The notes under the pieces are model-generated. The model ran no database searches. It worked only from the letters and a program-made list of their open reading frames with translations, and had not been told where the DNA came from. A program made the translations under genes and the position numbers. From assembly GCF_000504285.1 (NCBI RefSeq), contig NZ_KI632511.1, positions 3,841,372 to 3,905,371 of the forward strand: DNA of 64,000 nucleotides, given 5' to 3'. This stretch comes from Actinospica robiniae DSM 44927 (GTDB taxonomy: Bacteria > Actinomycetota > Actinomycetes > Streptomycetales > Catenulisporaceae). Shown here one piece after another: positions 1 to 64,000 of this stretch. Numbering within the stretch: the stretch's first letter is position 1; every line of letters starts with the position of its first letter.

Positions 1-36
1 TAAGCGACTGATTCTCGCACTTGGTGATCACATGGC

Positions 37-429
37 TTGTCATTCCGACCGGCGACAGCGACCCGTTTCACTGATCACGACTACGCCCAGCGCGCCTCCG
101 CAAGACTGATCATCGCCGAAGCCGCCACCCCCAGCGCAGTCGGCCAGGCACACCCCACCATCCCCGCCCTCTACCGCCAAGCGCAAGTGGCAGGGTGGCG
201 GCGCGTCACCGACGCGGTACACGACGCGAACGGGTACCGCATCCACCAATTCCTGGCTATGAACACCAACCATCGCAAGGACAGCTACGGCGGCGAAGTC
301 GCACACCGCATCCGGTTCGCCCTGGACGTGGTCCATGCCGTCGCGGAAGCCATCGGGCCGTGTTCTAAATGTTCTAAACCGTGCCGACTCCAGCCAGACA
401 TGAGGCGCGAAGGGCTCACACCCTTCTGA
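37..429 (+). pseudogene. Old Yellow Enzyme (NADH:flavin oxidoreductase) remnant
   Basis: The reading frame holds two pieces of an Old Yellow Enzyme family flavoprotein. The first (about residues 15-62) matches the region around the family's ITE-GTQPS motif and ends in WRRVTDAVH. The second, starting at GYRIHQFLA and including NTNHRKDSYGG, matches the later HQFL-P-NxRxDxYGG region. Roughly 80-100 residues that normally lie between them, including the substrate-binding His/Asn region, are missing. After AVAEAIG the match stops and unrelated residues follow to the stop codon. Only a TTG is available as start and no ribosome site is visible. I read it as a dead gene with an internal deletion and a lost C-terminus, not as a functional small protein. 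Confidence 0.7.
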
Positions 430-450
430 CTCAACTCGGCACGGCCCGGG

Positions 451-1260
451 TCATGCCGGCGATCCGGCAGGGGCGCCGGGCTCCGGCGGGCGGAATGCGG
501 CGAAGGCGTTGGTGACGACCAGCTCGCGGCTTGCGAACCGGTACAGGCTGGCCGGCCTGCCTCCGGCCGCGGTCGGGCGGGCCGTGCCGGGCGTCGGCTC
601 GATCACTCCGCGCCGCGTGAGGATCCGCTGCAGGTTGGTGGCGGCCACCGAATGCCCGAGCGAGGCGGCATAGATGTCCTGTAGCTGGGCGATGGTGAAG
701 GTGTCCGGGGCCAAGGCGAAGCCGATGTTGGTGTAGGACAACTTGGACCGCAGCCGATCGCATGCCGAGCCGATGATCGAGCCGTGATCGTAGGCGGTTG
801 CCGGAAGGGCGTCTACCGCGTGCCACGCCGTATCGGGCGGGATACGCGGCTGTGCGTCGGTGGCGACCAGGGCCAGATACGCGGTGGCCAGCGATCGGCC
901 GCGCGGGTCGCGGGCCGGGTCGCTTCGGGTCTCGAGCTGCTCGAGGTGGGCGATCCTGGTGATGTCCACCTTGGCCGCCAGGTGCCGGCTGAGTGAGGCC
1001 CCCAGCCGTTCCTCCCCGCCCAGAGGGCCACACGGGAGCGACCATTTTCCTTCGAACGGCGGGTTGGCCCGACGCCACAGCAGCACATGCAGACGCCCGC
1101 TGCGCACGCTGAGCACCACGCCCAACACCTCGTGCGGGAAGCAGTCCGCCGCTCTCGAGCGTGACGGCCCCGGGCCGGGGCCTTCAGCGGCTTCAACCAC
1201 CCTCTCCGCTGCGGGATCGGTCATGCCCGGACGGGACTGCTCGGTGCGCACATCCTTCAT
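451..1260 (-). CDS. nrtR: NrtR-like Nudix-family repressor of NAD biosynthesis
   Basis: Predicted 269-residue transcription regulator. Residues about 45-185 form a Nudix hydrolase-like domain: the strand with GKWSLPCGPL and the following helix sit where the Nudix box belongs, but the REUxEExG signature is replaced by SRHLAAKV, so catalysis is unlikely. Residues about 190-250 are the winged-helix segment typical of NrtR (YTNIGFALAPDTFTIAQLQDIY). Known NrtR proteins use the dead Nudix domain to sense ADP-ribose or related NAD metabolites and repress NAD genes. Here the gene faces nadABC across 58 bp holding a strong palindrome, the expected arrangement for an autoregulating repressor. Start chosen at ATG 1260; ATG 1224 is an equally possible start. 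Neither has a strong ribosome site. Confidence 0.85.
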   Translation of the reverse strand: MKDVRTEQSRPGMTDPAAERVVEAAEGPGPGPSRSRAADCFPHEVLGVVLSVRSGRLHVLLWRRANPPFEGKWSLPCGPLGGEERLGASLSRHLAAKVDITRIAHLEQLETRSDPARDPRGRSLATAYLALVATDAQPRIPPDTAWHAVDALPATAYDHGSIIGSACDRLRSKLSYTNIGFALAPDTFTIAQLQDIYAASLGHSVAATNLQRILTRRGVIEPTPGTARPTAAGGRPASLYRFASRELVVTNAFAAFRPPEPGAPAGSPA

Positions 1261-1276
1261 GCTACTGTGCTGACAT

Positions 1277-1301
1277 GGTTTTCGACTCATAGGCGAAAAC
1301 C
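1277..1301. promoter_or_regulatory. Palindromic operator, likely NrtR site
   Basis: GGTTTTCG (1277-1284) and CGAAAACC (1294-1301) are perfect inverted repeats separated by 9 bp, and two further inner pairs match, giving a 25-bp near-palindrome. It lies between the divergent nrtR-like and nadA starts, ending 17 bp before nadA. Position and symmetry suit a dimeric repressor. Assignment to NrtR is inferred from context. Confidence 0.6.
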
Positions 1302-1318
1302 CGGCGGAGAGGAAGAAG

Positions 1319-2314
1319 ATGACTGGCACTGCGACGGCCACGCAAGAGGCCGGCACGGCATGGGCGCACGAGGTCAGGCGGCTCGCCGCCGAGCGCGACG
1401 CCGTGATCCTCGCGCACAACTACCAGAGCCCGGAGATCCAGGACGTCGCCGACCACGTCGGAGACTCGCTCGCCCTCTCCCGTCTGGCAGCTGAGGCAAG
1501 CGCGAGCACCATCGTCTTCGCCGGGGTCTATTTCATGGCCGAGACGGCCAAGATCCTCGCGCCGCAGCGGACGGTGCTGATCCCCGAGCCGCGAGCGGGA
1601 TGCTCGCTGGCGGACAGCATCGATGCGGAGCAACTGCGGGCCTGGAAGGCGGAGCACCCGGGCGCCGCGGTCGTCGCGTACGTCAACACCACTGCCGAGG
1701 TCAAGGCGGAAGCCGACGTGTGCTGCACGTCCGCCAACGCGGCGGAGATCGTCGCCGCCGTTCCGGAAGAACGAGAGGTCCTCTTCCTTCCCGACCAGTT
1801 CCTCGGCGCGCATGTGCGCCGGGTGACGGGCCGCACCAACCTGCACGTCTGGCTCGGTGAATGCCACGTGCATGCGGACATCAGCCCGGCCGAACTGCGC
1901 CGGAAGGCCCAAGCCGACGCGGAGGCCGAACTCTTCATCCACCCCGAATGCGGTTGTGCGACGCCCGCCCTGTGGCAGGCGGGCCTGGGGGACCTTCCGG
2001 CCGAGCGGACCCGCATCCTGTCCACCGGGGGCATGCTCACAGCCGCCCGCGCCACCCGTGCCCGAACCGTGCTGGTCGCCACCGAGACCGGCATGCTGCA
2101 CCAGCTGCGGAAGGCGAACCCGGCGGTGCGGTGGGAGCCGGTCAACCCGGGCGCCGTGTGCGAGTTCATGAAGATGACGACACCCGCCGCACTGCTCCGA
2201 TGCTTACGCGAAGGCACGACCGAGGTGCACGTCGACCCGTTCGTGGCTGAACGGGCCCGCCGGGCAGTGGAAGCGATGATCGCGGCCGGGTCCTCCTCGG
2301 CGGTGGGAGAGTGA
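1319..2314 (+). CDS. nadA: Quinolinate synthase NadA
   Basis: Condenses iminoaspartate with dihydroxyacetone phosphate to quinolinate, the second step of de novo NAD synthesis, in the cytoplasm. The 331-residue length fits the family. Near the N-terminus [12 protein letters not shown] is the family signature, and the three [4Fe-4S] cysteines are visible in AGCSLAD, in the HPECGC segment and in the C-terminal [12 protein letters not shown] 1319 follows a GGAGAGGAAGAAG ribosome site. It is the first gene of a nadABC operon: its TGA overlaps the GTG of nadB. Control by the adjacent NrtR-like protein is likely. Confidence 0.97.
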
Positions 2315-3933
2315 GCCGCGCCATGCTCCGCCACCTACCTGCCGTGGAATCGGACTGGGAACTGAACGCCGATGTCGTGGTGGTCGGCTCGGGGGCAGCC
2401 GGCATCAGTGCCGCGCTTGCCGCCGCAACGCACGGCCGGCACGTGGTGCTGTTGTCCAAAGGTGAGGTGGGAGGCGGCGCCACCGCATTGGCCCAGGGCG
2501 GCATGGCCGCCGCGATAGGGCCGGACGACGATGGGTCCTTACACTGCAGCGACACGATGCAGGCGGGCGCCGGCCTTTGCGAACCATCGGCGGTTGCGGC
2601 CCTGGTGGCCGCGGCTCCGAATACGATCGAGCAACTGAACCGGCGCGGCGCCCGGCTGGAGTGCACCGCCTTGGGTCTGGAAGCCGGACACAGTCGCCGC
2701 CGAATCGTGCACGCGGGTGGCGATGCGACCGGGGCCGAGGTCCATCGGATACTCGCCGCCGCCCTGGCCGCCAGCCCGGTGGAGGTGCACTGCGGGACGA
2801 TCGCGCTCGATCTCCTGACCGATGCGGACGGGCGGGCCGGCGGGCTGGTCGCGGGCGTGATCGGCTCGAGTGGCCAACCGTTGCGCACCGGGGTCGTCAA
2901 GGCTCGGGCCGTCGTCCTCGCCACCGGCGGATTCGGCCAGGCGTTCGTGACCACGACCAGCCCCGCCGGTATCACCGGGGATGGCCTTGCGATAGCCGCC
3001 CGGGCCGGGGCCGACCTGCGCGACCTCGAGTTCGTCCAATTCCATCCGACCATACTGTGGCAGCAGGGGGCCCGGGGCCGGCAACCACTGATCACCGAGG
3101 CGTTGCGCGGTGCCGGCGCGGTACTGGTGGACGCCGCGGGGCTGCCGGTGATGGCCGGGCGGCACCCGCTCGGCGACTTGGCCCCGCGGGACGTCGTCGC
3201 GGCGGCCATGCAGGAACAGATCACTCGAAGTGGCACCGACCACCTGTGGTTGGACGCCACCGCGCTCGGCCGCGCAGCGCTGGAAAAAGACTTTCCGACA
3301 GTGACCGCGGCCTGCCGGGCCCGCGGCATCGATCCCGTCACCGAACCCATCCCGGTCGCTCCCGGCGCCCACTACGCGTGCGGCGGAATCCGGGCCGGGC
3401 TCGACGGACAGACCTCGATGCCCGGACTCTTCTCGGTCGGTGAGGCCGCCGCGACCGGGGTGCACGGCGCCAACCGGCTGGCGTCCAACTCGCTCACCGA
3501 GTCGTTGATCACCGGGCATCGTGCCGGCGACCTGCTCGGACGGCACCTCCCAGAACAAAGGCGCAACCTGCGGCCGCCGGCTCACGGTCCCGGCGTATCC
3601 GCCGCCCACCGGCCCGCGCTCGCCGAGGCGATGTCACGGCACGCCGGAATCGCCCGAGACGCCGCCGGACTGAGGCGCCTGCTGGCTGAGCTGAACTCGG
3701 TATCGCCCTCGGACGAATCCGGCCTCAGCCTTGCCACCGTCGAGACGGTCAGCCTGCACACAGCCTCGCTCCTCGTCGCCACGGCCGCGCTGGCCAGAGC
3801 CGAGAGCCGGGGTTGCCATCGCCGCAGCGACGCCCCGACCACCGGCCCTTCCAGGCACAGTGTGCTGCGCTGGCGCAATGGGCGAATAGACCGCTCGGAA
3901 CAACCCATCCAGGAAATAGGAGTACCCGCGTGA
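2311..3933 (+). CDS. nadB: L-aspartate oxidase NadB
   Basis: FAD enzyme that oxidises L-aspartate to iminoaspartate, the substrate of NadA. The N-terminal Rossmann motif [16 protein letters not shown] (about residues 24-39) binds FAD. The middle contains the flavoprotein EFVQFHPT and LDATALG segments, and [24 protein letters not shown] is the conserved FAD-domain tail shared with fumarate reductase flavoproteins. At 540 residues the length is normal. The gene starts at a GTG inside a GTGA overlap with nadA and ends in another GTGA overlap with nadC, so translation of the three genes is probably coupled. Confidence 0.96.
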
Positions 3934-4829
3934 GCCTGAATTCCGCTGTCACAGATCGACTGCTCGCCGCCGGACTCGACCCCGACGACACGGAACGCCT
4001 GGTTCGTGAGGCCCTCGCCGAAGACTTCCGGTATGGCCCCGACGTCACCACCTCGGCGACCACGGCCGCGCTTCGGCCCGATACCACCGTCACCGCCAAT
4101 GTGGTTGCCCGCCAGCCCGGGGTTCTGGCCGGCCTGCCGGTCGCGCTCGCCGTGCTCGATGTCATGGGCATCTCCTTGGATGCCGCAACGCCGCTGGCCA
4201 CCGACGGCGACCGGATCAACGCCGGCCAGGCCGTGATCCGCGTGAGCGCCCCGCCGGCCAGTCTGTTATCCGCCGAGCCGTCCCTGCTCAATTTCCTCAC
4301 CCACCTGTCCGGGATCGCCACCGCCACGCGCGCTTGGGCTGACGCAGTGACCGGAACCGGCGCCGTCGTCCGCGACACCCGCAAGACCATGCCTGGACTG
4401 CGGCTCCTGCAGAAGTACGCGGTGCGCTGCGGCGGCGGGGCCAACCACCGGTTCGGCCTCGGCGACGCGGCCCTGATCAAGGACAACCACGTCGTGGCCG
4501 CCGGCGGGATCACGGCCGCGATCCGGGCGGTCCGGGAAGCCGCCCCTGACCTCCCGATGGAAGTCGAGTGCGACACCCTGGCACAGGTCAGCGAGGCATT
4601 GGCCGAGGGCGTCGGCCTTATCCTGTTGGACAACATGGACCTCGCGGACATGCGCACGGCAGTCACCCTGGCCCGCCGATACCCGGGAGCCGGCCTGGAA
4701 GCCAGTGGCGGCCTCCAGTTGGCGAATGCCCGCGCGGTCGCGGAGACAGGCGTGGACTTCTTGTCCGTCGGCTCGCTGACACACTCCAGCCCAGCTCTCG
4801 ACCTGGGCATCGACTTGCTGGATCGATGA
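3930..4829 (+). CDS. nadC: Nicotinate-nucleotide pyrophosphorylase NadC
   Basis: Quinolinate phosphoribosyltransferase, 299 residues, converting quinolinate and PRPP to nicotinate mononucleotide. Diagnostic segments are EDFRYGPDVTT near the N-terminus, RDTRKTMPGLR and KYAVRCGGGANHRFGL in the middle, IKDNHV, the MEVECDTLAQ strand, ILLDNMDLADM and the EASGGL barrel strand. The start is GTG 3930, overlapping the nadB TGA and preceded by AGGAAATAGGAG; the open frame extends further upstream inside nadB but that part lacks similarity. It ends the NAD operon. No clear hairpin terminator follows. Confidence 0.97.
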   Translation: MSLNSAVTDRLLAAGLDPDDTERLVREALAEDFRYGPDVTTSATTAALRPDTTVTANVVARQPGVLAGLPVALAVLDVMGISLDAATPLATDGDRINAGQAVIRVSAPPASLLSAEPSLLNFLTHLSGIATATRAWADAVTGTGAVVRDTRKTMPGLRLLQKYAVRCGGGANHRFGLGDAALIKDNHVVAAGGITAAIRAVREAAPDLPMEVECDTLAQVSEALAEGVGLILLDNMDLADMRTAVTLARRYPGAGLEASGGLQLANARAVAETGVDFLSVGSLTHSSPALDLGIDLLDR

Positions 4830-5748
4830 ACCGCCGACCTGCGCGGGGACACACTGACAGCGTTCAAGCGAGGTCCGAACACTGCGATGGCAGCGGGTGC
4901 TGAAGGTCCTCCCGCGGGGTGACTCCGTCGATTCGCCTTTTCGACGGCGGCGCAGAGCAGGACCGGGAAGAACGATCCGACCCGCACCTTCGGCATCGCC
5001 AAGCCGACGTAGCCGGCCCGCGTAGTCACCGGCTTCCCCCGGTGGCCGTCGCGCCAGGTGGTGCGGGTCTCGGTGTGCTCGCCCGGTTCCGTACCGATGT
5101 GCACGGTGGCCGCCACCTCGATCAGATCCTGGAGTACCCGCTACATCAGTGCCCTGATCATCTCGAGGCCATCGGCCGAGCGTAGTGCCTCCGAGAGCCG
5201 AAGCGAAGTAGGCCAGATTGGGACAGGGCCATCGCGCGCCCTTCACAGAATCGAGTCTTCATCTACTTGGAGAGTCGCGCGATGGCCGCCCCCTGATCAG
5301 GGCCCATACGAAGATCCCTGCTACACCACGCCGCAGGACGTCATCCGCTCCCCCGGCGTACGGCAGTGCACCGGCCGGCTCGCACCGTGCCCATACTGGC
5401 CACGCGGCGGCCGCCTCCACGCACCGTGCATGGATCACTCACCTGCGTGCACGACGGTCGCCGCGCTGCGCGCAGGTCGAAGGCTCGACGATGTAGTTGA
5501 TTTCCCGTGAGTCCCTGTGATTCACCAGCGATTCATCATTCGGCGTGAGCGCGGCGAAGGTCGAGGGACAGGCGCGCTGAGCCGGTCCGATCTGGCCTCG
5601 CCTCGGCCACCTTCCGCAGTGCGCGAGGCAGGGCCCTGAAATCTCCCATTGAATCGCTGCGAAGGGAGACGCGCACGGGTGAGCAGGGCTTTCTTCAACG
5701 AAGCCCGTCCCGTCGGCGGTAACTCGGGTTCTCCCCCACTCCGCGCCT
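4830..5748. other. Gene-poor stretch with transposon debris
   Basis: No intact gene is supported here. The left half carries the IS256-type remnant listed separately. At 5227-5238 and 5276-5287 there is a perfect 12-bp inverted repeat (GGCCATCGCGCG / CGCGCGATGGCC) with 37 bp between the arms, just upstream of the remnant; it could be a scar of the element's end or a hairpin. From about 5300 to 5748 no family resemblance was found on either strand. Confidence 0.5.
4950..5206 (-). pseudogene. IS256-family transposase N-terminal remnant
   Basis: On the minus strand one frame reads an N-terminal IS256/Mutator transposase segment: EMIRALM, stop, RVLQDLIEVAATVHIGTEP, then ETRTTWRDGHRGKPVTTRAG, then a segment ending MPKVRVGSFFPVLL. 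This matches the first 80-90 residues of the family, but an in-frame TAG (5141-5143) interrupts it and the match stops near 4956, with the DDE catalytic domain absent. It is a dead fragment. Confidence 0.8.
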
Positions 5749-6336
5749 TCAATGGCTGACTGGGAGGTCTCTTGCACGCTGGCGCGCCTGGGCGCGAAGT
5801 TCTTTCAGCTGTGGGTGGAAGCCGTTGTGGCTGTTCTGGTCCAGGTTGAGCGGCAAGTCGAGCTGGGCGATCAGCTCACTTTCCGCCGTCCACGGCTCCG
5901 GGTCTTCGAACCAGCAGACCTGGGCATTCTCTGCCATCCACTGGCTCAGACGGGCCTCCCCGGCCGCACAGAAAGTCATACGTCCGCCGCTGCCCACGCG
6001 CCGCAACTCGAGTCCGAGCAAGCATCCCAGCGTGAGTCGCAGTGTGGAGCCGGCCGCGTTGCCGCGGAAGTGGTAGCGGACCCGCTTCCGGAGGTTCTGG
6101 GTACTCGTACGCGTCTTCATGTGACGCGGCGCGATGCCCACGTAGAGCAGCTGACCGCGCGGGAGCTCTGCGCATGGGGACTGCCGGAAGTGCCAGCCAT
6201 ACACCCCTGACGTCGCAGGTATGGGGCTTGGCCTAACGAGCACATCCTTCGCAGACCACAAGCGCTCGGGTGCAACAAGCGCAGCAGCGTCCACGGATGC
6301 CTCCTCCACGAGGTCGGCGCCAGCAAGCACCCGCAT
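5749..6336 (-). CDS. GIY-YIG nuclease-domain protein
   Basis: Predicted 195-residue protein of the actinobacterial GIY-YIG family. SGVYGWHFR is the GIY-like strand and LLYVGIAPR the YIG-like strand; NLRKRVRYHFRGN and STLRLTLGCLL follow in the usual order, and the C-terminal half has WMAENAQVCWFEDPEPW and LDLPLNLDQN, all characteristic of the family. Such domains cleave DNA in restriction, repair or mobile-element enzymes, but the role of this stand-alone form is unknown. ATG 6336 gives a normal-length N-terminus; the open frame extends upstream (another ATG at 6444) into sequence with no similarity. Flanked by broken genes, so its context is rearranged. Confidence 0.8.
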   Translation of the reverse strand: MRVLAGADLVEEASVDAAALVAPERLWSAKDVLVRPSPIPATSGVYGWHFRQSPCAELPRGQLLYVGIAPRHMKTRTSTQNLRKRVRYHFRGNAAGSTLRLTLGCLLGLELRRVGSGGRMTFCAAGEARLSQWMAENAQVCWFEDPEPWTAESELIAQLDLPLNLDQNSHNGFHPQLKELRAQARQRARDLPVSH

Positions 6337-6466
6337 GCCACAGGCGATGCTGCCGACCTGCCAGCCCTCTAAGTCACTGCACCGAAGGTACAGGCTCGAA
6401 AGCACGCCAGGCCGCGTCACAAGCTCCCGCGATCCGCGATGCATGTACGGACTACTACTGCGGTGA

Positions 6467-6982
6467 CAGGCCGACCAGGCGCGGGCGGACGGCGTCCCGG
6501 TCCCGCTCGACTTCGACCACGAGTTCAAAGGCAACAACTGGCACCCGTGGGGCGCGGGCGGCGCCCAGTACGCCACCGCCGGCCAATTCGCTGCGGCGTG
6601 GCGCCACCTCCATAGCGTGTCTACCGCCCAGGGCGCCGATAACGTGGCGTGGGTGTGGTCCCCGAACGTGATCAATCCTCTGCCGAACATCTCCCTCGCC
6701 CCCTACCGGCCGGGCGCCCGCTGCGTGGACCGGGCCGGGATAATCGGCTACTGGACCGGATACCAGGGCCAGGGGGCGTACACGACGCTCCACGGCCCGA
6801 CCGAGCGGGAGATCGAGGGCGTGGCCGGTGACCCGCGCCTGAGCGCGTTCGCCTACTTCGACTACGGCACGGCTCACGGCAAGCAGGTGGACTGGACGCT
6901 CGAGAGCGACCCGGCCGCTTTCGCCGCGTGGCACACCGCGATCAGGGCGCAGCCGATCGCCACAGCCGGATCGGCGGGCTGA
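6467..6982 (+). pseudogene. Truncated GH26-like glycoside hydrolase
   Basis: The frame opens directly after a TGA (6464-6466) with no start codon near it and encodes the C-terminal part of a GH26-like (beta-mannanase fold) protein. LDFDHEFKGNNWHPWG contains the acid/base Glu motif of GH26, and NVAWVWSPN is the conserved strand after it. The N-terminal half of the barrel is absent. The segment where the nucleophile Glu is expected looks shortened (GYWTGYQGQG leading into HGPTEREIEG), so the domain may have been atypical even before truncation. The stop is 1 bp before the next gene, suggesting they once formed an operon. Confidence 0.65.
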
Positions 6983-6983
6983 G

Positions 6984-7571
6984 ATGGTCACCGAGAACGA
7001 CCCCGGCCGCGAGGAGCTTGAGAAGACCGGGGAGATGGAGTCGCCCACGGCCACCGATCTGGCCGCGCGGTGGCGCGACGAGGCCACGCTGCGGGACCGC
7101 CTTCAGCTCTCGAGGACGACCATCGTCGGGGGCACCGCAGCCGCCATCGTCGTCACGATCACCGCGGCCGCCCTCACCGTCTCCCTGCACTCCGGCCCCG
7201 GCACCGTCTTCCCGGTCGCGCCAAGCGTGGTGAGCGACCCGAGCAGCGCCGCCGCCGCCGTCCAGTCTGTGCAGCCCGCCTCGCACACCTGGACGAACGG
7301 CCGACTGACCATGCCGCAGACCAGCCGGGCCACCTGGCACACCGCGCCCGTCCACCTGCCCGCCGGGGCCGCCTCGGCCACCGTGGCCGCGCCGCGCACC
7401 ACCAACAGCTCGACGCCGCCCGCCACGGTCCGGCAATCCGCCCCGGCCTCGGCCTCCGCTCCCGCCTCTGCTCCGGCTTCCCCCTCGGCGAGCCCGACGC
7501 CGCCAGCCAGCCCGCCCGCCACGGTCGCCTCCTCCTCCCCTGCGAGCGTGCCTGAAGAAAGCTCGTCCTAA
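6984..7571 (+). CDS. Single-span membrane protein with Ser/Pro/Ala-rich tail
   Basis: Uncharacterised 195-residue protein. About 45 charged cytoplasmic residues precede one hydrophobic segment (TIVGGTAAAIVVTITAAALTV, broken by no charge), and the remaining 120 residues are Ala/Ser/Pro/Thr-rich, as in wall-spanning stalks. No catalytic motif is visible. It starts 1 bp after the stop of the truncated GH26-like gene, so it may be a leftover partner from an exopolysaccharide or cell-wall locus. It may not be expressed now that the upstream gene has lost its 5' end. Confidence 0.55.
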   Translation: MVTENDPGREELEKTGEMESPTATDLAARWRDEATLRDRLQLSRTTIVGGTAAAIVVTITAAALTVSLHSGPGTVFPVAPSVVSDPSSAAAAVQSVQPASHTWTNGRLTMPQTSRATWHTAPVHLPAGAASATVAAPRTTNSSTPPATVRQSAPASASAPASAPASPSASPTPPASPPATVASSSPASVPEESSS

Positions 7572-8120
7572 CGCTTGGAAGCCCACTCCGCGTCGGAACT
7601 GATGGACCAGCCGCCGCGCTGAGAGCGGTCGCCGCATGAGCAGCGCCAGTGACAGCGCGTCCGAATACGGGAACGCTCGGTGCGGTGGCCTGCTGTGAGA
7701 CAGCGGCGTTGGGCGCACGCAGAATCCTCTTGAGCGTGCCTGGTCTGGGGAACCTGATCGGAGTCGTCCTCCACGGCCCGCCCCAGGCGCCCTCTGCTTC
7801 TGCCACCGACGGTTTGCGCTGCGCGCCGGTGGGCTGTTCGAGTAGGGCACACTCAATGTGCTGATCCCCGAGGTGACCGACCATCAGGTATCCGATGCTT
7901 ATCGAGTCAGCCGCGTGGTGGAAGACTCTTGGGCGGCGAGGATGGACGGGCGAATCAAAACCCGCACATCGCCTTAGTACGCGTGCTACGTTAGAGGACT
8001 CGCCTGCCATCGGCGTCTACCGCCAGCCACCCTTCGGCGGTCTTCTTCCTGCTCGTGAACGGATTCCGCCCTGCGGGTGCGGCGCATCCGGTCTCACGTT
8101 GCGTGTTCTGTGGAGGAGCA
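7572..8120. other. Intergenic region upstream of the nucleotidyltransferase operon
   Basis: About 550 bp without a supportable gene. Short open frames on both strands lack similarity or ribosome sites. It should contain the promoter of the operon starting near 8121, but no convincing -35/-10 pair was found. Confidence 0.5.
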
Positions 8121-9170
8121 GTGCCGTACTCAAGGGAGCCGTGCGGGCCCGTCCTCAGCGGCGACATCCTGGCCGAAGGCGAAGTCGCGGGATTCGCCTT
8201 CCACCCCTCACCTTTTCCGGATGCGTCCAACGATCTCCTGCTGCTGCGCAAGGACCAGGACTGTGCGGCGCCGCCGAACCGCCCGGTGCCGCGGAGCGCC
8301 GCAGACGCCCTCGAACTCGCGTCGGCGCCGGTGCTGCGGTTGGCGCAAAAGCACGTGCGGAAGGCGGCCGCGATCGACGAGGCCCTGCCGAGGAGGATGA
8401 CGGCGCTGCTGCGGTCGCCGGGGCGACCGTGGACTGCCGTCCTCGACGAGCTCGTCAACGCGATCGACGGCGCTCAGCACGAGGTCTGGCTTGTCGGTGG
8501 CGCGACACGCGACACGATCTCCGGCGACGGCGAGGTCGGCGACATGGATCTCGCCGGAACGGCGCCGGCCGGCCACTTCTCGCAGATCGCCCGGTGCGCG
8601 CGCACGCGGCTGGGTATGGAGTCCCGGGAAAAGGTGAGCCCTGACTCGCTGGTGTGCTCGGCCGAGGTACGGGCCGGCGGCGACCGTTTGTACGAGTACC
8701 GTGCGCTGAACATGAACGGCTGGCCGTTCCCGGTCAGCTGCAGTGACATAGCGCAGGACGCCGAATGCCGAGATCTCACGATCAACAGCATCTACTACGA
8801 TCCACGGCGCGCTGATGTGCTCGACCCGGTCGGCGGCCTCGCCGATCTGACCGACGTCCCGCGCAGGCTCCTGAGCCGGCGTCGGCCTGCTGAGGCTGAG
8901 CAGCAGGCGGTGGTCATTCTGCGCGCGATCAAGTTCCTGTTGCGCTGGGAAGGGTCACATGACCTCGACCTGACGTCGATGTCGGCGTGGGTGTCCACGG
9001 TGCCCGGCAATTGGGCGGAGCGACTGACCGCTGCCGCCTGGCGCGAGCTCTGCGAACTCCGCGCGGAGTACGTCGTCGACGCTTCGCCCGAACTGCAGTT
9101 GCGACTCGCCGGTCGTCTCGGCCCGGCCGCGGTCGATCTGGTGCGCGCGCTGCTGGGAGATGCCTCATGA
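8121..9170 (+). CDS. CCA-adding/poly(A) polymerase-type nucleotidyltransferase
   Basis: Predicted 349-residue cytoplasmic enzyme. Residues about 123-240 form a Pol-beta-type head like class II CCA-adding enzymes: EVWLVGGATRD is the GG motif, GDMDLAGT supplies the metal-binding D-x-D, and ECRDLTINSIYYD followed by DVLDPVGGLADL matches the poly(A) polymerase head region. The tRNA-binding tail domains of true CCA enzymes are not evident, and about 120 N-terminal residues are of unknown type. GTG 8121 is chosen because GGAGGAG sits just before it; GTG 8055 would add 22 residues including a CxxC. It is the first gene of an operon and ends in an ATGA overlap with the next. A target other than tRNA CCA ends is likely. 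Confidence 0.7.
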   Translation: MPYSREPCGPVLSGDILAEGEVAGFAFHPSPFPDASNDLLLLRKDQDCAAPPNRPVPRSAADALELASAPVLRLAQKHVRKAAAIDEALPRRMTALLRSPGRPWTAVLDELVNAIDGAQHEVWLVGGATRDTISGDGEVGDMDLAGTAPAGHFSQIARCARTRLGMESREKVSPDSLVCSAEVRAGGDRLYEYRALNMNGWPFPVSCSDIAQDAECRDLTINSIYYDPRRADVLDPVGGLADLTDVPRRLLSRRRPAEAEQQAVVILRAIKFLLRWEGSHDLDLTSMSAWVSTVPGNWAERLTAAAWRELCELRAEYVVDASPELQLRLAGRLGPAAVDLVRALLGDAS

Positions 9171-10453
9171 AGGCCGCACACCGTCCGCTGAGTGACTGGA
9201 TCGCGCGTACTCTTCCCACGGACCCGCCGACGCCCGGGCCCGTGAACGACGGAGCGGAACGTGCGGACGCGCGCTGGCTTCCTCGTTTCGGCCAGGGCTG
9301 GGAAAGGCGCAGCTGCCTGGTGGCCGATCGGGACGGCCGTGCCTACCAGGCGCTGGGCCTGTACGCGCCCGAGTCAGGGGAAACTGTCGTCGAGCTCGAC
9401 AATTACGGGGCGCCACTTCCGGCCGATGAGCAGGCGGTGGCCCTGATCGCCGACATCGAGCGGCAATGGCCGCAGCCGAACCTCAGCGAGTCCGAGCTCG
9501 CGGAGCTCGCGGATCAGGCATCTGAGATCCGCTATCTGCTCTTGTCCCGGCTCGCGCACGAGGGAGATCCACCGCCGGAGCTCTTTCACATCCTGCCCTG
9601 GCACGATGTCGAGTCGGTCTGCCGGTCGGTCGTCGGGCTGCTCCGAGGCGATCCGCCGGCACCGGTGCGCGCGCTCGGCCACCTGTTCACTCCCGCCATC
9701 ACCCAGGTTACGGGTCCGCTCGAGCAGCTTCACCTCGGCCTCGCCGAAGCGGACCAGGGGCTGATCCGCGTCGGCGCCACCGCCCTCTGCCAGGGCCTTT
9801 ACCTCTGTGACGTCCGGAGGCTGCCGCCGAGCACCGCGCGGGCGTTCGTGCGAGCCCTGGCGCTGATCGGCGAGGCCAACCCGTTCCTGACCCACATCGC
9901 CACAGTGACCTCGGCGCGGCTGACGGACACCGCCGCGGTCTTCTTCTCCGCGAGGCTCACCCGCGAGATGACGAAGTTCGCGGCTAGCAGCGGCGTCCGG
10001 TTCGAGAGCCGGCAGTTCGCGGACGACAGCCGGCTGCGGGTGACCGCTCAGGTGAACCAAGCCGGGACGCTCAGCGTCGCCATCGACTACGCCGTTCCCG
10101 CTGACGATCTGCGTGCGCAACTGCTCGCGTCCTACGAGGCGGCGGTCTTCCAGCCGGTGCGGATCATCACAGACGAGGGCGCCGCCTGGTACTGGGTGGC
10201 CTTGGAAGTCAGAGCGCGCCGGCTCTCCGGAGTGATGAGCCTGTCCGCGCCGGAGCGGTTCACGGTCCAGGCCGACCTCGGGCCGGTCGGGGCCCGCGAG
10301 CTCGCCGAGCATACGCCCGAGGTACTGCGTCCGTCGCTATGGGCCGCGGACAACGCCGGCAAATCCGTTTGGCGGACCGCGGCCGCGGCGCTTGTCGACC
10401 ACCACCCGGTCAGCATGGCCGTGGCCGCAGCGGAAAGCGAAGGCTGGCGATGA
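9167..10453 (+). CDS. Uncharacterised 428-residue protein of the nucleotidyltransferase operon
   Basis: Not recognised. No signal peptide, membrane span, nucleotide-binding loop or nuclease motif is visible. The N-terminal third has mixed strands (SCLVADRDGRAYQALGLYAP), the middle is helix-rich and leucine-rich, and the C-terminal third again predicts strands with WYWVALEVRARRLSG. The gene sits between the nucleotidyltransferase and the large membrane propeller gene with ATGA overlaps on both sides, so the three products are almost certainly made together and probably form one complex or pathway. An adaptor or substrate-recognition role is a guess from position only. Confidence 0.65.
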   Translation: MKAAHRPLSDWIARTLPTDPPTPGPVNDGAERADARWLPRFGQGWERRSCLVADRDGRAYQALGLYAPESGETVVELDNYGAPLPADEQAVALIADIERQWPQPNLSESELAELADQASEIRYLLLSRLAHEGDPPPELFHILPWHDVESVCRSVVGLLRGDPPAPVRALGHLFTPAITQVTGPLEQLHLGLAEADQGLIRVGATALCQGLYLCDVRRLPPSTARAFVRALALIGEANPFLTHIATVTSARLTDTAAVFFSARLTREMTKFAASSGVRFESRQFADDSRLRVTAQVNQAGTLSVAIDYAVPADDLRAQLLASYEAAVFQPVRIITDEGAAWYWVALEVRARRLSGVMSLSAPERFTVQADLGPVGARELAEHTPEVLRPSLWAADNAGKSVWRTAAAALVDHHPVSMAVAAAESEGWR

Positions 10454-13400
10454 CCGCGACCCACGAGTCCACCGGTTCGGGCTACACGGTGGAGGACGTG
10501 CGAAGCCTGCTCACCGAGGAGATGGAGTTCCTTGAGAGCGAACTGGTGATGTATCAGGCGCTCACCGGCGCCGAGCAACTCCTCCTCACGTTCATCGTCG
10601 CCTGCGTCGTCGAACGCGATATCACGGCGCTCAAGGCGATGTGCCACGCCACGACGCCGCTGCACGAGTTGTTCAAAGGGCGATCCGGCGCCATGGGTGA
10701 GAGCATTGCCATAGGACCGTACAACGGCACTGCGGAATGTCAGCTCAACGCGATGCGCGCGCTGGCCTCCCTCGGCCTGGCGCTCATCGACGACGAGTCG
10801 GAAGTACTCGGGCACGCCGCCACCGCCTTGGTCTGGTTCGACCACGCGCACATATTCTTGCCGGTCGGGACGGATCTGCGGCGCGTGGAATGGGGCTCTG
10901 TGCACTCCCGCAGACTCAGCCTGCTGGCCGAACTGCTCGCGGACGAACCGCTCGGCTTCGCGGCCGTCCTCTGGGCGGCCGAGCTGGGCGATCCGGCCCG
11001 GAACGAAGGCAGATCGCCCGCACGTCGAAGCAGGAGCCGTGGATCGGCCGCGATCGAGACGCTCCTCGACAAGGGGGAAGACGGCCAGTGCGCCACCCTC
11101 CAGATCCGCATGCGGCGGGAGTTGCCCCCCGCGCTCGTGCCCGATCTGTGGTCCATGGCTCTGTTCAGCGGCGACGCCGGTTTCCTCTCGGGCCTGCGCA
11201 CCGCGTGGAGCCAGGGCGGCCGGCTGGCCCGGGGCACAGTGCTGTGGCGCCTCACCGATCCGGCCGGGCCCATCGACCGGGTCTATGACATCTCTCTGAC
11301 CGGCGCCTTCACAGTCGCGGTCAACGAGGCCTGCCGTACCAGCGCGCCGTTCGTCAACGCCTTTGTGATCCGCCGGATCAGAGCCAGGACGGCCATCGTG
11401 GGCGGAGTCGACGACGGCGGTCGGATGATCCCGGTGGGCGGCTACCGCCAGAAGATCGAAGCCGCCGGGAAGATGACCCGCGTGGTGGTGCCGCGTGCGA
11501 ACACCGCGGAGGCTCAGCGGGCCCGGCGCACCGAAGGCCCGGAGATCATCGGAGCCGACACTTGGCAGGAGGCTGCGAAAAAGAGCCGCGTGATCAGCCG
11601 AGCCGCCCTGCGGAACAGGATCACGGCCGCTTTGGTGGCCGGCGTCTCGATCAGCGCCGGCATCCTCGTGCCACACGTTCTTCACACGGTAGGGGCCGCG
11701 CAGCGCACGAGGGATTCGCAGATCATCGCCACCTACGTGGAGGACCACCCGTCGCTATCCAGTGATACGGCCGCCCTGCTGTCGGTGGCTGCGTACCGTG
11801 ACTCCGCCACACCGGAATCGATCCAAGCGCTGTTCGACGCATACGCAGGGATCTCGCCCTACTCCGAAATCTTGGACAGCTACGCTGACGGAGCGCTGGA
11901 GACGTTCTCGGCGGACTCGGACGCCCGCTGGGTATCGGTCACCGGCGAGAACCAGGCCGCGATGTATGACACGGGACCGAATTCGGCTTCGCCCGTCTCC
12001 GCGTGGACGCTGCCGGACGTCGCACGTGCGCAGATCTCACCCGACGGCAGATGGCTCGCCACCATCATGACGAACGGAGCGATGAAGATCTGGAGCACGG
12101 CCACCCGCCGAGCGACATTCACCCTCCCCTACCCGGCGGTGGGCCCTTTCCAGAACGCGGGTGTACTGGCGTGGAATCCGTCCAGCACCCTGCTGGCTTA
12201 CTCAGACGGCTCGGAGACCCTGCGCACCCTTGCCCTTCCCGCCGGAACCGAGCGCGTCATGCCAACCCCGGAAGATGCGATCGGCGGCTACGCGCAGATC
12301 GGATTCGGCGCGCTGAGCGGTGACCTGTACGCGGTAGAGGGTACGGGCGGGGGCGGATCACTCTATTCGTGGGATCCGCGCACGGGCGCAACGATCGAGT
12401 CGGCGCTGAACTCCCTCACAGGCTCCATCGTGTCCGGACACGGTGATGCGATCGCGGCCTGCAGCGCCGGCCACTGGAGGTTCACCGACCCCAGCACCGG
12501 CGCACCGATACCGCACGTGGCATCCACGCTGCCTTGTACGGATACGAGCGAAGCACGCTGGCTGACGGACTCCACGCTCGTCCAGACCGAATCTCCCGAG
12601 AACGCCGGTGGCGTGAGCAACTACAACGTCCCGGGAGTCGGCAAAGTCGTGGACCTGCGCGACGGCGCGGTCAAGTCGACGTTCTCGACGGGCTCATGGT
12701 CTTCCGGTGCCGATGTCGTCGCCGCATCGAGCGACGGCACGCGGATTGTGGCGGCCACGGACAAGTTCGCCGGTTACCTTCAGACACACGACCCCGCCTC
12801 GCAGATTCCGAGTCCGGAGACTTCCACAGTCCGACCCCTCTTAAGCCCGAACGGGCATATCGAGGTGGGCTTCGATCCACAGGCTCCGGGTCCGGCCTCA
12901 CTCTGGCCGCAACTGGAGGTGACCGAGCAACAAACCGGAGCGGCCGTCACCTACCTTCCGGTGGGCTCCTCTGCCGGCACACCTGCGCCGAACACGACCG
13001 TCGACGGCTTCGAATTCGCACCCGATGGAACCCTGATCACAGAGACGGGTGGGGTGTTCGAGCGGTGGAACCTCCTCGATCACACCAGGATCGGGCCCGG
13101 CGTCAGAGACCCGTACGCCTCCTCGCTTCCCCTCGGCAGCGCCTTCTCGACGACATCGACCGGCGGCGCAAGCTCGGTCGCGCTCATGAACCCGGCAACA
13201 GACGACATCGAGCTGTGGAGTTTGTCGCCGGTAAAAGAAGTAGCGACGATCGGACCCGTCCCGGGTGGAATCGACCATTGGCGACTCAGCCCGGACGGCC
13301 GATACATATCCGTCTCCACCATCGATGGGAACGTACTGTCGGGGCTCGTTTCCAAGGGAAGCCTGAGCCCGGCGCTTTCGGACCTGGCTGCCGATGATCA

Positions 13401-13728
13401 ATTTCTCGCAGTACTCGATGATGGGGCCGTAGCCGGCGGGGCGGAAACGGCTCTCTATCTGGAGACGACGCCCGGAAACGAGAACACGCTGAGGGTGCCG
13501 CCGCAGCTTCAGATCACTCAGCTCGCAGCCGACCCTACCGGGACCAGGTTTCAAATAACGATGGAGTATTCCGCTGATGAGCTCGACTCGCCGATCGGTG
13601 CCCCCCTCCAGTTCTCGGCAGACCCCGAACAGTGGGCTCGCGAGATCTGCTCCGTGGTTTCACGTGATCTGCAGGCCGGCGAGACCGTGGGCGTGGGGGC
13701 GGAGGTCACCGATCAACCCTGCGGCTGA
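10450..13728 (+). CDS. Membrane protein: degenerate Lon-like domain, one span, C-terminal beta-propeller
   Basis: 1092 residues. Residues 1-180 are helical and unknown. Residues about 260-355 resemble the Lon protease catalytic domain: the DGGRMIPVGGYRQKIEAAG stretch aligns with the family's GxVLPIGGLKEKxxAA and is followed by RVVVPRAN. The dyad lysine position of GG-x-K is Arg333 and no GxSAG-type serine is seen, so it is probably a pseudo-protease. A single membrane span lies at about 391-412. Residues 450-1060 show WD40/TolB-like strands (SPDGRWLATIMTNGAMKIWS and similar). If the N-terminus is cytoplasmic, the propeller is outside, giving a receptor-like layout. ATG 10450 overlaps the previous TGA. 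Confidence 0.7.
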   Translation: MTATHESTGSGYTVEDVRSLLTEEMEFLESELVMYQALTGAEQLLLTFIVACVVERDITALKAMCHATTPLHELFKGRSGAMGESIAIGPYNGTAECQLNAMRALASLGLALIDDESEVLGHAATALVWFDHAHIFLPVGTDLRRVEWGSVHSRRLSLLAELLADEPLGFAAVLWAAELGDPARNEGRSPARRSRSRGSAAIETLLDKGEDGQCATLQIRMRRELPPALVPDLWSMALFSGDAGFLSGLRTAWSQGGRLARGTVLWRLTDPAGPIDRVYDISLTGAFTVAVNEACRTSAPFVNAFVIRRIRARTAIVGGVDDGGRMIPVGGYRQKIEAAGKMTRVVVPRANTAEAQRARRTEGPEIIGADTWQEAAKKSRVISRAALRNRITAALVAGVSISAGILVPHVLHTVGAAQRTRDSQIIATYVEDHPSLSSDTAALLSVAAYRDSATPESIQALFDAYAGISPYSEILDSYADGALETFSADSDARWVSVTGENQAAMYDTGPNSASPVSAWTLPDVARAQISPDGRWLATIMTNGAMKIWSTATRRATFTLPYPAVGPFQNAGVLAWNPSSTLLAYSDGSETLRTLALPAGTERVMPTPEDAIGGYAQIGFGALSGDLYAVEGTGGGGSLYSWDPRTGATIESALNSLTGSIVSGHGDAIAACSAGHWRFTDPSTGAPIPHVASTLPCTDTSEARWLTDSTLVQTESPENAGGVSNYNVPGVGKVVDLRDGAVKSTFSTGSWSSGADVVAASSDGTRIVAATDKFAGYLQTHDPASQIPSPETSTVRPLLSPNGHIEVGFDPQAPGPASLWPQLEVTEQQTGAAVTYLPVGSSAGTPAPNTTVDGFEFAPDGTLITETGGVFERWNLLDHTRIGPGVRDPYASSLPLGSAFSTTSTGGASSVALMNPATDDIELWSLSPVKEVATIGPVPGGIDHWRLSPDGRYISVSTIDGNVLSGLVSKGSLSPALSDLAADDQFLAVLDDGAVAGGAETALYLETTPGNENTLRVPPQLQITQLAADPTGTRFQITMEYSADELDSPIGAPLQFSADPEQWAREICSVVSRDLQAGETVGVGAEVTDQPCG

Positions 13729-13774
13729 CCGGGACCAGTATCGTTTGCCCAGACGGGCGAGTGGTCGACGTCAC

Positions 13775-14338
13775 ATGGCTCTGAGAAGCTTCGGGCTCTG
13801 GCTGTTCGTACTCCCCACCACCGTTGCCGCCACAGGGTGCACGTCCACGAGCAGCCAGGCCTCGAAGACTTCTGTGGCCACGCCCAATCTGGGACTCACC
13901 CAGCTTCCGCCGACAACCTCATCCGCTGGAGCCGCGGGGGAATTCGACTACTCGGCGGCAGCCGGCGAGCTCGCCGGGCACTATCTGACGGTCGTCGTCG
14001 GGCCGCCCGCGAGCCAGCGCACAGGAGCGCTTCACGCCCTGGCCGCAATGTGCACCGGCTCGGCGGACGGCCATTGCGGCGGGATCGCCTTCTTCGAGGG
14101 CGCGAAGTACGTCGCATGGATCGATAACGCGGACCCGCAACTTGTCCGGTTCGTGGAGCAGGATGGCACCGACGTCATCGTAGACATCCCGCGTTATCTT
14201 CCCAAAGACGGCATCTGCTGCCCATCCGGTGCTTTCACGGCCGACTACCGTTGGAACGGCACGCGCATAGTTGCCGTCGGGCCGAACGCCCGATCCGTGC
14301 CCGTTCCAAGCCCGCCTCGCTTGGGCGCGGGACTATAA
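13775..14338 (+). CDS. Putative lipoprotein downstream of the propeller gene
   Basis: Uncharacterised 187-residue protein with a lipoprotein-type leader: Arg near the start, a hydrophobic core (LWLFVLPTTVAA) and a Cys at about residue 22 in AATGC followed by Ser/Thr-rich residues. The mature part contains DYSAAAGELAGHYLTVVVG and paired cysteines (MCTGSADGHCGG, GICCPSG). It lies 46 bp after the propeller gene in the same direction, so it may be an extracellular partner of that protein. ATG 13775 is the natural start for the leader; the open frame upstream overlaps the previous gene and lacks similarity. Confidence 0.6.
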   Translation: MALRSFGLWLFVLPTTVAATGCTSTSSQASKTSVATPNLGLTQLPPTTSSAGAAGEFDYSAAAGELAGHYLTVVVGPPASQRTGALHALAAMCTGSADGHCGGIAFFEGAKYVAWIDNADPQLVRFVEQDGTDVIVDIPRYLPKDGICCPSGAFTADYRWNGTRIVAVGPNARSVPVPSPPRLGAGL

Positions 14339-14341
14339 GCC

Positions 14342-14542
14342 GTGGCTCTGCTGACCATCTGTTTCACCTGGTGGGAATCCGACGACCTGGCACGGTTGCA
14401 AAGCCGGCTGTCGTTGAGCAGCGCCAACCTTTCGGTCCTGCTCGGCGCAGGCGCCCTCGTGCAGACGCTCGGTCTGGTCGCGCTCGCCCTCGAGCTCGCC
14501 TGGGCCAACGCGGCGGTGCGGTGCCCATCCTCGCGATCGTGA
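14342..14542 (+). pseudogene. Small membrane protein broken by a 5-bp duplication
   Basis: The frame starts at GTG 14342, 3 bp after the lipoprotein stop, and encodes 66 residues including a hydrophobic helix (LSVLLGAGALVQTLGLVALA). At 14513-14522 the 5-mer GCGGT is repeated in tandem. Removing one copy joins this frame to one reading AAVPILAIVNVLIVFDGSDW, a second hydrophobic segment. This looks like a two-span membrane protein frameshifted by a short duplication. Whether it was functional before is unknown. Confidence 0.4.
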
Positions 14543-14611
14543 ACGTGCTGATCGTGTTCGACGGCTCTGACTGGCTGACTATCGCCGTCGGGAGCCCGGC
14601 CCGGAATTACC

Positions 14612-15208
14612 CTAGCCAGGAGGGTCGGGCCAGGCGGCGACGAGGTCGTGAAAGCCCACGAAGCGGGGCCCGGGAACCGTCTCACGCATCGGCTCACCGT
14701 TGAGCCAGCAGATGTCGTGGACCTCGGTCTGCGTATCGAGCAGGCAGCACACACCGCCACTGGCCACGGTGAGGTCGGTGAACGTCTTCCGGACGCTCTC
14801 GGACTGCTGGAACATCAGGCTCATCGACGTGGCGGCCGCCGTGAAGTCCAACGAGGCGAAACGGGCGTGCCTTGCGCGCGCGAACGTGACGGTGAGGTAG
14901 ATGTAGCCAACCTCCACCCGGCCCAGTTCGTCGATCTCGGCCGCGGGATTGCGGTGCTCGCGGACCGCGTCGTCGGCACCGAACATGATCCACGTCTCGA
15001 GGTCGAGCACGTCGGCCGAGGACGCGTCGATCGGACGATGCTCGAACCCGGAGGTGAACGGAAGGGAAAGCCGCTCACCGCCCGGAAGGTCAACCCGCAA
15101 CGGCAGCCGGTCGCGGTCGCACTGCGGTGCGAGCTCGGCGAGCAGGGTCAGCGCCCGCGCGACGTTACCGGCGGGCACGAAGATCTCGAAGCTGTAGTCG
15201 ATTCCCAT
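14612..15208 (-). CDS. Hypothetical cytoplasmic protein
   Basis: Not recognised; 198 residues starting MGIDYSFEIFVP. No signal peptide, membrane span or catalytic motif. Predicted alternating strands and helices with a central VGYIYLTVTFA strand suggest a compact globular fold. ATG 15208 is preceded by GGAGGGGAGG at good spacing, so the start is well supported and the longer open frame upstream is rejected. It stands alone on the minus strand in the accessory region. Confidence 0.6.
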   Translation of the reverse strand: MGIDYSFEIFVPAGNVARALTLLAELAPQCDRDRLPLRVDLPGGERLSLPFTSGFEHRPIDASSADVLDLETWIMFGADDAVREHRNPAAEIDELGRVEVGYIYLTVTFARARHARFASLDFTAAATSMSLMFQQSESVRKTFTDLTVASGGVCCLLDTQTEVHDICWLNGEPMRETVPGPRFVGFHDLVAAWPDPPG

Positions 15209-15484
15209 GACGCTCGCCTCCCCTCCGGATCGGCATCCTTTCACAGCGCGACCCGGACACGGGACGTGACGAAGGTCGACGATGGGCCGCGGGACGTACA
15301 CAGGCTCGACCGGTGAACGTGGTCTGGATCGGACACACCGCCCATCCGATCTGTCCACTGCGTCATGACATGACATGCTCAAACGCCCAGCGAGAGGGCG
15401 TGATGCGAGTTTCCTTTGGGCGGCCGGAATGGTCGGTGGTTGGGCGTACCGTTGCGGCCGTGTCGTTGCGGGTTGGAGGAGTGG
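15209..15484. other. Intergenic gap
   Basis: The 276 bp between the divergent hypothetical gene and the SUKH remnant show no gene or strong structure. Promoters for one or both flanks may lie here but none stands out. Confidence 0.4.
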
Positions 15485-15925
15485 GTGGGTGACGTAGTTG
15501 CACGGATCACGGAGCTGATGGAGCCGCCTCGCATCAGCGGGGCAGCAGTTCCGTGGGACGAGGCCGCCGGCGAGGTGGGGCTCGGATTCCCGGCTGACTA
15601 TTGACCGTTCGTGGATGCCTACGGCACCGGGACCGTCAGCGATGAACTGTACATCGCCGCCCCGACTCTCCGGGCCCGGCGCGGGTATCGTCCGGGCTTT
15701 CGCGGGCTCGTGGACGTGACCACGGCAGGGATCGGCCGATCCATTGCCGAGATGAGGGAGGACGCGGTCGCGCTCGACGACGAGGAGACTACGGCGAGCA
15801 CCAGTTCGCCGAGGCCGTCGCCGCCGGCCAGCCCGAGGCGTCTGGCCGCTGCTATCTCCCCTACGCCGCGGACAGCGACCGGCGATCTGAGACGATCAGC
15901 TTGCACCGGAGAGACCGGACGGTAG
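15485..15925 (+). pseudogene. SMI1/KNR4 (SUKH) family remnant
   Basis: From GTG 15485 the frame reads the start of a SUKH-domain protein: ITELMEPPRI, a WDEAAGEVGLGFPADY segment, then an in-frame TGA (15602-15604), then PFVDAYGTGTVSDELYIAAP. This is the family's LPxDYxxFVxxYGxG signature with a stop where an Arg or Lys codon is usual. Similarity fades after IAEMREDAV, probably from a frameshift; another frame then stays open to a TGA at 16030-16032. SUKH proteins are commonly immunity proteins of contact-dependent toxin systems. This copy appears inactivated. Confidence 0.65.
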
Positions 15926-16060
15926 CCGCCCAGGTGACCGCGGTCGCCGTCAACGTCCCGAACATCGTGACCGCACTCGAAAGCGGCACCGTCACGGCCG
16001 TCCTCGCCGCACTCCGCCCGCAGTTGAAGTGAGTGGAACATCCCTCGCGCGGAAGACCCC

Positions 16061-18388
16061 TCAGACAGAGCCGTTCGGCAGTCGGAAGGCGGCGAATCCG
16101 GCCGGTCCGCCGTAGGCGATCTGCGCGCTGAAATCGACGGTCTCCGTGCACGCCGTGACGGCGTGCACCGGAGCCCCCGTCGTGACGGTGAGCAGATTGA
16201 TCTCCGCCACGGGGTCCCAGACGCGCACCGTGCGGTCGCCGCCGCCCGTCGCCAGCAGCCATCGTCCGTCCGGGCCGGGGAAGGCCGCGAGCGCGCTGAC
16301 AGGGCCCGAATGGCCGCACAACTCGCGTGGCGGCGTGCCGCCGATCAGGTCCAGGATGCGGACAGCGCCGTCATTGCAGCCGATCGCCACGAGCCAGCGG
16401 TGGTCCGGTCCGGGGAAGGCCGCCATCGTCGTGAGCATGCCGGCTTGCGCGGCGGCCGTACCCACACGCTCCACGGTCACGGGATCCCACAGCCGCACGG
16501 CTAGTTCCGTGCCGATGGCCAGCAGCCAGCGGCCCTCCGCGTCGGGGAGGGCGGTCATCGATTTGACGAATCCGAGGTCTTCCGGCAGGCGGCTGACCGC
16601 GCCGGTGTCCGGATCCCAGATGGCCACCGTGCGGTTGCTGCCGACCGCCGCCAACCAGCGCCCGTCGCGGCCCGGGACCGCAGTCAGGGCACTGATCCAG
16701 CCGTCGGCGAAGCCGGCGCGCTCGGCGGTCGCTACGCCGCTGACCGGATCCCAGGCACGCACCGCGCGGTCGTTACTGCCGGTGAGCAGCCACCCGCGAC
16801 CATCCGGCCGCGGCAGTACAGCCATCGCGTTGACCAGGTCCGCGTGCGGGGCCAGCCAGCGCCGGTGCTCTCCCGTGGCCGGGTCCCAGATGTGTACCTC
16901 CTGGCCGGCCCCGCTGCTGGCGAGCAGCCATCGGCCGTCGCCGGTCGGCACCGCGGCCAGCCTCTTGACCGGGCCCACCGTCTCGGCGCCTGCAGGGGAC
17001 GGGGTCGTGCGCGCGCCGGACCGGACGGCTTGCGGGTCCCAGACGCGTACCGTCCCGTCACCTCCACCGGTGGCGATCAGCCATCTTCCGTCCCTACCGG
17101 GGAACGCCGCCATCGCCATGATCTTGCTGGTGTCGCGCTGCCGAGAACGGATCCGGTGCTTCTCGGCGAGCGGGGCCCAAAGCCGGACCATGCCGTCGTT
17201 GCTGGTCGCAAGCAGGCTCGTGCCGGCGGGGCCCGGAAAGACGGTCATAGCCCTGATGGGGCCGCCGTTCGTGACGATCGGCGCGCGCAGCGCCCGCGTC
17301 CGCGGGTCCGCCACCACCACCTTTCCGTCCTCACCGCCGATCACCAGCAGTTCGCCCTCCGGATCGGGGAGAGCGGCGAGTGCGCGGATCGCGGCCGAGC
17401 ACGCCGCCACCTGGCAGACGAAGCTCTGGTTCGCGAGATTCCAGATCTTCACCGTGCCCTCGTCGTCGCCGGTGGCCAGATACCGGTCGGGGGAACCGAA
17501 CGTGGTCATCGCGGTGACCGTGCCCGTGTAGAACCTCGCCAGCCCGATACGCACGGGCACGCCGGTGAAGGGGGCGTGGAACTGCAGCGAGCCTCCGCCG
17601 CTCGCCGCGACGACCCAAGCGTTGCCGGGCCCTCGAAACGCCGCCATCGCGGTGACGGCGCCGGGCAGCCGGCCCGGTTCCGGGCCGAGTGGCGTGCTGG
17701 TGGCCGGCTCCCAGGCGCACACGGACCCGTCCGCGCCGCCGGTGGCCAGCAGCCACCGGCCGCTCGGTCCCCGGAAGGAGACCACCGCCGTAACCGGTCC
17801 GGCGTGCGCGGCTATGGGCTGTCCGGTCAGGGCACCGGTGGCCGGGTCCCACATCTTCACCGTGCCGTCCTCGCCGCAGACCGCGAGCAGAGGCCTGCCG
17901 TCCGGGCCCGGGACATCCTCGATCTTCGTGATCGGGCTCGGCTCGTGGGAGAGGATGTCGTGGTTGGCGGGCTTCCAGTGCGTCGCGAGCGGGACGATCG
18001 CGGAACCACTGCCGCCGTGGTCGGCTCCGGCCGCCGCGAGGGCCTGATCAAGGCTGCTCGCCCGCGACCGGTGGTCTCCGGTCAGGAAGGGTTCGATCCC
18101 GGCCCAGGCGGCCAGTCGGCGGCGGTCCGCACGCTCGCTGACCGGCAGGCCGAGCTGCCCGCGCACGCCGCCTGACTCCTCCCAAGGCAGGAAGTCCGCG
18201 GACAGGTGCGTGTCGTCGAGCACGTGCCCGAGCGCCGCGTGCTGGACGAGATGATGCCGGACATACGGATGCGGCGGTGTATCGGTGTTCGCCGTCGCGG
18301 CCATCGCGGCGAGCCGGTCGGCGATCCGGTGGTGGACCGCCTCGTCCGAGTCTGCCTTTCCGGCTTCGGCCGGACTGGGAGAGGTCAC
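16061..18388 (-). CDS. 14-repeat WD40 beta-propeller protein
   Basis: 775 residues. After about 165 N-terminal residues (helical, including PHPYVRHHLVQHAALGH, as found between STAND ATPases and their propellers) come 14 WD40 repeats of about 43-50 residues with the consensus GRWLLATGGGDGTVRVWDP, enough for two seven-bladed propellers. The GTG start at 18388 overlaps the stop of the caspase-STAND gene in a GTGA. In related proteins caspase, ATPase and WD40 parts are often one polypeptide, so this is probably the split-off sensor half of that protein. The repeats are alike enough to suggest recent expansion. Likely role: ligand or partner recognition. Confidence 0.85.
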   Translation of the reverse strand: MTSPSPAEAGKADSDEAVHHRIADRLAAMAATANTDTPPHPYVRHHLVQHAALGHVLDDTHLSADFLPWEESGGVRGQLGLPVSERADRRRLAAWAGIEPFLTGDHRSRASSLDQALAAAGADHGGSGSAIVPLATHWKPANHDILSHEPSPITKIEDVPGPDGRPLLAVCGEDGTVKMWDPATGALTGQPIAAHAGPVTAVVSFRGPSGRWLLATGGADGSVCAWEPATSTPLGPEPGRLPGAVTAMAAFRGPGNAWVVAASGGGSLQFHAPFTGVPVRIGLARFYTGTVTAMTTFGSPDRYLATGDDEGTVKIWNLANQSFVCQVAACSAAIRALAALPDPEGELLVIGGEDGKVVVADPRTRALRAPIVTNGGPIRAMTVFPGPAGTSLLATSNDGMVRLWAPLAEKHRIRSRQRDTSKIMAMAAFPGRDGRWLIATGGGDGTVRVWDPQAVRSGARTTPSPAGAETVGPVKRLAAVPTGDGRWLLASSGAGQEVHIWDPATGEHRRWLAPHADLVNAMAVLPRPDGRGWLLTGSNDRAVRAWDPVSGVATAERAGFADGWISALTAVPGRDGRWLAAVGSNRTVAIWDPDTGAVSRLPEDLGFVKSMTALPDAEGRWLLAIGTELAVRLWDPVTVERVGTAAAQAGMLTTMAAFPGPDHRWLVAIGCNDGAVRILDLIGGTPPRELCGHSGPVSALAAFPGPDGRWLLATGGGDRTVRVWDPVAEINLLTVTTGAPVHAVTACTETVDFSAQIAYGGPAGFAAFRLPNGSV

Positions 18389-20481
18389 GCTTGCTCCATC
18401 GGGATCCGCAGGAGACCGGGCTGCTCCCGCAGGATGCGGGCCAAGTCCTTGTGAAGCGGGCGGTAGACGACGCGTTCGGCTTCCACGTCGGTGCTCAGGT
18501 AGCCGGCCAGCCGCCCGCTGAGCAGCGCTTCGATCGCTGATTCGGCGTCCGGCAGGGGCCGGTCGGCCACGGCCTCGGCGATGGCCGGCCAGAGATCGGC
18601 GCGCGGGACACCTGCGCCGAGGGCGAAGGCCGTCGCGCGCAACAGCGCGAGGGCGACGTCCGGCTGCAGTTCGGGGCGGGCTGAATCGATGAGGTCCTGA
18701 CGCAGCAGGCCGACGGTGCCGGACCCCAGATCCGTCTGCCATCGCGGATCGAGGAAGAGCGCGAGCGCGTCCGGCGCCGCACACAACTGATTCGCGGCGA
18801 TGCCCGCCTCAAGGAACGAGGCCTTGTCGGTGATCGCACCCAGCAGGGCTCGTGCCGTCTCGGGACCCGCGGCCGTGGTGCCTTCGAGCATCGCTTGCAC
18901 GTATTCGACGATGTCGTCTTCTGTGTGCGCGCCGTCCGTCCGCAGAACGAGAGGCGTCCGGCCGTCGACGGTCGTGACGCGGCGGAGCAACGCAAGCAGC
19001 TGATTCTCATCGCCGATGCCGCCACGCGTCGTCGCGGACGGATCGGTCCCGAGCGGAAGCGTCGGCCGCGGGCTGCGCACACCGAGAACCAGTCGGGGCG
19101 GATGACTCAGCCGGGCGAGTCGGTTGATCACCTGTGTGGCGAGCAGATAAGGACTGTCGGCTTCGTCCACTGCGTCTATCACGATCGTCGTCACGGTCGG
19201 CCGAGCGGCGAGAGTCCGCTCGACGGAGTCGAGCAGGTCCTGGACCGAGTCGGCCCCGGCCGCCGGATCGGCCACGAATCCGCCGAGAGCCTCCAGAAGC
19301 AGGGTGAGGACCTGTCGCGAGGTGCGGTTGGTGGCCCGGATCGCGGCCTGCACGCTCTCGCTGGGCGCAACCGTATCCGGCGGGGAGAGCTCGACAGCGG
19401 CCCGGTACCGCTCGTCGGCGAGGAACGAGGGATCCGCGAAGGTGACCGCACGCGCGAGTACCGCTGACTTTCCGCTGCCGGCGGTTCCGGTGACGATCAG
19501 CGCCCCGGCGACGGCGGTCTCGGGATCCTCCGAGAGGAACTGCGCCACCTGACGGTTCAGCTCCCGGCGCCCGGAGAAGTACCAGTGCCCGTCGGCGCTC
19601 GGCGCTCCCGAAGCGCGTTCGATCCAGAAGCTCATCTCCCGCTGCGGCACCGCCACCTGGCGGCGCGGCGGCTGGACCAGTTCCTCAGCGGCCCTGTACC
19701 GCGGGTTGGGCAGCGCGAAGTGCGGTTTGTGGGCATTCGCCTCGCGCACCCTGCGCAGCCGGCGCAGCCCGCCGGCGGGCTCGGCGTCGACGACGGAGTT
19801 CATCTCGTTCATGAAGGTGTCGAGGCTGAGGTACTCGCTGGTGATCTCCGAGACGCTGGTCAGCCTCTGGTGCAGGCGTTCCAGCATCGCGCCGAAGGCC
19901 CCGATGGGTATTTCCTCGTCGAAGTCGGCCGTGGACAGCACCGCGAGTACCGTATCGCGGCGGCGCCCGGGCCCGAGCTCGGACCACACATCGTCCAGCG
20001 CCTCCACGATGCCACCGGACTCGCAAGTGTTGACGATGATCAGAATGTGCTCGGCGTGCGAGCCCAGAGCCGCGCGGGCCACCTCCGCGGTCGGAAAACC
20101 GGTCGCCAGCAAGCGCCGGCGCTCGCTTCGCGGCAGGACGAGGTAGTGCCGGCGGGATTCCGTCGTCATCCCGTGGCCGGCTACGAAGACGAACAGCACA
20201 TCCTGCGGCTGTGATTCGCGCAGATCGCTGAAGTGCAGGAAGTCCTCGACGTCGCGACGCGAGAGCACGGGCGAGGCATGCTCGACCTCGAATTCACCGC
20301 CCGGCACCGCCGGACCGCCCCACCAGGTCTCGAGCATGTCGATCTGGCGTCGAACGGCCTTGCCGAACTCCTCGTCCTCCTCCGGGTAGTCGGCCGCCGC
20401 AATGGTCAGAACCCTGCGTCGCCCGGCCGCGGTCCCGACCGTGTCGGCGCCCGCGCCGTTTCCCGTACCTGCTGTCAGCAC
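18385..20481 (-). CDS. Caspase-like peptidase fused to a STAND/NACHT-type ATPase
   Basis: 698 residues from GTG 20481. Residues about 25-250 form a caspase-like (C14) domain: VLFVFVAGHGM holds the catalytic His (about 103) and ILIIVNTCESGG the catalytic Cys (about 153). Residues about 300-690 are a STAND-type P-loop module: GTAGSGKS (about 332-339) is Walker A and TIVIDAVDEAD (about 433-442) Walker B. The C-terminus is helical and leads by GTGA overlap into the WD40 gene. Such proteins act in bacterial immunity and cell-suicide pathways: the propeller senses, the ATPase oligomerises, the caspase cleaves. The start is uncertain; it lies only 20 bp from the divergent lipase gene. Confidence 0.85.
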   Translation of the reverse strand: MLTAGTGNGAGADTVGTAAGRRRVLTIAAADYPEEDEEFGKAVRRQIDMLETWWGGPAVPGGEFEVEHASPVLSRRDVEDFLHFSDLRESQPQDVLFVFVAGHGMTTESRRHYLVLPRSERRRLLATGFPTAEVARAALGSHAEHILIIVNTCESGGIVEALDDVWSELGPGRRRDTVLAVLSTADFDEEIPIGAFGAMLERLHQRLTSVSEITSEYLSLDTFMNEMNSVVDAEPAGGLRRLRRVREANAHKPHFALPNPRYRAAEELVQPPRRQVAVPQREMSFWIERASGAPSADGHWYFSGRRELNRQVAQFLSEDPETAVAGALIVTGTAGSGKSAVLARAVTFADPSFLADERYRAAVELSPPDTVAPSESVQAAIRATNRTSRQVLTLLLEALGGFVADPAAGADSVQDLLDSVERTLAARPTVTTIVIDAVDEADSPYLLATQVINRLARLSHPPRLVLGVRSPRPTLPLGTDPSATTRGGIGDENQLLALLRRVTTVDGRTPLVLRTDGAHTEDDIVEYVQAMLEGTTAAGPETARALLGAITDKASFLEAGIAANQLCAAPDALALFLDPRWQTDLGSGTVGLLRQDLIDSARPELQPDVALALLRATAFALGAGVPRADLWPAIAEAVADRPLPDAESAIEALLSGRLAGYLSTDVEAERVVYRPLHKDLARILREQPGLLRIPMEQA

Positions 20482-20501
20482 AATCGGTATTCTTACTCGC
20501 C

Positions 20502-22001
20502 ATGACCGGTGCGGGGAGCCAGTACTCTCAAATCGATACCGTGCGGGCATCCCAGCCGTGGACTGCGAACCCGCCGATCCAACCCGTCTTCACGCACGAC
20601 GCGGTCGTGCTGCTGCCCGGGATCATGGGCAGCGTGCTGCGCGACGCGTACACCGACGAGAAACTCTGGGGCCTGAGCGGCCGGGCGCTCGCGGACGCCT
20701 GGACCACCGGACGCGTGTTCGAGCGGCTGAAAGTCACCGATGACGAACGCAAAGGGCTGGCCGGGCGCGTCGCCGCCACCGAACCGCTGACCCTGCCGGT
20801 CGGCGGACCGCTGTTCAACGGCATCGAACCCTACGACCTCTTACGCAAGGCCGCCGTCGAAGTGACACTGCCCGGCGCGGTCCTGGACTTCCCTTACGAC
20901 TGGCGGCTGTCGGTCGCCCACAACGCGGACCTGCTGGTCGAGGCGGCTCACACGCACCTGCGGGACTGGCGGCGCTCGTGCGCGGACCGCCCCGAACTCG
21001 TCGGCCTCGACCCCCCGCGGCTCGTGTTCGTCGCCCACTCCATGGGCGGGTTGATCGTCTCCGACGCTCTGCACACCGACACGCGCCTGGCCGCGGACAC
21101 CCGCAGCGTGATCACTCTGGGCACGCCCTTCGCGGGCTCGGTACTGGCAGCCGCGATGCTCGCCGGCGAGCACAAGGTGGCGGCGCTGCCCACGCAAAGG
21201 CTGCGGACGCTGGCGGTGTCGGCGCCAGGCGTCTACGACCTGCTGCCGATCTACCCGTGCCTTGATACCGGGACCGACGTGCTGCGGCTGACCCCTGAGC
21301 ACGTAGCGGCGCTGGGCGGCGACCTCGAGCAGGCCCGCCTGGCCTTGGCACGGCGCAGCAACGCGCACGACACCGCGCGGGCGCTGCCCGGGCACAGCCC
21401 GGCCATCGGAATCGCCCATCCGACGCCGACCAGCATCGCACTCGAGGGCGGCAGGCTGACGCTTCACCTACACGGGCACCGGCACGGATCGGACGGCCTG
21501 CTGCGGCGCGACCTCGGCACGGGCATCCCGCTCCGGTTCGACCGGCGTGGCGACGGCACGGTCCCGCGGGACGCCGCGCATCCCGGTCCGACCCGTCCCT
21601 CGGCCTATATTCCTGCCCGGCACAGCGCGCTGACCCGGCATGAAATGGCTTTGGATCACGTCAAGTCGGTGCTCACGGACCAAGAGCCGTTGGGCCCGAT
21701 GGCGAGCGGGCGTGACGGGATCGGTATCGTGCTGCCCGACCAGGCGCAGGTCGGGCAGCCCTGGACGCTCGAAATCCACACGGACCGCTCACCTTCGGCG
21801 GTGCAGGCGACGATCGGCTCCGTCGAGGAGGATCGACCGCGCGAGCTGCCCCTGCGCCGCGGCGAAACGCCCGATGGCGGGAGGCTGCTGTGGGCCCGCC
21901 ACAGCGTGGGCGAGCCGGGGATCTACCGGGTCACCGTCGACATCGGAGCCGGGCCGAACACCGAACTGACCGAACTGCTGCTGGTGACCGATTCGCGGTG
22001 A
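20502..22001 (+). CDS. LCAT-type lipase/acyltransferase, alpha/beta hydrolase
   Basis: 499 residues related to lecithin:cholesterol acyltransferase and phospholipid acyl hydrolases. Visible are VVLLPGIMGSVL near the N-terminus (oxyanion region), FPYDWR, the nucleophile elbow VAHSMGGL, a GDGTVP segment with the likely catalytic Asp, and LDHVKSV with the likely His. No signal peptide is seen, so it is probably cytoplasmic and could act on the inner membrane face. About 110 C-terminal residues form an extra strand-rich domain. The gene is divergent from the caspase-STAND pair with 20 bp between chosen starts, which suggests joint control. A membrane-damaging effector role is an inference from context. 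Confidence 0.8.
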   Translation: MTGAGSQYSQIDTVRASQPWTANPPIQPVFTHDAVVLLPGIMGSVLRDAYTDEKLWGLSGRALADAWTTGRVFERLKVTDDERKGLAGRVAATEPLTLPVGGPLFNGIEPYDLLRKAAVEVTLPGAVLDFPYDWRLSVAHNADLLVEAAHTHLRDWRRSCADRPELVGLDPPRLVFVAHSMGGLIVSDALHTDTRLAADTRSVITLGTPFAGSVLAAAMLAGEHKVAALPTQRLRTLAVSAPGVYDLLPIYPCLDTGTDVLRLTPEHVAALGGDLEQARLALARRSNAHDTARALPGHSPAIGIAHPTPTSIALEGGRLTLHLHGHRHGSDGLLRRDLGTGIPLRFDRRGDGTVPRDAAHPGPTRPSAYIPARHSALTRHEMALDHVKSVLTDQEPLGPMASGRDGIGIVLPDQAQVGQPWTLEIHTDRSPSAVQATIGSVEEDRPRELPLRRGETPDGGRLLWARHSVGEPGIYRVTVDIGAGPNTELTELLLVTDSR

Positions 22002-22009
22002 CCCGAGCC

Positions 22010-22040
22010 CCGCTCCGGCGCGGAACCGGCGCCGGAGCGG
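22010..22040. terminator. Bidirectional hairpin terminator
   Basis: CCGCTCCGGCGC (22010-22021) and GCGCCGGAGCGG (22029-22040) form a perfect 12-bp stem with a 7-base loop, between the convergent lipase gene and the ESX-like gene. No T-tract, as is common in actinomycetes. Confidence 0.75.
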
Positions 22041-22099
22041 ACGGTCATCGGTCGGGTTCCGCCGCGCCTGGCGCGCGGGGCGCGGCAAGGGATCGGCAG

Positions 22100-23017
22100 T
22101 CAACGGCGACGGCGCCTGAAGGCAGGTGGACGGTCTCCGAACGCGGAGACGATCCTCGGCGCGTTCGGCGCCGTCAGATCGATGCGTCGGACATCGTCGC
22201 CGGCCAGCGGCTGCGCCGGTGGATCCACGCCCTCAGCGGGCGGGGCCAGCCACATCGTGGCCAGTTCCGGAACGTGCGCCTGCGCCGTGCCTTTCCATCC
22301 GCCGTCGGCGGACTCTTCGAGCACCCCGTTCACCGGATGCATCGGCCGCGCGGGACGCGCTGGTCGCGGCGCCACGACGCGCCGTGTCCGCGGGACCTGC
22401 GACGCGCTCTGCGTGTGCGGGACGACGACCACCCGGGCGAGCTGAAGGGTGTCCGCCAGCGGATCGCGGGGGGCGGCCGCGTAGGGGTCGCGCAGGAGCT
22501 CGTCGTGTGCGGCGACGTTGCGCAGTCCCCCGGCGGCGTCGACGGAACCGTCGAGCCTTTCCGCCAGATAGCGCAGATCCTCTTCCATCTCGCCTCGGAA
22601 GTCGATCGCGGCGCTCGCGCTCTCGGCGTTCGCGAGCTCGTCCCCGGCCACCCAGTCCGGCACCTCGAGTGCGTGGTTCTTCATCTGCTCGGCGAGGCCC
22701 GCCGCGTTGAGCGCCGTCCCCGCCGCCTCGTCGGCGACCGACTCCACCCGCTGCGCTTGCGTGATCAGCACGCGCAGCGCCGAGACGTACATCCGCCCGC
22801 TCGGCGAGTTCCATGTCGATTCGGCTTCCTCGGCCACCTGCACATAGGTGTCGATGAGCTCGGACATTCCCGCGGTGATCCGCTTCAGGTGGGCCGCCAC
22901 GTCCGTCGCCGGGGCGGGGTCGAGCCGCTCGCCGAGGTCCTTCACCTCGTCGATGACCGCCTTGGCCGGGTCGGACGGGTCGACCGGCTCGGCAGCGCTG
23001 TAAGCAGGGTTCCACAC
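22100..23017 (-). CDS. ESX-substrate-like helical protein with Pro/Arg-rich tail
   Basis: 305 residues. The first 180 are long amphipathic helices with a W-x-x-x-G turn (AESTWNSPSGRMYVSALRVL), like WXG100/PPE-type substrates of type VII secretion. The C-terminal third is Pro/Arg/Ala-rich and ends in FRRRRR. No secretion ATPase or other machinery gene is present in the window, so export is unproven. The GTG start at 23017 follows GGAGAGGGGAGTGCCGTC; nearly the same leader precedes the next gene upstream (ending 23079), suggesting paired or duplicated genes. Membership of the neighbouring immunity locus is an inference. Confidence 0.5.
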   Translation of the reverse strand: MWNPAYSAAEPVDPSDPAKAVIDEVKDLGERLDPAPATDVAAHLKRITAGMSELIDTYVQVAEEAESTWNSPSGRMYVSALRVLITQAQRVESVADEAAGTALNAAGLAEQMKNHALEVPDWVAGDELANAESASAAIDFRGEMEEDLRYLAERLDGSVDAAGGLRNVAAHDELLRDPYAAAPRDPLADTLQLARVVVVPHTQSASQVPRTRRVVAPRPARPARPMHPVNGVLEESADGGWKGTAQAHVPELATMWLAPPAEGVDPPAQPLAGDDVRRIDLTAPNAPRIVSAFGDRPPAFRRRRR

Positions 23018-23078
23018 GACGGCACTCCCCTCTCCGCCGGACCGCGTCCGGCATCGCGCACTGTCCGGGCTGGCGCCG

Positions 23079-23423
23079 TCAGTGCTCGCCCAACTGCTTG
23101 AACATGTCGACCAGGGCCTGCTCGTTCTCCTGGTACCGGCCCACGCAGGCCCCGCCCGTCCGCATGGTGTGGCGCAGCAGCGCCAGATGCTCCTGGACCA
23201 GCGCCTCCAGGGTCGCTATCAGCCGCCGCATGCGCTGGTCGAACATGGCGACCGTCTCGTTCTCGTGCACGGCGCCCAGAACCCCGACGTTGTCCAGACC
23301 GCGGTATTCGCCCGGCCGGTGCGGTCGGCTGAGCTCGCGCAGCGCCTGCAGGCTGCGCTCCAGCGCCGCCAGACCTCGGCGTAGCTGTTCGACGTCGACT
23401 TCGATATCTGCGTTCCCGGCCAC
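23079..23423 (-). CDS. Small WXG100/EspC-like helical protein
   Basis: 114 residues from GTG 23423, almost all helical: VDVEQLRRGLAALERSLQAL, then MFDQRMRRLIATLEALVQEH, and a C-terminal YQENEQALVDMFKQL. Size and two-helix hairpin layout resemble WXG100 or EspC-type partners, though no exact WXG is present. It lies 61 bp upstream of the 305-residue ESX-like gene and carries a near-identical translation-initiation leader (CACGACGGCAC...CCTCTC on the plus strand), consistent with a secreted or structural heterodimer pair. The ATG at 23489 would add 22 residues of unlikely sequence. Confidence 0.5.
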   Translation of the reverse strand: MAGNADIEVDVEQLRRGLAALERSLQALRELSRPHRPGEYRGLDNVGVLGAVHENETVAMFDQRMRRLIATLEALVQEHLALLRHTMRTGGACVGRYQENEQALVDMFKQLGEH

Positions 23424-23611
23424 GACGGCACCCGCCTCTCTCCACCTCCAAGGCCGCACAGGCTCCCGGCCCGGGGCGTCGAGGATCAACGCACCGAGAC
23501 CGCGCTCGGCCTCTCACAGGTACACATGGCGCCGGCGGTGGCGCCGAAGGCCGCGAACGCGGCGGACGGCGCCTTCCGTGCGTGGGTGCTGCGCTCTTCC
23601 GGTTGCTCCTG

Positions 23612-24346
23612 TCAGACCTCGTCCACCGTCCAGGCGCTGATGTGCCCGAGGGCGACCCGGACCGGGGCCGGCAGCGGGATCCAATCTCCCGCCGCCAGCA
23701 CTTTCGCCTCGGCGAGAGTGAGAGCCGGCTGCCCCGAGGCATAGGGGATGACGCTCCGGGCCTTGGATATCGGGCTGGCGACGCTTCCCGGGAAGTCGAG
23801 TACGTTGACCTGGCCGGACTCGTGTGAGGCGGTGTGCCACGTCCCGAGGGCCATCAGCGCGTCGGCGTTGCGCCGGCGTAGACGGGCCTGCGCCGCGCTG
23901 AACGGCTGCCGGCTCATCCGCTGCTCGAAGCCCCGCACCTGCTGGGCCCGCACATCCGCCGCTTCCTGCGACCCGTCCTCATCATCTCCCGTTGAATCAG
24001 TCTGCTGACTCAGCGACTCGGCCGCCGACCGGGCGGCTTTGCTGAGCGCTCCGTCGAGGAACGCTGCGGCCACCTCGCTCGGCACCAATACGCCGCGAAG
24101 AATCATTCCGCTCAGGATCAGCGTCATGGGGATGGGCACGGACCAGGTGGCGGAGTCGACCAGCCGCATCAGCTGGGCCAACTGCTCGTCGATGGCGATC
24201 GTCGAGCGAAGCGCGACCACCTGCCGCAGCAGCGCTTCCGCCGGGTCGACGCTCGAGACGTCTGCCGACTCCTTCTCCCCCGCCCCATCGCCGTTCTTCG
24301 ACATCCCTGCACCCGCCCTTCTGGTCGGCACCGCGTTCGGCTCCAT
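23612..24346 (-). CDS. Hypothetical protein with hydrophobic centre
   Basis: Not recognised; 244 residues from ATG 24346, which overlaps the stop of the upstream gene by one base (TGATG), so the two are translationally coupled. Residues about 60-105 contain a moderately hydrophobic stretch (WSVPIPMTLILSGMILRGVLV) that could be a membrane-associated helix or buried core. The rest is Ala/Arg/Gln-rich and helical, with a C-terminal ALTLAEAKVLAAGDWIPLP. No catalytic motif is visible. It is the third gene of a leftward operon after the toxin-like and ribbon-helix-helix genes. Confidence 0.55.
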   Translation of the reverse strand: MEPNAVPTRRAGAGMSKNGDGAGEKESADVSSVDPAEALLRQVVALRSTIAIDEQLAQLMRLVDSATWSVPIPMTLILSGMILRGVLVPSEVAAAFLDGALSKAARSAAESLSQQTDSTGDDEDGSQEAADVRAQQVRGFEQRMSRQPFSAAQARLRRRNADALMALGTWHTASHESGQVNVLDFPGSVASPISKARSVIPYASGQPALTLAEAKVLAAGDWIPLPAPVRVALGHISAWTVDEV

Positions 24347-25212
24347 CACGGATTCCACAGCTCGTCGTCGGCCGCCAGATAGAGGCTGCCCAGTTCCACG
24401 CCGGAATGCTCCCGCGATTGGACCACCGCGACCGTGGACTGCAATGCGCTCAAACCCTGCTGGAGATATCGGTTGGGTGCCGGACGGAACGCACTGCCCG
24501 GCATGCTCTCGCCAAACGCCCCCGCGTTAGGCCGTAGTAGATCGGTCTCATGGCCCGGCGGTGTGCCGGGCTGTGCGAAGCCCGAGGCGAGTAAGGCCCT
24601 CTGCACCAGCAGGGCATCCGCGTCCTGCCATGGTGCGCGCGCGCCGAAGAGCGAGCCGAGCTGCTGCGGATAACGTCCGGCGATTCTGGAGAGACCGAGC
24701 AGCATCTCCTCCAGATCGTTGCGCTCGGCAGCCCGCGCGACCGCGTTCGGCACTCGGCCGGAGCCGGCACTCGGTGCGGGAGCACGTCTGGATTCCACCG
24801 GTGCCGGCGAGTTCTCGGCCGCTTCGGGCTCGGCCGAAGCCGCGTCCTGCGAACCCGCCGCGGGTCCGTCCGCCTCGGGCGGCTCCTGTCCGCCGGCCGC
24901 GCCGGTTTCGAGGTCTAATCGGTTCAGCACCCACTCGCGCAGCATCACCGTGGGCGCGACGCCGCGCTCCGCGGCGAGCCGTCGCACCTGCTCCAGCCTT
25001 TCGACCGGAACACGGATCGAGTACACCTGAGAGCGTGGCCGAAGCGCCGTCGCGGCGCGGCGCCCGGCGTCGGGAGCGGGATCGACCGCCCCGGTGGACG
25101 CCTCGTCGTCGAGATCGTCGTCCAGGGCCGCCGCAGCCTCGGCATGCAGCAGCTCCCGTAGACGCTCTTCTTCCCCATTATCATTGTTCCCCGTTAGTGC
25201 CTTGTCCGTCAT
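24346..25212 (-). CDS. Ribbon-helix-helix (CopG-like) DNA-binding protein
   Basis: 288 residues. An acidic N-terminus (about 1-55) precedes an RHH-like segment at about 62-100: QVYSIRVPVERLEQVRRLAA followed by VAPTVMLREWVLNRLDLE, a short strand and two helices as in CopG/Arc repressors and antitoxins. A low-complexity Ala/Glu/Pro linker leads to a C-terminal helical domain (NDLEEMLLGLSRIAGRYPQQ) of unknown role. Encoded 63 bp downstream of the BrnT-like gene, it has the position of an antitoxin/autorepressor, and repeated CTGTAWTACAC boxes upstream are candidate targets. The length is unusual, since typical RHH antitoxins have fewer than 100 residues. Confidence 0.6.
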   Translation of the reverse strand: MTDKALTGNNDNGEEERLRELLHAEAAAALDDDLDDEASTGAVDPAPDAGRRAATALRPRSQVYSIRVPVERLEQVRRLAAERGVAPTVMLREWVLNRLDLETGAAGGQEPPEADGPAAGSQDAASAEPEAAENSPAPVESRRAPAPSAGSGRVPNAVARAAERNDLEEMLLGLSRIAGRYPQQLGSLFGARAPWQDADALLVQRALLASGFAQPGTPPGHETDLLRPNAGAFGESMPGSAFRPAPNRYLQQGLSALQSTVAVVQSREHSGVELGSLYLAADDELWNP

Positions 25213-25244
25213 GCTGCGCTCCGAATCTGTGGCAGTGCGCCCGC

Positions 25245-25263
25245 CTGTATTTGCATTACACAG
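25245..25263. promoter_or_regulatory. Degenerate operator-like site between toxin and RHH genes
   Basis: CTGTATTTGCATTACACAG is an imperfect dyad containing the same TGTA and ATTACA elements as the boxes upstream of the toxin-like gene. It could be an internal operator 33 bp before the RHH start. Confidence 0.35.
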
Positions 25264-25275
25264 ATACCCTCGTCC

Positions 25276-25701
25276 TCAGGCCGCACTGAAGCCGCCACGC
25301 TGTCTCCAGTACCACGCGGCTGCGTTCTCGCTCGCGGGCATCGCCGTGACCCCACGCCACAGGCCCTCGTCGATGTCCACAGGTTTGATGACGACACGTA
25401 ACACTCTGCCACTCATGGTGCTCCACGAAGCCGCCGGCGCGTTCCGGCTCCAGCCGATGACGCGCAGGTCCTTCGCGGCGCTGATGCTGAATCGCCGATA
25501 CTCTTCGAGCGCGGCCTCAGTGGCCCACTCGGGGTAGAGATCCAGTTCGTCCCGGCCCGGGTGGCGGGCGGTACGCGTTTGGATGTGCTCGATCGCCCAG
25601 TCCGGCCACAAGATGTCGATCACCTCGAGATCGGCGAGGCGGTGCTCCCGGTAGTGCTGCTCCTCGGACACAGCGGCACCGCTCCTCTCGTGGTCGATCA
25701 T
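25276..25701 (-). CDS. BrnT-like toxin candidate
   Basis: 141 residues. The core resembles BrnT/RelE-like small ribonuclease-fold proteins: ILWPDWAIEHIQTR, AAKDLRVIGWSRN, then RVLRVVIKPVDI and GVTAMPASENAAAWYWRQRG, the order of strands and final helix seen in BrnT. Fold assignment is by eye and catalytic residues were not confirmed. It precedes the RHH gene in the same direction, the usual toxin-first order of brnTA. ATG 25701 is used; a GTG 10 codons downstream is possible. Its promoter region contains perfect inverted CTGTATTACAC boxes at 17-50 bp upstream. Confidence 0.5.
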   Translation of the reverse strand: MIDHERSGAAVSEEQHYREHRLADLEVIDILWPDWAIEHIQTRTARHPGRDELDLYPEWATEAALEEYRRFSISAAKDLRVIGWSRNAPAASWSTMSGRVLRVVIKPVDIDEGLWRGVTAMPASENAAAWYWRQRGGFSAA

Positions 25702-25717
25702 CCGGCCCCCGATGCCG

Positions 25718-25751
25718 CTGTATTACACCGCTCCGGGTATGTGTAATACAG
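25718..25751. promoter_or_regulatory. Inverted CTGTATTACAC operator pair
   Basis: CTGTATTACAC (25718-25728) and its exact reverse complement GTGTAATACAG (25741-25751) flank 12 bp, just upstream of the toxin-like start. Each box has a near-palindromic TGTAWTACA core, and a third copy (CTGTAATACAC) lies at 25816-25826. The layout suits cooperative binding of RHH dimers at the operon promoter. Confidence 0.6.
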
Positions 25752-25815
25752 TCGCAGACTCGAGGCCGCCAGTCAAGGCCAGCGAGGCGAGCAGTGTCAT
25801 ACGTCCTGCTCATGA

Positions 25816-25826
25816 CTGTAATACAC
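25816..25826. promoter_or_regulatory. Third CTGTAWTACAC box
   Basis: CTGTAATACAC is a one-base variant of the paired boxes about 65 bp closer to the toxin-like gene and shares its TGTAWTACA core. It may be an auxiliary operator. Confidence 0.4.
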
Positions 25827-25955
25827 CACCCAGCGGCTTGCGAAGCGATTTTCCCCGCGGCCTCGCCGGCAGAGTCACCCCGGCCGCGCCGCGCCGGACT
25901 GGTTCGTGTGCGCGAGCTGGCGCTTTACTTCCAGCTGATCCCCCAGCCGCATCAG

Positions 25956-26651
25956 TCAGGGTCGCCACTTTAGAAAGTCGCGCACGGCCGCGATGAATTC
26001 GACCGGTCGTTCACGATGGACATGGTGGCCGACCGGTATGGTCGCCAGGGCGCAACACGGCAGACGGGCCACGACCTGAGCGACCTGTTCGGGGGAAGTA
26101 GGGCTCCGCGGACCACCGGAGAGGACCAACGTCGGGGTCGTCATGCTGCCGGCCTTCTCCCACCAGGCAGGGTCCGGATCGTTGAGTTGACCGACAACGG
26201 CCTCGACGGCCGGCCAGTCAAAGGACAAGGGCCCGTCCGGGCGGGGACGGATCGGCACTCGATCACCCACCGCGAACGGAGGCGGGGCGTCTTCGAGGAC
26301 CAGCCGGGCTATCCGGTCGGGGTACTCCTCGGCGAACACCATCGCCACTGATCCGCCCAGCGAGTGCCCGATCAGCGTGACCGGGCCCAACCCGAGCGCG
26401 TCGAGGAACCCCAGCACGTCGTCACGCATGAACTCCACCGAATACGTGCCGGGCCAGTCGCTGGCGCCATGTCCACGCAGGTCGAGCGCGAAGACGCGAT
26501 GACTGGCGGCGAACCCGGCGGCGACCCTATCCCAGTTCGAGCTGTCCAAGCCCAGCCCATGCAACAACACCATCGGCGCGGCGTCCTGGCGACCACGGGC
26601 CCGGTACGCCAGGCGTAGACCCCCGACATCGACCTCACCCAGCTCAAGCAC
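25956..26651 (-). CDS. Alpha/beta hydrolase
   Basis: 231-residue alpha/beta-hydrolase-fold enzyme of unknown substrate. VLLHGLGLDSSNWD is the oxyanion-hole region, DLRGHGASDWPG the conserved loop, GHSLGG the nucleophile elbow, and VGHHVHRERPVEF supplies the His of the triad. The protein is somewhat short, so the lid region is reduced. No signal peptide is seen. Candidates include esterase, lactonase or haloperoxidase-like enzymes; the sequence does not decide. It is transcribed alone and leftward. Confidence 0.8.
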   Translation of the reverse strand: MLELGEVDVGGLRLAYRARGRQDAAPMVLLHGLGLDSSNWDRVAAGFAASHRVFALDLRGHGASDWPGTYSVEFMRDDVLGFLDALGLGPVTLIGHSLGGSVAMVFAEEYPDRIARLVLEDAPPPFAVGDRVPIRPRPDGPLSFDWPAVEAVVGQLNDPDPAWWEKAGSMTTPTLVLSGGPRSPTSPEQVAQVVARLPCCALATIPVGHHVHRERPVEFIAAVRDFLKWRP

Positions 26652-27137
26652 CCTGCGAAACTACCTCAGCCATGCCTCTCAGCCACAGCCGTTCACCTCG
26701 AACCATCCACACGCATTGAAGCGACAACTGGCCGACCACGTCTGGCGCGTGATGACGGCAGACGAACGACGCAAAACACGAGCAGCGGGCCCGGGCGGAC
26801 ACACGGAGGCGACACTCGAATCCAGCGCGGCCGGCTCAACTCCGACAGCCGGCTCTTCGGACAAGTCACGGCCCGGACCCGCCACCACCCAAGCCTACGA
26901 CCCGAGACGCTCGACAGATACAGAGGCACCCTGGGTTTGGCGCGAAACCACCCGCCGGCCACCGGCACCGGCACCGGCACCGGCACCGGATTGCCCGGGC
27001 ATCCGGGGATCGCGGGCGGGCGACGCCGCAGGCTGGGCGCCCTCCCAAACGAACCGGGGGCCATCGCCGTCGTCCGGGCGCTTCTCAGGGGACATACCGA
27101 AGTACACGGTCGGCGCGGCGTGCGTGGGTGAGCGTGA
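26652..27137. other. Intergenic stretch with hexamer repeat and possible transposase tail
   Basis: No intact gene. Near 26716-26775 the plus strand encodes MKRQLADHVWRVMTADERRK, which recalls the C-terminus of some transposases but is too short to assign. The rest is low-complexity GC-rich DNA including a CACCGG repeat. Confidence 0.4.
26960..26989. repeat. (CACCGG)5 tandem repeat
   Basis: Five exact copies of the hexamer CACCGG in tandem in noncoding sequence. Probably a slippage-prone simple repeat without function. Confidence 0.8.
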
Positions 27138-29960
27138 TCACCCGTCGCGCAATGCGCGGAGACGAACGCGCAGATCCGCGGCGTCGGAGTGTTCGATTCC
27201 GTCGAGGAGCGCCAGAGCTTCGGCCCAGGCGCGGCGTGCGGAAACGGGATCGCCGCCGGCGAGAAGGGTCTCGCCGAGGCGGGTCAAACTGGCGGCGGCG
27301 GCCTGGGGCTGGCTCAGCTCGAGGCGCAGATCGACGGATTCGCGGAAATGCGCCGCGGCGGCCGCGTAGTCGCCGAGGTGGTGCTCGACCTCGCCAAGGC
27401 TGTCGAGGGTCGCGGCCTCGCCCAAGCGGTGGCCGAGTTCCCTGGCCAACTCGACGCCCTCGCGGCAATAGTCCAGCGCGAGGTGGTACGCGCCGAGTTG
27501 TGAGTGCGCCCAGCCGACGACGTTGAGCGCGACGCCCACGCCGAGGTCGTTTCCGGCGCCCCGGAACAGCCGGAGGGAGTGTTCGCCGTGGCGCAGCACT
27601 TCGACGTGCTCGGCGCGGCGCGCATACATGTGCGCGAGCGCTTGGTGGGTGAGCGCCTGCCCTGATTCGTCGCCGTCCTCCTGCTGGACCGCCAGGCTCA
27701 GGTTCAGTTGCTCGTGCCCTGCTTCCAGCTCGCCGGATTGCACCAGGGCCCGGCCGAGCGCCCCGCGCGCCAGCGCCTGAGCGGTCCGGTCGCCGAGCCG
27801 TTCGGTGGCGGCCAGCGCGATCCGCTGGGTGTCCGCGATCTCGGCATACCGCCCACGCCGGTCCCAGTGCTCTGCCACACACCAGGCCAGCCGCCAGGCG
27901 TGCCGGTCGAGGCCGAGCCGGCCGGCCTGGCCGATCAATCCGGCCAGCACCGTGTGCTCCGCGTCGAACCAGGCGCGTGCCTCCGCCTCGCCCGGGATCT
28001 CCTCGGGTGCGCTCGGGGTCGGCGAGCCGTCGTCGGAAAGGGGAATCCGGAGCGGAGAGACGAGCAGCGCGGCCCGGATCGCGGCGTGCAGGTAGTGGTC
28101 CTGAGCCCGCTCGGTCGCGGCTCGCGTCTGCTCCGGGTCCGCCTCGGCGAGTTCCACCGCGTAGGTGCGCAGCAGATCGTGGAACGCGAAGCGAGGGCCG
28201 GGCAGCCGGGTGAGCAGGTGCGCTCCCACCAGCCGGTCGAGCAGCCCGCGTGCCGTGCCCGCTTCGAGTCCCGCGAGGCTCGCCGCGGCCCGGGTGGACA
28301 GGTCGGGGCCGGGATGCGCGGCGAGCAGCCGGAACAACCGTGCCGCCGCTTCGTCGAGCCGGGCGTAGGACCAGGAGAACACGGTGCGCACGTCGGTGGC
28401 CGCGTCTCCGGCGTTGAGCGCGTCGAGGCGGCCGCGCGCGCCCTCCTCGGTGAGCTCGGCCGTGTACTCGGCGAGCGGCCGGGTGGGTTCGGTCAGTGCC
28501 CTGGCGGCGAGGATGTTGAGGGCGAGCGGCAAGCGGGCGCACAGGTCGGCGACGGAAGCGAGCGCCGCCCGGTCCCCCGCGCGTTCCGGGCCGAGCCGCC
28601 GGGCCAGCAGATCCGCGGACTCCGTGGCCGAGAGCCGGTCGAGCGCGAGCGGCACGGCGCCCGCCGAGGCGACCAGGCCGACCAGCCGGACCCGGCTGGT
28701 GACCAGCGCCACGCAGCCGGCCGAGGCCGGAAGCAGGGGCCTGACCTGCTCGGCGTCGTGCGCGTTGTCCAGCAGGATGAGCAGGCGGCGGCCGGCGGCG
28801 GCGGAGCGGTACAGCGCCGCCTGGTCCTCCAGCGCGGCCGGAATCCGTTGCGGCGGCACGCCGAGCGCGGTCAGAAAGCGGTGCAGTGCCTCGGCCGGAG
28901 CCGCGGGCGGAGCGCCCGGGTAGAAACCGCGCAGATCGGCGTACAGCTGCCCGTCTGGGAACCGGTCCGCGACGCGGTGGGCCCAGTGCACGGCGAGGGC
29001 CGTCTTGCCGACGCCGGCCGTCCCCTCGACGCTCAGCACGGTGGCCGCGCCCTCGTGCCCGTCCGTCGCTTCGGCCGCCGCGCTGAGGGCGTGCAGGTGC
29101 TCCGCGCGGCCGACGAAGTGCCGGATGGTCGCGGGCAGCTGCCGGGGCACGTTGGGGCCGACCGCGTCGGCGCCGCCGGACGGCCGTGGTCCCGCGGACT
29201 CGCGCGGCGGCGCCAGCGTCTGGTCCGAGCGCAGGATTCTGCTGTGCAGGCGGCGTAGCTGCGGGCCGGGCTCGATACCGAGCTCGTCGACGAGGAGCCG
29301 CCGGGTCTGTTCGTAGACGGCAAGCGCCTCGGCTTGGCGGTTCCCGAGGAAGAGAGCGAGCATCAGTTGACCGCGCAGGCCCTCGTCCAGCGGATGCTCG
29401 CGGATCAGCTCGGTCAGCGGATCCGGCAGTTCGTCGTGGCGGCCGAGTCGTCGCAGTGCGTCCAGGTGACGGCGCGTGGCCTGGAAACGGCGGGCGCGCC
29501 AGTACTCGGCCGCGTCGACGAACACGGGACGCTCGGGCACGTCCGCCAGCGGCTGCGCCCGGTAGAGCGCCAGCGCGTCGGCGAATGCCCCGGCCGCCGC
29601 GGCCCAGTCCCCCGCGTCGGCCGCGGCGCGCCCGGCGCTCTCCAGGGCGGCGAACCGGAGGATGTCGAGCTCATCTTCGGTGGCTTCGAACAGGTACCCG
29701 TCCGCGCCGGTCGCGAGCCGCCGGCCGGCCGGCTCGCCGAGCGCGTCGCGCAGCCGTTTGACCTGGTTGTGCAGAGCCTGCTTGGCCAGCCGCGGCGGTG
29801 TGCCGGACCACAGCGCGCCGATCAGCCGGTCCGTGGAGACCGGCGTGCCGGCCTCCAGCAGCAGTTGGGCCAGCAGCACCCGCCGCCGCTCGCCGATCAC
29901 TGGTATCGCAACATTATGATGCGTGATCAACAAGGGTCCGAGCAGCCCGAATCGCAGCAT
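27138..29960 (-). CDS. SARP/AfsR-type transcriptional regulator (BTAD, NB-ARC, TPR)
   Basis: 940-residue multidomain regulator. Residues 1-95: OmpR-type winged helix (RFGLLGPL, RLIGALWSG, LHNQVKRLRDALG). About 100-250: bacterial transcriptional activation domain ending ELGIEPGPQLRRLHSRIL. About 290-580: NB-ARC ATPase with P-loop GTAGVGKTALA and the LLILLDNAHD Walker B. The remainder holds tetratricopeptide repeats. AfsR-type proteins activate secondary-metabolite or developmental genes. ATG 29960 (MLRFGLLGP) is the domain-consistent start. It is divergent from three SapA-like genes and is their best candidate activator. GTCAGC occurs twice (30004 and 30017) in the shared promoter region. Confidence 0.92.
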   Translation of the reverse strand: MLRFGLLGPLLITHHNVAIPVIGERRRVLLAQLLLEAGTPVSTDRLIGALWSGTPPRLAKQALHNQVKRLRDALGEPAGRRLATGADGYLFEATEDELDILRFAALESAGRAAADAGDWAAAAGAFADALALYRAQPLADVPERPVFVDAAEYWRARRFQATRRHLDALRRLGRHDELPDPLTELIREHPLDEGLRGQLMLALFLGNRQAEALAVYEQTRRLLVDELGIEPGPQLRRLHSRILRSDQTLAPPRESAGPRPSGGADAVGPNVPRQLPATIRHFVGRAEHLHALSAAAEATDGHEGAATVLSVEGTAGVGKTALAVHWAHRVADRFPDGQLYADLRGFYPGAPPAAPAEALHRFLTALGVPPQRIPAALEDQAALYRSAAAGRRLLILLDNAHDAEQVRPLLPASAGCVALVTSRVRLVGLVASAGAVPLALDRLSATESADLLARRLGPERAGDRAALASVADLCARLPLALNILAARALTEPTRPLAEYTAELTEEGARGRLDALNAGDAATDVRTVFSWSYARLDEAAARLFRLLAAHPGPDLSTRAAASLAGLEAGTARGLLDRLVGAHLLTRLPGPRFAFHDLLRTYAVELAEADPEQTRAATERAQDHYLHAAIRAALLVSPLRIPLSDDGSPTPSAPEEIPGEAEARAWFDAEHTVLAGLIGQAGRLGLDRHAWRLAWCVAEHWDRRGRYAEIADTQRIALAATERLGDRTAQALARGALGRALVQSGELEAGHEQLNLSLAVQQEDGDESGQALTHQALAHMYARRAEHVEVLRHGEHSLRLFRGAGNDLGVGVALNVVGWAHSQLGAYHLALDYCREGVELARELGHRLGEAATLDSLGEVEHHLGDYAAAAAHFRESVDLRLELSQPQAAAASLTRLGETLLAGGDPVSARRAWAEALALLDGIEHSDAADLRVRLRALRDG

Positions 29961-30082
29961 TCCCGCCCCCGTCCCTCCCACGATAGCGACACGGTATCAC
30001 CGCGTCAGCGGACTGTGTCAGCTTTATGCCTCGTCAGGACCGCGACGCGGCACCGACAGAGAAACAGAGTCCTGAGGAGGGG

Positions 30083-30541
30083 ATGGAATTGGGAAGGATC
30101 ACGGGCCGGGCCACGCGCGCCGCACTCTCGGCCGCACTGGTCGTCGGCGCGACGGGTGCCCTCGGGGTGACGGGCGCCGGCGGGGCGAGCGCGGCGAGTT
30201 CGCCGTGCTCGGGGACCCTGGTGTGGGGTCCCACGCCGTTCTACGGGGACACGGGCGCGTACACGAACGTCGTCGTCGCGTACGTCGACACCTACTGGAA
30301 CGGGACGACCAACTGCGAGGTCGCCTACAAGAACGTGTTCGTCGGCCAGGCGACTCGGATGGACCTGACCATCTGGACGAACTACGGAAGCAATGATGAC
30401 CCCGGCAACTGGAGCTACTACGCCGGACCGGTCAGCGAGTACGGAGTCGGCTCCTGCGTCTGGGAGGAAGTCGACATGTGGGATCCGAGCGGTCGACTGA
30501 TCGCGCAAGCGTACGACTACGCCAAGCACAGTTGCGGCTGA
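30083..30541 (+). CDS. SapA-like secreted protein, divergent member
   Basis: 152 residues. A signal peptide with an Arg-containing n-region, hydrophobic core (AALSAALVVGATGALGV) and AxA-type site (GGASAAS) leads to a roughly 110-residue mature domain with four or more cysteines, WNGTTNCEVAYKNVFVGQAT and SYYAGPV. These correspond to YNGSTDCAV...VGTPT and YYAGPVY in the two following genes and in SapA, the spore-associated protein of Streptomyces, though this copy is more divergent. GAGGAGGGG supports ATG 30083. First of three tandem paralogues facing a SARP gene. Expected location: cell or spore surface; molecular function unknown. Confidence 0.7.
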   Translation: MELGRITGRATRAALSAALVVGATGALGVTGAGGASAASSPCSGTLVWGPTPFYGDTGAYTNVVVAYVDTYWNGTTNCEVAYKNVFVGQATRMDLTIWTNYGSNDDPGNWSYYAGPVSEYGVGSCVWEEVDMWDPSGRLIAQAYDYAKHSCG

Positions 30542-30558
30542 AGAAAGGGGGAACGGAA

Positions 30559-30996
30559 ATGAAGATCAGTAAGCGCGCCAAGGCGCTCGCACTCGCGGGT
30601 ACGTTCGCGGCGACGGCGCTCGTCGCCGCCGCCGGACCGGCGCAGGCCGCGAGCGCGTCCACGGCAGCGTCCATCTGCGGATCGGGCTTCTGGGCCGACG
30701 CGAGCTACAGCCTGCCCGGCGGGATCATCTACGTGTCCTACAACGGATCCACCGACTGCGCGGTCCTGATGAAGACCGTGAACGTCGGCACCCCGACCTG
30801 GACGAAGGCCTACATCGGGCTGGACGGCCGGCCCGGCACCGGATACGGCGGCAACCAGGGGGACGGGATGGACGACGGCCAGTTCACCACGTACGCCGGC
30901 CCGGTGTACGTGTACGCCCCGCACGAGTGCATCAACGCGGCCGGCGAGACGTCGGTCTCCGACTACTACAACACCGGCCCCGTTCTGTGCGGCTAG
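30559..30996 (+). CDS. SapA-like spore-associated secreted protein (copy 2)
   Basis: 145 residues with a clear signal peptide (MKISKRAKAL start, hydrophobic core, AQAA cleavage region). The mature part has the SapA-family pattern: ICGSGFW, IIYVSYNGSTDCAVLMKTVNVGTPT, TTYAGPVYVYAPHEC and a C-terminal Leu-Cys-Gly. Four conserved cysteines suggest two disulphides. A ribosome site (AAAGGGGG) precedes ATG 30559, 17 bp after the previous gene, so the three are likely one transcript. SapA was found on Streptomyces spores; the activity of the family is not known. Confidence 0.8.
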   Translation: MKISKRAKALALAGTFAATALVAAAGPAQAASASTAASICGSGFWADASYSLPGGIIYVSYNGSTDCAVLMKTVNVGTPTWTKAYIGLDGRPGTGYGGNQGDGMDDGQFTTYAGPVYVYAPHECINAAGETSVSDYYNTGPVLCG

Positions 30997-31008
30997 AAGG
31001 AGCCTGAC

Positions 31009-31446
31009 ATGAAGACACGATTCAAGCACACCTCCGCCGCGGGTCTCGCCACGGCCGCGATCCTGACCGGCGCGCTCGTGGCAGCAGCCGGACCGGCGCA
31101 GGCGGCCTCCCAGTCGCAGGCGGCCGCGATCTGCGGGTCCGGCTACTACCCGGTGGCCGAGGTTCCGTTGTCCAACTCGATCATCTACGTCTCCTACAAC
31201 GGATCCACCGACTGCGCGGTGAACATCAAGACCGCGTTCGTCGGCACTCCGACCAGCACCTACGTCTACCTCTTCGGCCCCAACGGCTCCTGGGGCGGCA
31301 ACGCGGACAACGGCGCCTGGGACGGCGGCTCCTACAGCTACTACGCCGGACCGGTCTACACCTACGCGCCGCACGAGTGCGTGGACTTCGGCGGCGGAGA
31401 CGGCGTAAGGACGTACGACACCGACGAGCCCACCCTCTGCGGCTAG
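31009..31446 (+). CDS. SapA-like spore-associated secreted protein (copy 3)
   Basis: 145 residues, closely related to the preceding gene: signal peptide ending GPAQAAS, ICGSGYYPV, IIYVSYNGSTDCAVNIKTAFVGTPT, SYYAGPVYTYAPHEC and a C-terminal TLCG. The YNGSTDCAV and AGPVY-YAPHEC blocks are shared almost exactly, indicating tandem duplication, while the glycine-rich loop in the middle differs. AGAAGGAG precedes ATG 31009. It is followed by a strong hairpin terminator. Confidence 0.85.
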   Translation: MKTRFKHTSAAGLATAAILTGALVAAAGPAQAASQSQAAAICGSGYYPVAEVPLSNSIIYVSYNGSTDCAVNIKTAFVGTPTSTYVYLFGPNGSWGGNADNGAWDGGSYSYYAGPVYTYAPHECVDFGGGDGVRTYDTDEPTLCG

Positions 31447-31454
31447 GCCAGACC

Positions 31455-31484
31455 GAGCGCGGCGACCGGAAGGCCGCCGCGCTC
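31455..31484 (+). terminator. Hairpin terminator after the SapA-like genes
   Basis: GAGCGCGGCG (31455-31464) and CGCCGCGCTC (31475-31484) form a perfect 10-bp stem, 9 bp after the last SapA-like stop codon. Confidence 0.75.
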
Positions 31485-31735
31485 CGTCATGCGCCGGGCG
31501 GAGTCGAAACGCTCCGAGTAATCCTGATCTCCTCCGCGCCGGTGGCAGACGCCACCTTTTGAACCAGCGCCTCTTGACGGCCCTTCAACTCGATCCGGTT
31601 CATCGTAGTGAACAGACCCGTGGTCCTGAACGGGCCCGTTGTCCGACACCCGTCGTTAAAGCGTTCTACTGAGGTGCGCGCGATCCGTGGACCCGGTCTC
31701 CAGCCGCCGACTCGCGGACCGGCCGCGGGCAGGCC

Positions 31736-31768
31736 GGGGGTCGCAGACGCAAATCCTGTCAGCCCGAC
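31736..31768 (+). pseudogene. tRNA 3' half remnant (T-arm plus acceptor strand)
   Basis: The segment ends AATCCTGTCAGCCCGAC after GGTCGCAG, very like the T-arm and 3' acceptor of actinobacterial tRNAs such as proline tRNA (GGTCGCAGGTTCGAATCCTGTC...). The T-loop GTTC is replaced by ACGC and no matching 5' half was found upstream, so it cannot fold as a tRNA. Such 3' ends are classic att sites left by integrating elements. Confidence 0.5.
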
Positions 31769-31785
31769 GGTGAAGTTGCAGGTGA

Positions 31786-31817
31786 GAGGCCCTGTTCGAG
31801 AAATCGGACGGGGCCTC
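31786..31817. terminator. 14-bp hairpin with GAAA tetraloop
   Basis: GAGGCCCTGTTCGA, loop GAAA, TCGGACGGGGCCTC: fourteen pairs including two G-T wobbles, closed by a GNRA-type loop. It lies 18 bp after the tRNA remnant. It could be a terminator or part of an unrecognised structured RNA. Confidence 0.55.
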
Positions 31818-32127
31818 TTCCGCGTCTGCGACCGTCGCTTGACCGTGGAATAGTACGTCAAGCGGCAGGACGGTGGGTCAAACTGATGCTGTACCGTGGC
31901 GTCTCGTATCAGGAGCTCTTGCGGCATGCGGGGACCTTTGTTCAGGTGTCAGTGGCCAGCGAGAATTCCGCGTGGCCGGCCAGTTGATCCGACCAGATTT
32001 GGTCCCAGCCACGGCCATTCGCACCGACCGCCACAAGCCACTGTTCGCTGTCGGGCGCCAGCGACAGCGTTCTTATACCGGTTCAACTCGGCTTCTCGGC
32101 GGCAAGCCGCCTACCCAAATCAGCAGC

Positions 32128-32649
32128 TCAGTGTTGATGCCGCTCGGCGAGCCGTTTCAGGTTCAGCAACTGCCGTCGAGCCATGATCAGATCGCCCACG
32201 GACAGCCCGGGGGCCGCCCAGCGGCTTGTTCGCATGACGACCTTGAGCAGCAGGCGCGTCGTGTCGTGATCCTGGGGCACGAGGACGTAGGACATGAAGG
32301 CGCCCATAATGCTGCCCGTCAGCTGATTCACTGGGCTAACAGAGACGATCTGACCCAGCTGGCGCCCGCCAGCGGTCGTGAACCGTTCTCCGACTTGAGG
32401 CTCTGGGAGTCCCACCAGCTCGCGAGGTGAGCGGCGACAAAGGTTGTCGATCCAGTCGTACGAATACGGCGCAAGGCTCGCTTGTGTGACCCACGGCCAC
32501 ACCGCTTCGGCGGGCGCCGCGACGCGGACGCCCCGCCACGCCTGCAGCGCGGGTGAAGTGACGAAGTCGTCGCACGGGTAGGAGCGCAAGATCTCGGCGT
32601 CGCTCACGCCCCACCGGTCACCGATCACGGATCCATCCTCCAGCAACAT
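32128..32649 (-). CDS. SRPBCC (START-like) family protein
   Basis: 173 residues from ATG 32649. SYPCDDFVTSPALQAWRGV followed by VAAPAEAVWPWVTQ is the typical entry of polyketide-cyclase/START-like SRPBCC domains (first strand, then two short helices), and SYVLVPQDHDTTRLLLKVVMRT is a late strand pair. C-terminal RRQLLNLKRLAERHQ would be the closing helix. These domains form a hydrophobic pocket; no ligand can be deduced. Upstream sequence is a broken transposase, so its original promoter may be lost. Confidence 0.65.
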   Translation of the reverse strand: MLLEDGSVIGDRWGVSDAEILRSYPCDDFVTSPALQAWRGVRVAAPAEAVWPWVTQASLAPYSYDWIDNLCRRSPRELVGLPEPQVGERFTTAGGRQLGQIVSVSPVNQLTGSIMGAFMSYVLVPQDHDTTRLLLKVVMRTSRWAAPGLSVGDLIMARRQLLNLKRLAERHQH

Positions 32650-32825
32650 CCTCGTGGGCCGGTGTTCGAAGCTTGGTACGCACGTAGGCAGGTATGACGA
32701 CTGGAACGGCATCGGTTTCATCACCATCGTTGCACAACGTGTCGCTGCCGCGGCCGGATAACTCCCGACCAACCGGCCGCCAGTGGGGGTTGGAACTGGC
32801 CACAGACAGATCTGATGTGACGTTC

Positions 32826-33120
32826 AGGCCCTTCCAGAACCCGAGGGCCCCGTCGGCGACCGCGAGCACCGGGGCGCGCATCCCGCGCCGGGCGGCATCG
32901 CACAGCAGGTTCGCCCACGACTCGCCCGACTCCCGGTAGCCGGTATCGAGGGTTATCAGCTCCTTGCGCCCGTCGGCGCAGACCTCGAGCAGCACCAGCA
33001 CGCACGCCTTCGCCTCCTCCAGCCGGACCTTCAGGTGCACGCCGTCGGCCCACACATGCACGTAGTCGCAGCCGGACAGGTCGCTGAGGCAAACCGGCGT
33101 CGATCGCCGGTCTCCGGCTA
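32826..33120 (-). pseudogene. IS256-family transposase internal remnant
   Basis: Minus-strand frame with VCLSDLSGCDYVHVWADGVH, VRLEEAKACVLVLLEV, DGRKELITLDTGYRESGESW, RGMRAPVLAVADGALGFWK: the central DDE region of a Mutator/IS256-type transposase, including the Asp of WADG and the later DGALGFW. Both ends are missing, and the following residues are unrelated. It differs from the remnant at 4.95-5.2 kb, which covers the N-terminal part. Confidence 0.8.
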
Positions 33121-33262
33121 GACGCGCTTGTCGTTGATCCGCGGCGCCTTGACCAGTACGGGACCCGCGGCGGAGGCCACCGTGCGCTCGGCGTCGTCGA
33201 TCAGGGAGCCGTTCGGCGTCATCCCATCGGCGGCGACTACGGTGAGCACGGGCGACACCGCA

Positions 33263-33937
33263 TTACTCGGTTTCGTCCCCGCTGGGAACGACATGGAAGT
33301 CGGTGACGAACGCAGCGACGCGCCCGTCATCGTCGCGTCCTACCCACGTGGGGTAAGCGCCGTCGCCCCAGCCGGAGGCGAAGGCAACCAGGGTGGCCTG
33401 GCTCGACGGGTCGATCAAGGTGACCACCAGCGGGTTTCCGCTCTGCGGTCCGTAGAACGCGTCCAGCAGCACATCGTCGTCAGTACCATCGAACGGGCCG
33501 AACGATCCTGCCGCGGATGCGTCGACAAAGCACCCCGTGCCTGCATCGACTCCATAGCCGAAGAACTCATCAGGTCCGAGATCGTGCAGGTCCTGATCCC
33601 CCGTGAGCGCCAACTCCCAGGAGGCGACCTCTTCGCCGGTTACCAGGACTCTTGCCGCAGCTACCCGGTAGTGCGGCTCCTCGGTCGCGGGAGCGTCCTT
33701 GTGTTCGATCTCGACTACGGATACCGCCACCGTGTAGGCCCCCGGCAGGACAGCGGTGCGGAACGGCGCGACGTCGTCAGGCAGGTATACGAAAGGATCA
33801 CAAGCAGCCAGTTGACCGGTGGGCATCACCAGCTTGGAGGTCTCCAACTTCGCGACCGTGGCGGTGTGGCCCTGTGGATGCGTATATACGGATCCGACAG
33901 TGAACAAGCGGTGGAAGTCGGGGGCAGGTATGGCCAT
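33263..33937 (-). CDS. DUF4241 family protein
   Basis: 224 residues with the complete DUF4241 pattern: MPTGQLAACDPFVYL, LPGAYTVAVSVVEIE, RVAAARVLV, DEFFGYGVDAGTGCFVD, and near the end FASGWGDGAYPTWVGRDDDGRVAAFVTDFHVV. The invariant Cys, Asp-Pro-Phe and GWGDG motifs are present, so the protein looks intact. Function is unestablished; members often sit near polymorphic-toxin or immunity loci. It lies next to a transposase fragment, suggesting it came or stayed with mobile DNA. Confidence 0.85.
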   Translation of the reverse strand: MAIPAPDFHRLFTVGSVYTHPQGHTATVAKLETSKLVMPTGQLAACDPFVYLPDDVAPFRTAVLPGAYTVAVSVVEIEHKDAPATEEPHYRVAAARVLVTGEEVASWELALTGDQDLHDLGPDEFFGYGVDAGTGCFVDASAAGSFGPFDGTDDDVLLDAFYGPQSGNPLVVTLIDPSSQATLVAFASGWGDGAYPTWVGRDDDGRVAAFVTDFHVVPSGDETE

Positions 33938-34068
33938 GGTTGTCGTCCCTGTGTCGCGCCGAGAAGTTGTGTGCGACTCTAACGGGCACTACTGACGGGG
34001 CACACGTCTGGCGAGTCTCGCTGATCCTGCGTGACCGCCATACTCCGGAAGGACGTGTCCAGGGTGCT

Positions 34069-34096
34069 GCTGCGCTCCGCCGAGGCGGAGCGCAGC
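34069..34096. terminator. Hairpin terminator
   Basis: GCTGCGCTCCGC (34069-34080), loop CGAG, GCGGAGCGCAGC (34085-34096): a perfect 12-bp stem, 17 bp past the stop codon of the leftward lipoprotein gene. Confidence 0.75.
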
Positions 34097-34112
34097 GAGG
34101 GATCGCGCGGGT

Positions 34113-36209
34113 CTACTGCGGGGGCGTCCAGCTGACGACGCTACTGACCGGGTTGCCGACCGCGTTCGTGGAGAGCGCGCCGAGCGAGCTGGTGACCTGG
34201 CCGACGACGGAGTCCGGCAGGTCGGCGGAGCCGTCGACCCAGATCTCTGCGACGGAACCGCCCTGCGCGCCGAGCCAGGAGGCTTCGGTGCCGGCCAGAC
34301 CGCTCGTCGGGTCGACGATCAGCGGCCAGTCGGAGGTGTAGACCGTCTGGTCGAGCGCCGAGAGCGAGTCGGTGAGGTTTCCGGACCTGATGAGGTCGAT
34401 GCCGAGCGGTCCGTCCGACAAGAGTGCCGCGGCCTTGCCCGACAGATCCTCGGCCGAGGTGGCCGTGACCGTCGTCACCTGGGTGTACGGAACCTGCTTC
34501 CAGGTCCCGATCGCCTGGGTGGCCCCGTTTCCGACGGCGTCGATCTGAGCGTGGCCGTAATCCTCCCCGGGCGTGGGATCGGCGACGGTGTCCGCGTTGA
34601 GGTACGCGGCGACCGCGGGAGGCAGCGTCGAGCCGTCGGTGAACATGAGTTTCGCGTTGTTGAGCCGGGCCACGGCGGCGCCGATCGCGACGGCGGCAGG
34701 GTCGTGCTCGTCGGCGAGGACGACGTTATGGCCGTTGGCGTGTTCGGGCTTCGGCGTGCCGGCGATCACGTTGCTCGGGTCGTCGCGGACCACCGGGTAG
34801 CCCAGCGCGCGCAACTGCCGCTCCGCCGCGGCGGAGACGCCGTCCGTCCCGCCGACGATCGTGATCGTCTGCGGCGCCGAGGTCTCGACGAAGGAATCCG
34901 GGTTCGGTGTGCCGAGCAGCCGCTTGATCTCGGCGGACACCCGCGCGTCGAGCCCGTGGCCGGACGCGGTGAGCAGAACCGGCCCGCTGAAGATGTCCGT
35001 CGAGAGGCTCGCGGCGAGGTCGTACTCGCTCTGCGTCGGGTCGGCGGGAGCGATGTAGACCTTGAATGCCGCGGGGCCGTTCATCGTGCTGCCGAAGTCC
35101 TTCGGTGTCGTAAACCGCGCCTGCGACTGCGCGATCGAGAGCGCGGTCGGATCCTGGCCGCTGATGCGTGCGACGACGGTGGCCGGCAGCGGTTGGTACG
35201 TCGGGACGCCGGGCGTCGCGGAGACCTGCGTCACCGGCTGCTCGCTGGAGGACACGGCGTTCGCCGGTACCGGGATCGAGTCGACGCCGGTGGACGTGCC
35301 GAAGGCGAGGGTCGAACCGTCCGGGGACCAGGCCAGGTGCGTGACGCCGCTGAGGCCCACGGTGAGCCGGACCGGCTTGCTCGGTCCGTTTCCGTGGAGC
35401 GAGACGAGGTCGATCTGGCCGTTGCCGTCGACGTACGCGGTCCGCTCGCCGTTCGGGGCGAGCGCCGGCTGGCTCCCGGTCACCAGCTTGTTGAACCCTT
35501 GGATGTTCCTGATGTTCCGGTCCGTGATCAGGACTTCGGCGCCGGAGGCGGTGCCGTGCTGGTAGACGAGCACGCTTCGCGGCCCTGCTCCGGCGACCTG
35601 GGAGTACCAGGTCTCCGCGGCGTCGAAGACCGCACTGGGAGCGGTGTCGCGTCCGCCGTCGGTGCTCGTCTCGAAGACCTGCGTCTCGGTCGGATTGCCG
35701 TGCGCGTCGACGTCCTGGCCGCTGCCGGCCACTTCGTAGAGCTTTGCGATCCCATCGCCCCCGGTGCGCGAGTAGACGACCTCGCCGCCGCCGTCCTCCC
35801 AGGTCGGACCGGAGCGGGTGACGCCGGACACAGCAGGAGTCAGTACCTTGATTTCAGTGCCGTCGGGGCGGGAGACGCAGATGTTCCCCTGCGCGTCGAC
35901 GAAGGCGAGGCGGTCGCCGTTGGGCGACCAGACCGCGTCGGTCACGGTGGTCGGGAAGGTTACCGTCCGACCGTTGATCAAGACACTGTTGGTACCGTTG
36001 CTGATCGTCGGCACCGTCGAGGAGTAAGAGATCTGCGTCGTGGCGCTCGCGCTGGCCGACGCGGTGGTGCTCGGCGCGCCCGACGCACCCGAGGCGCCGG
36101 CTGAAGCCGTGCTCCTCGGCGCCGGACTTCCGCCGCAGGCCGCGCAGGCCAGCGAGGCGGCGAAGACCGTGCACAGCAGGATCCTGTGGCGGTGGAAGGC
36201 CCTGGACAT
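34113..36209 (-). CDS. Lipoprotein with TolB-like propeller and cell-wall-binding repeat domain
   Basis: 698 residues from ATG 36209, which has a GAAGGGGGAACA leader. The signal ends in a lipobox (SLACAACGG, Cys at about 25), then a Ser/Ala-rich linker. Residues about 75-330 show TolB/WD40-like blades (VWSPNGDRLAFVDAQG, AWSPDGSTLAFGT). Residues about 390-640 match cell-wall-binding repeat 2 modules: FSGPVLLTASGHGLDARVSAEI followed by ITIVGGTDGVSAAAERQLRALG and a second LMFTDGSTLPPAV. Anchored outside the membrane and probably bound to wall polymers. Substrate or partner unknown. Confidence 0.75.
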   Translation of the reverse strand: MSRAFHRHRILLCTVFAASLACAACGGSPAPRSTASAGASGASGAPSTTASASASATTQISYSSTVPTISNGTNSVLINGRTVTFPTTVTDAVWSPNGDRLAFVDAQGNICVSRPDGTEIKVLTPAVSGVTRSGPTWEDGGGEVVYSRTGGDGIAKLYEVAGSGQDVDAHGNPTETQVFETSTDGGRDTAPSAVFDAAETWYSQVAGAGPRSVLVYQHGTASGAEVLITDRNIRNIQGFNKLVTGSQPALAPNGERTAYVDGNGQIDLVSLHGNGPSKPVRLTVGLSGVTHLAWSPDGSTLAFGTSTGVDSIPVPANAVSSSEQPVTQVSATPGVPTYQPLPATVVARISGQDPTALSIAQSQARFTTPKDFGSTMNGPAAFKVYIAPADPTQSEYDLAASLSTDIFSGPVLLTASGHGLDARVSAEIKRLLGTPNPDSFVETSAPQTITIVGGTDGVSAAAERQLRALGYPVVRDDPSNVIAGTPKPEHANGHNVVLADEHDPAAVAIGAAVARLNNAKLMFTDGSTLPPAVAAYLNADTVADPTPGEDYGHAQIDAVGNGATQAIGTWKQVPYTQVTTVTATSAEDLSGKAAALLSDGPLGIDLIRSGNLTDSLSALDQTVYTSDWPLIVDPTSGLAGTEASWLGAQGGSVAEIWVDGSADLPDSVVGQVTSSLGALSTNAVGNPVSSVVSWTPPQ

Positions 36210-36290
36210 TGTTCCCCCTTCGAAGTGCGCGGTCTCCCGGCCGCGCGACCGACGTGACACGACCTGAAGACGGGCCTGGATTTCGCGCGG

Positions 36291-36319
36291 TTGCCACAGA
36301 TCGGCGACAGCTGGATAAC
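36291..36319 (+). promoter_or_regulatory. Candidate housekeeping promoter
   Basis: TTGCCA (36291-36296), 17-bp spacer, GATAAC (36314-36319), about 22 bp upstream of the GTG at 36341. Good spacing for a main-sigma promoter; not otherwise supported. Confidence 0.4.
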
Positions 36320-36340
36320 GGTTGTGCTTGAATATTCGCC

Positions 36341-37036
36341 GTGGACCTCGACCAGGTGCCGATGCCGCCCGCCCTCGCCGCCCGCCCCCGCGACGCGCGA
36401 GGCTATCCGGTGCTCGCCATCACGCCGTGGAACGACGGCGTACCCGCCTTCGCGCTGACCTCGATGGCCCGAATCCTGATCTGCGCGGCCGAGCGGCTGT
36501 GCTCGATCTGCGGCACGCCGCTGGACCCGGGCTCGGTGTACCGGGTCGTCGCAGACCTCGAAGCCCAGGCGATCGCCAGGGCTCTGCGAAACGGCGTCGG
36601 CTATGGCAACGCCGCCCCGACCACCGAGCCGGGCGGGCACCGCGCCTGCATGCTCTACGCCGCCGTGGTCTGCCCGTACCTCGCCCGGCCCAACGCCCGC
36701 CGCAGCCTGAGCGGCGTGGTCGAGGGTGTCGAGCTGCGCCGCGGCGAGGCACGCGGCGAGATCGACGGGATCGGCGGTGCGCTCGCCGGATACGCCGACT
36801 ACCACTTCGATCTGAACGAGCAGGTCCTGTTCCGCTTCGGCGAACTGCTCGAGTACCGCGCGCACCGACTCGGCGCCGCGCAACTGCCCGAGCTCGCCGC
36901 CGAGGTCGCCGCCGCGCTCAAGGCGGCGACCGCCGGGGCCGAGCGCGATGACGTACCCTGCCCCGGGTACCTCGGCGTCGACGAGAACGCCGCCGAGGCC
37001 CGGGCCTCGATGATCCTCAGTCAACTGAGAAGTTGA
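36341..37036 (+). CDS. Hypothetical protein with CxxC motif
   Basis: Uncharacterised 231-residue cytoplasmic protein. CSICGTPL at about residue 54 is a possible metal-binding or redox knuckle, and MLYAAVVCPYLARPNAR is another conserved-looking segment with a further Cys. There is no membrane span or signal peptide. GTG 36341 follows directly on the promoter-like sequence and has only a weak ribosome site. It is followed by the HutD-like gene in the same direction 79 bp away, but no functional link is evident. Confidence 0.65.
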   Translation: MDLDQVPMPPALAARPRDARGYPVLAITPWNDGVPAFALTSMARILICAAERLCSICGTPLDPGSVYRVVADLEAQAIARALRNGVGYGNAAPTTEPGGHRACMLYAAVVCPYLARPNARRSLSGVVEGVELRRGEARGEIDGIGGALAGYADYHFDLNEQVLFRFGELLEYRAHRLGAAQLPELAAEVAAALKAATAGAERDDVPCPGYLGVDENAAEARASMILSQLRS

Positions 37037-37115
37037 CCGGAATCAGCTCCTTCCGGATTCCCCGTGGTTGCGGCCGGTGTCGGCGCGGCCGACCGTGCGA
37101 AGACCAGGAGGCGAC

Positions 37116-37727
37116 GTGGGCGCGACAAGAGTGCTTCGCTGGGCTGATCTCAGCGTCACGCCATGGAAGAACGGCGGCGGCCGCACCCGCGAGATCGCCG
37201 ACGGCCCGGCCGGGGCGAGCCTCGCCGACTTCGCCTGGCGGGTCAGCATCGCAGAGGTCGAAAACGACGGGCCGTTCTCCGCGTTCCCCGGGGTCGATCG
37301 ACGGATCATGCTGATCGACGGCGCCGCGATGATCCTCGACGTCAACGGTGCCGAGCACCGGCTCGCCCCGTTCTCCCCACTCGCCTTTCCCGGAGACGCC
37401 GCGACCGTCGGGCGCATCCCCGCCGGCCCGACCCGGGATCTGAACCTGATGACCCGCCGGGGACAGACGACCGGAACGATGCGCGCGATCCCGGTGGACG
37501 CCGCCGCACCGTGCCGGATCCCTGTAGACACCGGCTGCGTGCTCGTCCTGGTGGCCCTGTCCGACGGCCTGGTCCTCCAGCCGGCCGACGCCGAGGCAGC
37601 CGTCGACGCAATCACCCTCAGCCGACTGGACACGGTGCTCCGGGATCAGCCCGGCACCGTGTGCGTATCCGGCACGGGCATGCTCGCGCAGATCCACATC
37701 CACCTGCCGCAGCGTGGTCAGGGGTAG
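37116..37727 (+). CDS. HutD/Ves family cupin-like protein
   Basis: 203 residues from GTG 37116, preceded by CAGGAGGCGAC. The N-terminal half carries the HutD/Ves signature: VTPWKNGGGRTREIA, DFAWRVSIAEVENDGPFSAFPGVDR, RIMLIDGAAMILDV, and later GPTRDLNLMTRRG. The family has a bicupin fold; HutD is found with histidine-utilisation genes in proteobacteria, while Ves is a small stress-related protein in E. coli. No hut genes lie nearby, so a metabolic role cannot be read from context. Confidence 0.85.
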   Translation: MGATRVLRWADLSVTPWKNGGGRTREIADGPAGASLADFAWRVSIAEVENDGPFSAFPGVDRRIMLIDGAAMILDVNGAEHRLAPFSPLAFPGDAATVGRIPAGPTRDLNLMTRRGQTTGTMRAIPVDAAAPCRIPVDTGCVLVLVALSDGLVLQPADAEAAVDAITLSRLDTVLRDQPGTVCVSGTGMLAQIHIHLPQRGQG

Positions 37728-38563
37728 ACGAATGCCGGCTCGTCACCCCTGAACCCGCCCGATGAGCAGGCCTTGGTTCGTCGAGCGAATGATCGGATCG
37801 CGCGCGCAGTCCGGATCGACATCCGGCCGCATGCGATTCCATGCACGCACCCTCCCAGTCTGACACCGGACACTCGACCTGACACCGGGCACTCGACGCG
37901 GCGAGATCCACGACGATGCGGATGCCGCAGGCCGCAGCCAGAGCGGCAAGGCCGAGCAAGCGGGTGCGCTCCAGCATGATCACGACTAAAGTAAGTAATG
38001 GACCTGTGGGGCGAGCGAGGGAGCCCGGCGAGTAGTTGAGGCGGGCTGAGAGGCCAAGGGCGTGCAGAGCCGACGGTCAGTAGGCCGATCGGGCGGCAAG
38101 CCGGATGGCGACCTCCAACACCTGATCCGGACAATGCCGGCGAAGGAAGCCCACCTCGCAGGTTCCTGCATGCCTTGAGCTGGGAAGAAGCGCTCACATT
38201 CTGCGTGTCAGGCGCCGGGAACGGCGCACGAAGTTGACGCATTCCCCAGCGTACGAAACTCGATCACGGGCCAGGTGTCGCCTGGGTACTCGGCGAACTG
38301 GTCGAACGCGGCCGACACATCGCTGTAAGACGTTGTCAGGTCGACATCCTGCTTTGACGCGTTGCCGAAGCCAGCAGCGCCTGCCTGGCCCGGCGTTTCA
38401 CCAGCGGTGGCTCATGCCGGCGGGCGTGCTCCTGATGTGGCTCTTCTTCGGCCGGGAGACACGCGTCGTGGCGCGGCGCGAGTGCGGCCCCGTTCCCGCC
38501 GTGTGAACCTGGAAGTGGAATGTTCCGGTCATACTGCCCGATTCGAGGCGAAGGAGTTCGAGC
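37728..38563. other. Gene-poor stretch with a C-terminal gene fragment
   Basis: No intact gene. On the minus strand at 38208-38411 a frame without a start codon reads SKQDVDLTTSYSDVSAAFDQ and EYPGDTWPVIEFRTLGN to a TGA; its ordinary amino-acid composition suggests the C-terminal end of a lost gene, family unknown. The rest is unremarkable. Confidence 0.4.
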
Positions 38564-38995
38564 ATGACCAGCAACGCCACCGGGCCGCCGAGGAGCACCG
38601 ACACCTCCCTGCGGCCGTTCGCCACAGGTTGGACGATCTTCGCCGCGGTCCTGATGTTCTTCGGCGGCGTCATGGCGGTATTCCAGGGGATCACCGCCAT
38701 CGCCAAGGACGACCTGCTCGTCGTCACGCGCAACTACGCCTATACGCTGAGCCTCACCAGCTGGGGCTGGATCCACCTCATCCTGGGCTTCCTCATCGCC
38801 CTGACGGGTCTGGGCCTTTTCAGCGGGGCCATGTGGGCGCGCGTCATCGGCATCGGCCTCACCGGGCTCGGATTGATCGCCAACTTCCTCTGGCTGCCCT
38901 ATTACCCCGTATGGGCCGTCGTGTTGATCGCCATCGACATCTTCATCATCTGGGCACTGTGCGCCGGGATCAGGAAGCACCCAGAAGAGTATTGA
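38564..38995 (+). CDS. DUF7144-type four-span membrane protein
   Basis: 143 residues with four hydrophobic segments: GWTIFAAVLMFFGGVMAVFQG, SWGWIHLILGFLIALTGLGL, ARVIGIGLTGLGLIANFLW and AVVLIAIDIFIIWALCA. The pattern of a first span followed by an YAYTLSLTSWGWIHL loop is typical of a small actinobacterial integral membrane family (DUF7144). Function unknown. ATG 38564 sits after GAAGGAG. It is monocistronic and followed by a strong bidirectional hairpin. Confidence 0.8.
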   Translation: MTSNATGPPRSTDTSLRPFATGWTIFAAVLMFFGGVMAVFQGITAIAKDDLLVVTRNYAYTLSLTSWGWIHLILGFLIALTGLGLFSGAMWARVIGIGLTGLGLIANFLWLPYYPVWAVVLIAIDIFIIWALCAGIRKHPEEY

Positions 38996-39055
38996 TTCAC
39001 AGCCTGAGCCCCCTGACGAGCTCGGGCGGCTCGGCCGGGCGCTGCGGCAATTGCC

Positions 39056-39089
39056 GTGTGGCCGGACGCGGGGGCGCGTCCGGCCGCAC
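39056..39089. terminator. Bidirectional 15-bp hairpin terminator
   Basis: GTGTGGCCGGACGCG, loop GGGG, CGCGTCCGGCCGCAC: fifteen pairs with one G-T wobble, between the convergent DUF7144 and CBM2 genes. Confidence 0.85.
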
Positions 39090-39121
39090 GGGTCAGAGGT
39101 CTGAGGTCAGAAGTCAGCGCC

Positions 39122-40351
39122 TTAGGGCGACGGGGACGAGGATGCCGAGGGGAAGGTGGGGCAGGGGGGCGGGAAGCCGTTCGGCCCGGCGGCGATTTGG
39201 ACAGGGGCCGAGGTCACCGGGGCGCTGCCGGCGTTGACGACCGCGGTCAGCGTGTAGTTTCCGGGCGTGGGGTCGACCCAATGCAGCGTGTACGGTGCGC
39301 TGGTCACCGAGCCGAGGACGGTCGTGGTCGTGGTGCCGCAGGTGTCGACCGCGTAGAAGGTGATCGAGTCGATCGGGTATCCGCTCTCGGAGCTGGCCAC
39401 GGCCGTCAGCGAGACCGTGGTGTCGCTGTTCACGATCGTGTTCGGGCTCGGGGCGACGATCGCCACGGCCGGGTTGCCGTTCGGCTCGGCCGCCCCGCAG
39501 GGCGGGGTGGTTCCGCCGGTGGTGCTCATCGGGATGGCGGGCGACATGGCGCTCAGGCCCCGGCTGGTGGCGACCACCGCGCTGATGCCGAACGGGCCCG
39601 AGGGCACGTTCATCCACTGCACGCTGTACGGCGCCGCGCTCGCCACGCCCAGCTCCACGGCCGCTTTCGAGCAGTAGTCGGTCGCGTAGAACGTCACGGA
39701 GTCGACGAGTCCGACACCTCCGACGATGCTCGCAGTGGCCGAGACCGTCACGCTCGAGCCGACCGGGATCACGCTGCCGGACGCCGGACTCGTGATCGTC
39801 GCCATCGGGGTGCCCGGCGGCGGCGGGGACGCGGATGCGGAGGCGGATGCCGACCCGGAGGGTGGTGCGGATCCAGACGCGGAGGGCGATGCGGATGCAG
39901 ACGCGGATCCAGACGCGGAGGGCGATGCGGTGGCGGCGCCGTAGCAGGCGGTCCCGTTGAGGGTCACGACCTGCGGCGGGGTGTTGGTGCCGCGGTAGGA
40001 GAACTGCGCTCCGGCCGTCGTGGACGCGCCGGTGGCCAGCGTGCCGTTCCATGACGCGTTCGTCACGGTGACGCTCTGCCCGGACTCGGACCAGGTCCCG
40101 TTCCACCCGTTCGTCAGCTGCTGATTGCCCGCGTAGGCGTACTGCAGCGTCCACCCCGAGAGCGCCGGGCCGTTGTTCGTAATCGAGACCTGGACGGTGA
40201 ATCCGGTTCCCCAGTCGCTGTTCACCTGGTAGCTGCAGACCGGGCCGGACGTGGCTGCCCCCGCGCTCACCGCGGGCAGGACGCCGGCCGTCACCGCCCC
40301 GGATACCGCGAGTAGGGCGACCGCCGCCCGGCGGAAGATGACAAAACGCAA
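39122..40351 (-). CDS. Secreted CBM2 protein with two Ig-like domains and no catalytic domain
   Basis: 409 residues. A signal peptide (IFRRAAVALLAVSGAVTAG, then SAGAATS) is followed by a family 2 carbohydrate-binding module at about 32-130 (CSYQVNSDWGTGFTVQVSITN, WTLQYAYAGNQQLTNGWNGTW, YRGTNTPP), a long Ser/Ala/Pro linker, and two bacterial Ig-like domains (ATITSPASGSVIPVGSSVTV; VAIVAPSPNTIVNSDTTVSL). No glycosidase, esterase or lyase domain is present, so it may be an adhesin or carbohydrate-targeting accessory protein. The TTG at 40351 is chosen because GGGAGG lies 5 bp before it; upstream in-frame starts lack a ribosome site. Confidence 0.8.
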   Translation of the reverse strand: MRFVIFRRAAVALLAVSGAVTAGVLPAVSAGAATSGPVCSYQVNSDWGTGFTVQVSITNNGPALSGWTLQYAYAGNQQLTNGWNGTWSESGQSVTVTNASWNGTLATGASTTAGAQFSYRGTNTPPQVVTLNGTACYGAATASPSASGSASASASPSASGSAPPSGSASASASASPPPPGTPMATITSPASGSVIPVGSSVTVSATASIVGGVGLVDSVTFYATDYCSKAAVELGVASAAPYSVQWMNVPSGPFGISAVVATSRGLSAMSPAIPMSTTGGTTPPCGAAEPNGNPAVAIVAPSPNTIVNSDTTVSLTAVASSESGYPIDSITFYAVDTCGTTTTTVLGSVTSAPYTLHWVDPTPGNYTLTAVVNAGSAPVTSAPVQIAAGPNGFPPPCPTFPSASSSPSP

Positions 40352-41303
40352 CGTGGCCTCCCATAACGCTCCGAATCGGATACGTGCCAAGTGGGATGTT
40401 AAAAACCCGGCCGCACGGCGGCAACGGCCCCTGGTGCGACGCACTGGTCAGCAGCGCGGACACGGTGAAAGATTCAACGCGTACGGCGTCCCAGAGCCCT
40501 TACACCCGCGGCGTCCCCGCGGTCGACGCCACGGGTCTGCGAATGACAACGCCCGCGCCGTAACCGTTGTGGCCGTTGGGCCAGGACTCGAACACAGCGC
40601 CCGGAAGGACCGTCCACGGAAAGCCGCCGTAGGGCGCTGCCTCGACCTTGAGATTGATCTCCTCCAGCCAAGCAAAGCCTCCTGCGGTTGTAGTAGCCGG
40701 CGACGCACCGGAACACCCGGCTTCCGGCCAGGACCCGGGTCGCCACTCCCCCGCTGTCGGCCGGCGGGTTGGATGACGGCGTTGACTGGCGGTCGGATGA
40801 TTGCCGAGGAATGGGAGGGCGCTGAGCAACGAGATCGCGGTTCGTCACCGGCACGGAACCGGGCAGTCGACGGTGTCCTCAGCGCGCGCTGAAAGCACGG
40901 CGGAGGCAGCCGACAAAGCCCTGCATCGCCACAAGGCACGGTCGCACTTGACCAGCGGTAGGGCGCTGCCACCCCTCCCGCATGTCAGGCTGGGTATGCG
41001 TACTCGATGATCCGTTCTCAGCCCCGCCGGCCCACCCGACAAGCTGAGCAAGATGAGTCCTGATGTGTGGGCCGCGATGGCGGAAGACCGAGGCAGGGGT
41101 GAAATTTTCGATGGAGGCAGTCTCTGTGTTCACGCTCACAACGCCTTCCTGGCCGGGTGTTTCGGACCTGACGCAGCCTCGGCGGACCGCGGTGCGCGCC
41201 CGGCTCTACGCGGTTCGTTGCCCGACTGGCGCAGGCCGCCTACATTGCGGCCAGCCGTTTTGAGGGTGACGGCCGACGAATCCCTTCGACGCAAAGGAAC
41301 GCG
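40352..41303. other. Intergenic region between divergent CBM2 genes
   Basis: About 950 bp without a convincing gene. On the minus strand near 40500-40770 two frames carry protein-like pieces (VATRVLAGSRVFRCVAGYYN and APYGGFPWTVLPGAVFESWP) that would join through a frameshift, suggesting a decayed gene of unknown family. Promoters of the two divergent CBM2 genes should lie here. Confidence 0.4.
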
Positions 41304-43196
41304 ATGCGATCACCAGTCGCGCGATCCCCGCACCCGTCACACCTGCCGCACCGACGCCTCGCCGTGTTCTCAGTCGCGGCCGTCACCGCGCTGCTCGGCA
41401 CCGGCGTGGCGGCGCTCACGATGCCCAGCGCGCAGGCCGCGAGCCCTGCATGCCAGGTCTCGTACGCGGTCACCAGCAGCTGGCCCGGCGGCTTCAGCAC
41501 GAACATCTCCATCACCAACGAGGGCGCCGCGATCACCACGTGGACGCTCGCCTTCAGCTTCAGCGGCGGGCAGACGGTGAGTTCCGGTTGGAACGGCACC
41601 TTCACCCAGAGCGGTTCGAACGTGACCGTGACGTCCGAGAGCTACAACGGCGCGCTGGCCACCGGCGCCAGCACCTCGATCGGCTTCAACGGCGCCTACA
41701 CCAGCGGTACGAACCCGAGCCCGACCTCGTTCACGCTCAACGGCGCGGCCTGCAACACCACGGCGTCGAGCGGGTCCAGCACCCCGAGCGCGTCCGCTTC
41801 GCCGTCGGCGCGCCCGTCCGCGTCGGCGAGCCCGTCCGCGTCGGCTTCCCCATCCCCGTCGTCGTCCTCGTCGTCGGGCTCCGGGCAGCCCTCCATTCCG
41901 TCCACTTGCACCTCGCTCAGCGCGACGCTGTCCACGAGCAACGAGTTGTTCAGCAGCAGCGCCGAATCTGCGCCGCCGGACACTTCGCGGATCCAGTCGG
42001 CGCTCAACAGCTGCGCGGGCTCGGGTAAGGCGGTCGAGTTGAAGGCGAGCGGGAGCAACGCCGCGTTCCTCAGCGGTCCGCTCAGCATCGGTGCCAACGA
42101 GGTCCTACTGGTCGACTCCGGCGTGACCCTGTACGCGTCGCGCAACCCGGCCAGCTACCAGATCTCCGGCGGCGCCACCTGTGGCACGATCGCCTCCAGC
42201 GACAACGGCTGCAAGCCCTTCATCACGATGTCCGGCAGCGGTGGCGGAATCATGGGCACCCAGAGCTCCTCCGGAAGCCAGGGCGCCATCGACGGGCGCG
42301 GCGGGCAGGACATGCTCAACACCAGCGAGACCTGGTGGGCGCTGGCGACGGCCGCGAAGAGCGGCGGCAGCCAGAACAACCCCAAGCTGGTGGAGAGCGA
42401 CGGCGCAAGCAACCTGACGCTCTACGACATCGACCTGCTCAACTCGCCGATGTACCACGTACTGTTCAAGAACGGCAGCGGGATGACGGTGTGGGGCGTG
42501 CGGATCAAGACCCCGGCCAACTCCCGCAACACCGACGGCATCGACCCGGAGAACACCAGCAACGTCCTGATCGACGACAGCTACATCCAGGACGGCGACG
42601 ACTGCATCGCGGTCAAGTCCGACTCCGGCTCCGCGGCCTCGCACATCACCGTGGAGAACTCGCACTGCTACGGCACCCACGGCCTGTCCATCGGCAGCCA
42701 GACCGCCGGCGGCGTCAACTCGGTGACGTTCCTGAACGACACCCTGGCCGGCACCGACAGCGGTGGCATCACCAGCACCAGCGACAACGGCATCCGGGTC
42801 AAGTCCGACTCCAGCGCCGGCGGCACCGTCACCGGCGTCACCTACCAGAACATCTGCATGACTGGCATCAAAGCCCTGATCGACATCGACCCGAACTACT
42901 CCAGCGGCAACGGCTCGGCGATCCCGAACTTCGCCGGGATCACGCTGAACGGCGTGGTCGCGACCAACTCGGTCTCCGGAGCGAGTTCGCTGCTCGACGG
43001 ATACAGCTCCGCCGATCCGCTCAACCTGACGCTGGAGAACATCAAGCTCGACAAGACGACCACCTCGGCCCAGTACGCCGGCATCAAGACGTACGACTCG
43101 AACATCACGGCCTCGGGCACCGGCGTGAGCGTGAGCAGCGTCTCCGGTAGCGGGAGCGTGCCGAGCTGCAGCTTCCCCTCCTACCCGGGGCTGTGA
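41304..43196 (+). CDS. Secreted CBM2-GH28 polygalacturonase
   Basis: 630 residues. A signal peptide (core AVFSVAAVTALLGTGVAAL, cleavage near AQAAS), then CBM2 at about 50-150 (CQVSYAVTSSWPGGFSTNIS, SSGWNGTFTQ), a Ser/Pro linker to about 200, then a GH28 right-handed parallel beta-helix. GH28 catalytic signatures are present in order: NTDGIDPENTSN, DGDDCIAVKSDS (the two catalytic Asp), SHCYGTHGLSIGS (His region) and GIRVKSD (the R-x-K subsite). Hydrolyses alpha-1,4-galacturonan in pectin outside the cell, with the CBM2 tethering it to plant cell wall. Two hairpins follow the gene. Confidence 0.93.
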   Translation: MRSPVARSPHPSHLPHRRLAVFSVAAVTALLGTGVAALTMPSAQAASPACQVSYAVTSSWPGGFSTNISITNEGAAITTWTLAFSFSGGQTVSSGWNGTFTQSGSNVTVTSESYNGALATGASTSIGFNGAYTSGTNPSPTSFTLNGAACNTTASSGSSTPSASASPSARPSASASPSASASPSPSSSSSSGSGQPSIPSTCTSLSATLSTSNELFSSSAESAPPDTSRIQSALNSCAGSGKAVELKASGSNAAFLSGPLSIGANEVLLVDSGVTLYASRNPASYQISGGATCGTIASSDNGCKPFITMSGSGGGIMGTQSSSGSQGAIDGRGGQDMLNTSETWWALATAAKSGGSQNNPKLVESDGASNLTLYDIDLLNSPMYHVLFKNGSGMTVWGVRIKTPANSRNTDGIDPENTSNVLIDDSYIQDGDDCIAVKSDSGSAASHITVENSHCYGTHGLSIGSQTAGGVNSVTFLNDTLAGTDSGGITSTSDNGIRVKSDSSAGGTVTGVTYQNICMTGIKALIDIDPNYSSGNGSAIPNFAGITLNGVVATNSVSGASSLLDGYSSADPLNLTLENIKLDKTTTSAQYAGIKTYDSNITASGTGVSVSSVSGSGSVPSCSFPSYPGL

Positions 43197-43214
43197 GCCC
43201 GGCACGCCTGATGT

Positions 43215-43231
43215 AGGACCCTGATGGTCCT
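43215..43231 (+). terminator. Short hairpin after the polygalacturonase
   Basis: AGGACC, loop CTGAT, GGTCCT, 18 bp after the stop codon. A weak terminator or mRNA-stabilising stem. Confidence 0.4.
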
Positions 43232-43263
43232 GCGGGGAACATGAGGGGTCCGGGATAGGAGGT

Positions 43264-43303
43264 CGGCGGGGCCGCGACGCGTACAGGAGTCGTGGCCCCG
43301 CCG
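43264..43303 (+). terminator. Main hairpin terminator of the polygalacturonase gene
   Basis: CGGCGGGGCC (43264-43273) pairs with GGCCCCGCCG (43294-43303), and the stem extends inward as GCGAC/GTCGT, giving a long G+C-rich hairpin. Confidence 0.75.
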
Positions 43304-44102
43304 GCTTCGGCGGTTTCGGCGCCGCCAGCAGTGCTTGGATGACGGACGCCGCCCGCCGCCGGCATGCTCGAATATCGGACCGCTGCAGCCTTCCTCTGTC
43401 GACCTTGACCCTGATACCCAAGGCGATCAGGCCAGCGATCTCGACCCGATGTGATGTCAGCAGATGGGACCTCCGTTGATTTACTCGCTTGAGTTCCAGG
43501 ATGATCGAAGAAGATCGAAGCCGCGAAGAGATGCACACCAGTCGTAATTGCCTCCGCATGTGAATATGCAAATTGCATGCGCACGTGCGGACCAGGGTTG
43601 CCGATACCGCCCCGACGGAAGAGGCCGAGATTTATACATTGTTTATGTAAACTACTTAACTCGGCAACGCCAATTGTCACTGGCATGATTTCAATCGACG
43701 TACGCTTCAGCTTCGACTGGGCATGGTTTTCGGGTACGCTGAGCTGTGGCTTCACGCCAGACTCAGAGACGCTCATGAGGCGTACGCCAGGGTGCGCTAC
43801 CGGCTCATGCTCCTTTTTTCGGGACATGGGAGCGTGCTTGACACCGCATCGGGTACGGTAGTGGTGTGAGAGCGCGGCAAGGGACCTGGAGTAGTCACCG
43901 CCAGAACTGGCGGCCACGCAACCGTGGCGCGGATCACAATAACCCTCTGGTGGCGGGCAGTCGATGCTCGTATACTGAGTCTCTGGAAACTTGGCTGAAC
44001 CACGAACAACCTAAGTCCAGCACATTGCATTTGCAAATGAGGATTCTGCCAAGGTGGGGCATCAGGAATGGAGCCCGCGTTAGCACCTTTAGGGAGCTCG
44101 GG

Positions 44103-44369
44103 GTGGGAGAGCGGACAGCGGAGCGTGAAGCGTGGCGGAAGTCATCGCTTTGCAATAGTAGCGATAATTGCGTCGAGGTTCGTTTCAGTGATGGACGGAT
44201 CCAGGTGCGCGACTCGAAGGATCCCGAACGCGCGCCGTTGTACTTCACCCTGAGCGAATGGACCCAGTTCCTCTGCGGTGCCCTGCTCGGCGAGTTCGAT
44301 GCCGTACGTCTGACCGCATCCAGTGTCGGCGTGACGTCGACAAGGCTGCCCAGCGGAGAGGTGGGGTGA
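44103..44369 (+). CDS. DUF397 domain protein
   Basis: 88 residues from GTG 44103 with AGGGAG upstream. WRKSSLCNSSDNCVEVRFSDG, then IQVRDSKDPERAPLYFTLSEW, then FLCGALLGEFD is the entire DUF397 pattern. These small proteins are usually encoded beside an XRE/DUF5753 regulator and are thought to work with it, as BldB-like or WhiJ-associated partners in streptomycete development. Here the XRE gene is about 1.1 kb downstream, separated by two membrane-protein genes. The longer open frame to 43866 is rejected for lack of similarity. Confidence 0.85.
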   Translation: MGERTAEREAWRKSSLCNSSDNCVEVRFSDGRIQVRDSKDPERAPLYFTLSEWTQFLCGALLGEFDAVRLTASSVGVTSTRLPSGEVG

Positions 44370-44375
44370 CGGACA

Positions 44376-44753
44376 GTGAGCATTCCCGTGGAGGCGCGGT
44401 TAAACGGCCAACCCGCGAGCCGTCCAGCTCGGTCGGCGCATGTATCCCAGAAGACTGTTCCACTCGAAACGCTCGTGCCCGCCGAACAGCCTCGTGGCGA
44501 GATCGCGGGAAGCGATTCGACCGACGGAGGGCCACGATTCGCCGCCTACTCCATCTGCGTCGGCGGGATGGCCACGGTCGGCGGCTTGGCTGTCGCAGCG
44601 CTGGTTCAGCCGCAATCGCCAGGCGGAGTGTGGTTCTTCGCCACTCTTGTGCTGGCGGCTCTCGGAGGAGTGCTGGCGGTGCCGGCCACGCTGCGCCTCG
44701 AGCGGCGCCGGGCACAGCAGCACCGCTCAGGCGCCCGCGGTATCAGGGGTTAG
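44376..44753 (+). CDS. Small two-span membrane protein
   Basis: Uncharacterised 125-residue protein. About 50 polar residues precede two hydrophobic helices (FAAYSICVGGMATVGGLAVAALV and FFATLVLAALGGVLAVPATL) and a basic tail (RLERRRAQQHRSGARG). GTG 44376 lies 6 bp after the DUF397 stop with GAGAGGTGGGG upstream, so the two genes are probably co-transcribed. Its last codons overlap the end of the convergent gene by 11 bp. A role as membrane partner of the DUF397/XRE pair is speculative. Confidence 0.6.
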   Translation: MSIPVEARLNGQPASRPARSAHVSQKTVPLETLVPAEQPRGEIAGSDSTDGGPRFAAYSICVGGMATVGGLAVAALVQPQSPGGVWFFATLVLAALGGVLAVPATLRLERRRAQQHRSGARGIRG

Positions 44754-45240
44754 CGCTCTGTGACGATCGACCCTTGGCGAGCCGCTTGTAGAGGGCTCTG
44801 AAGCACCCGTAGCAGACGAGCACAGCCGAGCATCCGTAGCCGCCGAGCTGCACCCACGGGCCGGAGGACTTGAGGTTCAGGCTCACGTGGCTGCTGTGGA
44901 CGATGTACAGAACCGCCAGGCTCGCCGCCGCACCGACCGCGAGAACCAGGGCGAGCATCCGGAGAACCTGGGCGAGCACCTGGCCGGCGACCCTGATGAG
45001 CCTTGCATCCGCCTCGTTCCGGGCCTGTATCAGCTTGACCTCGTGTTCTGCCGCTGCCTTCCAGAGCTCAAGCACACGGGACTTCTCCTCGTCGCTCTTG
45101 ATGGCTTTCAAGATCGTCGCCATATCGGCCCAGGGGCGTCCGCCAGTACCAGCGGCCGATGCGCCGGGCGCCGCAACCTGGTTCCCGGCTGCGGCGCTTT
45201 GGGGTATGAAGTTTTTCCAACTGTCCCGCATCGGCGACAT
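44743..45240 (-). CDS. Membrane protein with N-terminal cytoplasmic helix region
   Basis: Uncharacterised 165 residues from ATG 45240. A helical N-terminal half (ILKAIKSDEEKSRVLELWKA, EHEVKLIQARNEADARLIR) leads into two membrane spans (LRMLALVLAVGAAASLAVLYIV and WVQLGGYGCSAVLVCYGCFRAL) and a basic end. No enzyme motif. It is convergent with the preceding gene and divergent from the XRE regulator gene. The longer open frame upstream starts without a ribosome site. Confidence 0.6.
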   Translation of the reverse strand: MSPMRDSWKNFIPQSAAAGNQVAAPGASAAGTGGRPWADMATILKAIKSDEEKSRVLELWKAAAEHEVKLIQARNEADARLIRVAGQVLAQVLRMLALVLAVGAAASLAVLYIVHSSHVSLNLKSSGPWVQLGGYGCSAVLVCYGCFRALYKRLAKGRSSQSANP

Positions 45241-45447
45241 CAAGCGCCCCTTCGGAGCTGTGCCAACTGACTTCGCTATCCCGTGGACGTGCGCTGTGGG
45301 TACGGAAAAGCCCCTGCACAGGCCGGCAGTGGTTGACTGTGGGGAGGCCAGTCTCGGCTGCCGAGGATCCAGGCTAGCATGGTGATGCCACATGGATGAG
45401 CGCATGCAGCAGATAGCTACTGGCTGGTAGTAATATGGCCTTCAGCC

Positions 45448-46353
45448 ATGAGCGATCTGACACATGGCACTCTGATAAACGGGCAGAGGATGGCGCGAAT
45501 GGTGCTCAAGGACGACCCAGGACTGCACCGTCGGCAGGTGCGTAACGGACTGAAGGATGCACGGGCACAAGCCGGCCGGACGCAGCAGGACGTCGCCGAC
45601 CAACTGGACTGGTCGCTATCCAAGGTCATTCGCATCGAGAACGGCACCAACACCATCTCGATCACTGATCTCAAGGCGATGCTTTCGCTGTACGGAGTCG
45701 ACGATGCGAACACGGTTGCCGGCCTGGTCGCCGCAGCCCGCGCAAGTCGGAGGAAGCCTTGGTGGTACGAGTTCCACGAGTTGATCCGTCCCCAGTTCGC
45801 CGAGCTGCTCTCCCATGAGGCAGGTGCTAGATCGATCCGTGCTTTCAGCCCGACGATCATCACGGCGCTATTGCAGACGGATGGCTACGCGCGCGCCCTG
45901 CGCGCCGAAACCATAGTGGACCAGGCCAAGCGCGACCGCCTCGTGGATCTGCTCGTCAAACGGCAGGCTCTGCTTCGCGAAGACAATGAAGTCGTCACTC
46001 ACTTCATCGTTGCCGAAGCAGCACTCCACCTGCAGGTCGGGGGGCCAGCGGTGATGACCGAACAACTCGGCCACCTGCTCCAGTGCATGCAGTCCCCGCA
46101 GACCACCGTGCGCGTTCTTCCGTACACCGCAGGCGCACACCCCGCGTTGAGCGGATCGGTCGTCCTCCTGCAACTCGCCGACGAGGATAACGACGTCGTC
46201 TTTCTCGAAGGCGCTGAAGATGACGTGATCAGCCACGACGACGCGCTGAGACGTGAGACCTACAACGCCGTCTTCCAACGACTCGAGTCGAAGGCGCTTG
46301 GGCAGGATGCGAGCGCCGACCTGATTCGGAAAGTACAGGAGTCATACCGGTAA
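45448..46353 (+). CDS. XRE-family regulator with DUF5753 domain
   Basis: 301 residues. An N-terminal helix-turn-helix (RNGLKDARAQAGRTQQDVAD, WSLSKVIRIENG) is followed by a DUF5753 ligand-like domain (PWWYEFHELIRPQF, IRAFSPTIITALLQTDGYARA, LVKRQALLRED, FIVAEAALH, VRVLPYTAGAHPALSGSVVLLQL). This architecture is abundant in streptomycetes and pairs with DUF397 proteins in developmental or antibiotic control. The ATG at 45448 is used; an ATG at 45499 (MVLKDD) has a better ribosome site (AGAGGA) and may be the real start. Confidence 0.9.
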   Translation: MSDLTHGTLINGQRMARMVLKDDPGLHRRQVRNGLKDARAQAGRTQQDVADQLDWSLSKVIRIENGTNTISITDLKAMLSLYGVDDANTVAGLVAAARASRRKPWWYEFHELIRPQFAELLSHEAGARSIRAFSPTIITALLQTDGYARALRAETIVDQAKRDRLVDLLVKRQALLREDNEVVTHFIVAEAALHLQVGGPAVMTEQLGHLLQCMQSPQTTVRVLPYTAGAHPALSGSVVLLQLADEDNDVVFLEGAEDDVISHDDALRRETYNAVFQRLESKALGQDASADLIRKVQESYR

Positions 46354-46593
46354 CGACTCAACGCCTATCCCGCACTCACAGACGGCGGCGATCGACGTGT
46401 CAGCCCACTCGGACGGTCGGGAGGGCGAGCGCGGCGTCTTGGCGCTCCAGTCCTAGCCTCCGTCTTTCAGTAGACGTGTGAGTTAGCGCTCTGAGTCGGC
46501 TTGTCGTGGCTGGTTGGTGTGGTTGGTTCGAGGGCATGGCGAGGTGCCGACGCGGGCGGCATCTTCGTGTACACGGACCGCGATCTGGACTGG

Positions 46594-47019
46594 TCATCCA
46601 TCCGATGGCGGGGCCGCAGCAGTCTCCTCGGTACCGCGCAGCGCCCACGCCAGCACCGCCTCGCGCACCGGATCCGGAAGCATCAGAACCTGCGGCTGCG
46701 CCTCCACCCAGCCCGGCTCCTTCACCCGCAGGGCCGCCTCGACATGATCGCGATCGATCGGCCGGTCGGTATCCAGCCCCGCACCGTCCTGCCCCTTGAC
46801 CGTCACCCAGTACAGGTACTCCGCACCGTCCTCGCGCAGACGGAACACGATCTCGATCGCCATCCGTTCGCTATCGAGTGTCGCGACACACTCGTCGAGC
46901 CGGTCGTTGAGCATCCGCATCCACCGGTCGGCCTCAGCCTCGGCACCGGGCTTCACCTTGGCTCGAGACAACTCCACCACCAGGCCCTGCGGGATACTGG
47001 CGGGACGCTCAGCGCTCAT
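46594..47019 (-). CDS. DUF6176 family protein
   Basis: 141 residues from ATG 47019. VVELSRAKVKPGAEAEADRW, MLNDRLDECVATLDSERMAI and YLYWVTVKGQDGAG match the DUF6176 family, small cytoplasmic proteins with a ferredoxin-like (dimeric alpha/beta barrel) appearance. Function unknown. A perfect 13-bp palindrome (CACCTG-T-CAGGTG) lies 34 bp upstream and may be its operator. Transcribed alone. Confidence 0.75.
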   Translation of the reverse strand: MSAERPASIPQGLVVELSRAKVKPGAEAEADRWMRMLNDRLDECVATLDSERMAIEIVFRLREDGAEYLYWVTVKGQDGAGLDTDRPIDRDHVEAALRVKEPGWVEAQPQVLMLPDPVREAVLAWALRGTEETAAAPPSDG

Positions 47020-47473
47020 GGCCCGGCAGTCTCCCACACCCCGAGCGCGCTACACCTGTCAGGTGCGACAACCAGCCGCGCCACACGGCCCCGCACGACC
47101 GCAACCGGCCAGCTCAGCGGGCCAGCCGGCCGGCTTGATCAGAACCCTCCCTCGATCGCGACGGGCCCGAGGCCTCAGGGCCGCGCGAGACGCGGATCGC
47201 CACCACTGACGAAGATGCTTCCGGGAGCCCGGACGGAGCGCCTCAAACAAGGGAGCTGAGTCACACTCCCAGGCCGCAGCGCTGTCCGACGCGGCGGCCA
47301 CGATGGCGGTTTTCCCGCCGGTGACACAGGTAATCATGCGGGCACCGGTCGTGACATCGTGGAACGGCCGAGAGCTCAGGGCGTTACAGCGCGGCACTCG
47401 ATACGCCTTCGACGCTCTCCTATGGTTCAAGCATTCCAAAGCCCGCTCCCGAGTTCCAAGGAGTGCTGACGCG
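47020..47473. other. Intergenic region upstream of the pyrimidine-catabolism operon
   Basis: About 450 bp between divergent genes; no gene supported. Contains the palindrome at 47053-47065 and presumably the operon promoter, which could not be located. Confidence 0.45.
47053..47065. promoter_or_regulatory. CACCTG-T-CAGGTG palindrome
   Basis: Perfect dyad with 6-bp arms and a one-base centre, 34 bp upstream of the DUF6176 gene. Shape fits a small dimeric repressor site; the regulator is unknown. Confidence 0.35.
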
Positions 47474-48316
47474 ATGAGCCGAGTGATACGAGCAGCCCTG
47501 TTCCAGACGACGTGGACCGGTGAGGTCGAGACGATGATCTCGGCACACGAGAAGGCGGCGCGGGAGGCGGCCGCGCAGGGGGCGCAGATCATCGGCTTCC
47601 AGGAGGTGTTCAACGCTCCGTACTTCTGCCAGGTGCAAGAGGCGGAGCACCACAAGTGGGCCGAGGCGATCCCGGACGGCCCGACGACGAAGCGGTTCCA
47701 GGCGCTGGCCAAGGAACTCGGCATCGTCATCGTGCTGCCGCTCTACGAGCTCGAGTCGGCAGGGTTCTACTACAACACCGCGGCCGTGATCGACGCGGAC
47801 GGCAGCTACCTCGGCAAGTACCGCAAGCACCACATTCCGCAGGTCAAGGGTTTCTGGGAGAAGTACTACTTCAAGCCGGGGAACCTCGGTTGGCCGGTGT
47901 TCGACACCGCGGTCGGCCGGGTCGGCGTCTATATCTGCTACGACCGTCACTTCCCCGAGGGCTGGCGCGCGCTCGGCCTGCACGGCGCGGAGATCGTCTA
48001 CAACCCCTCCGCCACGAGCCGTGGACTCTCGGCGTACCTGTGGCAGCTGGAGCAGCCCTCTGCGGCCGTGGCCAACGAGTACTTCGTGGCCGCGATCAAC
48101 CGCGTCGGTGTCGAGGAGTACGGCGACAACGACTTCTACGGCAGCAGCTACTTCGTGGACCCGCGCGGGCAGTTCGTCGGCGACGTGGCCTCGGACAAGG
48201 TCGAGGAGCTCGTCGTGCGCGATCTCGACATGGGTCTGATCGAGGAGGTGCGCCGGCAATGGGCCTTCTACCGCGACCGGCGCCCGGAGGCCTACGGGCC
48301 GCTGACGGAGGCCTGA
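47474..48316 (+). CDS. Nitrilase-superfamily beta-ureidopropionase
   Basis: 280 residues. Nitrilase superfamily triad visible: Glu in IIGFQEVF, Lys in KYRKHHIPQVKGFWEKYYF, Cys in VYICYDRHFPEGWR. The KGFWEKYYFKPGN and SAYLWQLEQPSAAVANEYFVA segments are characteristic of the beta-ureidopropionase (beta-alanine synthase) branch, which splits N-carbamoyl-beta-alanine to beta-alanine, CO2 and ammonia: the last step of reductive pyrimidine breakdown. AAGGAG precedes ATG 47474. First gene of a four-gene operon; dihydropyrimidinase follows 7 bp later, making the assignment firm. Confidence 0.92.
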   Translation: MSRVIRAALFQTTWTGEVETMISAHEKAAREAAAQGAQIIGFQEVFNAPYFCQVQEAEHHKWAEAIPDGPTTKRFQALAKELGIVIVLPLYELESAGFYYNTAAVIDADGSYLGKYRKHHIPQVKGFWEKYYFKPGNLGWPVFDTAVGRVGVYICYDRHFPEGWRALGLHGAEIVYNPSATSRGLSAYLWQLEQPSAAVANEYFVAAINRVGVEEYGDNDFYGSSYFVDPRGQFVGDVASDKVEELVVRDLDMGLIEEVRRQWAFYRDRRPEAYGPLTEA

Positions 48317-48323
48317 TCCGATC

Positions 48324-49721
48324 ATGCGTACATTGATAAAGAACGGCCTGGTCATCACCGCGTCGGACGAGCTGAACGCGGATGTGCTGATCGAGGACGA
48401 GAAAGTGGCCGCGGTCGCGGCGACGGGTAGCGCGGTGGCCGAGGGCTGGACCGCCGACACGGTGCTCGATGCGGCCGGGCTGTACGTCATTCCGGGCGGT
48501 GTCGACGCGCACACGCACATGGAGCTGCCGTTCGGCGGCACGGCTGCGTCCGACACCTTCGAGACCGGATCGCGCGCCGCGGCATGGGGCGGCACGACGA
48601 CGATCGTGGACTTCGCGGTCCAGTCCGTCGGCAAGTCGCTGCGCGAGGGGCTGGACACCTGGCACGCGAAGGCCGAGGGCCAGTGCGCCATCGACTACGC
48701 CTTCCACATGATCATGGCCGACGTCACCGAGGACTCGCTCAAGGAGATGGACGCCCTCGTCGACGAAGGCGTGTCCAGCTTCAAGCTGTTCATGGCCTAC
48801 CCCGGCGTCTTCTACAGCGACGACGGCAAGATCCTGCGCGCCATGCAGCGCGGCGCCGAGAACGGCGGCCTGATCATGATGCACGCCGAGAACGGCATCG
48901 CGATCGACGTGCTCGTCGAGCAGGCGCTCGCGCAGGGCAAGACCGATCCTCGCTACCACGGCGAGGTCCGCAAGGCCCTGCTCGAATCCGAGGCCACCTA
49001 CCGCGCGATTCAGCTCGCCCGGGTCGCGGGCGCGCCGCTGTACGTCGTGCACGTCTCGGCGGCGGAAGCCGTGGCCGAGCTGACCAGGGCTCGTGACTTG
49101 GGGCTCAACGTGTTCGGCGAGACCTGTCCGCAGTATCTGTTCTGTTCGACCGACGACCTCGCGAAGCCCGGCTTCGAGGGCGCGAAGTACGTCTGCTCCA
49201 CGCCGCTGCGGCCGGACGAGCACCAGGAGTCGCTGTGGCGGGCGCTGCGCGGAGACGACCTGTCCGTCATCTCCACCGACCACTGCCCGTTCTGCTTCGT
49301 CGGGCAGAAGGAACTCGGCCGCGGCGACTTCTCCAAGATCCCCAACGGAATGCCCGGCGTCGAGAACCGCATGGATCTGCTGCATCAGGCGGTCGTCGAC
49401 GGCCACATCAGCCGCCGCCGCTGGATCGAGCTCGCCTGCGCGACCCCGGCCCGGATGTTCGGGCTCTACCCGAAGAAGGGGACGATCGCGCCCGGCGCGG
49501 ATGCCGACATCGTGCTCTACGACCCGCGCGGCTCCTACACGATGTCCGCCGCCACACACCACATGAACGTGGACTACTCCGCGTACGAGGGGAAGACCGT
49601 CGCCGGACACTCCAAGACCGTGCTCAGCCGAGGCCGGGTGGTCATCGACGACGAGAAGTTCCTCGGGCAGACCGGCCACGGCCGCTACACGTCGCGCTCG
49701 ACCTGCCAGTACCTGACCTGA
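48324..49721 (+). CDS. Dihydropyrimidinase (hydantoinase)
   Basis: 465 residues of the cyclic amidohydrolase family. DAHTHM supplies the first metal-binding histidines, SSFKLFMAYPG the carboxylated Lys, MHAEN and VHVSAAEAV the other histidines, STDHCPF the metal Asp, with EKTVAGHSKTVL-type C-terminal strand. Hydrolyses 5,6-dihydrouracil to N-carbamoyl-beta-alanine, the substrate of the upstream enzyme. It lies 7 bp after that gene and 19 bp before the oxidoreductase gene. Allantoinase or another hydantoinase is less likely given the beta-ureidopropionase partner. Confidence 0.93.
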   Translation: MRTLIKNGLVITASDELNADVLIEDEKVAAVAATGSAVAEGWTADTVLDAAGLYVIPGGVDAHTHMELPFGGTAASDTFETGSRAAAWGGTTTIVDFAVQSVGKSLREGLDTWHAKAEGQCAIDYAFHMIMADVTEDSLKEMDALVDEGVSSFKLFMAYPGVFYSDDGKILRAMQRGAENGGLIMMHAENGIAIDVLVEQALAQGKTDPRYHGEVRKALLESEATYRAIQLARVAGAPLYVVHVSAAEAVAELTRARDLGLNVFGETCPQYLFCSTDDLAKPGFEGAKYVCSTPLRPDEHQESLWRALRGDDLSVISTDHCPFCFVGQKELGRGDFSKIPNGMPGVENRMDLLHQAVVDGHISRRRWIELACATPARMFGLYPKKGTIAPGADADIVLYDPRGSYTMSAATHHMNVDYSAYEGKTVAGHSKTVLSRGRVVIDDEKFLGQTGHGRYTSRSTCQYLT

Positions 49722-49740
49722 CGTCACGGAGGGAACGAAC

Positions 49741-50751
49741 ATGGATTTCGGTCTGGTGCTGCAGAACGACCCGCCCGCCAAGCTGCTCGTGGACCGGATG
49801 GTGCGAGCCGAACGGCTCGGGTTCACCCACGGCTGGACCTTCGACTCGGCCGTGCTGTGGCAGGAGCCGTTCGTCATCTACAGCCGCGTCCTGCAGCACA
49901 CCGAGCGGCTGGTCGTCGGGCCGATGGTGACCAACCCGGGCACGCGCACCTGGGAGGTCACCGCCTCGACCTTCGCGACACTCAACGAGATGTACGGCAA
50001 TCGGACGATCTGCGGAATCGGCCGGGGTGACTCGGCGATGCGCGTCGCCGGCCGCAGGCCCGCCACGCTCGCGCAACTCGGCGAGGCGATGCGTGTCATC
50101 AAGGACCTCGCCGAGGGACGCGAGGCCGAGTTCGGCGGCACCAGCATGCGCATCCCGTGGGTCGGGGACGGCAGCCTGCCGATCTGGATGGCCGCCTACG
50201 GCCCGAAAGCGCTGGAACTGACGGGCCGCCAGGCCGACGGCTACATCCTCCAACTGGCCGATCCGTTCCTGACGGAGTGGATGATCAAGGCCGTGCGCCA
50301 GGCCGCCGCGGACGCGGGCCGCGATCCGGCGAGCGTCAAGATCTGCGTCGCGGCGCCCGCCTACGTGAGCGACGGGGGTCCCGAGACGTACGCGCACGCC
50401 CTCGACCAGTGCCGGTGGTTCGGCGGCATGGTCGGCAACCACGTCGCCGACCTCGTCTCCCGCTACGGCGAGACCTCCGACATGGTTCCGGTCGAGCTGA
50501 CCGCCTATATCAAGGCCCGGGAGAAGTACGACTACTCCCATCACGGCCGCGCCGGGAACCCGGACACGGCGTTCGTGCCGGACGAGATCGTCCAGCGGTT
50601 CTGCCTCGTCGGTCCGGTCGAGGCACACGTCGAGAAACTCGAGCAGCTCAAGTCGCTCGGCGTGGACCAGGTAGCGATCTATGCCATGCACGACGCCATC
50701 GACGAGGTCGTCGAGCGCTACGCGGACGAAGTGATACCGGCACTGAGCTGA
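49741..50751 (+). CDS. Luciferase-like F420/FMN-dependent oxidoreductase (TIGR03842-like)
   Basis: 336-residue TIM-barrel enzyme of the luciferase-like monooxygenase class. MDFGLVLQNDPPAKLLVDRM, FTHGWTFDSAVLWQEPFVIY, GIGRGDSAMRVAGRRPATLAQ and IWMAAYGPKALELTGRQADG are characteristic of a subfamily found beside dihydropyrimidinase genes and predicted to use F420. Its substrate is not known; a step on the pyrimidine ring or on a ring-derived aldehyde is an inference from the operon. The ATG at 49741 follows ACGGAGGGAAC. No dihydropyrimidine dehydrogenase is visible in the window, which makes this enzyme notable. Confidence 0.88.
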   Translation: MDFGLVLQNDPPAKLLVDRMVRAERLGFTHGWTFDSAVLWQEPFVIYSRVLQHTERLVVGPMVTNPGTRTWEVTASTFATLNEMYGNRTICGIGRGDSAMRVAGRRPATLAQLGEAMRVIKDLAEGREAEFGGTSMRIPWVGDGSLPIWMAAYGPKALELTGRQADGYILQLADPFLTEWMIKAVRQAAADAGRDPASVKICVAAPAYVSDGGPETYAHALDQCRWFGGMVGNHVADLVSRYGETSDMVPVELTAYIKAREKYDYSHHGRAGNPDTAFVPDEIVQRFCLVGPVEAHVEKLEQLKSLGVDQVAIYAMHDAIDEVVERYADEVIPALS

Positions 50752-50783
50752 TCAGAACTCTTAGAGACGAGGTGGCCCTCCCC

Positions 50784-52319
50784 ATGTCCGCAACCGCCCC
50801 GCCCACCGCTACCCCGGGTGAACAAGGCCGAATAGACCTGGCCGAGGGAGTCGTGCTGGACGACGCCCGCTTCGCCAATCCCGACCTGATACCGGTCCCC
50901 GTCGCCAAGCGCCGCTGGAACACGTACAACTTCCTCGCGCTCTGGGTCGGCATGTCGCACAACATCGCGACCTGGACGCTCGCCTCCGGGCTGGTCGCGC
51001 TCGGCATGGACTGGAAGCAGTCCGTGCTCACCATCGCCCTCGCCAACCTGATCGTGCTCGCTCCGGTGATCCTCAACGGACACGCGGGCACCCGCTACGG
51101 CATCCCCTTCCCGGTGTTCGCGCGTGCCTCGTTCGGCCTGCGCGGCGCCAACCTGCCGGCGGTCATCCGCGCGCTGGTGGCGTGCGTGTGGTTCGGCATC
51201 CAGACCTGGATCGGCGGCGGCGCCATCTTCGCACTGGGCGGCAAGGCCTTCGGCCACTGGTGGGCCGACGCGAGCGTGGTCGGCGGCCAGCCGTGGACCG
51301 AGTGGCTCTCATTCGCGGTGTTCTGGATCATCCAGGTCATCGTGATCGTGCGCGGCATGGACACGCTACGGCGCTTCGAGAACTGGGCCGCGCCGCTCGT
51401 GCTCGTCGGCGCGATCGGCCTGCTCGCCTGGGTCGGCATCAAGGCGGGCGGGATGGGCCCGCTGCTGAGCCAGCCCTCGAAGCTGGGCTGGGGCTCGGGC
51501 TTCTGGAAGATCTTCTTCCCCTCGCTGATGGGCATGATCGGGTTCTGGTCCACGCTCTCGCTGAACATCCCGGACTTCACCCGCTTCGGCGGCAGCCAGC
51601 GCGCCCAGGCGCGTGGCCAGGCGCTCGGCCTGCCGACCACGATGACGCTCTTCTCGCTGCTCGCGGTCCTGGTCACCTCCGGATCGCAGGCCCTGTTCGG
51701 TACGCCGATCTGGGATCCGGTCCAGCTGCTGACCAGACTGGACAACGTCGCGGGCACGCTGATCGGCCTCTTCGTCGTACTGATCGCGACGCTCTCGGTG
51801 AACATCGCCGCGAACGTGGTCAGTCCGGCCTACGACTTCTCCAACCTGCTGCCGAAGCTGGTCGGTTTCCGCACCGGCGCGCTGATCACCGGCGTGATCG
51901 GCGTGGTGATCCTGCCGTGGAAGCTGTACTCGAACCCGAACACGTACATCTTCACCTGGCTGGGCACCGTCGGCGGCCTGCTCGGCACGGTCGCGGGCAT
52001 TCTCATCGCGGACTACTGGGTGCTGCGCCGCACCCGGCTCGCACTCGATGAGCTCTACCGACCCTCGGGCAGGTACTGGTACAACGGGGGCTGGAACTGG
52101 CGCGCGGTCGTGTCGTTCGTGGTCGGCGGCCTGCTCGCGGTCGGCGGTTCGTACTCGTCGGTGGTCGACGGGGTGAAGCAGGGCCCGTTCCCCGCAAAGG
52201 GCCTGATCCCGTTCCTGCAGCCGCTGGCCGACTACGGCTGGGCGGTCGGCCTCGGGGCGGCGTTCGTGCTCTACATCGCGCTGACCAAGCTGGCTCCGCC
52301 GAAGGCTTACTCCTCCTGA
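50784..52319 (+). CDS. NCS1-family nucleobase/cation symporter
   Basis: 511-residue permease with twelve predicted membrane spans. WNTYNFLALWVGMSHNIATW is the conserved first-helix region of the NCS1 family (uracil, allantoin, hydantoin, cytosine and thiamine transporters), followed by GIPFPVFARASFGLRGANLPA, SLNIPDFTRFG and SVNIAANVVSPAYD. In this operon uracil, dihydrouracil, hydantoin or allantoin is the likely cargo. ATG 50784 is chosen because the N-terminal tail and family start fit; the longer open frame upstream overlaps the previous gene. Its 3' end overlaps the convergent pucR-type gene by 13 bp. Confidence 0.93.
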   Translation: MSATAPPTATPGEQGRIDLAEGVVLDDARFANPDLIPVPVAKRRWNTYNFLALWVGMSHNIATWTLASGLVALGMDWKQSVLTIALANLIVLAPVILNGHAGTRYGIPFPVFARASFGLRGANLPAVIRALVACVWFGIQTWIGGGAIFALGGKAFGHWWADASVVGGQPWTEWLSFAVFWIIQVIVIVRGMDTLRRFENWAAPLVLVGAIGLLAWVGIKAGGMGPLLSQPSKLGWGSGFWKIFFPSLMGMIGFWSTLSLNIPDFTRFGGSQRAQARGQALGLPTTMTLFSLLAVLVTSGSQALFGTPIWDPVQLLTRLDNVAGTLIGLFVVLIATLSVNIAANVVSPAYDFSNLLPKLVGFRTGALITGVIGVVILPWKLYSNPNTYIFTWLGTVGGLLGTVAGILIADYWVLRRTRLALDELYRPSGRYWYNGGWNWRAVVSFVVGGLLAVGGSYSSVVDGVKQGPFPAKGLIPFLQPLADYGWAVGLGAAFVLYIALTKLAPPKAYSS

Positions 52320-53950
52320 CCGGCGCCGGAAGTCTGCTGGGCGTCGTAGGCCAGGATCGCCACGTAGAGTGAGACGATCTGGTCCCAGTCGTCGAGATCC
52401 ACGCCGAGCAGCGTCTCGATGCTGTGCAGCCTGCGGTAGAGCGCGGGGCGCGAGAAGTGGTGCTCCTGCGCGGCGAGGGACTTGTTGCGGCCGGAACGCA
52501 GGTAACTGCGCAGCACGTCCAGGAGCTCCGTCTCGGCGAAGAGCAGGCCGAGTTCGCGTTCGATGAAGGCCTGGAGTTCGGGTTCGTCGCGCAGCAGACG
52601 GACGAGGCCACGCAGGCGCACGTCCCGTAGCCGGGCGACCGGACCGGCGGGCGGATCTGCCATCGCGGCGTCGGCGACGTGCAGCGCCTCGGCGAACGAG
52701 CGCGGCAATTCGTCCAGGGTGGCGCAGTCCGCCCCGGCGCCGACCACGAACTTGCGGCCCCGTCCCGCGGCGTGCTCGCCGGCCTTGAGCACCAGTCGAT
52801 CCACTGCCGTGCTCGTGTTCTGATCACGCGGCAGGCTGACGAGCACGGCCAGGTCGTCGGCGGCGTACCAGCCGGCCAGTCCGGCGAGGCCCTCCTCGGC
52901 GAGCGCGCGGCGGAAGAGCAGGTCCATTGCTTCGCCGCCACCGGTCAGCGACCTGATGATCAGCGGGACGAAGGTGCGGCGGTTCACCGGCAGGCCGAGG
53001 GCGCGGACACGGGGAAGGAGCTGGTCCGGGCGCACGGAGCCGGACGCCAGGTCGGCGAGTATGGCCTGCGCCGCTTCGCCCTCGAGCCCATCGTGCGCGA
53101 GGTGCACGCCGCCGCCGACGAGCCGGTGCACGGCGAGCGCCTCGGCCGCGCGGTCGGCGATCATCCGGCCCTCGGCCGGCGTGCCCGGGTAGCCGAAAAG
53201 CAGCAGCCTGGCCCACTGCGTGCCCCGTGCCTGGAGCGGCGCGATGATCCAGCCGTCCGGACCGGCCGTCGTCGCCCCGGCGCCCGCCCTTGAGGTGGGC
53301 GAGGCTGCCGGGGCCTGCGCGGAAGGCACGGCGAGTGCGGCGACCTGCCGGGACACCCGTCCCCAGTCACGCATCAGCTCGCCGAGTGCGCCACGGTCTC
53401 CGGCCGTGGCCAGCACCCGCTGCGCCAGGTTCACCAACATGACCGGGCAGCCCGCGAACGCCGCGACCTCGTCGAGCAGGCCTTGCAGTGAGGCGCCGGA
53501 GAGGTTCAGCGCGGCCAGCGCCGAGCGCAGCCGGTCGGACAGGTCCACGGCGGCGAAGCGCTCGTTGAGCAGCCGCGCGTTCACCTCCTCGGTGAACCTG
53601 GCGAAGGGCGCGGGCCGGTGCAGCACGATCAGCGGCACGCCGCGCTGCTCGGCAGCGCGGCGCATCGTGGGCGGTGTGGTGGAGAACGCGCGGCCCAGGC
53701 CGAGCACGACGGCGGCGACGTCGGCCCCGTGCATCGCCTCGACGTAGCCGACCTGTGCCTTCGGATCGTCCGCCAGCAGCAGGCCGGTGGTCAGCACGAT
53801 CTCGCCGCCGGAGAGCATCACACCGACGTCCAGCGCCTCTGCCACGTGCACCCAGCGCACCGGCCGGTCCAGACCCGCAGCCCCCGCGACCGCCTCCGGG
53901 CCGAAGGACGCGACCAGGTCGAGCCCGAGCACGTCACGCACGGTCAACAT
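52307..53950 (-). CDS. PucR-family transcriptional regulator
   Basis: 547 residues. N-terminal PucR domain (MLTVRDVLGL, VRWVHVAEALDVGVMLSGGEIVLTTG), a central regulatory region (GGDEF-like/CdaR fold) and a C-terminal PucR/CdaR helix-turn-helix (LLDVLRSYLRSGRNKSLAAQ, HHFSRPALYRRLHSIETLLG). PucR-type proteins control purine, allantoin or pyrimidine use in response to a pathway metabolite. ATG 53950 matches the domain start. It is convergent with the pyrimidine operon and is its probable regulator. Confidence 0.9.
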   Translation of the reverse strand: MLTVRDVLGLDLVASFGPEAVAGAAGLDRPVRWVHVAEALDVGVMLSGGEIVLTTGLLLADDPKAQVGYVEAMHGADVAAVVLGLGRAFSTTPPTMRRAAEQRGVPLIVLHRPAPFARFTEEVNARLLNERFAAVDLSDRLRSALAALNLSGASLQGLLDEVAAFAGCPVMLVNLAQRVLATAGDRGALGELMRDWGRVSRQVAALAVPSAQAPAASPTSRAGAGATTAGPDGWIIAPLQARGTQWARLLLFGYPGTPAEGRMIADRAAEALAVHRLVGGGVHLAHDGLEGEAAQAILADLASGSVRPDQLLPRVRALGLPVNRRTFVPLIIRSLTGGGEAMDLLFRRALAEEGLAGLAGWYAADDLAVLVSLPRDQNTSTAVDRLVLKAGEHAAGRGRKFVVGAGADCATLDELPRSFAEALHVADAAMADPPAGPVARLRDVRLRGLVRLLRDEPELQAFIERELGLLFAETELLDVLRSYLRSGRNKSLAAQEHHFSRPALYRRLHSIETLLGVDLDDWDQIVSLYVAILAYDAQQTSGAGQEE

Positions 53951-54001
53951 CTGGTGAGTATAGGCCGGGGTGGCCAAGGGGTCACGGGTGTGTCCCCGAC
54001 C

Positions 54002-56443
54002 TCACGTGACGCAACAGGCCGTGGGAATGGGATTGATCGTGACCGCGGGCGCGGTGGTGAGCGTCACCGTGACCGGGTACCAGGCCGCGTTGCCAGAGGT
54101 GTCGACGGCCTTGAGACGGAAGGTGTAGGCGGTGCCGGGCGACAGGCCCGTCGGCGTGTACTGCGACGTGGCGCGCGCGAGCCTGGCTATCAGGCGGCCG
54201 TCCTGGTAGAGCTCGTAACGGCCGATGCCGTAATCGTCCGTCGCCGCGGTCCACGCGACCTCGGCCCAGGTGGCGCCGGTGTCGCCGGAGACCGCCGCGA
54301 AGGCGGTGGTCCCGGCCGGAGCCGTCGGCGCCGTCGTGTCGGGAGCGCCGGTGGTGCGCACCGTCGTGGCGGGTCCGCCGACGGCGTTCCCGGTCGCGTC
54401 GAGTGCCGTGATCCTGATGCTGTGCACCCGGTCCGGAGCGAGGCCGGTGACCTCACCGCTGGTGGCCGTCCCCGGATACGTGGCCGCGAGGGCTCCGTCG
54501 ACGTACGCGCCGTAGTTCGATATCCCGACGTTGTCGCTCGCCGCGGGCCAGGCCAGGTCCACCGACGTGGCGGACGCCGCGGCGGTCAAGCTCGCCCCGC
54601 GCGGCCAGACCGGAACGCCGCCGGCGTCCTGCGTCGTGGTCGTCGCCGTGGTGGTGCCGGTGAATGCCAGACCACTGGAATTCGTGATCTGCCAGGGGTC
54701 GAGCGTGTTCCGGTACACGACGTTCTGGAAGCTGCTGTCCTTGAGATAGCTCAGCGACGCGGGCGTGGCGTTGAGGAACGTCACGTCCGAGAAGTGCAGC
54801 CGGGTGTCCTGGTCGCCCGGAAGTCCGAGCACCTCGATCGACTGCGTACCGGCCCCGTCCACGGTCACGTGGTCGACGTCGACTTCGGTGAAGTACGCCG
54901 GGTCGCTCGCCGGTTCGACGGTGATGAAGGCGTTCGGGTCGTTGTAATTTGCAGTGAACGAGAAGGCTTGCACGGTGATGTTCCTGAGCGCGTTGTCGCG
55001 GAAGGTCACCTCGCGCACTCCCCCGCCGTTCTGCGGGACGGTCTTCATCCGCAGTCCGTACTGGGAGCCGTCGATGACGTCATCCTCCGCGAGGACGTTC
55101 TGGATCCAGGCTCCGGTGTGGCTGCCGAAGGCGACGGCGCCGTGGGCGTTGCGGAAGTAGTCGTCGAAGATCCAGGCGCCGCCGGTCGGACCGTCCGGCG
55201 GGGCCTGGGCGCCGAGGCCGGCGGCGAAGTTCACCGCGTCGTCGCCGGTGTCGAAGACGGTGCCGAAGATGGTCAGGCCGCTGCCGTGGGCGAAGTCGAT
55301 GCCGTCGCCGTTGTTGATGTTGTACGTGGTCAGCCGGTCGTTCGCGAGCGTTACGTTGGAGCTGTGCAGGCTGGCGATGGTGTGGAAGGCCGGATCGATC
55401 GCGTTGATGCCGCCGATGTAGGCGTTGTGCACACCGCGCAGCGTGATCAGGTTCGAGCGGGTGCTGTAGGCGCCGGCGTCGCCGATCGCGGTGGCCGCGG
55501 CCACCTCGGACTTCGCCAGGATGCCGTTCGTGCTCACCGTGGCGGAGCTGCTGGGCGCCGAGATCGGGAAGCCCTGCGCGTCAAGGCCCTGCTGCACCCA
55601 GCCGTTTCCGTCGATGGTGCCGCCGCCGGTGATCCGGATGTCGTGCAGGGAGCCGTAGTCCCAGGTCTGCGCGTTCAGCAGGCTGTGGTAGCGGGGGTCG
55701 GTGGAGTACTCGTACAGCTGGAAGCCGAAGGGGTAGTCGGCCGCGTTCTCGGAGCCCAGCAGCGTGGCGCCGGTCGCGACGTCGAAGGTGAGGTCGCTCT
55801 TGAGCCAGAGCGCGCCGCTCTTGTACACCCCGTCGGCGAGCAGGACCTCGCTGCCCGGCGTGGCGGCGTCGATCGCGGCCTGGATGGCCTTGGTGTCCAG
55901 GGTGGTGCCGTCGCCCACGGCGCCGTAATCGCGCACGTCGAAGACGCGCGGCGAGGCGGTCGTCGTCTGAACCACGACGGCGCTGTCCGCCGACTCGTGC
56001 CCGGCCGCGTCCACCGCGCGGACCGTGAACCGGTAGCGCGTGCTCGGGTTGAGCCCCTCGACGGTGTAGGCGTGCGGGAGGGTGCGGGTCTGCCCGCCGT
56101 CGGCCGGGTCCGCGTAGAAGGCGTCGATGAAAGGCTGCGCCGCGGAAACCGAGTCCTGGCCCGCGGTTCCGATGTAAGCGTCATTTTCGTAGACGTGGTA
56201 GCCGGCGACATCGGCACGGTCGTCCGGCGCGTTCCACACCAGGCTCACGCTGTGATCGTCGAAGGCCAGCGCCGGAATCCGCACCCCGCGGGGCGCCGTC
56301 GGTAGGTGACCTGAGCCCGCTGGTTGGGAGGCCACAGCGGCGGGCACGACGGCCGTGGCCAGCGTGGCGCAGACGGCGAGGACGGCGATGGCGCGGCGGC
56401 GAATCCTCCCGCGGCGGGCGGGTGAAGATGGCGCGGTGGTCAC
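54002..56443 (-). CDS. Secreted GH28 pectinase with FN3 domains
   Basis: 813 residues. Signal peptide (RRRAIAVLAVCATLATAVVPA), an FN3 domain at about 55-165 (VSLVWNAPDDRADVAGYHVY, STRYRFTVRAVDAAGHES), then a GH28-type parallel beta-helix from VFDVRDYGAVGDGTTLDTKA to about 600. Catalytic-type motifs are NNGDGIDFA, DTGDDAVNF, HGAVAFGSH and GLRMKT, closest to exo-acting polygalacturonase-like members. Two further FN3 domains end the protein. GTG 56443 is preferred since AGGGAGG lies 8 bp upstream; an ATG at 56467 has none. Divergent from the sugar ABC genes with palindromes between, so both are probably co-regulated. Confidence 0.88.
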   Translation of the reverse strand: MTTAPSSPARRGRIRRRAIAVLAVCATLATAVVPAAVASQPAGSGHLPTAPRGVRIPALAFDDHSVSLVWNAPDDRADVAGYHVYENDAYIGTAGQDSVSAAQPFIDAFYADPADGGQTRTLPHAYTVEGLNPSTRYRFTVRAVDAAGHESADSAVVVQTTTASPRVFDVRDYGAVGDGTTLDTKAIQAAIDAATPGSEVLLADGVYKSGALWLKSDLTFDVATGATLLGSENAADYPFGFQLYEYSTDPRYHSLLNAQTWDYGSLHDIRITGGGTIDGNGWVQQGLDAQGFPISAPSSSATVSTNGILAKSEVAAATAIGDAGAYSTRSNLITLRGVHNAYIGGINAIDPAFHTIASLHSSNVTLANDRLTTYNINNGDGIDFAHGSGLTIFGTVFDTGDDAVNFAAGLGAQAPPDGPTGGAWIFDDYFRNAHGAVAFGSHTGAWIQNVLAEDDVIDGSQYGLRMKTVPQNGGGVREVTFRDNALRNITVQAFSFTANYNDPNAFITVEPASDPAYFTEVDVDHVTVDGAGTQSIEVLGLPGDQDTRLHFSDVTFLNATPASLSYLKDSSFQNVVYRNTLDPWQITNSSGLAFTGTTTATTTTQDAGGVPVWPRGASLTAAASATSVDLAWPAASDNVGISNYGAYVDGALAATYPGTATSGEVTGLAPDRVHSIRITALDATGNAVGGPATTVRTTGAPDTTAPTAPAGTTAFAAVSGDTGATWAEVAWTAATDDYGIGRYELYQDGRLIARLARATSQYTPTGLSPGTAYTFRLKAVDTSGNAAWYPVTVTLTTAPAVTINPIPTACCVT

Positions 56444-56467
56444 ACTCAGTGCCTCCCTCGGTCGCAT

Positions 56468-56483
56468 GTTCAGGTAACTGAAC
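56468..56483. promoter_or_regulatory. GTTCAG-GTAA-CTGAAC palindrome
   Basis: Perfect 6-bp inverted arms around 4 bp, 25 bp upstream of the GH28 start (and abutting the alternative ATG). It shares the GTTCA half-site with the palindrome before the ABC transporter genes, suggesting one regulator for both. Confidence 0.5.
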
Positions 56484-56606
56484 AAGGATCATATGCGTGG
56501 ACGAGCATGTGGCTGCGAGGTTAGAGACGCATCCGGCGGTCGTCAACAGCCCGGCGGGCGCGAGCGTCTCAGTCCACGAATCTCGCCGCGGACGCGGCGC
56601 GAGGGG

Positions 56607-56635
56607 TTGACACCCCGTCAGGAGCTGCTTACCGT
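56607..56635 (+). promoter_or_regulatory. Promoter of the sugar ABC operon
   Basis: TTGACA (56607-56612), 17-bp spacer, TACCGT (56630-56635): a strong match to the actinomycete main-sigma consensus. Predicted transcription starts near 56642, immediately before an operator-like palindrome. Confidence 0.65.
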
Positions 56636-56644
56636 GTCCACATA

Positions 56645-56661
56645 TATGAACGCTGTTCATA
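56645..56661. promoter_or_regulatory. TATGAAC-GCT-GTTCATA operator
   Basis: Perfect 7-bp arms with a 3-bp centre, 10 bp downstream of the -10 box and 48 bp upstream of the permease start. Placement at the transcription start suggests a repressor site; IclR, GntR or LacI family proteins use such dyads. Confidence 0.6.
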
Positions 56662-56708
56662 GCTATGTTGTTCGTTCGCGTGCTCGGTGAGAAGGGAGGC
56701 AGCCGGCC

Positions 56709-57668
56709 GTGGCTCTTGCCGATACCGGCATGACGACCGCCCCCGCGGACACGCCGCCGAACGAGCCGGGCCGCCCTCGCCGCGGCGGCGCTCGGCTGCT
56801 GCGCCGACGGCTCGCGCCCTACACGCTGATCGCCCCCACCCTGGCGCTGCTCGGCACCTTCCTGCTCTTCCCGATCGGCACCGTCCTCTACGACAGCCTT
56901 CGGCACGACAACCCCACCGAGCCCTGGGACAACGGATTCGCCGGGCTGGACAACTTCCGCCGCCTGCTGCACGACTCGACGTTCTGGAGCAGCCTGGCCT
57001 TCACCGGAAAGTGGGTCGTGCTGGAGGTCGCGCTGCAGCTCGCCCTCGGGCTGGCCCTCGCGTTGATGCTCAACGAGACCTTCGTCGGGCGGTCCGTCGC
57101 CCGAGCGCTGGTCTTCTCGCCCTGGGCCGTCTCCGGCGTGCTGACCACCAGTATCTGGCTGCTGCTCTACAACCCCGCGACCGGCGTCCTGCACTATCTC
57201 TCCCGGCTCGGCGTCGGCAGCCCGAGCACCGCGGTGCTCAGCGATCCCTCGACCGTCGTATGGGCCGCGGTCCTGGCCGAGCTGTGGCGCGGGGTCCCGT
57301 TCTTCGCGATCCTCCTGCTGGCCGATCTGCAGTCCATCCCGAAGGAGCTGTACGAGGCCTCATCCGTGGACGGCGCCGGGCGCACCCGGCGATTCGTCCA
57401 CGTGACGCTCCCCCACCTGCGCGACGCCGTCGTGCTCGCCACCCTGCTCCGCGGAGTGTGGGAGTTCAACAACGTCGACCTGCTCTACACGCTCACCGGC
57501 GGAGGCCCGGCGGGCCAGACCACCACCCTGCCGCTCTACGTCGCTCAGACCGCGCGCAATTCGTACGACTTCGGGTACGGATCCGCCCTCACAACCGCGG
57601 CTTTCGTCATCCTCTTGTTCTTCTGCATCGTCTATCTGAGGCTGAGTAAATTCGGCGAGGAACGATGA
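56709..57668 (+). CDS. Carbohydrate ABC transporter permease (MalF-like)
   Basis: 319 residues with six predicted membrane spans. The permease loop EASSVDGAGRTRRFVHVTLPHLR is the EAA motif that docks the ATPase; ARALVFSPWAVSGVLTTSIW and ELWRGVPFFAILLLADLQSIP are typical of CUT1 sugar permeases. GTG 56709 follows GAAGGGAGG. First of an operon of permease, permease, binding protein and dehydratase; the ATPase must be supplied from elsewhere, commonly a shared MsiK-type protein in streptomycetes. Likely cargo: oligogalacturonides or related plant oligosaccharides. Confidence 0.93.
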   Translation: MALADTGMTTAPADTPPNEPGRPRRGGARLLRRRLAPYTLIAPTLALLGTFLLFPIGTVLYDSLRHDNPTEPWDNGFAGLDNFRRLLHDSTFWSSLAFTGKWVVLEVALQLALGLALALMLNETFVGRSVARALVFSPWAVSGVLTTSIWLLLYNPATGVLHYLSRLGVGSPSTAVLSDPSTVVWAAVLAELWRGVPFFAILLLADLQSIPKELYEASSVDGAGRTRRFVHVTLPHLRDAVVLATLLRGVWEFNNVDLLYTLTGGGPAGQTTTLPLYVAQTARNSYDFGYGSALTTAAFVILLFFCIVYLRLSKFGEER

Positions 57669-58510
57669 GCGCCGCCGCCGTGCGCACCACCCGCCGGCGA
57701 CGCTCCGACGGGCGGATGCTGCGCCTGTTCGTCCCGCTCGCCGCGTACACGCTCTTCACGATCGTGCCGTTCTACTGGATGCTGCTGTTCGCAGTGCGGC
57801 CCGACGGCTCGACCTCGCTGGTGCCCTGGCCGCTCACGCGGCGCAACTTCGTCACGGTCTGGGACACGCTGGGCTACTCGGTGTTCGTCCGCAACAGTGT
57901 CCTGATCGCCGTCATCACCCTGCTGTTCGTCACCGTGGTCGCGCTCATGGGCGGCTACGCCCTCGCCCGCTTCCGGTTCGCCGGCCGCAAGGCGTTCATC
58001 CTCATGCTGCTGTGCACGCAGTTCGTGCCCGGCGCGATGATGCTGATCCCCTTGTTCACCGTCTTCAAGTCGCTCGGCCTGATCGACTCGCGCTGGAGCG
58101 TGATCATCGCCGAGACCACCTTCCAGCTGCCGCTGGCGATGATCCTGATGAGCGGTTTCATCCGGAACGTGCCGATGGAGCTGGAGGAGTCGGCGATGGT
58201 CGACGGCTGCGGCCGGATCCGCGCCTTCCTCGCGGTCGTGCTGCCGCTGCTGCGCCCCGGCATCGTCGCGGTCGGCTCGTTCGCCTTCATCGGTGCCTGG
58301 AACAACTTCCTGTTCGCGCTGATGTTCCTGGACGACCCGACGAAGCAGACCATTCCGGTCGGCCTGTCCAGCACCATCGGCGAGAACACCGTCGACTTCG
58401 GCGCGCTGGCCGCGGGCGGCGTGGTCGCGGCCGTCCCCGTCGTGCTCGTCTTCGCCGTCGTCCAGCGCTTCCTGGTGCAGGGCCTGTCCGCCGGCGCCGT
58501 CAAGGGCTGA
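57665..58510 (+). CDS. Carbohydrate ABC transporter permease (MalG-like)
   Basis: 281 residues, six spans. LEESAMVDGCGRIRAFLAVVLPLLRPG is split by the usual EAA loop, with GGYALARFRFAGRKAF and FAFIGAWNNFLFALMFL typical of CUT1 inner permeases. Its ATG overlaps the previous TGA in an ATGA, so the two subunits are made stoichiometrically. Forms the translocation channel with the upstream permease. Confidence 0.93.
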   Translation: MSAAAVRTTRRRRSDGRMLRLFVPLAAYTLFTIVPFYWMLLFAVRPDGSTSLVPWPLTRRNFVTVWDTLGYSVFVRNSVLIAVITLLFVTVVALMGGYALARFRFAGRKAFILMLLCTQFVPGAMMLIPLFTVFKSLGLIDSRWSVIIAETTFQLPLAMILMSGFIRNVPMELEESAMVDGCGRIRAFLAVVLPLLRPGIVAVGSFAFIGAWNNFLFALMFLDDPTKQTIPVGLSSTIGENTVDFGALAAGGVVAAVPVVLVFAVVQRFLVQGLSAGAVKG

Positions 58511-58563
58511 GCCCGCCGGTCCCGCGCCCGCCTCGCCCGCCTCCCCCCGAAAGGTAGGACCCC

Positions 58564-59889
58564 GTGCCCCGATCAACCCGCCTCCTGCGCTCGGCCGCCC
58601 TCGGCGCCGCGGTCGCCGCCGCGCTCCTGTGCGCCGATGCCTGCGGCTCCTCGTCCGGCGCGACCGCCCAACAGACCGGCGGCCACATCGCGCTGACGTT
58701 CTGGGACGACAACGCCGGACCGACCAGCACCCCCTACTACCAGAAGCTGATCACCGAGTTCGAAGCCGCGAACCCGAGCATCACGGTCCAGTACACCGGA
58801 ATCCCCAGCGCCGACGTAGCGCAGAAGTACAACACGGCCATCGCCGGCGGCGTCACCCCCGACGTCGGCCGCTTCTCCACCTCCGTGATGAGCACGATCG
58901 TCGCCCAGGGCGCCCTGATCCCGCTCGACTCCCCGTACGCGGGCAGCACGATCAAGGGCCAGATATCCCCGGCGTTCCTGGCCACGGCGAAATCGGCCGG
59001 CGGCGGCGGGAATCTCTACATGATGCCGACCTCGGGCAACCAGGACGTCATCTGGTACCGCACCGACCGCTTCCAGGCCGCCGGGCTGAGCGCGCCGGCG
59101 ACCTGGAGCGACCTGTTCGCGGACGCGGCCAAGCTCACCGATCCGGGCAAGGACCAGTACGGCTGGACCATCCGCGGCGGGTCCGGCTCGGGCTTCCAGA
59201 TCCTGGCCGAGGCCTACGCGTACTCCGGCGTCACCCAGATGTTCGACGCGAACGGCAACTCCACGGTCGACTCGCCGGCGAACGTGGCGTTCATCCAGAT
59301 GGTCGCGCAGCAGTACAAGAAGACCACGCCCGAGGCCGACGTGGACAACGCCTATCCGGCAATGGTCGCGCAGTTCACCGGCGGCGAAGTGGACATGGTG
59401 CACCACAACCTCGGCACCACCGGCCAGGTGAAGAAGGCGCTCGGCACGAAGGTGGCGGGCATGATGCTGCCGGTCGGCCCCAGCGGCCGGCACACCATCC
59501 TGGCCAACCCGGTCTCAGGCTTCGGCATCTTCAAGAACAGCGCGCACCAGGCGGCGGCGTGGCAGTTCATCCAGTTCCTCGACTCGCACGCCGCGGACAG
59601 CTACTGGAATCAGCAGGTGGGCCAGATCCCGGCCAACACCCAGGCCTACGCGGACGCCTGGTATCAGAGCTCCGGCATCACCAAGCAGGCCGGCGACCTG
59701 CTCAACAGCTCGTCCACCACGATCGTGCAGCCGCCGGTCTACCTGCCGCAGTACTCGCAGATCACCAAGACCCTGGCCGAACCGGACTTCCAGAAGGTGC
59801 TGCTCGGTCGGATGAGCGCAGCCGACTTCGCCAAGACCATCGCGGACGCGCTCACGACCGCCGAGAAGCAGTGGAAATCGAAGCACTGA
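58564..59889 (+). CDS. Extracellular sugar-binding lipoprotein of the ABC transporter
   Basis: 441 residues, family 1 solute-binding protein. The leader (RSAALGAAVAAALL) ends with a Cys at about residue 27 in ADACGSSS, a lipobox-like site, so the mature protein is likely membrane-anchored outside the cell. ALTFWDDNAGP, YQKLITEFEAANPSITVQYT and a NTAIAGGVTPDVGR segment are the standard family start. It presents substrate to the two permeases encoded just upstream. GTG 58564 has a modest ribosome site (GAAAGGTAGG). Ligand specificity cannot be deduced; galacturonides fit the neighbourhood. Confidence 0.92.
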   Translation: MPRSTRLLRSAALGAAVAAALLCADACGSSSGATAQQTGGHIALTFWDDNAGPTSTPYYQKLITEFEAANPSITVQYTGIPSADVAQKYNTAIAGGVTPDVGRFSTSVMSTIVAQGALIPLDSPYAGSTIKGQISPAFLATAKSAGGGGNLYMMPTSGNQDVIWYRTDRFQAAGLSAPATWSDLFADAAKLTDPGKDQYGWTIRGGSGSGFQILAEAYAYSGVTQMFDANGNSTVDSPANVAFIQMVAQQYKKTTPEADVDNAYPAMVAQFTGGEVDMVHHNLGTTGQVKKALGTKVAGMMLPVGPSGRHTILANPVSGFGIFKNSAHQAAAWQFIQFLDSHAADSYWNQQVGQIPANTQAYADAWYQSSGITKQAGDLLNSSSTTIVQPPVYLPQYSQITKTLAEPDFQKVLLGRMSAADFAKTIADALTTAEKQWKSKH

Positions 59890-59923
59890 CACCGGAACCG
59901 ACACCGGGCCGGGAGGAGAAGCC

Positions 59924-61084
59924 TTGTCCGCGACCATCTTGAGCATCGAAGTGGCGGTCTTCACCACCGTCGCGAAGACCGCCGTCGACTCCCACGGCCA
60001 TCGCCATCCGAGCGGCGCGCACGAAGTCCACGAAGCCCTGCTGACCATCACGGATACCGACGGCGCGGCCGGGCGGGTACTCGGCCAGCCGGACCACGTG
60101 CGCGAAAGCGTGCTGGACCGGTACCTCCGGCCCGCGTTGCTGGGCCAGGACCCGTTCGCGCGCGAACGCCTCTGGGCCGCTCTCGCCCGCAGGCAGCGCG
60201 GCGCCGGCGGCAGCCTGACCGACCGCGCGCTCGGCCTCGCCGACTGCGCCCTGTGGGACCTCGCCGGCCGCCGCCTGGGGCTGCCGGTGTGGAAGCTGCT
60301 CGGCGGAGCGCGCGAGCGGATCTCCGCCTACGGGTCCACCATGTGCGGCGACGAGATCCCGGGCGGCCTGGCGACCCCCGACGACTTCGCCGCGTTCGCC
60401 CGGGCCCTGGTCGATCGCGGCTACCGCGCCGTCAAACTGCACACGTGGATGCCGCCGATCCCCCGGGCGCCCTCGGTCGACCGGGACATCGAAGCCTGCG
60501 CCGCAGTGCGCGACGCGGTCGGCCCGGGCGTCGACCTCATGCTGGACGCCTACCACTGGTACTCGCGCACCGAAGCGCTCCGGCTGGGGCGCGCCCTGCA
60601 AGAGCTCGACTACTACTGGTTCGAGGAGCCGATGGACGAAGCTTCCATCGCCTCCTACCGCTGGCTCGCCGACCGACTCGAGATCCCCGTCATCGGGCCG
60701 GAGACCAGCGGGGGAAAGAACTTCACCCGCGCCGAGTGGGCCAGCACCGGAGCCTGCGACATCCTGCGCACCGGAGTGACCGACGTCGGCGGCATCACGC
60801 CCGCCGTGCGGACGCTGCACTTGGCCGAAGCGTTCAACATGGACTGCGAGGTCCACGGCAACGGCTCCGCCAACCTCGCGCTGGCGGGCTCCTGCCTCAA
60901 CTACCGCTGGTACGAACGTGGACTGCTGCACCCGCACGTCGACTTCGACGAGCCTCCGCCGCACCTGCACACGATCGTCGACGCCATGGATGACGACGGC
61001 TTCGTGACGCTGCCGCCGCAGCCGGGACTGGGCGACGACTTCGACCTCGACTATATCAAGGCTCATACCATCGCATCCTGGTAG
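59924..61084 (+). CDS. Mandelate racemase/enolase-superfamily sugar-acid dehydratase
   Basis: 386 residues. Capping domain (1-125, ending ALWDLAGRRLGLPVWKLLGG) and a barrel carrying MLDAYHWYSR (metal Asp), YWFEEPMDE (metal Glu), IGPETSGG (metal Glu), TGVTDVGGIT (Asp) and CEVHGNG (His): the His-Asp dyad and metal ligands of the mandelate racemase subgroup. The usual K-x-K of the second barrel strand is K-L-H (AVKLHTW), narrowing the reaction to His-dependent acid-sugar dehydration. A galactarate-, galactonate- or uronate-type acid is likely given the pectinase neighbours. TTG 59924 follows GGGAGGAGAAGCC. Last gene of the operon. Confidence 0.85.
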   Translation: MSATILSIEVAVFTTVAKTAVDSHGHRHPSGAHEVHEALLTITDTDGAAGRVLGQPDHVRESVLDRYLRPALLGQDPFARERLWAALARRQRGAGGSLTDRALGLADCALWDLAGRRLGLPVWKLLGGARERISAYGSTMCGDEIPGGLATPDDFAAFARALVDRGYRAVKLHTWMPPIPRAPSVDRDIEACAAVRDAVGPGVDLMLDAYHWYSRTEALRLGRALQELDYYWFEEPMDEASIASYRWLADRLEIPVIGPETSGGKNFTRAEWASTGACDILRTGVTDVGGITPAVRTLHLAEAFNMDCEVHGNGSANLALAGSCLNYRWYERGLLHPHVDFDEPPPHLHTIVDAMDDDGFVTLPPQPGLGDDFDLDYIKAHTIASW

Positions 61085-61173
61085 CCCTGAAGACGGGCGG
61101 GCCGGCGGTGCGGCCGCGCGATGCGACCGCGCGGGCGCAGCTCGACGACAACCTCGATGCCACAAGCACGCGT

Positions 61174-62139
61174 TCACTCCCCGTCGAGGTCCTCGAGATC
61201 GGGTTGCGGTAACCAGTCGAGCCCAGGGCGGAACGACGCCCATGCCCGCCCTCGGCTCATCTCGGCGAGCTTGCGGATCAGGTACATGACGTCGCGGTTG
61301 CGCTCACCCGCCCGCCAGATCATCGACCAACCGAACAGGAGGGCTGGATCGGTCAGCGGAATGATCGCGGCCACACCCGGCTCCTCGGTCAGCACCATCT
61401 GGACCGGCAGCAGGGCCACCCTGGCCGGATCGGAGTTGATGTCGGCGATCGCCTGGGCGAGGCCGATGTTGCGGCCGCCGGTCTCCCGCTCCATGTCGAG
61501 AAATTCGGCGGCCCGGCGCCACCAGCCGGCGAACTCCGGCGAGCTACCCTGCGCCGGCGCCCAGACTCGATGCCCGACCAGGTCGGCCGGGCGCAGGGCC
61601 TGACGGTCGGCGAGAGGACTGCGGCCGCTGAGGAGCACGCCCATCCGGCTCAGTTCGACAAGCTGCCGGGACAGTTCCGGCGGCCAGGCTCGCTCGAGGT
61701 CGTGTACCCGGCCGAAGGCGAGATCGAGCTCGCCGTGCAGCAGGGCTCGCAATGCCAGCGGTAGGCTCCGCCGGTTGCTGACCTCGATGTTGACCTCTGG
61801 TATGGCCGCCATCGTCTCCGCGAGCCGGGTCATCGGCGGGTGCGGCTGGCCCCACGTATCCACTCTGACCGGGCGGCGGGTCCCCCGCATCGCCGCCGTG
61901 GCGGCGTCGGCAGCCGCGAGTGACTGCTGCGCGTGCGGGAGGAACAGCTCCCCCGCCTCGGTCAGCGATACACCGGTTGGCGCACGTTCGAGCAGCACCT
62001 CGCCGATGATCCGCTCAAGCCGCTGAATCCGCTTGGACAGCGCTTGCTGAGACAAGTTCAGCTCCGCCGCAGCGCGGCCGAAGTGGCGGTGCTCGGCCAC
62101 GGCGGCGAACGCGCGCACTTGCGCGAGGTCCAAATCCAC
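61174..62139 (-). CDS. LysR-family transcriptional regulator
   Basis: 321 residues. N-terminal winged helix (LAQVRAFAAVAEHRHFGRAA, LNLSQQALSKRIQRLE) and a substrate-binding domain (VNIEVSNRRSLPLALRALLHGELDLAFGR split across its first lobe, VLLSGRSPLADRQAL). It is convergent with the dehydratase operon and faces the small membrane-protein genes. It may regulate either neighbour; LysR sites (T-N11-A) were not pinned down. ATG 62139 is the domain-consistent start. Confidence 0.9.
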   Translation of the reverse strand: MDLDLAQVRAFAAVAEHRHFGRAAAELNLSQQALSKRIQRLERIIGEVLLERAPTGVSLTEAGELFLPHAQQSLAAADAATAAMRGTRRPVRVDTWGQPHPPMTRLAETMAAIPEVNIEVSNRRSLPLALRALLHGELDLAFGRVHDLERAWPPELSRQLVELSRMGVLLSGRSPLADRQALRPADLVGHRVWAPAQGSSPEFAGWWRRAAEFLDMERETGGRNIGLAQAIADINSDPARVALLPVQMVLTEEPGVAAIIPLTDPALLFGWSMIWRAGERNRDVMYLIRKLAEMSRGRAWASFRPGLDWLPQPDLEDLDGE

Positions 62140-62334
62140 GCGTCAACGATCCGGCGGTCAAGGCCGAACGTCAAGTCCAGATAGCGCGCCCACCTTGGTC
62201 GACAACTGTTCGTTGATGCCGGGGACGACATTCTGTTGGACCGCTCCCGCGGACGCTGGTGTGCTGCCGGTAGCCGTCTACGCGGACCTCTTGCGCTCAC
62301 GGCGCGCGAATCCCAACCCCGCACAGGAGACGTC

Positions 62335-62781
62335 ATGGTCAGCCTCATCATCGGCGCCGCGGTACTCGCTCTGCTGATCTTCCGCCAGGTCTCGGTCCGC
62401 CCGCTCCGTGAAGGCCACCGGGTCCCGCTCATCCTCACGGTTGTCGGCATCGTGGAGTTCAGCCAGTATCTGCGCAGCCACCGCGGGCATCCGGCCGCGA
62501 TCGCATCCGCGCTGGGCGGAAGCCTGGTCCTCGCCGCGGTCTCCGGAGCCGCGCGAGCGCCGACGGTCCGGATCTGGACCCAAGACGGCACGGTCATGAG
62601 ACAGGGCACTGCGCTCACCGTGCTGCTGTGGATCGTTCCCGCGGCGATGCACTTGGGCTACGACAAGCTGGCCGGCGGCAATGCCGTCGGCGACGTGGGT
62701 GCATCGACGATGTTGCTCTACTACGCGGTCACCTTCACGGTCCAGCGAAGGGTCCTGCACGCCAGAGCACGAGCGCATTGA
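62335..62781 (+). CDS. CcdC/DUF1453-like membrane protein
   Basis: 148 residues with four or five hydrophobic segments: VSLIIGAAVLALLIF, VPLILTVVGIVEFSQYL, ALGGSLVLAAVSGAA, ALTVLLWIVPAAMHLGY and MLLYYAVTFTVQRRVL. The pattern VSVRPLREGHRV after the first span resembles DUF1453/CcdC-like integral membrane proteins. Function unknown. CACAGGAGACGTC before ATG 62335 is a good ribosome site. Divergent from the LysR gene and possibly under its control. Confidence 0.65.
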   Translation: MVSLIIGAAVLALLIFRQVSVRPLREGHRVPLILTVVGIVEFSQYLRSHRGHPAAIASALGGSLVLAAVSGAARAPTVRIWTQDGTVMRQGTALTVLLWIVPAAMHLGYDKLAGGNAVGDVGASTMLLYYAVTFTVQRRVLHARARAH

Positions 62782-62842
62782 GCGTTATCAGTAGCCTGCA
62801 TGTACCGAATGAAAATCACTAAAAGCCAAGGAGTTGATTTAG

Positions 62843-63340
62843 TTGAGACCCACGGCCGTACTTCGCCGCCGCAGCTCAGCCTGCATGTTCCTCGCCGCCT
62901 ACGCCTCCGTCACCATCCTGTGCACCCTGCTCTCGATCGTGATCGGCGCGATCCAGCACGACCCTGGCACGGCACACCCTCTGCAGGACAAGGCGTACCT
63001 GCTCTCGGAGAAGTTCGATCCGGTGGTGAACCTCGCCGTGTGGACCGGATTCGCCGCGTTGTACTTCGCCCGGATCCCGCAGCCGCTGCGCACCAAGGAG
63101 CACGCGAGGGCGCTCGCCTGCACTTGGCTGCTGCTGGCCCTGCCCGTCGACTTCGTGTTCTTCGTGCTGATTCCCAACCCGATCTCGTTGAGTCCGCGCG
63201 ACTTCTATGTCGGCCAGTTCCCCTGGATCTACTTGATCTACGCGGCGGTGTTCGCCGGCCCGCTCGCGGCCCAACGCCTGGGGCGGTCCAGTAGCTCCCC
63301 CGCCCGGATCCCTGCCACCGCCCCATCGGAGATCACATGA
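62843..63340 (+). CDS. Integral membrane protein of unknown function
   Basis: 165 residues with four predicted spans (MFLAAYASVTILCTLLSIVIG, NLAVWTGFAALYFA, ALACTWLLLALPVDFVFFVL, FPWIYLIYAAVFAGPLAA). The segment between spans three and four (NPISLSPRDFYVGQFPWIYL) is the most distinctive part. No enzyme motif. The TTG at 62843 has AAGGAG upstream at 9 bp. It may be co-transcribed with the preceding membrane-protein gene. A bidirectional terminator follows. Confidence 0.6.
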   Translation: MRPTAVLRRRSSACMFLAAYASVTILCTLLSIVIGAIQHDPGTAHPLQDKAYLLSEKFDPVVNLAVWTGFAALYFARIPQPLRTKEHARALACTWLLLALPVDFVFFVLIPNPISLSPRDFYVGQFPWIYLIYAAVFAGPLAAQRLGRSSSSPARIPATAPSEIT

Positions 63341-63379
63341 CCCCGACACGGGTCGCTTAGCACCGCATCAGCCGCAGAA

Positions 63380-63414
63380 CGCCCCGGTCCCGCTGCCACT
63401 GCCGGACCGGGGCG
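63380..63414. terminator. Bidirectional hairpin terminator
   Basis: CGCCCCGGTCC (63380-63390) and GGACCGGGGCG (63404-63414) form a perfect 11-bp stem, directly between the rightward membrane-protein gene and the stop of the leftward GH36 gene. Confidence 0.8.
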
Positions 63415-64000
63415 TCAGTGTCGACCGGTGACGCCGGTCTGGGGCTCGGCGGATCCGGTGAGCTTGACGAGCGCGGCGCTCCACGGCTGGAGCGCGACGG
63501 TGAGCGAACTCGCGCTCTGGTCCCACACGGCACTCGTCTCGCCTTCCTCGGCGCTCGATGCCGGAAAGACGACCTTCGCCCGGCGGTCCGCCGCACCGAT
63601 CCACGCCAACGGCAGTTCAGCCAGCTCCTGCTCGCCGTCGCGGCGCCAGACGAGGACGTATCCGGCGGCTTCGGCCGCATCCACCTCGAGGGCTAGCGAG
63701 ACCCAGCCGTCGCGCCAGGCGGGCAATCCGAGCGGCCAGTGCGGCACCGCGGTCGGCAGATGCCGGCGCAACTCGCGGTAGACCGTGAGCGCTTCGAGAA
63801 CCAGCGCTTCCTGGCTCGGGCGCAGCAGGTCGAGCCGCCCGCTCAGATGCACCCGGCCGAGCAGGGCGCCGGCGAGGTTGAAGGCTGTCTCGCGGTCCGT
63901 CATCTCAGGCACCGGATAGGTCCACATCGCCCCCTGTTCAGGAGCGACGGCCATGGGCGCCGCCGCAGTGATGGCGGGAAGCAGGCGGAAGTCGGTCTGG
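63415..64000 (-). CDS. GH36 alpha-galactosidase, C-terminal part (gene runs off the window)
   Basis: The minus-strand frame is open to the right edge, giving 194 C-terminal residues. LLPAITAAAPMAVAPEQGAMWTYP contains the QxxxxxPEQ... APEQ-W-YP segment, and AFNLAGALLGRVHLSGRLDLL with PHWPLGLPAWRDGWVSLAL and a beta-sandwich end are typical of the last part of GH36 alpha-galactosidases. The catalytic Asp residues would be upstream, outside the window. Removes alpha-galactosyl groups from plant oligosaccharides. The neighbouring pectin genes fit a common substrate. The ATG at 63954 is internal, not the start. Confidence 0.8.
   Translation of the reverse strand, partial: QTDFRLLPAITAAAPMAVAPEQGAMWTYPVPEMTDRETAFNLAGALLGRVHLSGRLDLLRPSQEALVLEALTVYRELRRHLPTAVPHWPLGLPAWRDGWVSLALEVDAAEAAGYVLVWRRDGEQELAELPLAWIGAADRRAKVVFPASSAEEGETSAVWDQSASSLTVALQPWSAALVKLTGSAEPQTGVTGRH

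What the first reader, a model, noticed from the sequence alone, without database searches (positions are those of the whole stretch)
8121..14338. Operon of CCA-type nucleotidyltransferase, unknown protein and receptor-like pseudo-Lon/beta-propeller membrane protein
Three genes are locked together by ATGA overlaps and followed by a lipoprotein gene. A nucleotidyltransferase head without obvious tRNA-binding tail, a protein of unknown fold, and a membrane protein with a cytoplasmic dead Lon domain and a probable outside propeller is a combination I do not recognise as a described system. It could be a transmembrane signalling or conflict module in which an outside or membrane signal turns on an RNA- or protein-modifying nucleotidyltransferase. 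Adjacent immunity-type genes support the idea.
Basis: partly seen in the sequence, partly recalled or inferred. Interest (0 to 1): 0.76.

Follow-up and report, generated by a model that had tools for sequence, protein, structure and literature searches.

The report
Putative membrane-controlled nucleotide alarm module
Three overlapping genes encode an enzyme related to tRNA-end and poly(A) polymerases, a protein of unknown fold and a membrane protein with a Lon protease domain; in most related rows a membrane-effector gene of a type known from virus defence sits beside them, so they may form a new kind of cell-alarm circuit.

Summary
The three genes are real and joined by ATGA overlaps; a lipoprotein gene follows. 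A (8121-9170) is a PolyA_pol/CCA-type nucleotidyltransferase with its catalytic residues kept but no body after the head; the genome has a separate CCA enzyme. B (9167-10453) has no recognised family. C (10450-13728) has a cytoplasmic Lon proteolytic domain, one membrane helix and propeller matches beyond it. The Lon domain is not visibly dead. A and B matched the same 7 of 197 genomes of the order; C is in the row in 17 of 17 testable loci.

The decisive finding lies outside the window. In 13 of 18 distinct loci a membrane effector sits directly beside the row: a SLATT-like 2TM protein (11) or an S_4TM protein (2). No CD-NTase was found there. The 2TM protein's close relatives outside these rows adjoin SMODS CD-NTases, 4 of 4.

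Best reading: A, regulated by B, makes a nucleotide signal that gates the effector, and C senses the envelope: a CBASS-like conflict module with a class II nucleotidyltransferase in the CD-NTase's place. The window copy has no recognised effector, and nothing biochemical is shown.

The parts
8121..9170 (+). Gene A: class II (PolyA_pol/CCA-type) nucleotidyltransferase, 349 aa, GTG start; head domain only, with a conserved N-terminal extension of about 100 aa
   Evidence: Pfam PolyA_pol E 3e-13 (scanned from 8376); closest solved relative E. coli poly(A) polymerase E 6.4e-14; 17 rows aligned
8541..8549 (+). Catalytic Asp-x-Asp (D141, D143) of A
   Evidence: invariant in 17 of 17 rows; third carboxylate E192 is E or D in 17 of 17; R217, D218, N222, K271 also 17 of 17
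9167..10453 (+). Gene B: 428 aa protein without recognised family, overlaps A and C by ATGA
   Evidence: no family match over a cut-off; AlphaFold model mean pLDDT 88; no Foldseek PDB match at E 1e-3
10450..13728 (+). Gene C: membrane protein of 1092 aa: N-terminal helical region, Lon proteolytic domain, one TM helix, beta-propeller region
11041..11592 (+). Lon proteolytic domain of C (residues 198-381)
   Evidence: Z 20.9, rmsd 2.1 over 163 residues to E. coli Lon 1rr9; Foldseek best E 2.5e-9
11293..11295 (+). Ser282 codon, candidate Lon nucleophile
   Evidence: invariant 16 of 16; just before helix 284-298 of the model; its match to E. coli S679 is inferred, MAFFT did not align the two
11452..11454 (+). 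Lys335 codon, Lon catalytic lysine
   Evidence: aligns with E. coli K722 by MAFFT and hhalign; invariant 16 of 16
11626..11682 (+). Transmembrane helix of C (residues 393-411)
   Evidence: hydropathy 1.96; two weaker stretches lie in the N-terminal region
11767..13725 (+). WD40/beta-propeller region of C, extracytoplasmic by inference
   Evidence: propeller matches under the curated cut-offs; mean pairwise identity 28% against 44% for the Lon domain
13775..14338 (+). Gene D: LppP/LprE-like lipoprotein, possibly the outside partner of C; its membership of the module is uncertain
   Evidence: Pfam Lipoprotein_21 E 1.4e-6; many relatives instead carry a lipoprotein-like protein of about 490-660 aa next to C

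Best explanation
The operon is the core of a membrane-controlled nucleotide-signalling conflict module. C and, in many relatives, a partner lipoprotein watch the envelope with outside propellers and pass the signal through one membrane helix to a cytoplasmic Lon domain. That domain probably acts by cutting or releasing a partner, perhaps B. B is the dedicated regulatory partner of A. When released, A polymerises nucleotides without template or tRNA into a short oligonucleotide signal. In most relatives this signal gates a SLATT-like 2TM or an S_4TM membrane effector encoded in the same gene row, which breaks the membrane and kills or arrests the cell. Shown here: gene row, families, conserved catalytic residues, co-occurrence, effector neighbours. 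Inferred: that A makes a soluble signal, that the signal opens the pore, the topology of C and the direction of signalling, the part played by B, and that the window copy uses an effector I could not find.
For: A and B matched the same 7 of 197 genomes. C lies in the row in 17 of 17 loci where the contig reaches. A recognised membrane effector lies directly beside the row on the same strand in 13 of 18 distinct loci. 9 of 9 2TM proteins scanned match PADLOC 'Effector, 2TM' models (best E 3.6e-72) and its RTasSLATT model, the plasmid copy too; the two 4TM proteins match Pfam S_4TM, 'SMODS-associating 4TM effector domain', at 5e-82 and 9e-52 and PADLOC 'Effector, 4TM' at 3e-163 and 5e-100. S_4TM passes its cut-off in 0 of 296 sampled genomes of the phylum (1 of 296 at E 1e-3 under the cut-off), while the same search finds it in the Frankia genome. 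In 4 of 4 loci without A-B the nearest 2TM relatives adjoin a SMODS gene over its Pfam cut-off. A profile of those four CD-NTases finds none in the A-B loci held. A's catalytic residues are kept in 17 of 17, without the body of the genome's own CCA enzyme. L017 and L026, the two S_4TM loci, lie apart in the trees. C's propeller part varies more than its Lon domain.
Against: The window copy has no recognised effector in the window, and its genome gave no match to S_4TM, SLATT_4 or the 2TM profile; 5 of 18 loci lack a recognised effector. No PADLOC model matches A, B, C or D. No product, phage test or interaction is known. A's nearest solved relatives act on RNA. The 2TM proteins stay under the Pfam SLATT cut-offs, and a profile comparison with SLATT_4 was weak.
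Confidence: 0.58

Rival explanations
1. The signal has the opposite sign: A makes a nucleotide all the time that keeps the pore shut, and its loss (as reported for Panoptes and Hailong) or C-driven shut-off of A opens it.
For: Panoptes and Hailong are described as working this way (passages of PMC12657230) and the Clover NTase makes an inhibitory nucleotide (passages of PMC12265719). The DRT10 authors raise the possibility that cDNA neutralises SLATT (passages of PMC12632851). The gene rows do not tell the sign.
Against: The closest 2TM relatives partner SMODS CD-NTases, and CBASS signals are described as activating (start of the abstract of PMC10686824 in the listing).
Confidence: 0.16
2. A is an RNA- or protein-modifying enzyme, such as a tRNA-tailing toxin with B as its inhibitor, and the effector next door acts on its own.
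For: A's head belongs to the CCA/poly(A) polymerase family. MenT toxins extend tRNA ends (titles and starts of abstracts of PMC11541572 and PMC10435456, listing). B directly follows A in all 18 rows.
Against: Two different effector families tied to SMODS recur beside A-B. The body after the head is missing. No A-B pair without C was seen where the contig reaches, apart from the decayed L029.
Confidence: 0.15
3. C is the effector, not the sensor: A's nucleotide switches on the membrane-bound Lon protease (compare CalpL, the SAVED-Lon protease of type III CRISPR), and pores are an optional extra.
For: C is the only membrane protein shared by all testable rows, and 5 of 18 rows have no recognised pore gene. 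The candidate Lon dyad is kept. CalpL acts when it binds cA4 (start of the abstract of PMC12751052, listing).
Against: C-like proteins also occur without A-B in 4 rows with strong matches. Its propeller part is large and variable, as expected of a sensor. No nucleotide-binding domain such as SAVED was recognised in C.
Confidence: 0.11

Closest known systems
CBASS (CD-NTase plus effector, anti-phage)
   Same: A nucleotidyltransferase gene in a row with a 2TM/SLATT-like or S_4TM effector. That PADLOC's 'Effector' models are its CBASS models is recalled.
   Different: The nucleotidyltransferase is of the PolyA_pol type, not SMODS/CD-NTase; B and the Lon-TM-propeller protein C are added
CCA-adding enzyme / poly(A) polymerase PcnB
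   Same: Head domain and catalytic residues of A
   Different: No body after the head; far below the curated family scores; sits in a conflict-type gene row; the genome has its own CCA enzyme
Lon protease and Lon-type domains of CalpL and BrxL
   Same: Lon proteolytic fold in C, Z 20.9 to E. coli Lon and 18.4 to the C-terminal domain of BrxL; CalpL is a Lon protease in nucleotide signalling (start of abstract)
   Different: No AAA+ or SAVED match in C; it is joined to a membrane helix and a propeller region
DRT10 (reverse transcriptase plus SLATT)
   Same: A polymerising enzyme paired with a SLATT protein; the 2TM proteins here also match PADLOC's RTasSLATT model, 9 of 9
   Different: The polymerising enzyme here is a nucleotidyltransferase; I saw no reverse transcriptase among the called neighbours but ran no search for one
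NTP-dependent conflict systems with SLATT effectors of multicellular bacteria (Kaur et al. 2020, PMC7159879)
   Same: SLATT as predicted nucleotide-responsive pore, propellers as sensors (passages)
   Different: The passages shown name no CCA-type nucleotidyltransferase

Membership tests
CBASS | CD-NTase (SMODS) as the signal maker | tested here: not met
   A matches only PolyA_pol in Pfam and no PADLOC model; a CD-NTase profile finds nothing in the A-B loci held
CBASS | Effector of a CBASS family in the operon | tested here: inconclusive
   Met in 13 of 18 loci of the family, not found in the window copy
CBASS | Cyclic oligonucleotide product and phage protection | not testable with these tools
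   needs biochemistry and infection tests
CCA-adding enzyme / PcnB | PolyA_pol head with catalytic Asp pair | tested here: met
CCA-adding enzyme / PcnB | Body after the head and family-level score | tested here: not met
   349 aa, against 480 aa for the own CCA enzyme; 47.3 of 305.65 bits for PcnB and 17.9 of 438.8 for the actinobacterial CCA model, which the own CCA enzyme passes with 789.8
Lon (S16) peptidase domain | Lon proteolytic fold | tested here: met
   Z 20.9, 163 residues; by sequence alone under cut-offs and 48% probability in hhalign with E. coli Lon
Lon (S16) peptidase domain | Ser-Lys dyad | tested here: inconclusive
   Lys335 aligns with K722 and is invariant; Ser282 is invariant 16 of 16, but MAFFT did not align it with S679
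Lon (S16) peptidase domain | AAA+ unfoldase in the same chain | tested here: not met
   no ATPase match in C
SLATT (small protein of the relatives) | Match to curated SLATT models | tested here: inconclusive
   Under Pfam cut-offs; PADLOC 2TM effector E 3.6e-72 and RTasSLATT E 3e-12, 9 of 9; the one annotated copy is named 'SLATT domain-containing protein'
S_4TM effector (L017, L026) | Pfam S_4TM over cut-off | tested here: met
   275.9 and 176.7 bits against 26.9

The most novel reading that the evidence does not exclude
A CCA/poly(A)-polymerase-type nucleotidyltransferase has been turned into a second-messenger synthase that drives CBASS-type pores, probably with a new linear oligonucleotide, and it is switched by a membrane-spanning Lon protease with an outside sensor: an envelope-to-cytoplasm alarm alongside CBASS, Pycsar and type III CRISPR signalling.
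Probability: 0.38. Interest if true: 0.86.

Novelty: new variant of a known kind. Interest (0 to 1): 0.72.

Why it matters
If right, it adds a different branch of the nucleotidyltransferase superfamily, the one that builds tRNA ends and poly(A) tails, to the enzymes that make immune nucleotide signals. It also gives a concrete receptor (Lon domain, membrane helix, propeller) by which an outside or envelope event could start such a signal. It makes direct tests possible: what A makes, and whether that product gates SLATT-like and S_4TM effectors.

Tried and rejected
Dead Lon: rejected as stated, because the lysine aligns with the catalytic one and both candidate residues are invariant; activity is unproven.

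Only CCA enzyme of the genome: rejected; a second one passes the curated cut-off of the actinobacterial CCA model.

Effector hidden in the window: tblastn with 2TM, 4TM and lipoprotein queries gave nothing better than E 0.29 and profile searches found none. The one-TM protein at 6984-7571 has a DUF4231 match under cut-off (E 0.0082) and no PADLOC match; I read it as chance.

Fold of B: Foldseek found nothing at E 1e-3. The second look gave TRAF/MATH-like sandwiches for residues 258-375 at Z up to 6.5, within the range that the tool calls common, so I do not use it. The viral library was not searched.

Comparison of the 2TM proteins with SLATT_4 by profiles was weak (21.8% probability, shallow profiles); an alignment with one row on the wrong strand was discarded and redone. 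The PDB sequence search gave no SLATT entry.

Weaker 2TM relatives: one search listed 26 rows, 10 with E under 1e-50. Of the other 16 I looked at the neighbourhoods of 5 (L069-L071, L074, L075) and saw no evident CD-NTase; these were not scanned with Pfam, and the other 11 were not looked at.

Rows dropped or doubtful: L029 is a decayed row and was left out of all counts. In L022 the B gene appears to change frame (two B matches in different frames), so the B row of L022 in alignment A3 is partly out of frame; this explains its long branch in the B tree and slightly weakens A3, the B model built on it and the A3 search. L022 is still counted as a locus. L016's 2TM gene is counted: one search marked one stop in its match, but one search shows a stop-free frame. 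Searches scanned A from 8376; the full A was rescanned with NCBIfam and PADLOC, not with Pfam.

Control limits: the 14 named control genomes of the genome search were silent for S_4TM; a positive control on the Frankia genome rang.

Literature: searches listed no paper that, by title or start of abstract, describes a CCA or poly(A)-polymerase-type enzyme with SLATT or S_4TM effectors. The lists are capped and the library lacks most subscription papers; two papers were not held (Hailong, which I recall as the paper naming SLATT). Names of motifs and E. coli Lon S679/K722 as the dyad are recalled; that those positions hold S and K was checked.
Full report
OBSERVATION. The three genes and the lipoprotein gene exist at the stated place. 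A runs from GTG 8121 to 9170, B from ATG 9167 to 10453, C from ATG 10450 to 13728, and D from ATG 13775 (chosen start) to 14338; A/B and B/C overlap as ATGA. The start of A fits the alignment of its relatives.

GENE A. Pfam gives only PolyA_pol (E 3e-13). The nearest solved relatives are E. coli poly(A) polymerase (E 6.4e-14) and then CCA-adding enzymes. Scores for the named families are far under the curated cut-offs (47.3 of 305.65 bits for PcnB, 17.9 of 438.8 for the actinobacterial CCA enzyme). In 17 of 17 rows the Asp pair, the third carboxylate (E or D) and the RD..N and R..KF residues are kept, so the enzyme should be active. The long body after the head of the genome's own CCA enzyme is missing. 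That other enzyme lies around 5966082-5966450 of the genome and passes the actinobacterial CCA model with 789.8 bits. A is therefore not needed to explain the cell's CCA activity.

GENE B. No library recognised it over a cut-off. An AlphaFold model from 14 sequences, one of them (L022) partly out of frame, has mean pLDDT 88: a beta-rich start, a helical middle, a beta-rich part at 261-368 and end helices. Foldseek found no PDB match at E 1e-3; the second look gave only middling matches for residues 258-375 (Z up to 6.5), which I do not interpret.

GENE C. A model of residues 1-467 (mean pLDDT 79.6) holds a Lon proteolytic domain at 198-381: Foldseek best E 2.5e-9, Z 20.9 with 2.1 A over 163 residues to E. 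coli Lon. By sequence alone the evidence is weaker: Lon_C under cut-off, LonB models under cut-off, PDB Lon at E 0.11. Lys335 aligns with E. coli K722 in MAFFT and in hhalign (48% probability, E 1.8e-4). Ser282 stands just before a helix in the model, and both residues are invariant in 16 of 16 rows. MAFFT did not place Ser282 on S679, so the serine is an inference. One strong membrane helix follows (393-411), then propeller matches. No ATPase domain was found. The Lon domain is the best conserved part (mean pairwise identity 44%), the propeller part less so (28%); between L017 and L018 the Lon domain keeps 57% and the propeller part 18%. Closer pairs show smaller or no differences (for example L027/L028, 77% and 83%). 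The overall pattern fits a sensor with a fixed inside and a changing outside.

DISTRIBUTION. B matched 7 of 197 genomes of the order at E 1e-3 and A matched the same 7 handles of 197 at E 1e-20. In the class, 4 of 394 genomes matched B, one of them weakly. A scan of genome contigs gave 14 loci, all in actinobacteria; the scan depends on peptide patterns, so this is a lower bound. With the window's B one plasmid record matched, and with L020's B no phage record. C is less exclusive: in 197 genomes it had 25 rows in 22 genomes at E 1e-8. Seven are the A-B rows, 4 are further strong matches (E 3e-53 to 1e-31) and 14 are weak ones (E 7e-10 to 1e-8), mostly over profile positions 340-464. The 4 further strong rows lack A and B beside them.

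GENE ROWS. Eighteen distinct loci were compared: window, L010, L012, L013, L016-L028, L099. C is in the row in 17 of 17 where the contig reaches; L024 begins at A. Most Streptomyces have the order C, lipoprotein, A, B, 2TM gene. The window, L017, L018, L021, L022 and L023 have A, B, C. Frankia (L026) has C, A, B, 4TM.

EFFECTORS. Directly beside the row, on the same strand, lies a 2TM protein in 11 of 18 loci and an S_4TM protein in 2 of 18; 5 of 18, the window among them, have no recognised one. In L017 the S_4TM gene follows the lipoprotein gene that ends the row. The S_4TM proteins match Pfam at 5e-82 (L017) and 9e-52 (L026) and PADLOC 4TM effectors at 3e-163 and 5e-100. S_4TM passes its cut-off in 0 of 296 sampled genomes of the phylum, with one match under the cut-off; the same search finds it in the Frankia genome. 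The 2TM proteins match Pfam SLATT models only weakly, but 9 of 9 match PADLOC 2TM effectors and its RTasSLATT model, and the plasmid copy does so too and is annotated as 'SLATT domain-containing protein'.

THE LINK TO CBASS. A search of 293 genomes of the order with the 2TM profile gave 10 matches with E under 1e-50. Six are A-B rows. The other four (L065-L068) lie directly beside a gene whose product matches Pfam SMODS over its cut-off (E 3e-10 to 5e-19), 4 of 4. So all ten strong 2TM genes sit in a row with a nucleotidyltransferase, six with the PolyA_pol type and four with a CD-NTase. A profile of the four CD-NTases found none in the A-B loci held. The two S_4TM loci lie apart in the trees: L017 groups with Herbidospora in A and B (starred) and in C (90/95), while L026 groups with L022 and the window in C (starred) and has no firm place in A and B. 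So the pairing with signalling effectors probably arose or changed more than once.

MECHANISM. The simplest reading is that A took the place of a CD-NTase: it makes a nucleotide signal that gates a membrane effector. B, which overlaps or directly follows A, is its partner. C carries the sensor outside and a protease-like domain inside, and would control A-B across the membrane. Sign (opening or shutting), product, and the order of C and A are not shown. SLATT is needed for DRT10 defence and is thought to be modulated by cDNA (PMC12632851, passages), and inhibitory nucleotide signals are described for Panoptes, Hailong and Clover (PMC12657230 and PMC12265719, passages), so both signs are possible.

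LIMITS. The window copy has no recognised effector, and its genome gave no match to S_4TM, SLATT_4 or the 2TM profile. What is said of the effector step rests on relatives. No experiment supports any step. That PADLOC's 2TM and 4TM 'Effector' models belong to CBASS is recalled; Pfam's own name ties S_4TM to SMODS. The literature searches listed no description of this row, but the lists are capped and the library is incomplete.

VERDICT. A real, conserved, rare actinobacterial module; a CBASS-like variant whose signal maker, partner and receptor appear new in that role.

Noticed in passing
window 16061-22001: A second possible conflict cluster: a minus-strand pair of a WD40 protein (PADLOC HEAT-ARM_XIII E 2.1e-15) and an AAA/STAND protein whose start looks caspase-like by eye (Pfam AAA_16 E 3.6e-8, Peptidase_C13 under cut-off), and a plus-strand LCAT-type hydrolase.
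   Followed up: partly
window 5749-6690, minus strand: GIY-YIG nuclease domain protein (Pfam GIY_YIG_2 E 1.4e-31) upstream of the operon.
   Followed up: no
L095, L096, L097, L098: C-like proteins without A and B beside them; in L096 next to a protein that looks caspase-like by eye and a hydrolase-like one. They suggest a wider family of Lon-TM-propeller receptors.
   Followed up: partly
L065, L066, L067, L068: Rows of a SLATT-like 2TM gene directly beside a SMODS CD-NTase, apparently minimal CBASS, one of them (L067) in a genome of the window's family.
   Followed up: partly
L029: A decayed row: A and B are each found in pieces in different frames and run into a partial 2TM gene; no C was detected.
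   Followed up: partly
L022, around 10004-11261: The B gene matches in two frames, a frame change of unknown origin (decay or sequencing error).
   Followed up: partly
L099: The row C, lipoprotein, A, B, SLATT on a 799 kb linear Streptomyces plasmid, so it can be carried by plasmids.
   Followed up: partly
window 6984-7571: One-TM protein with a Ser/Ala-rich tail and a DUF4231 match under cut-off (E 0.0082); read as chance.
   Followed up: partly
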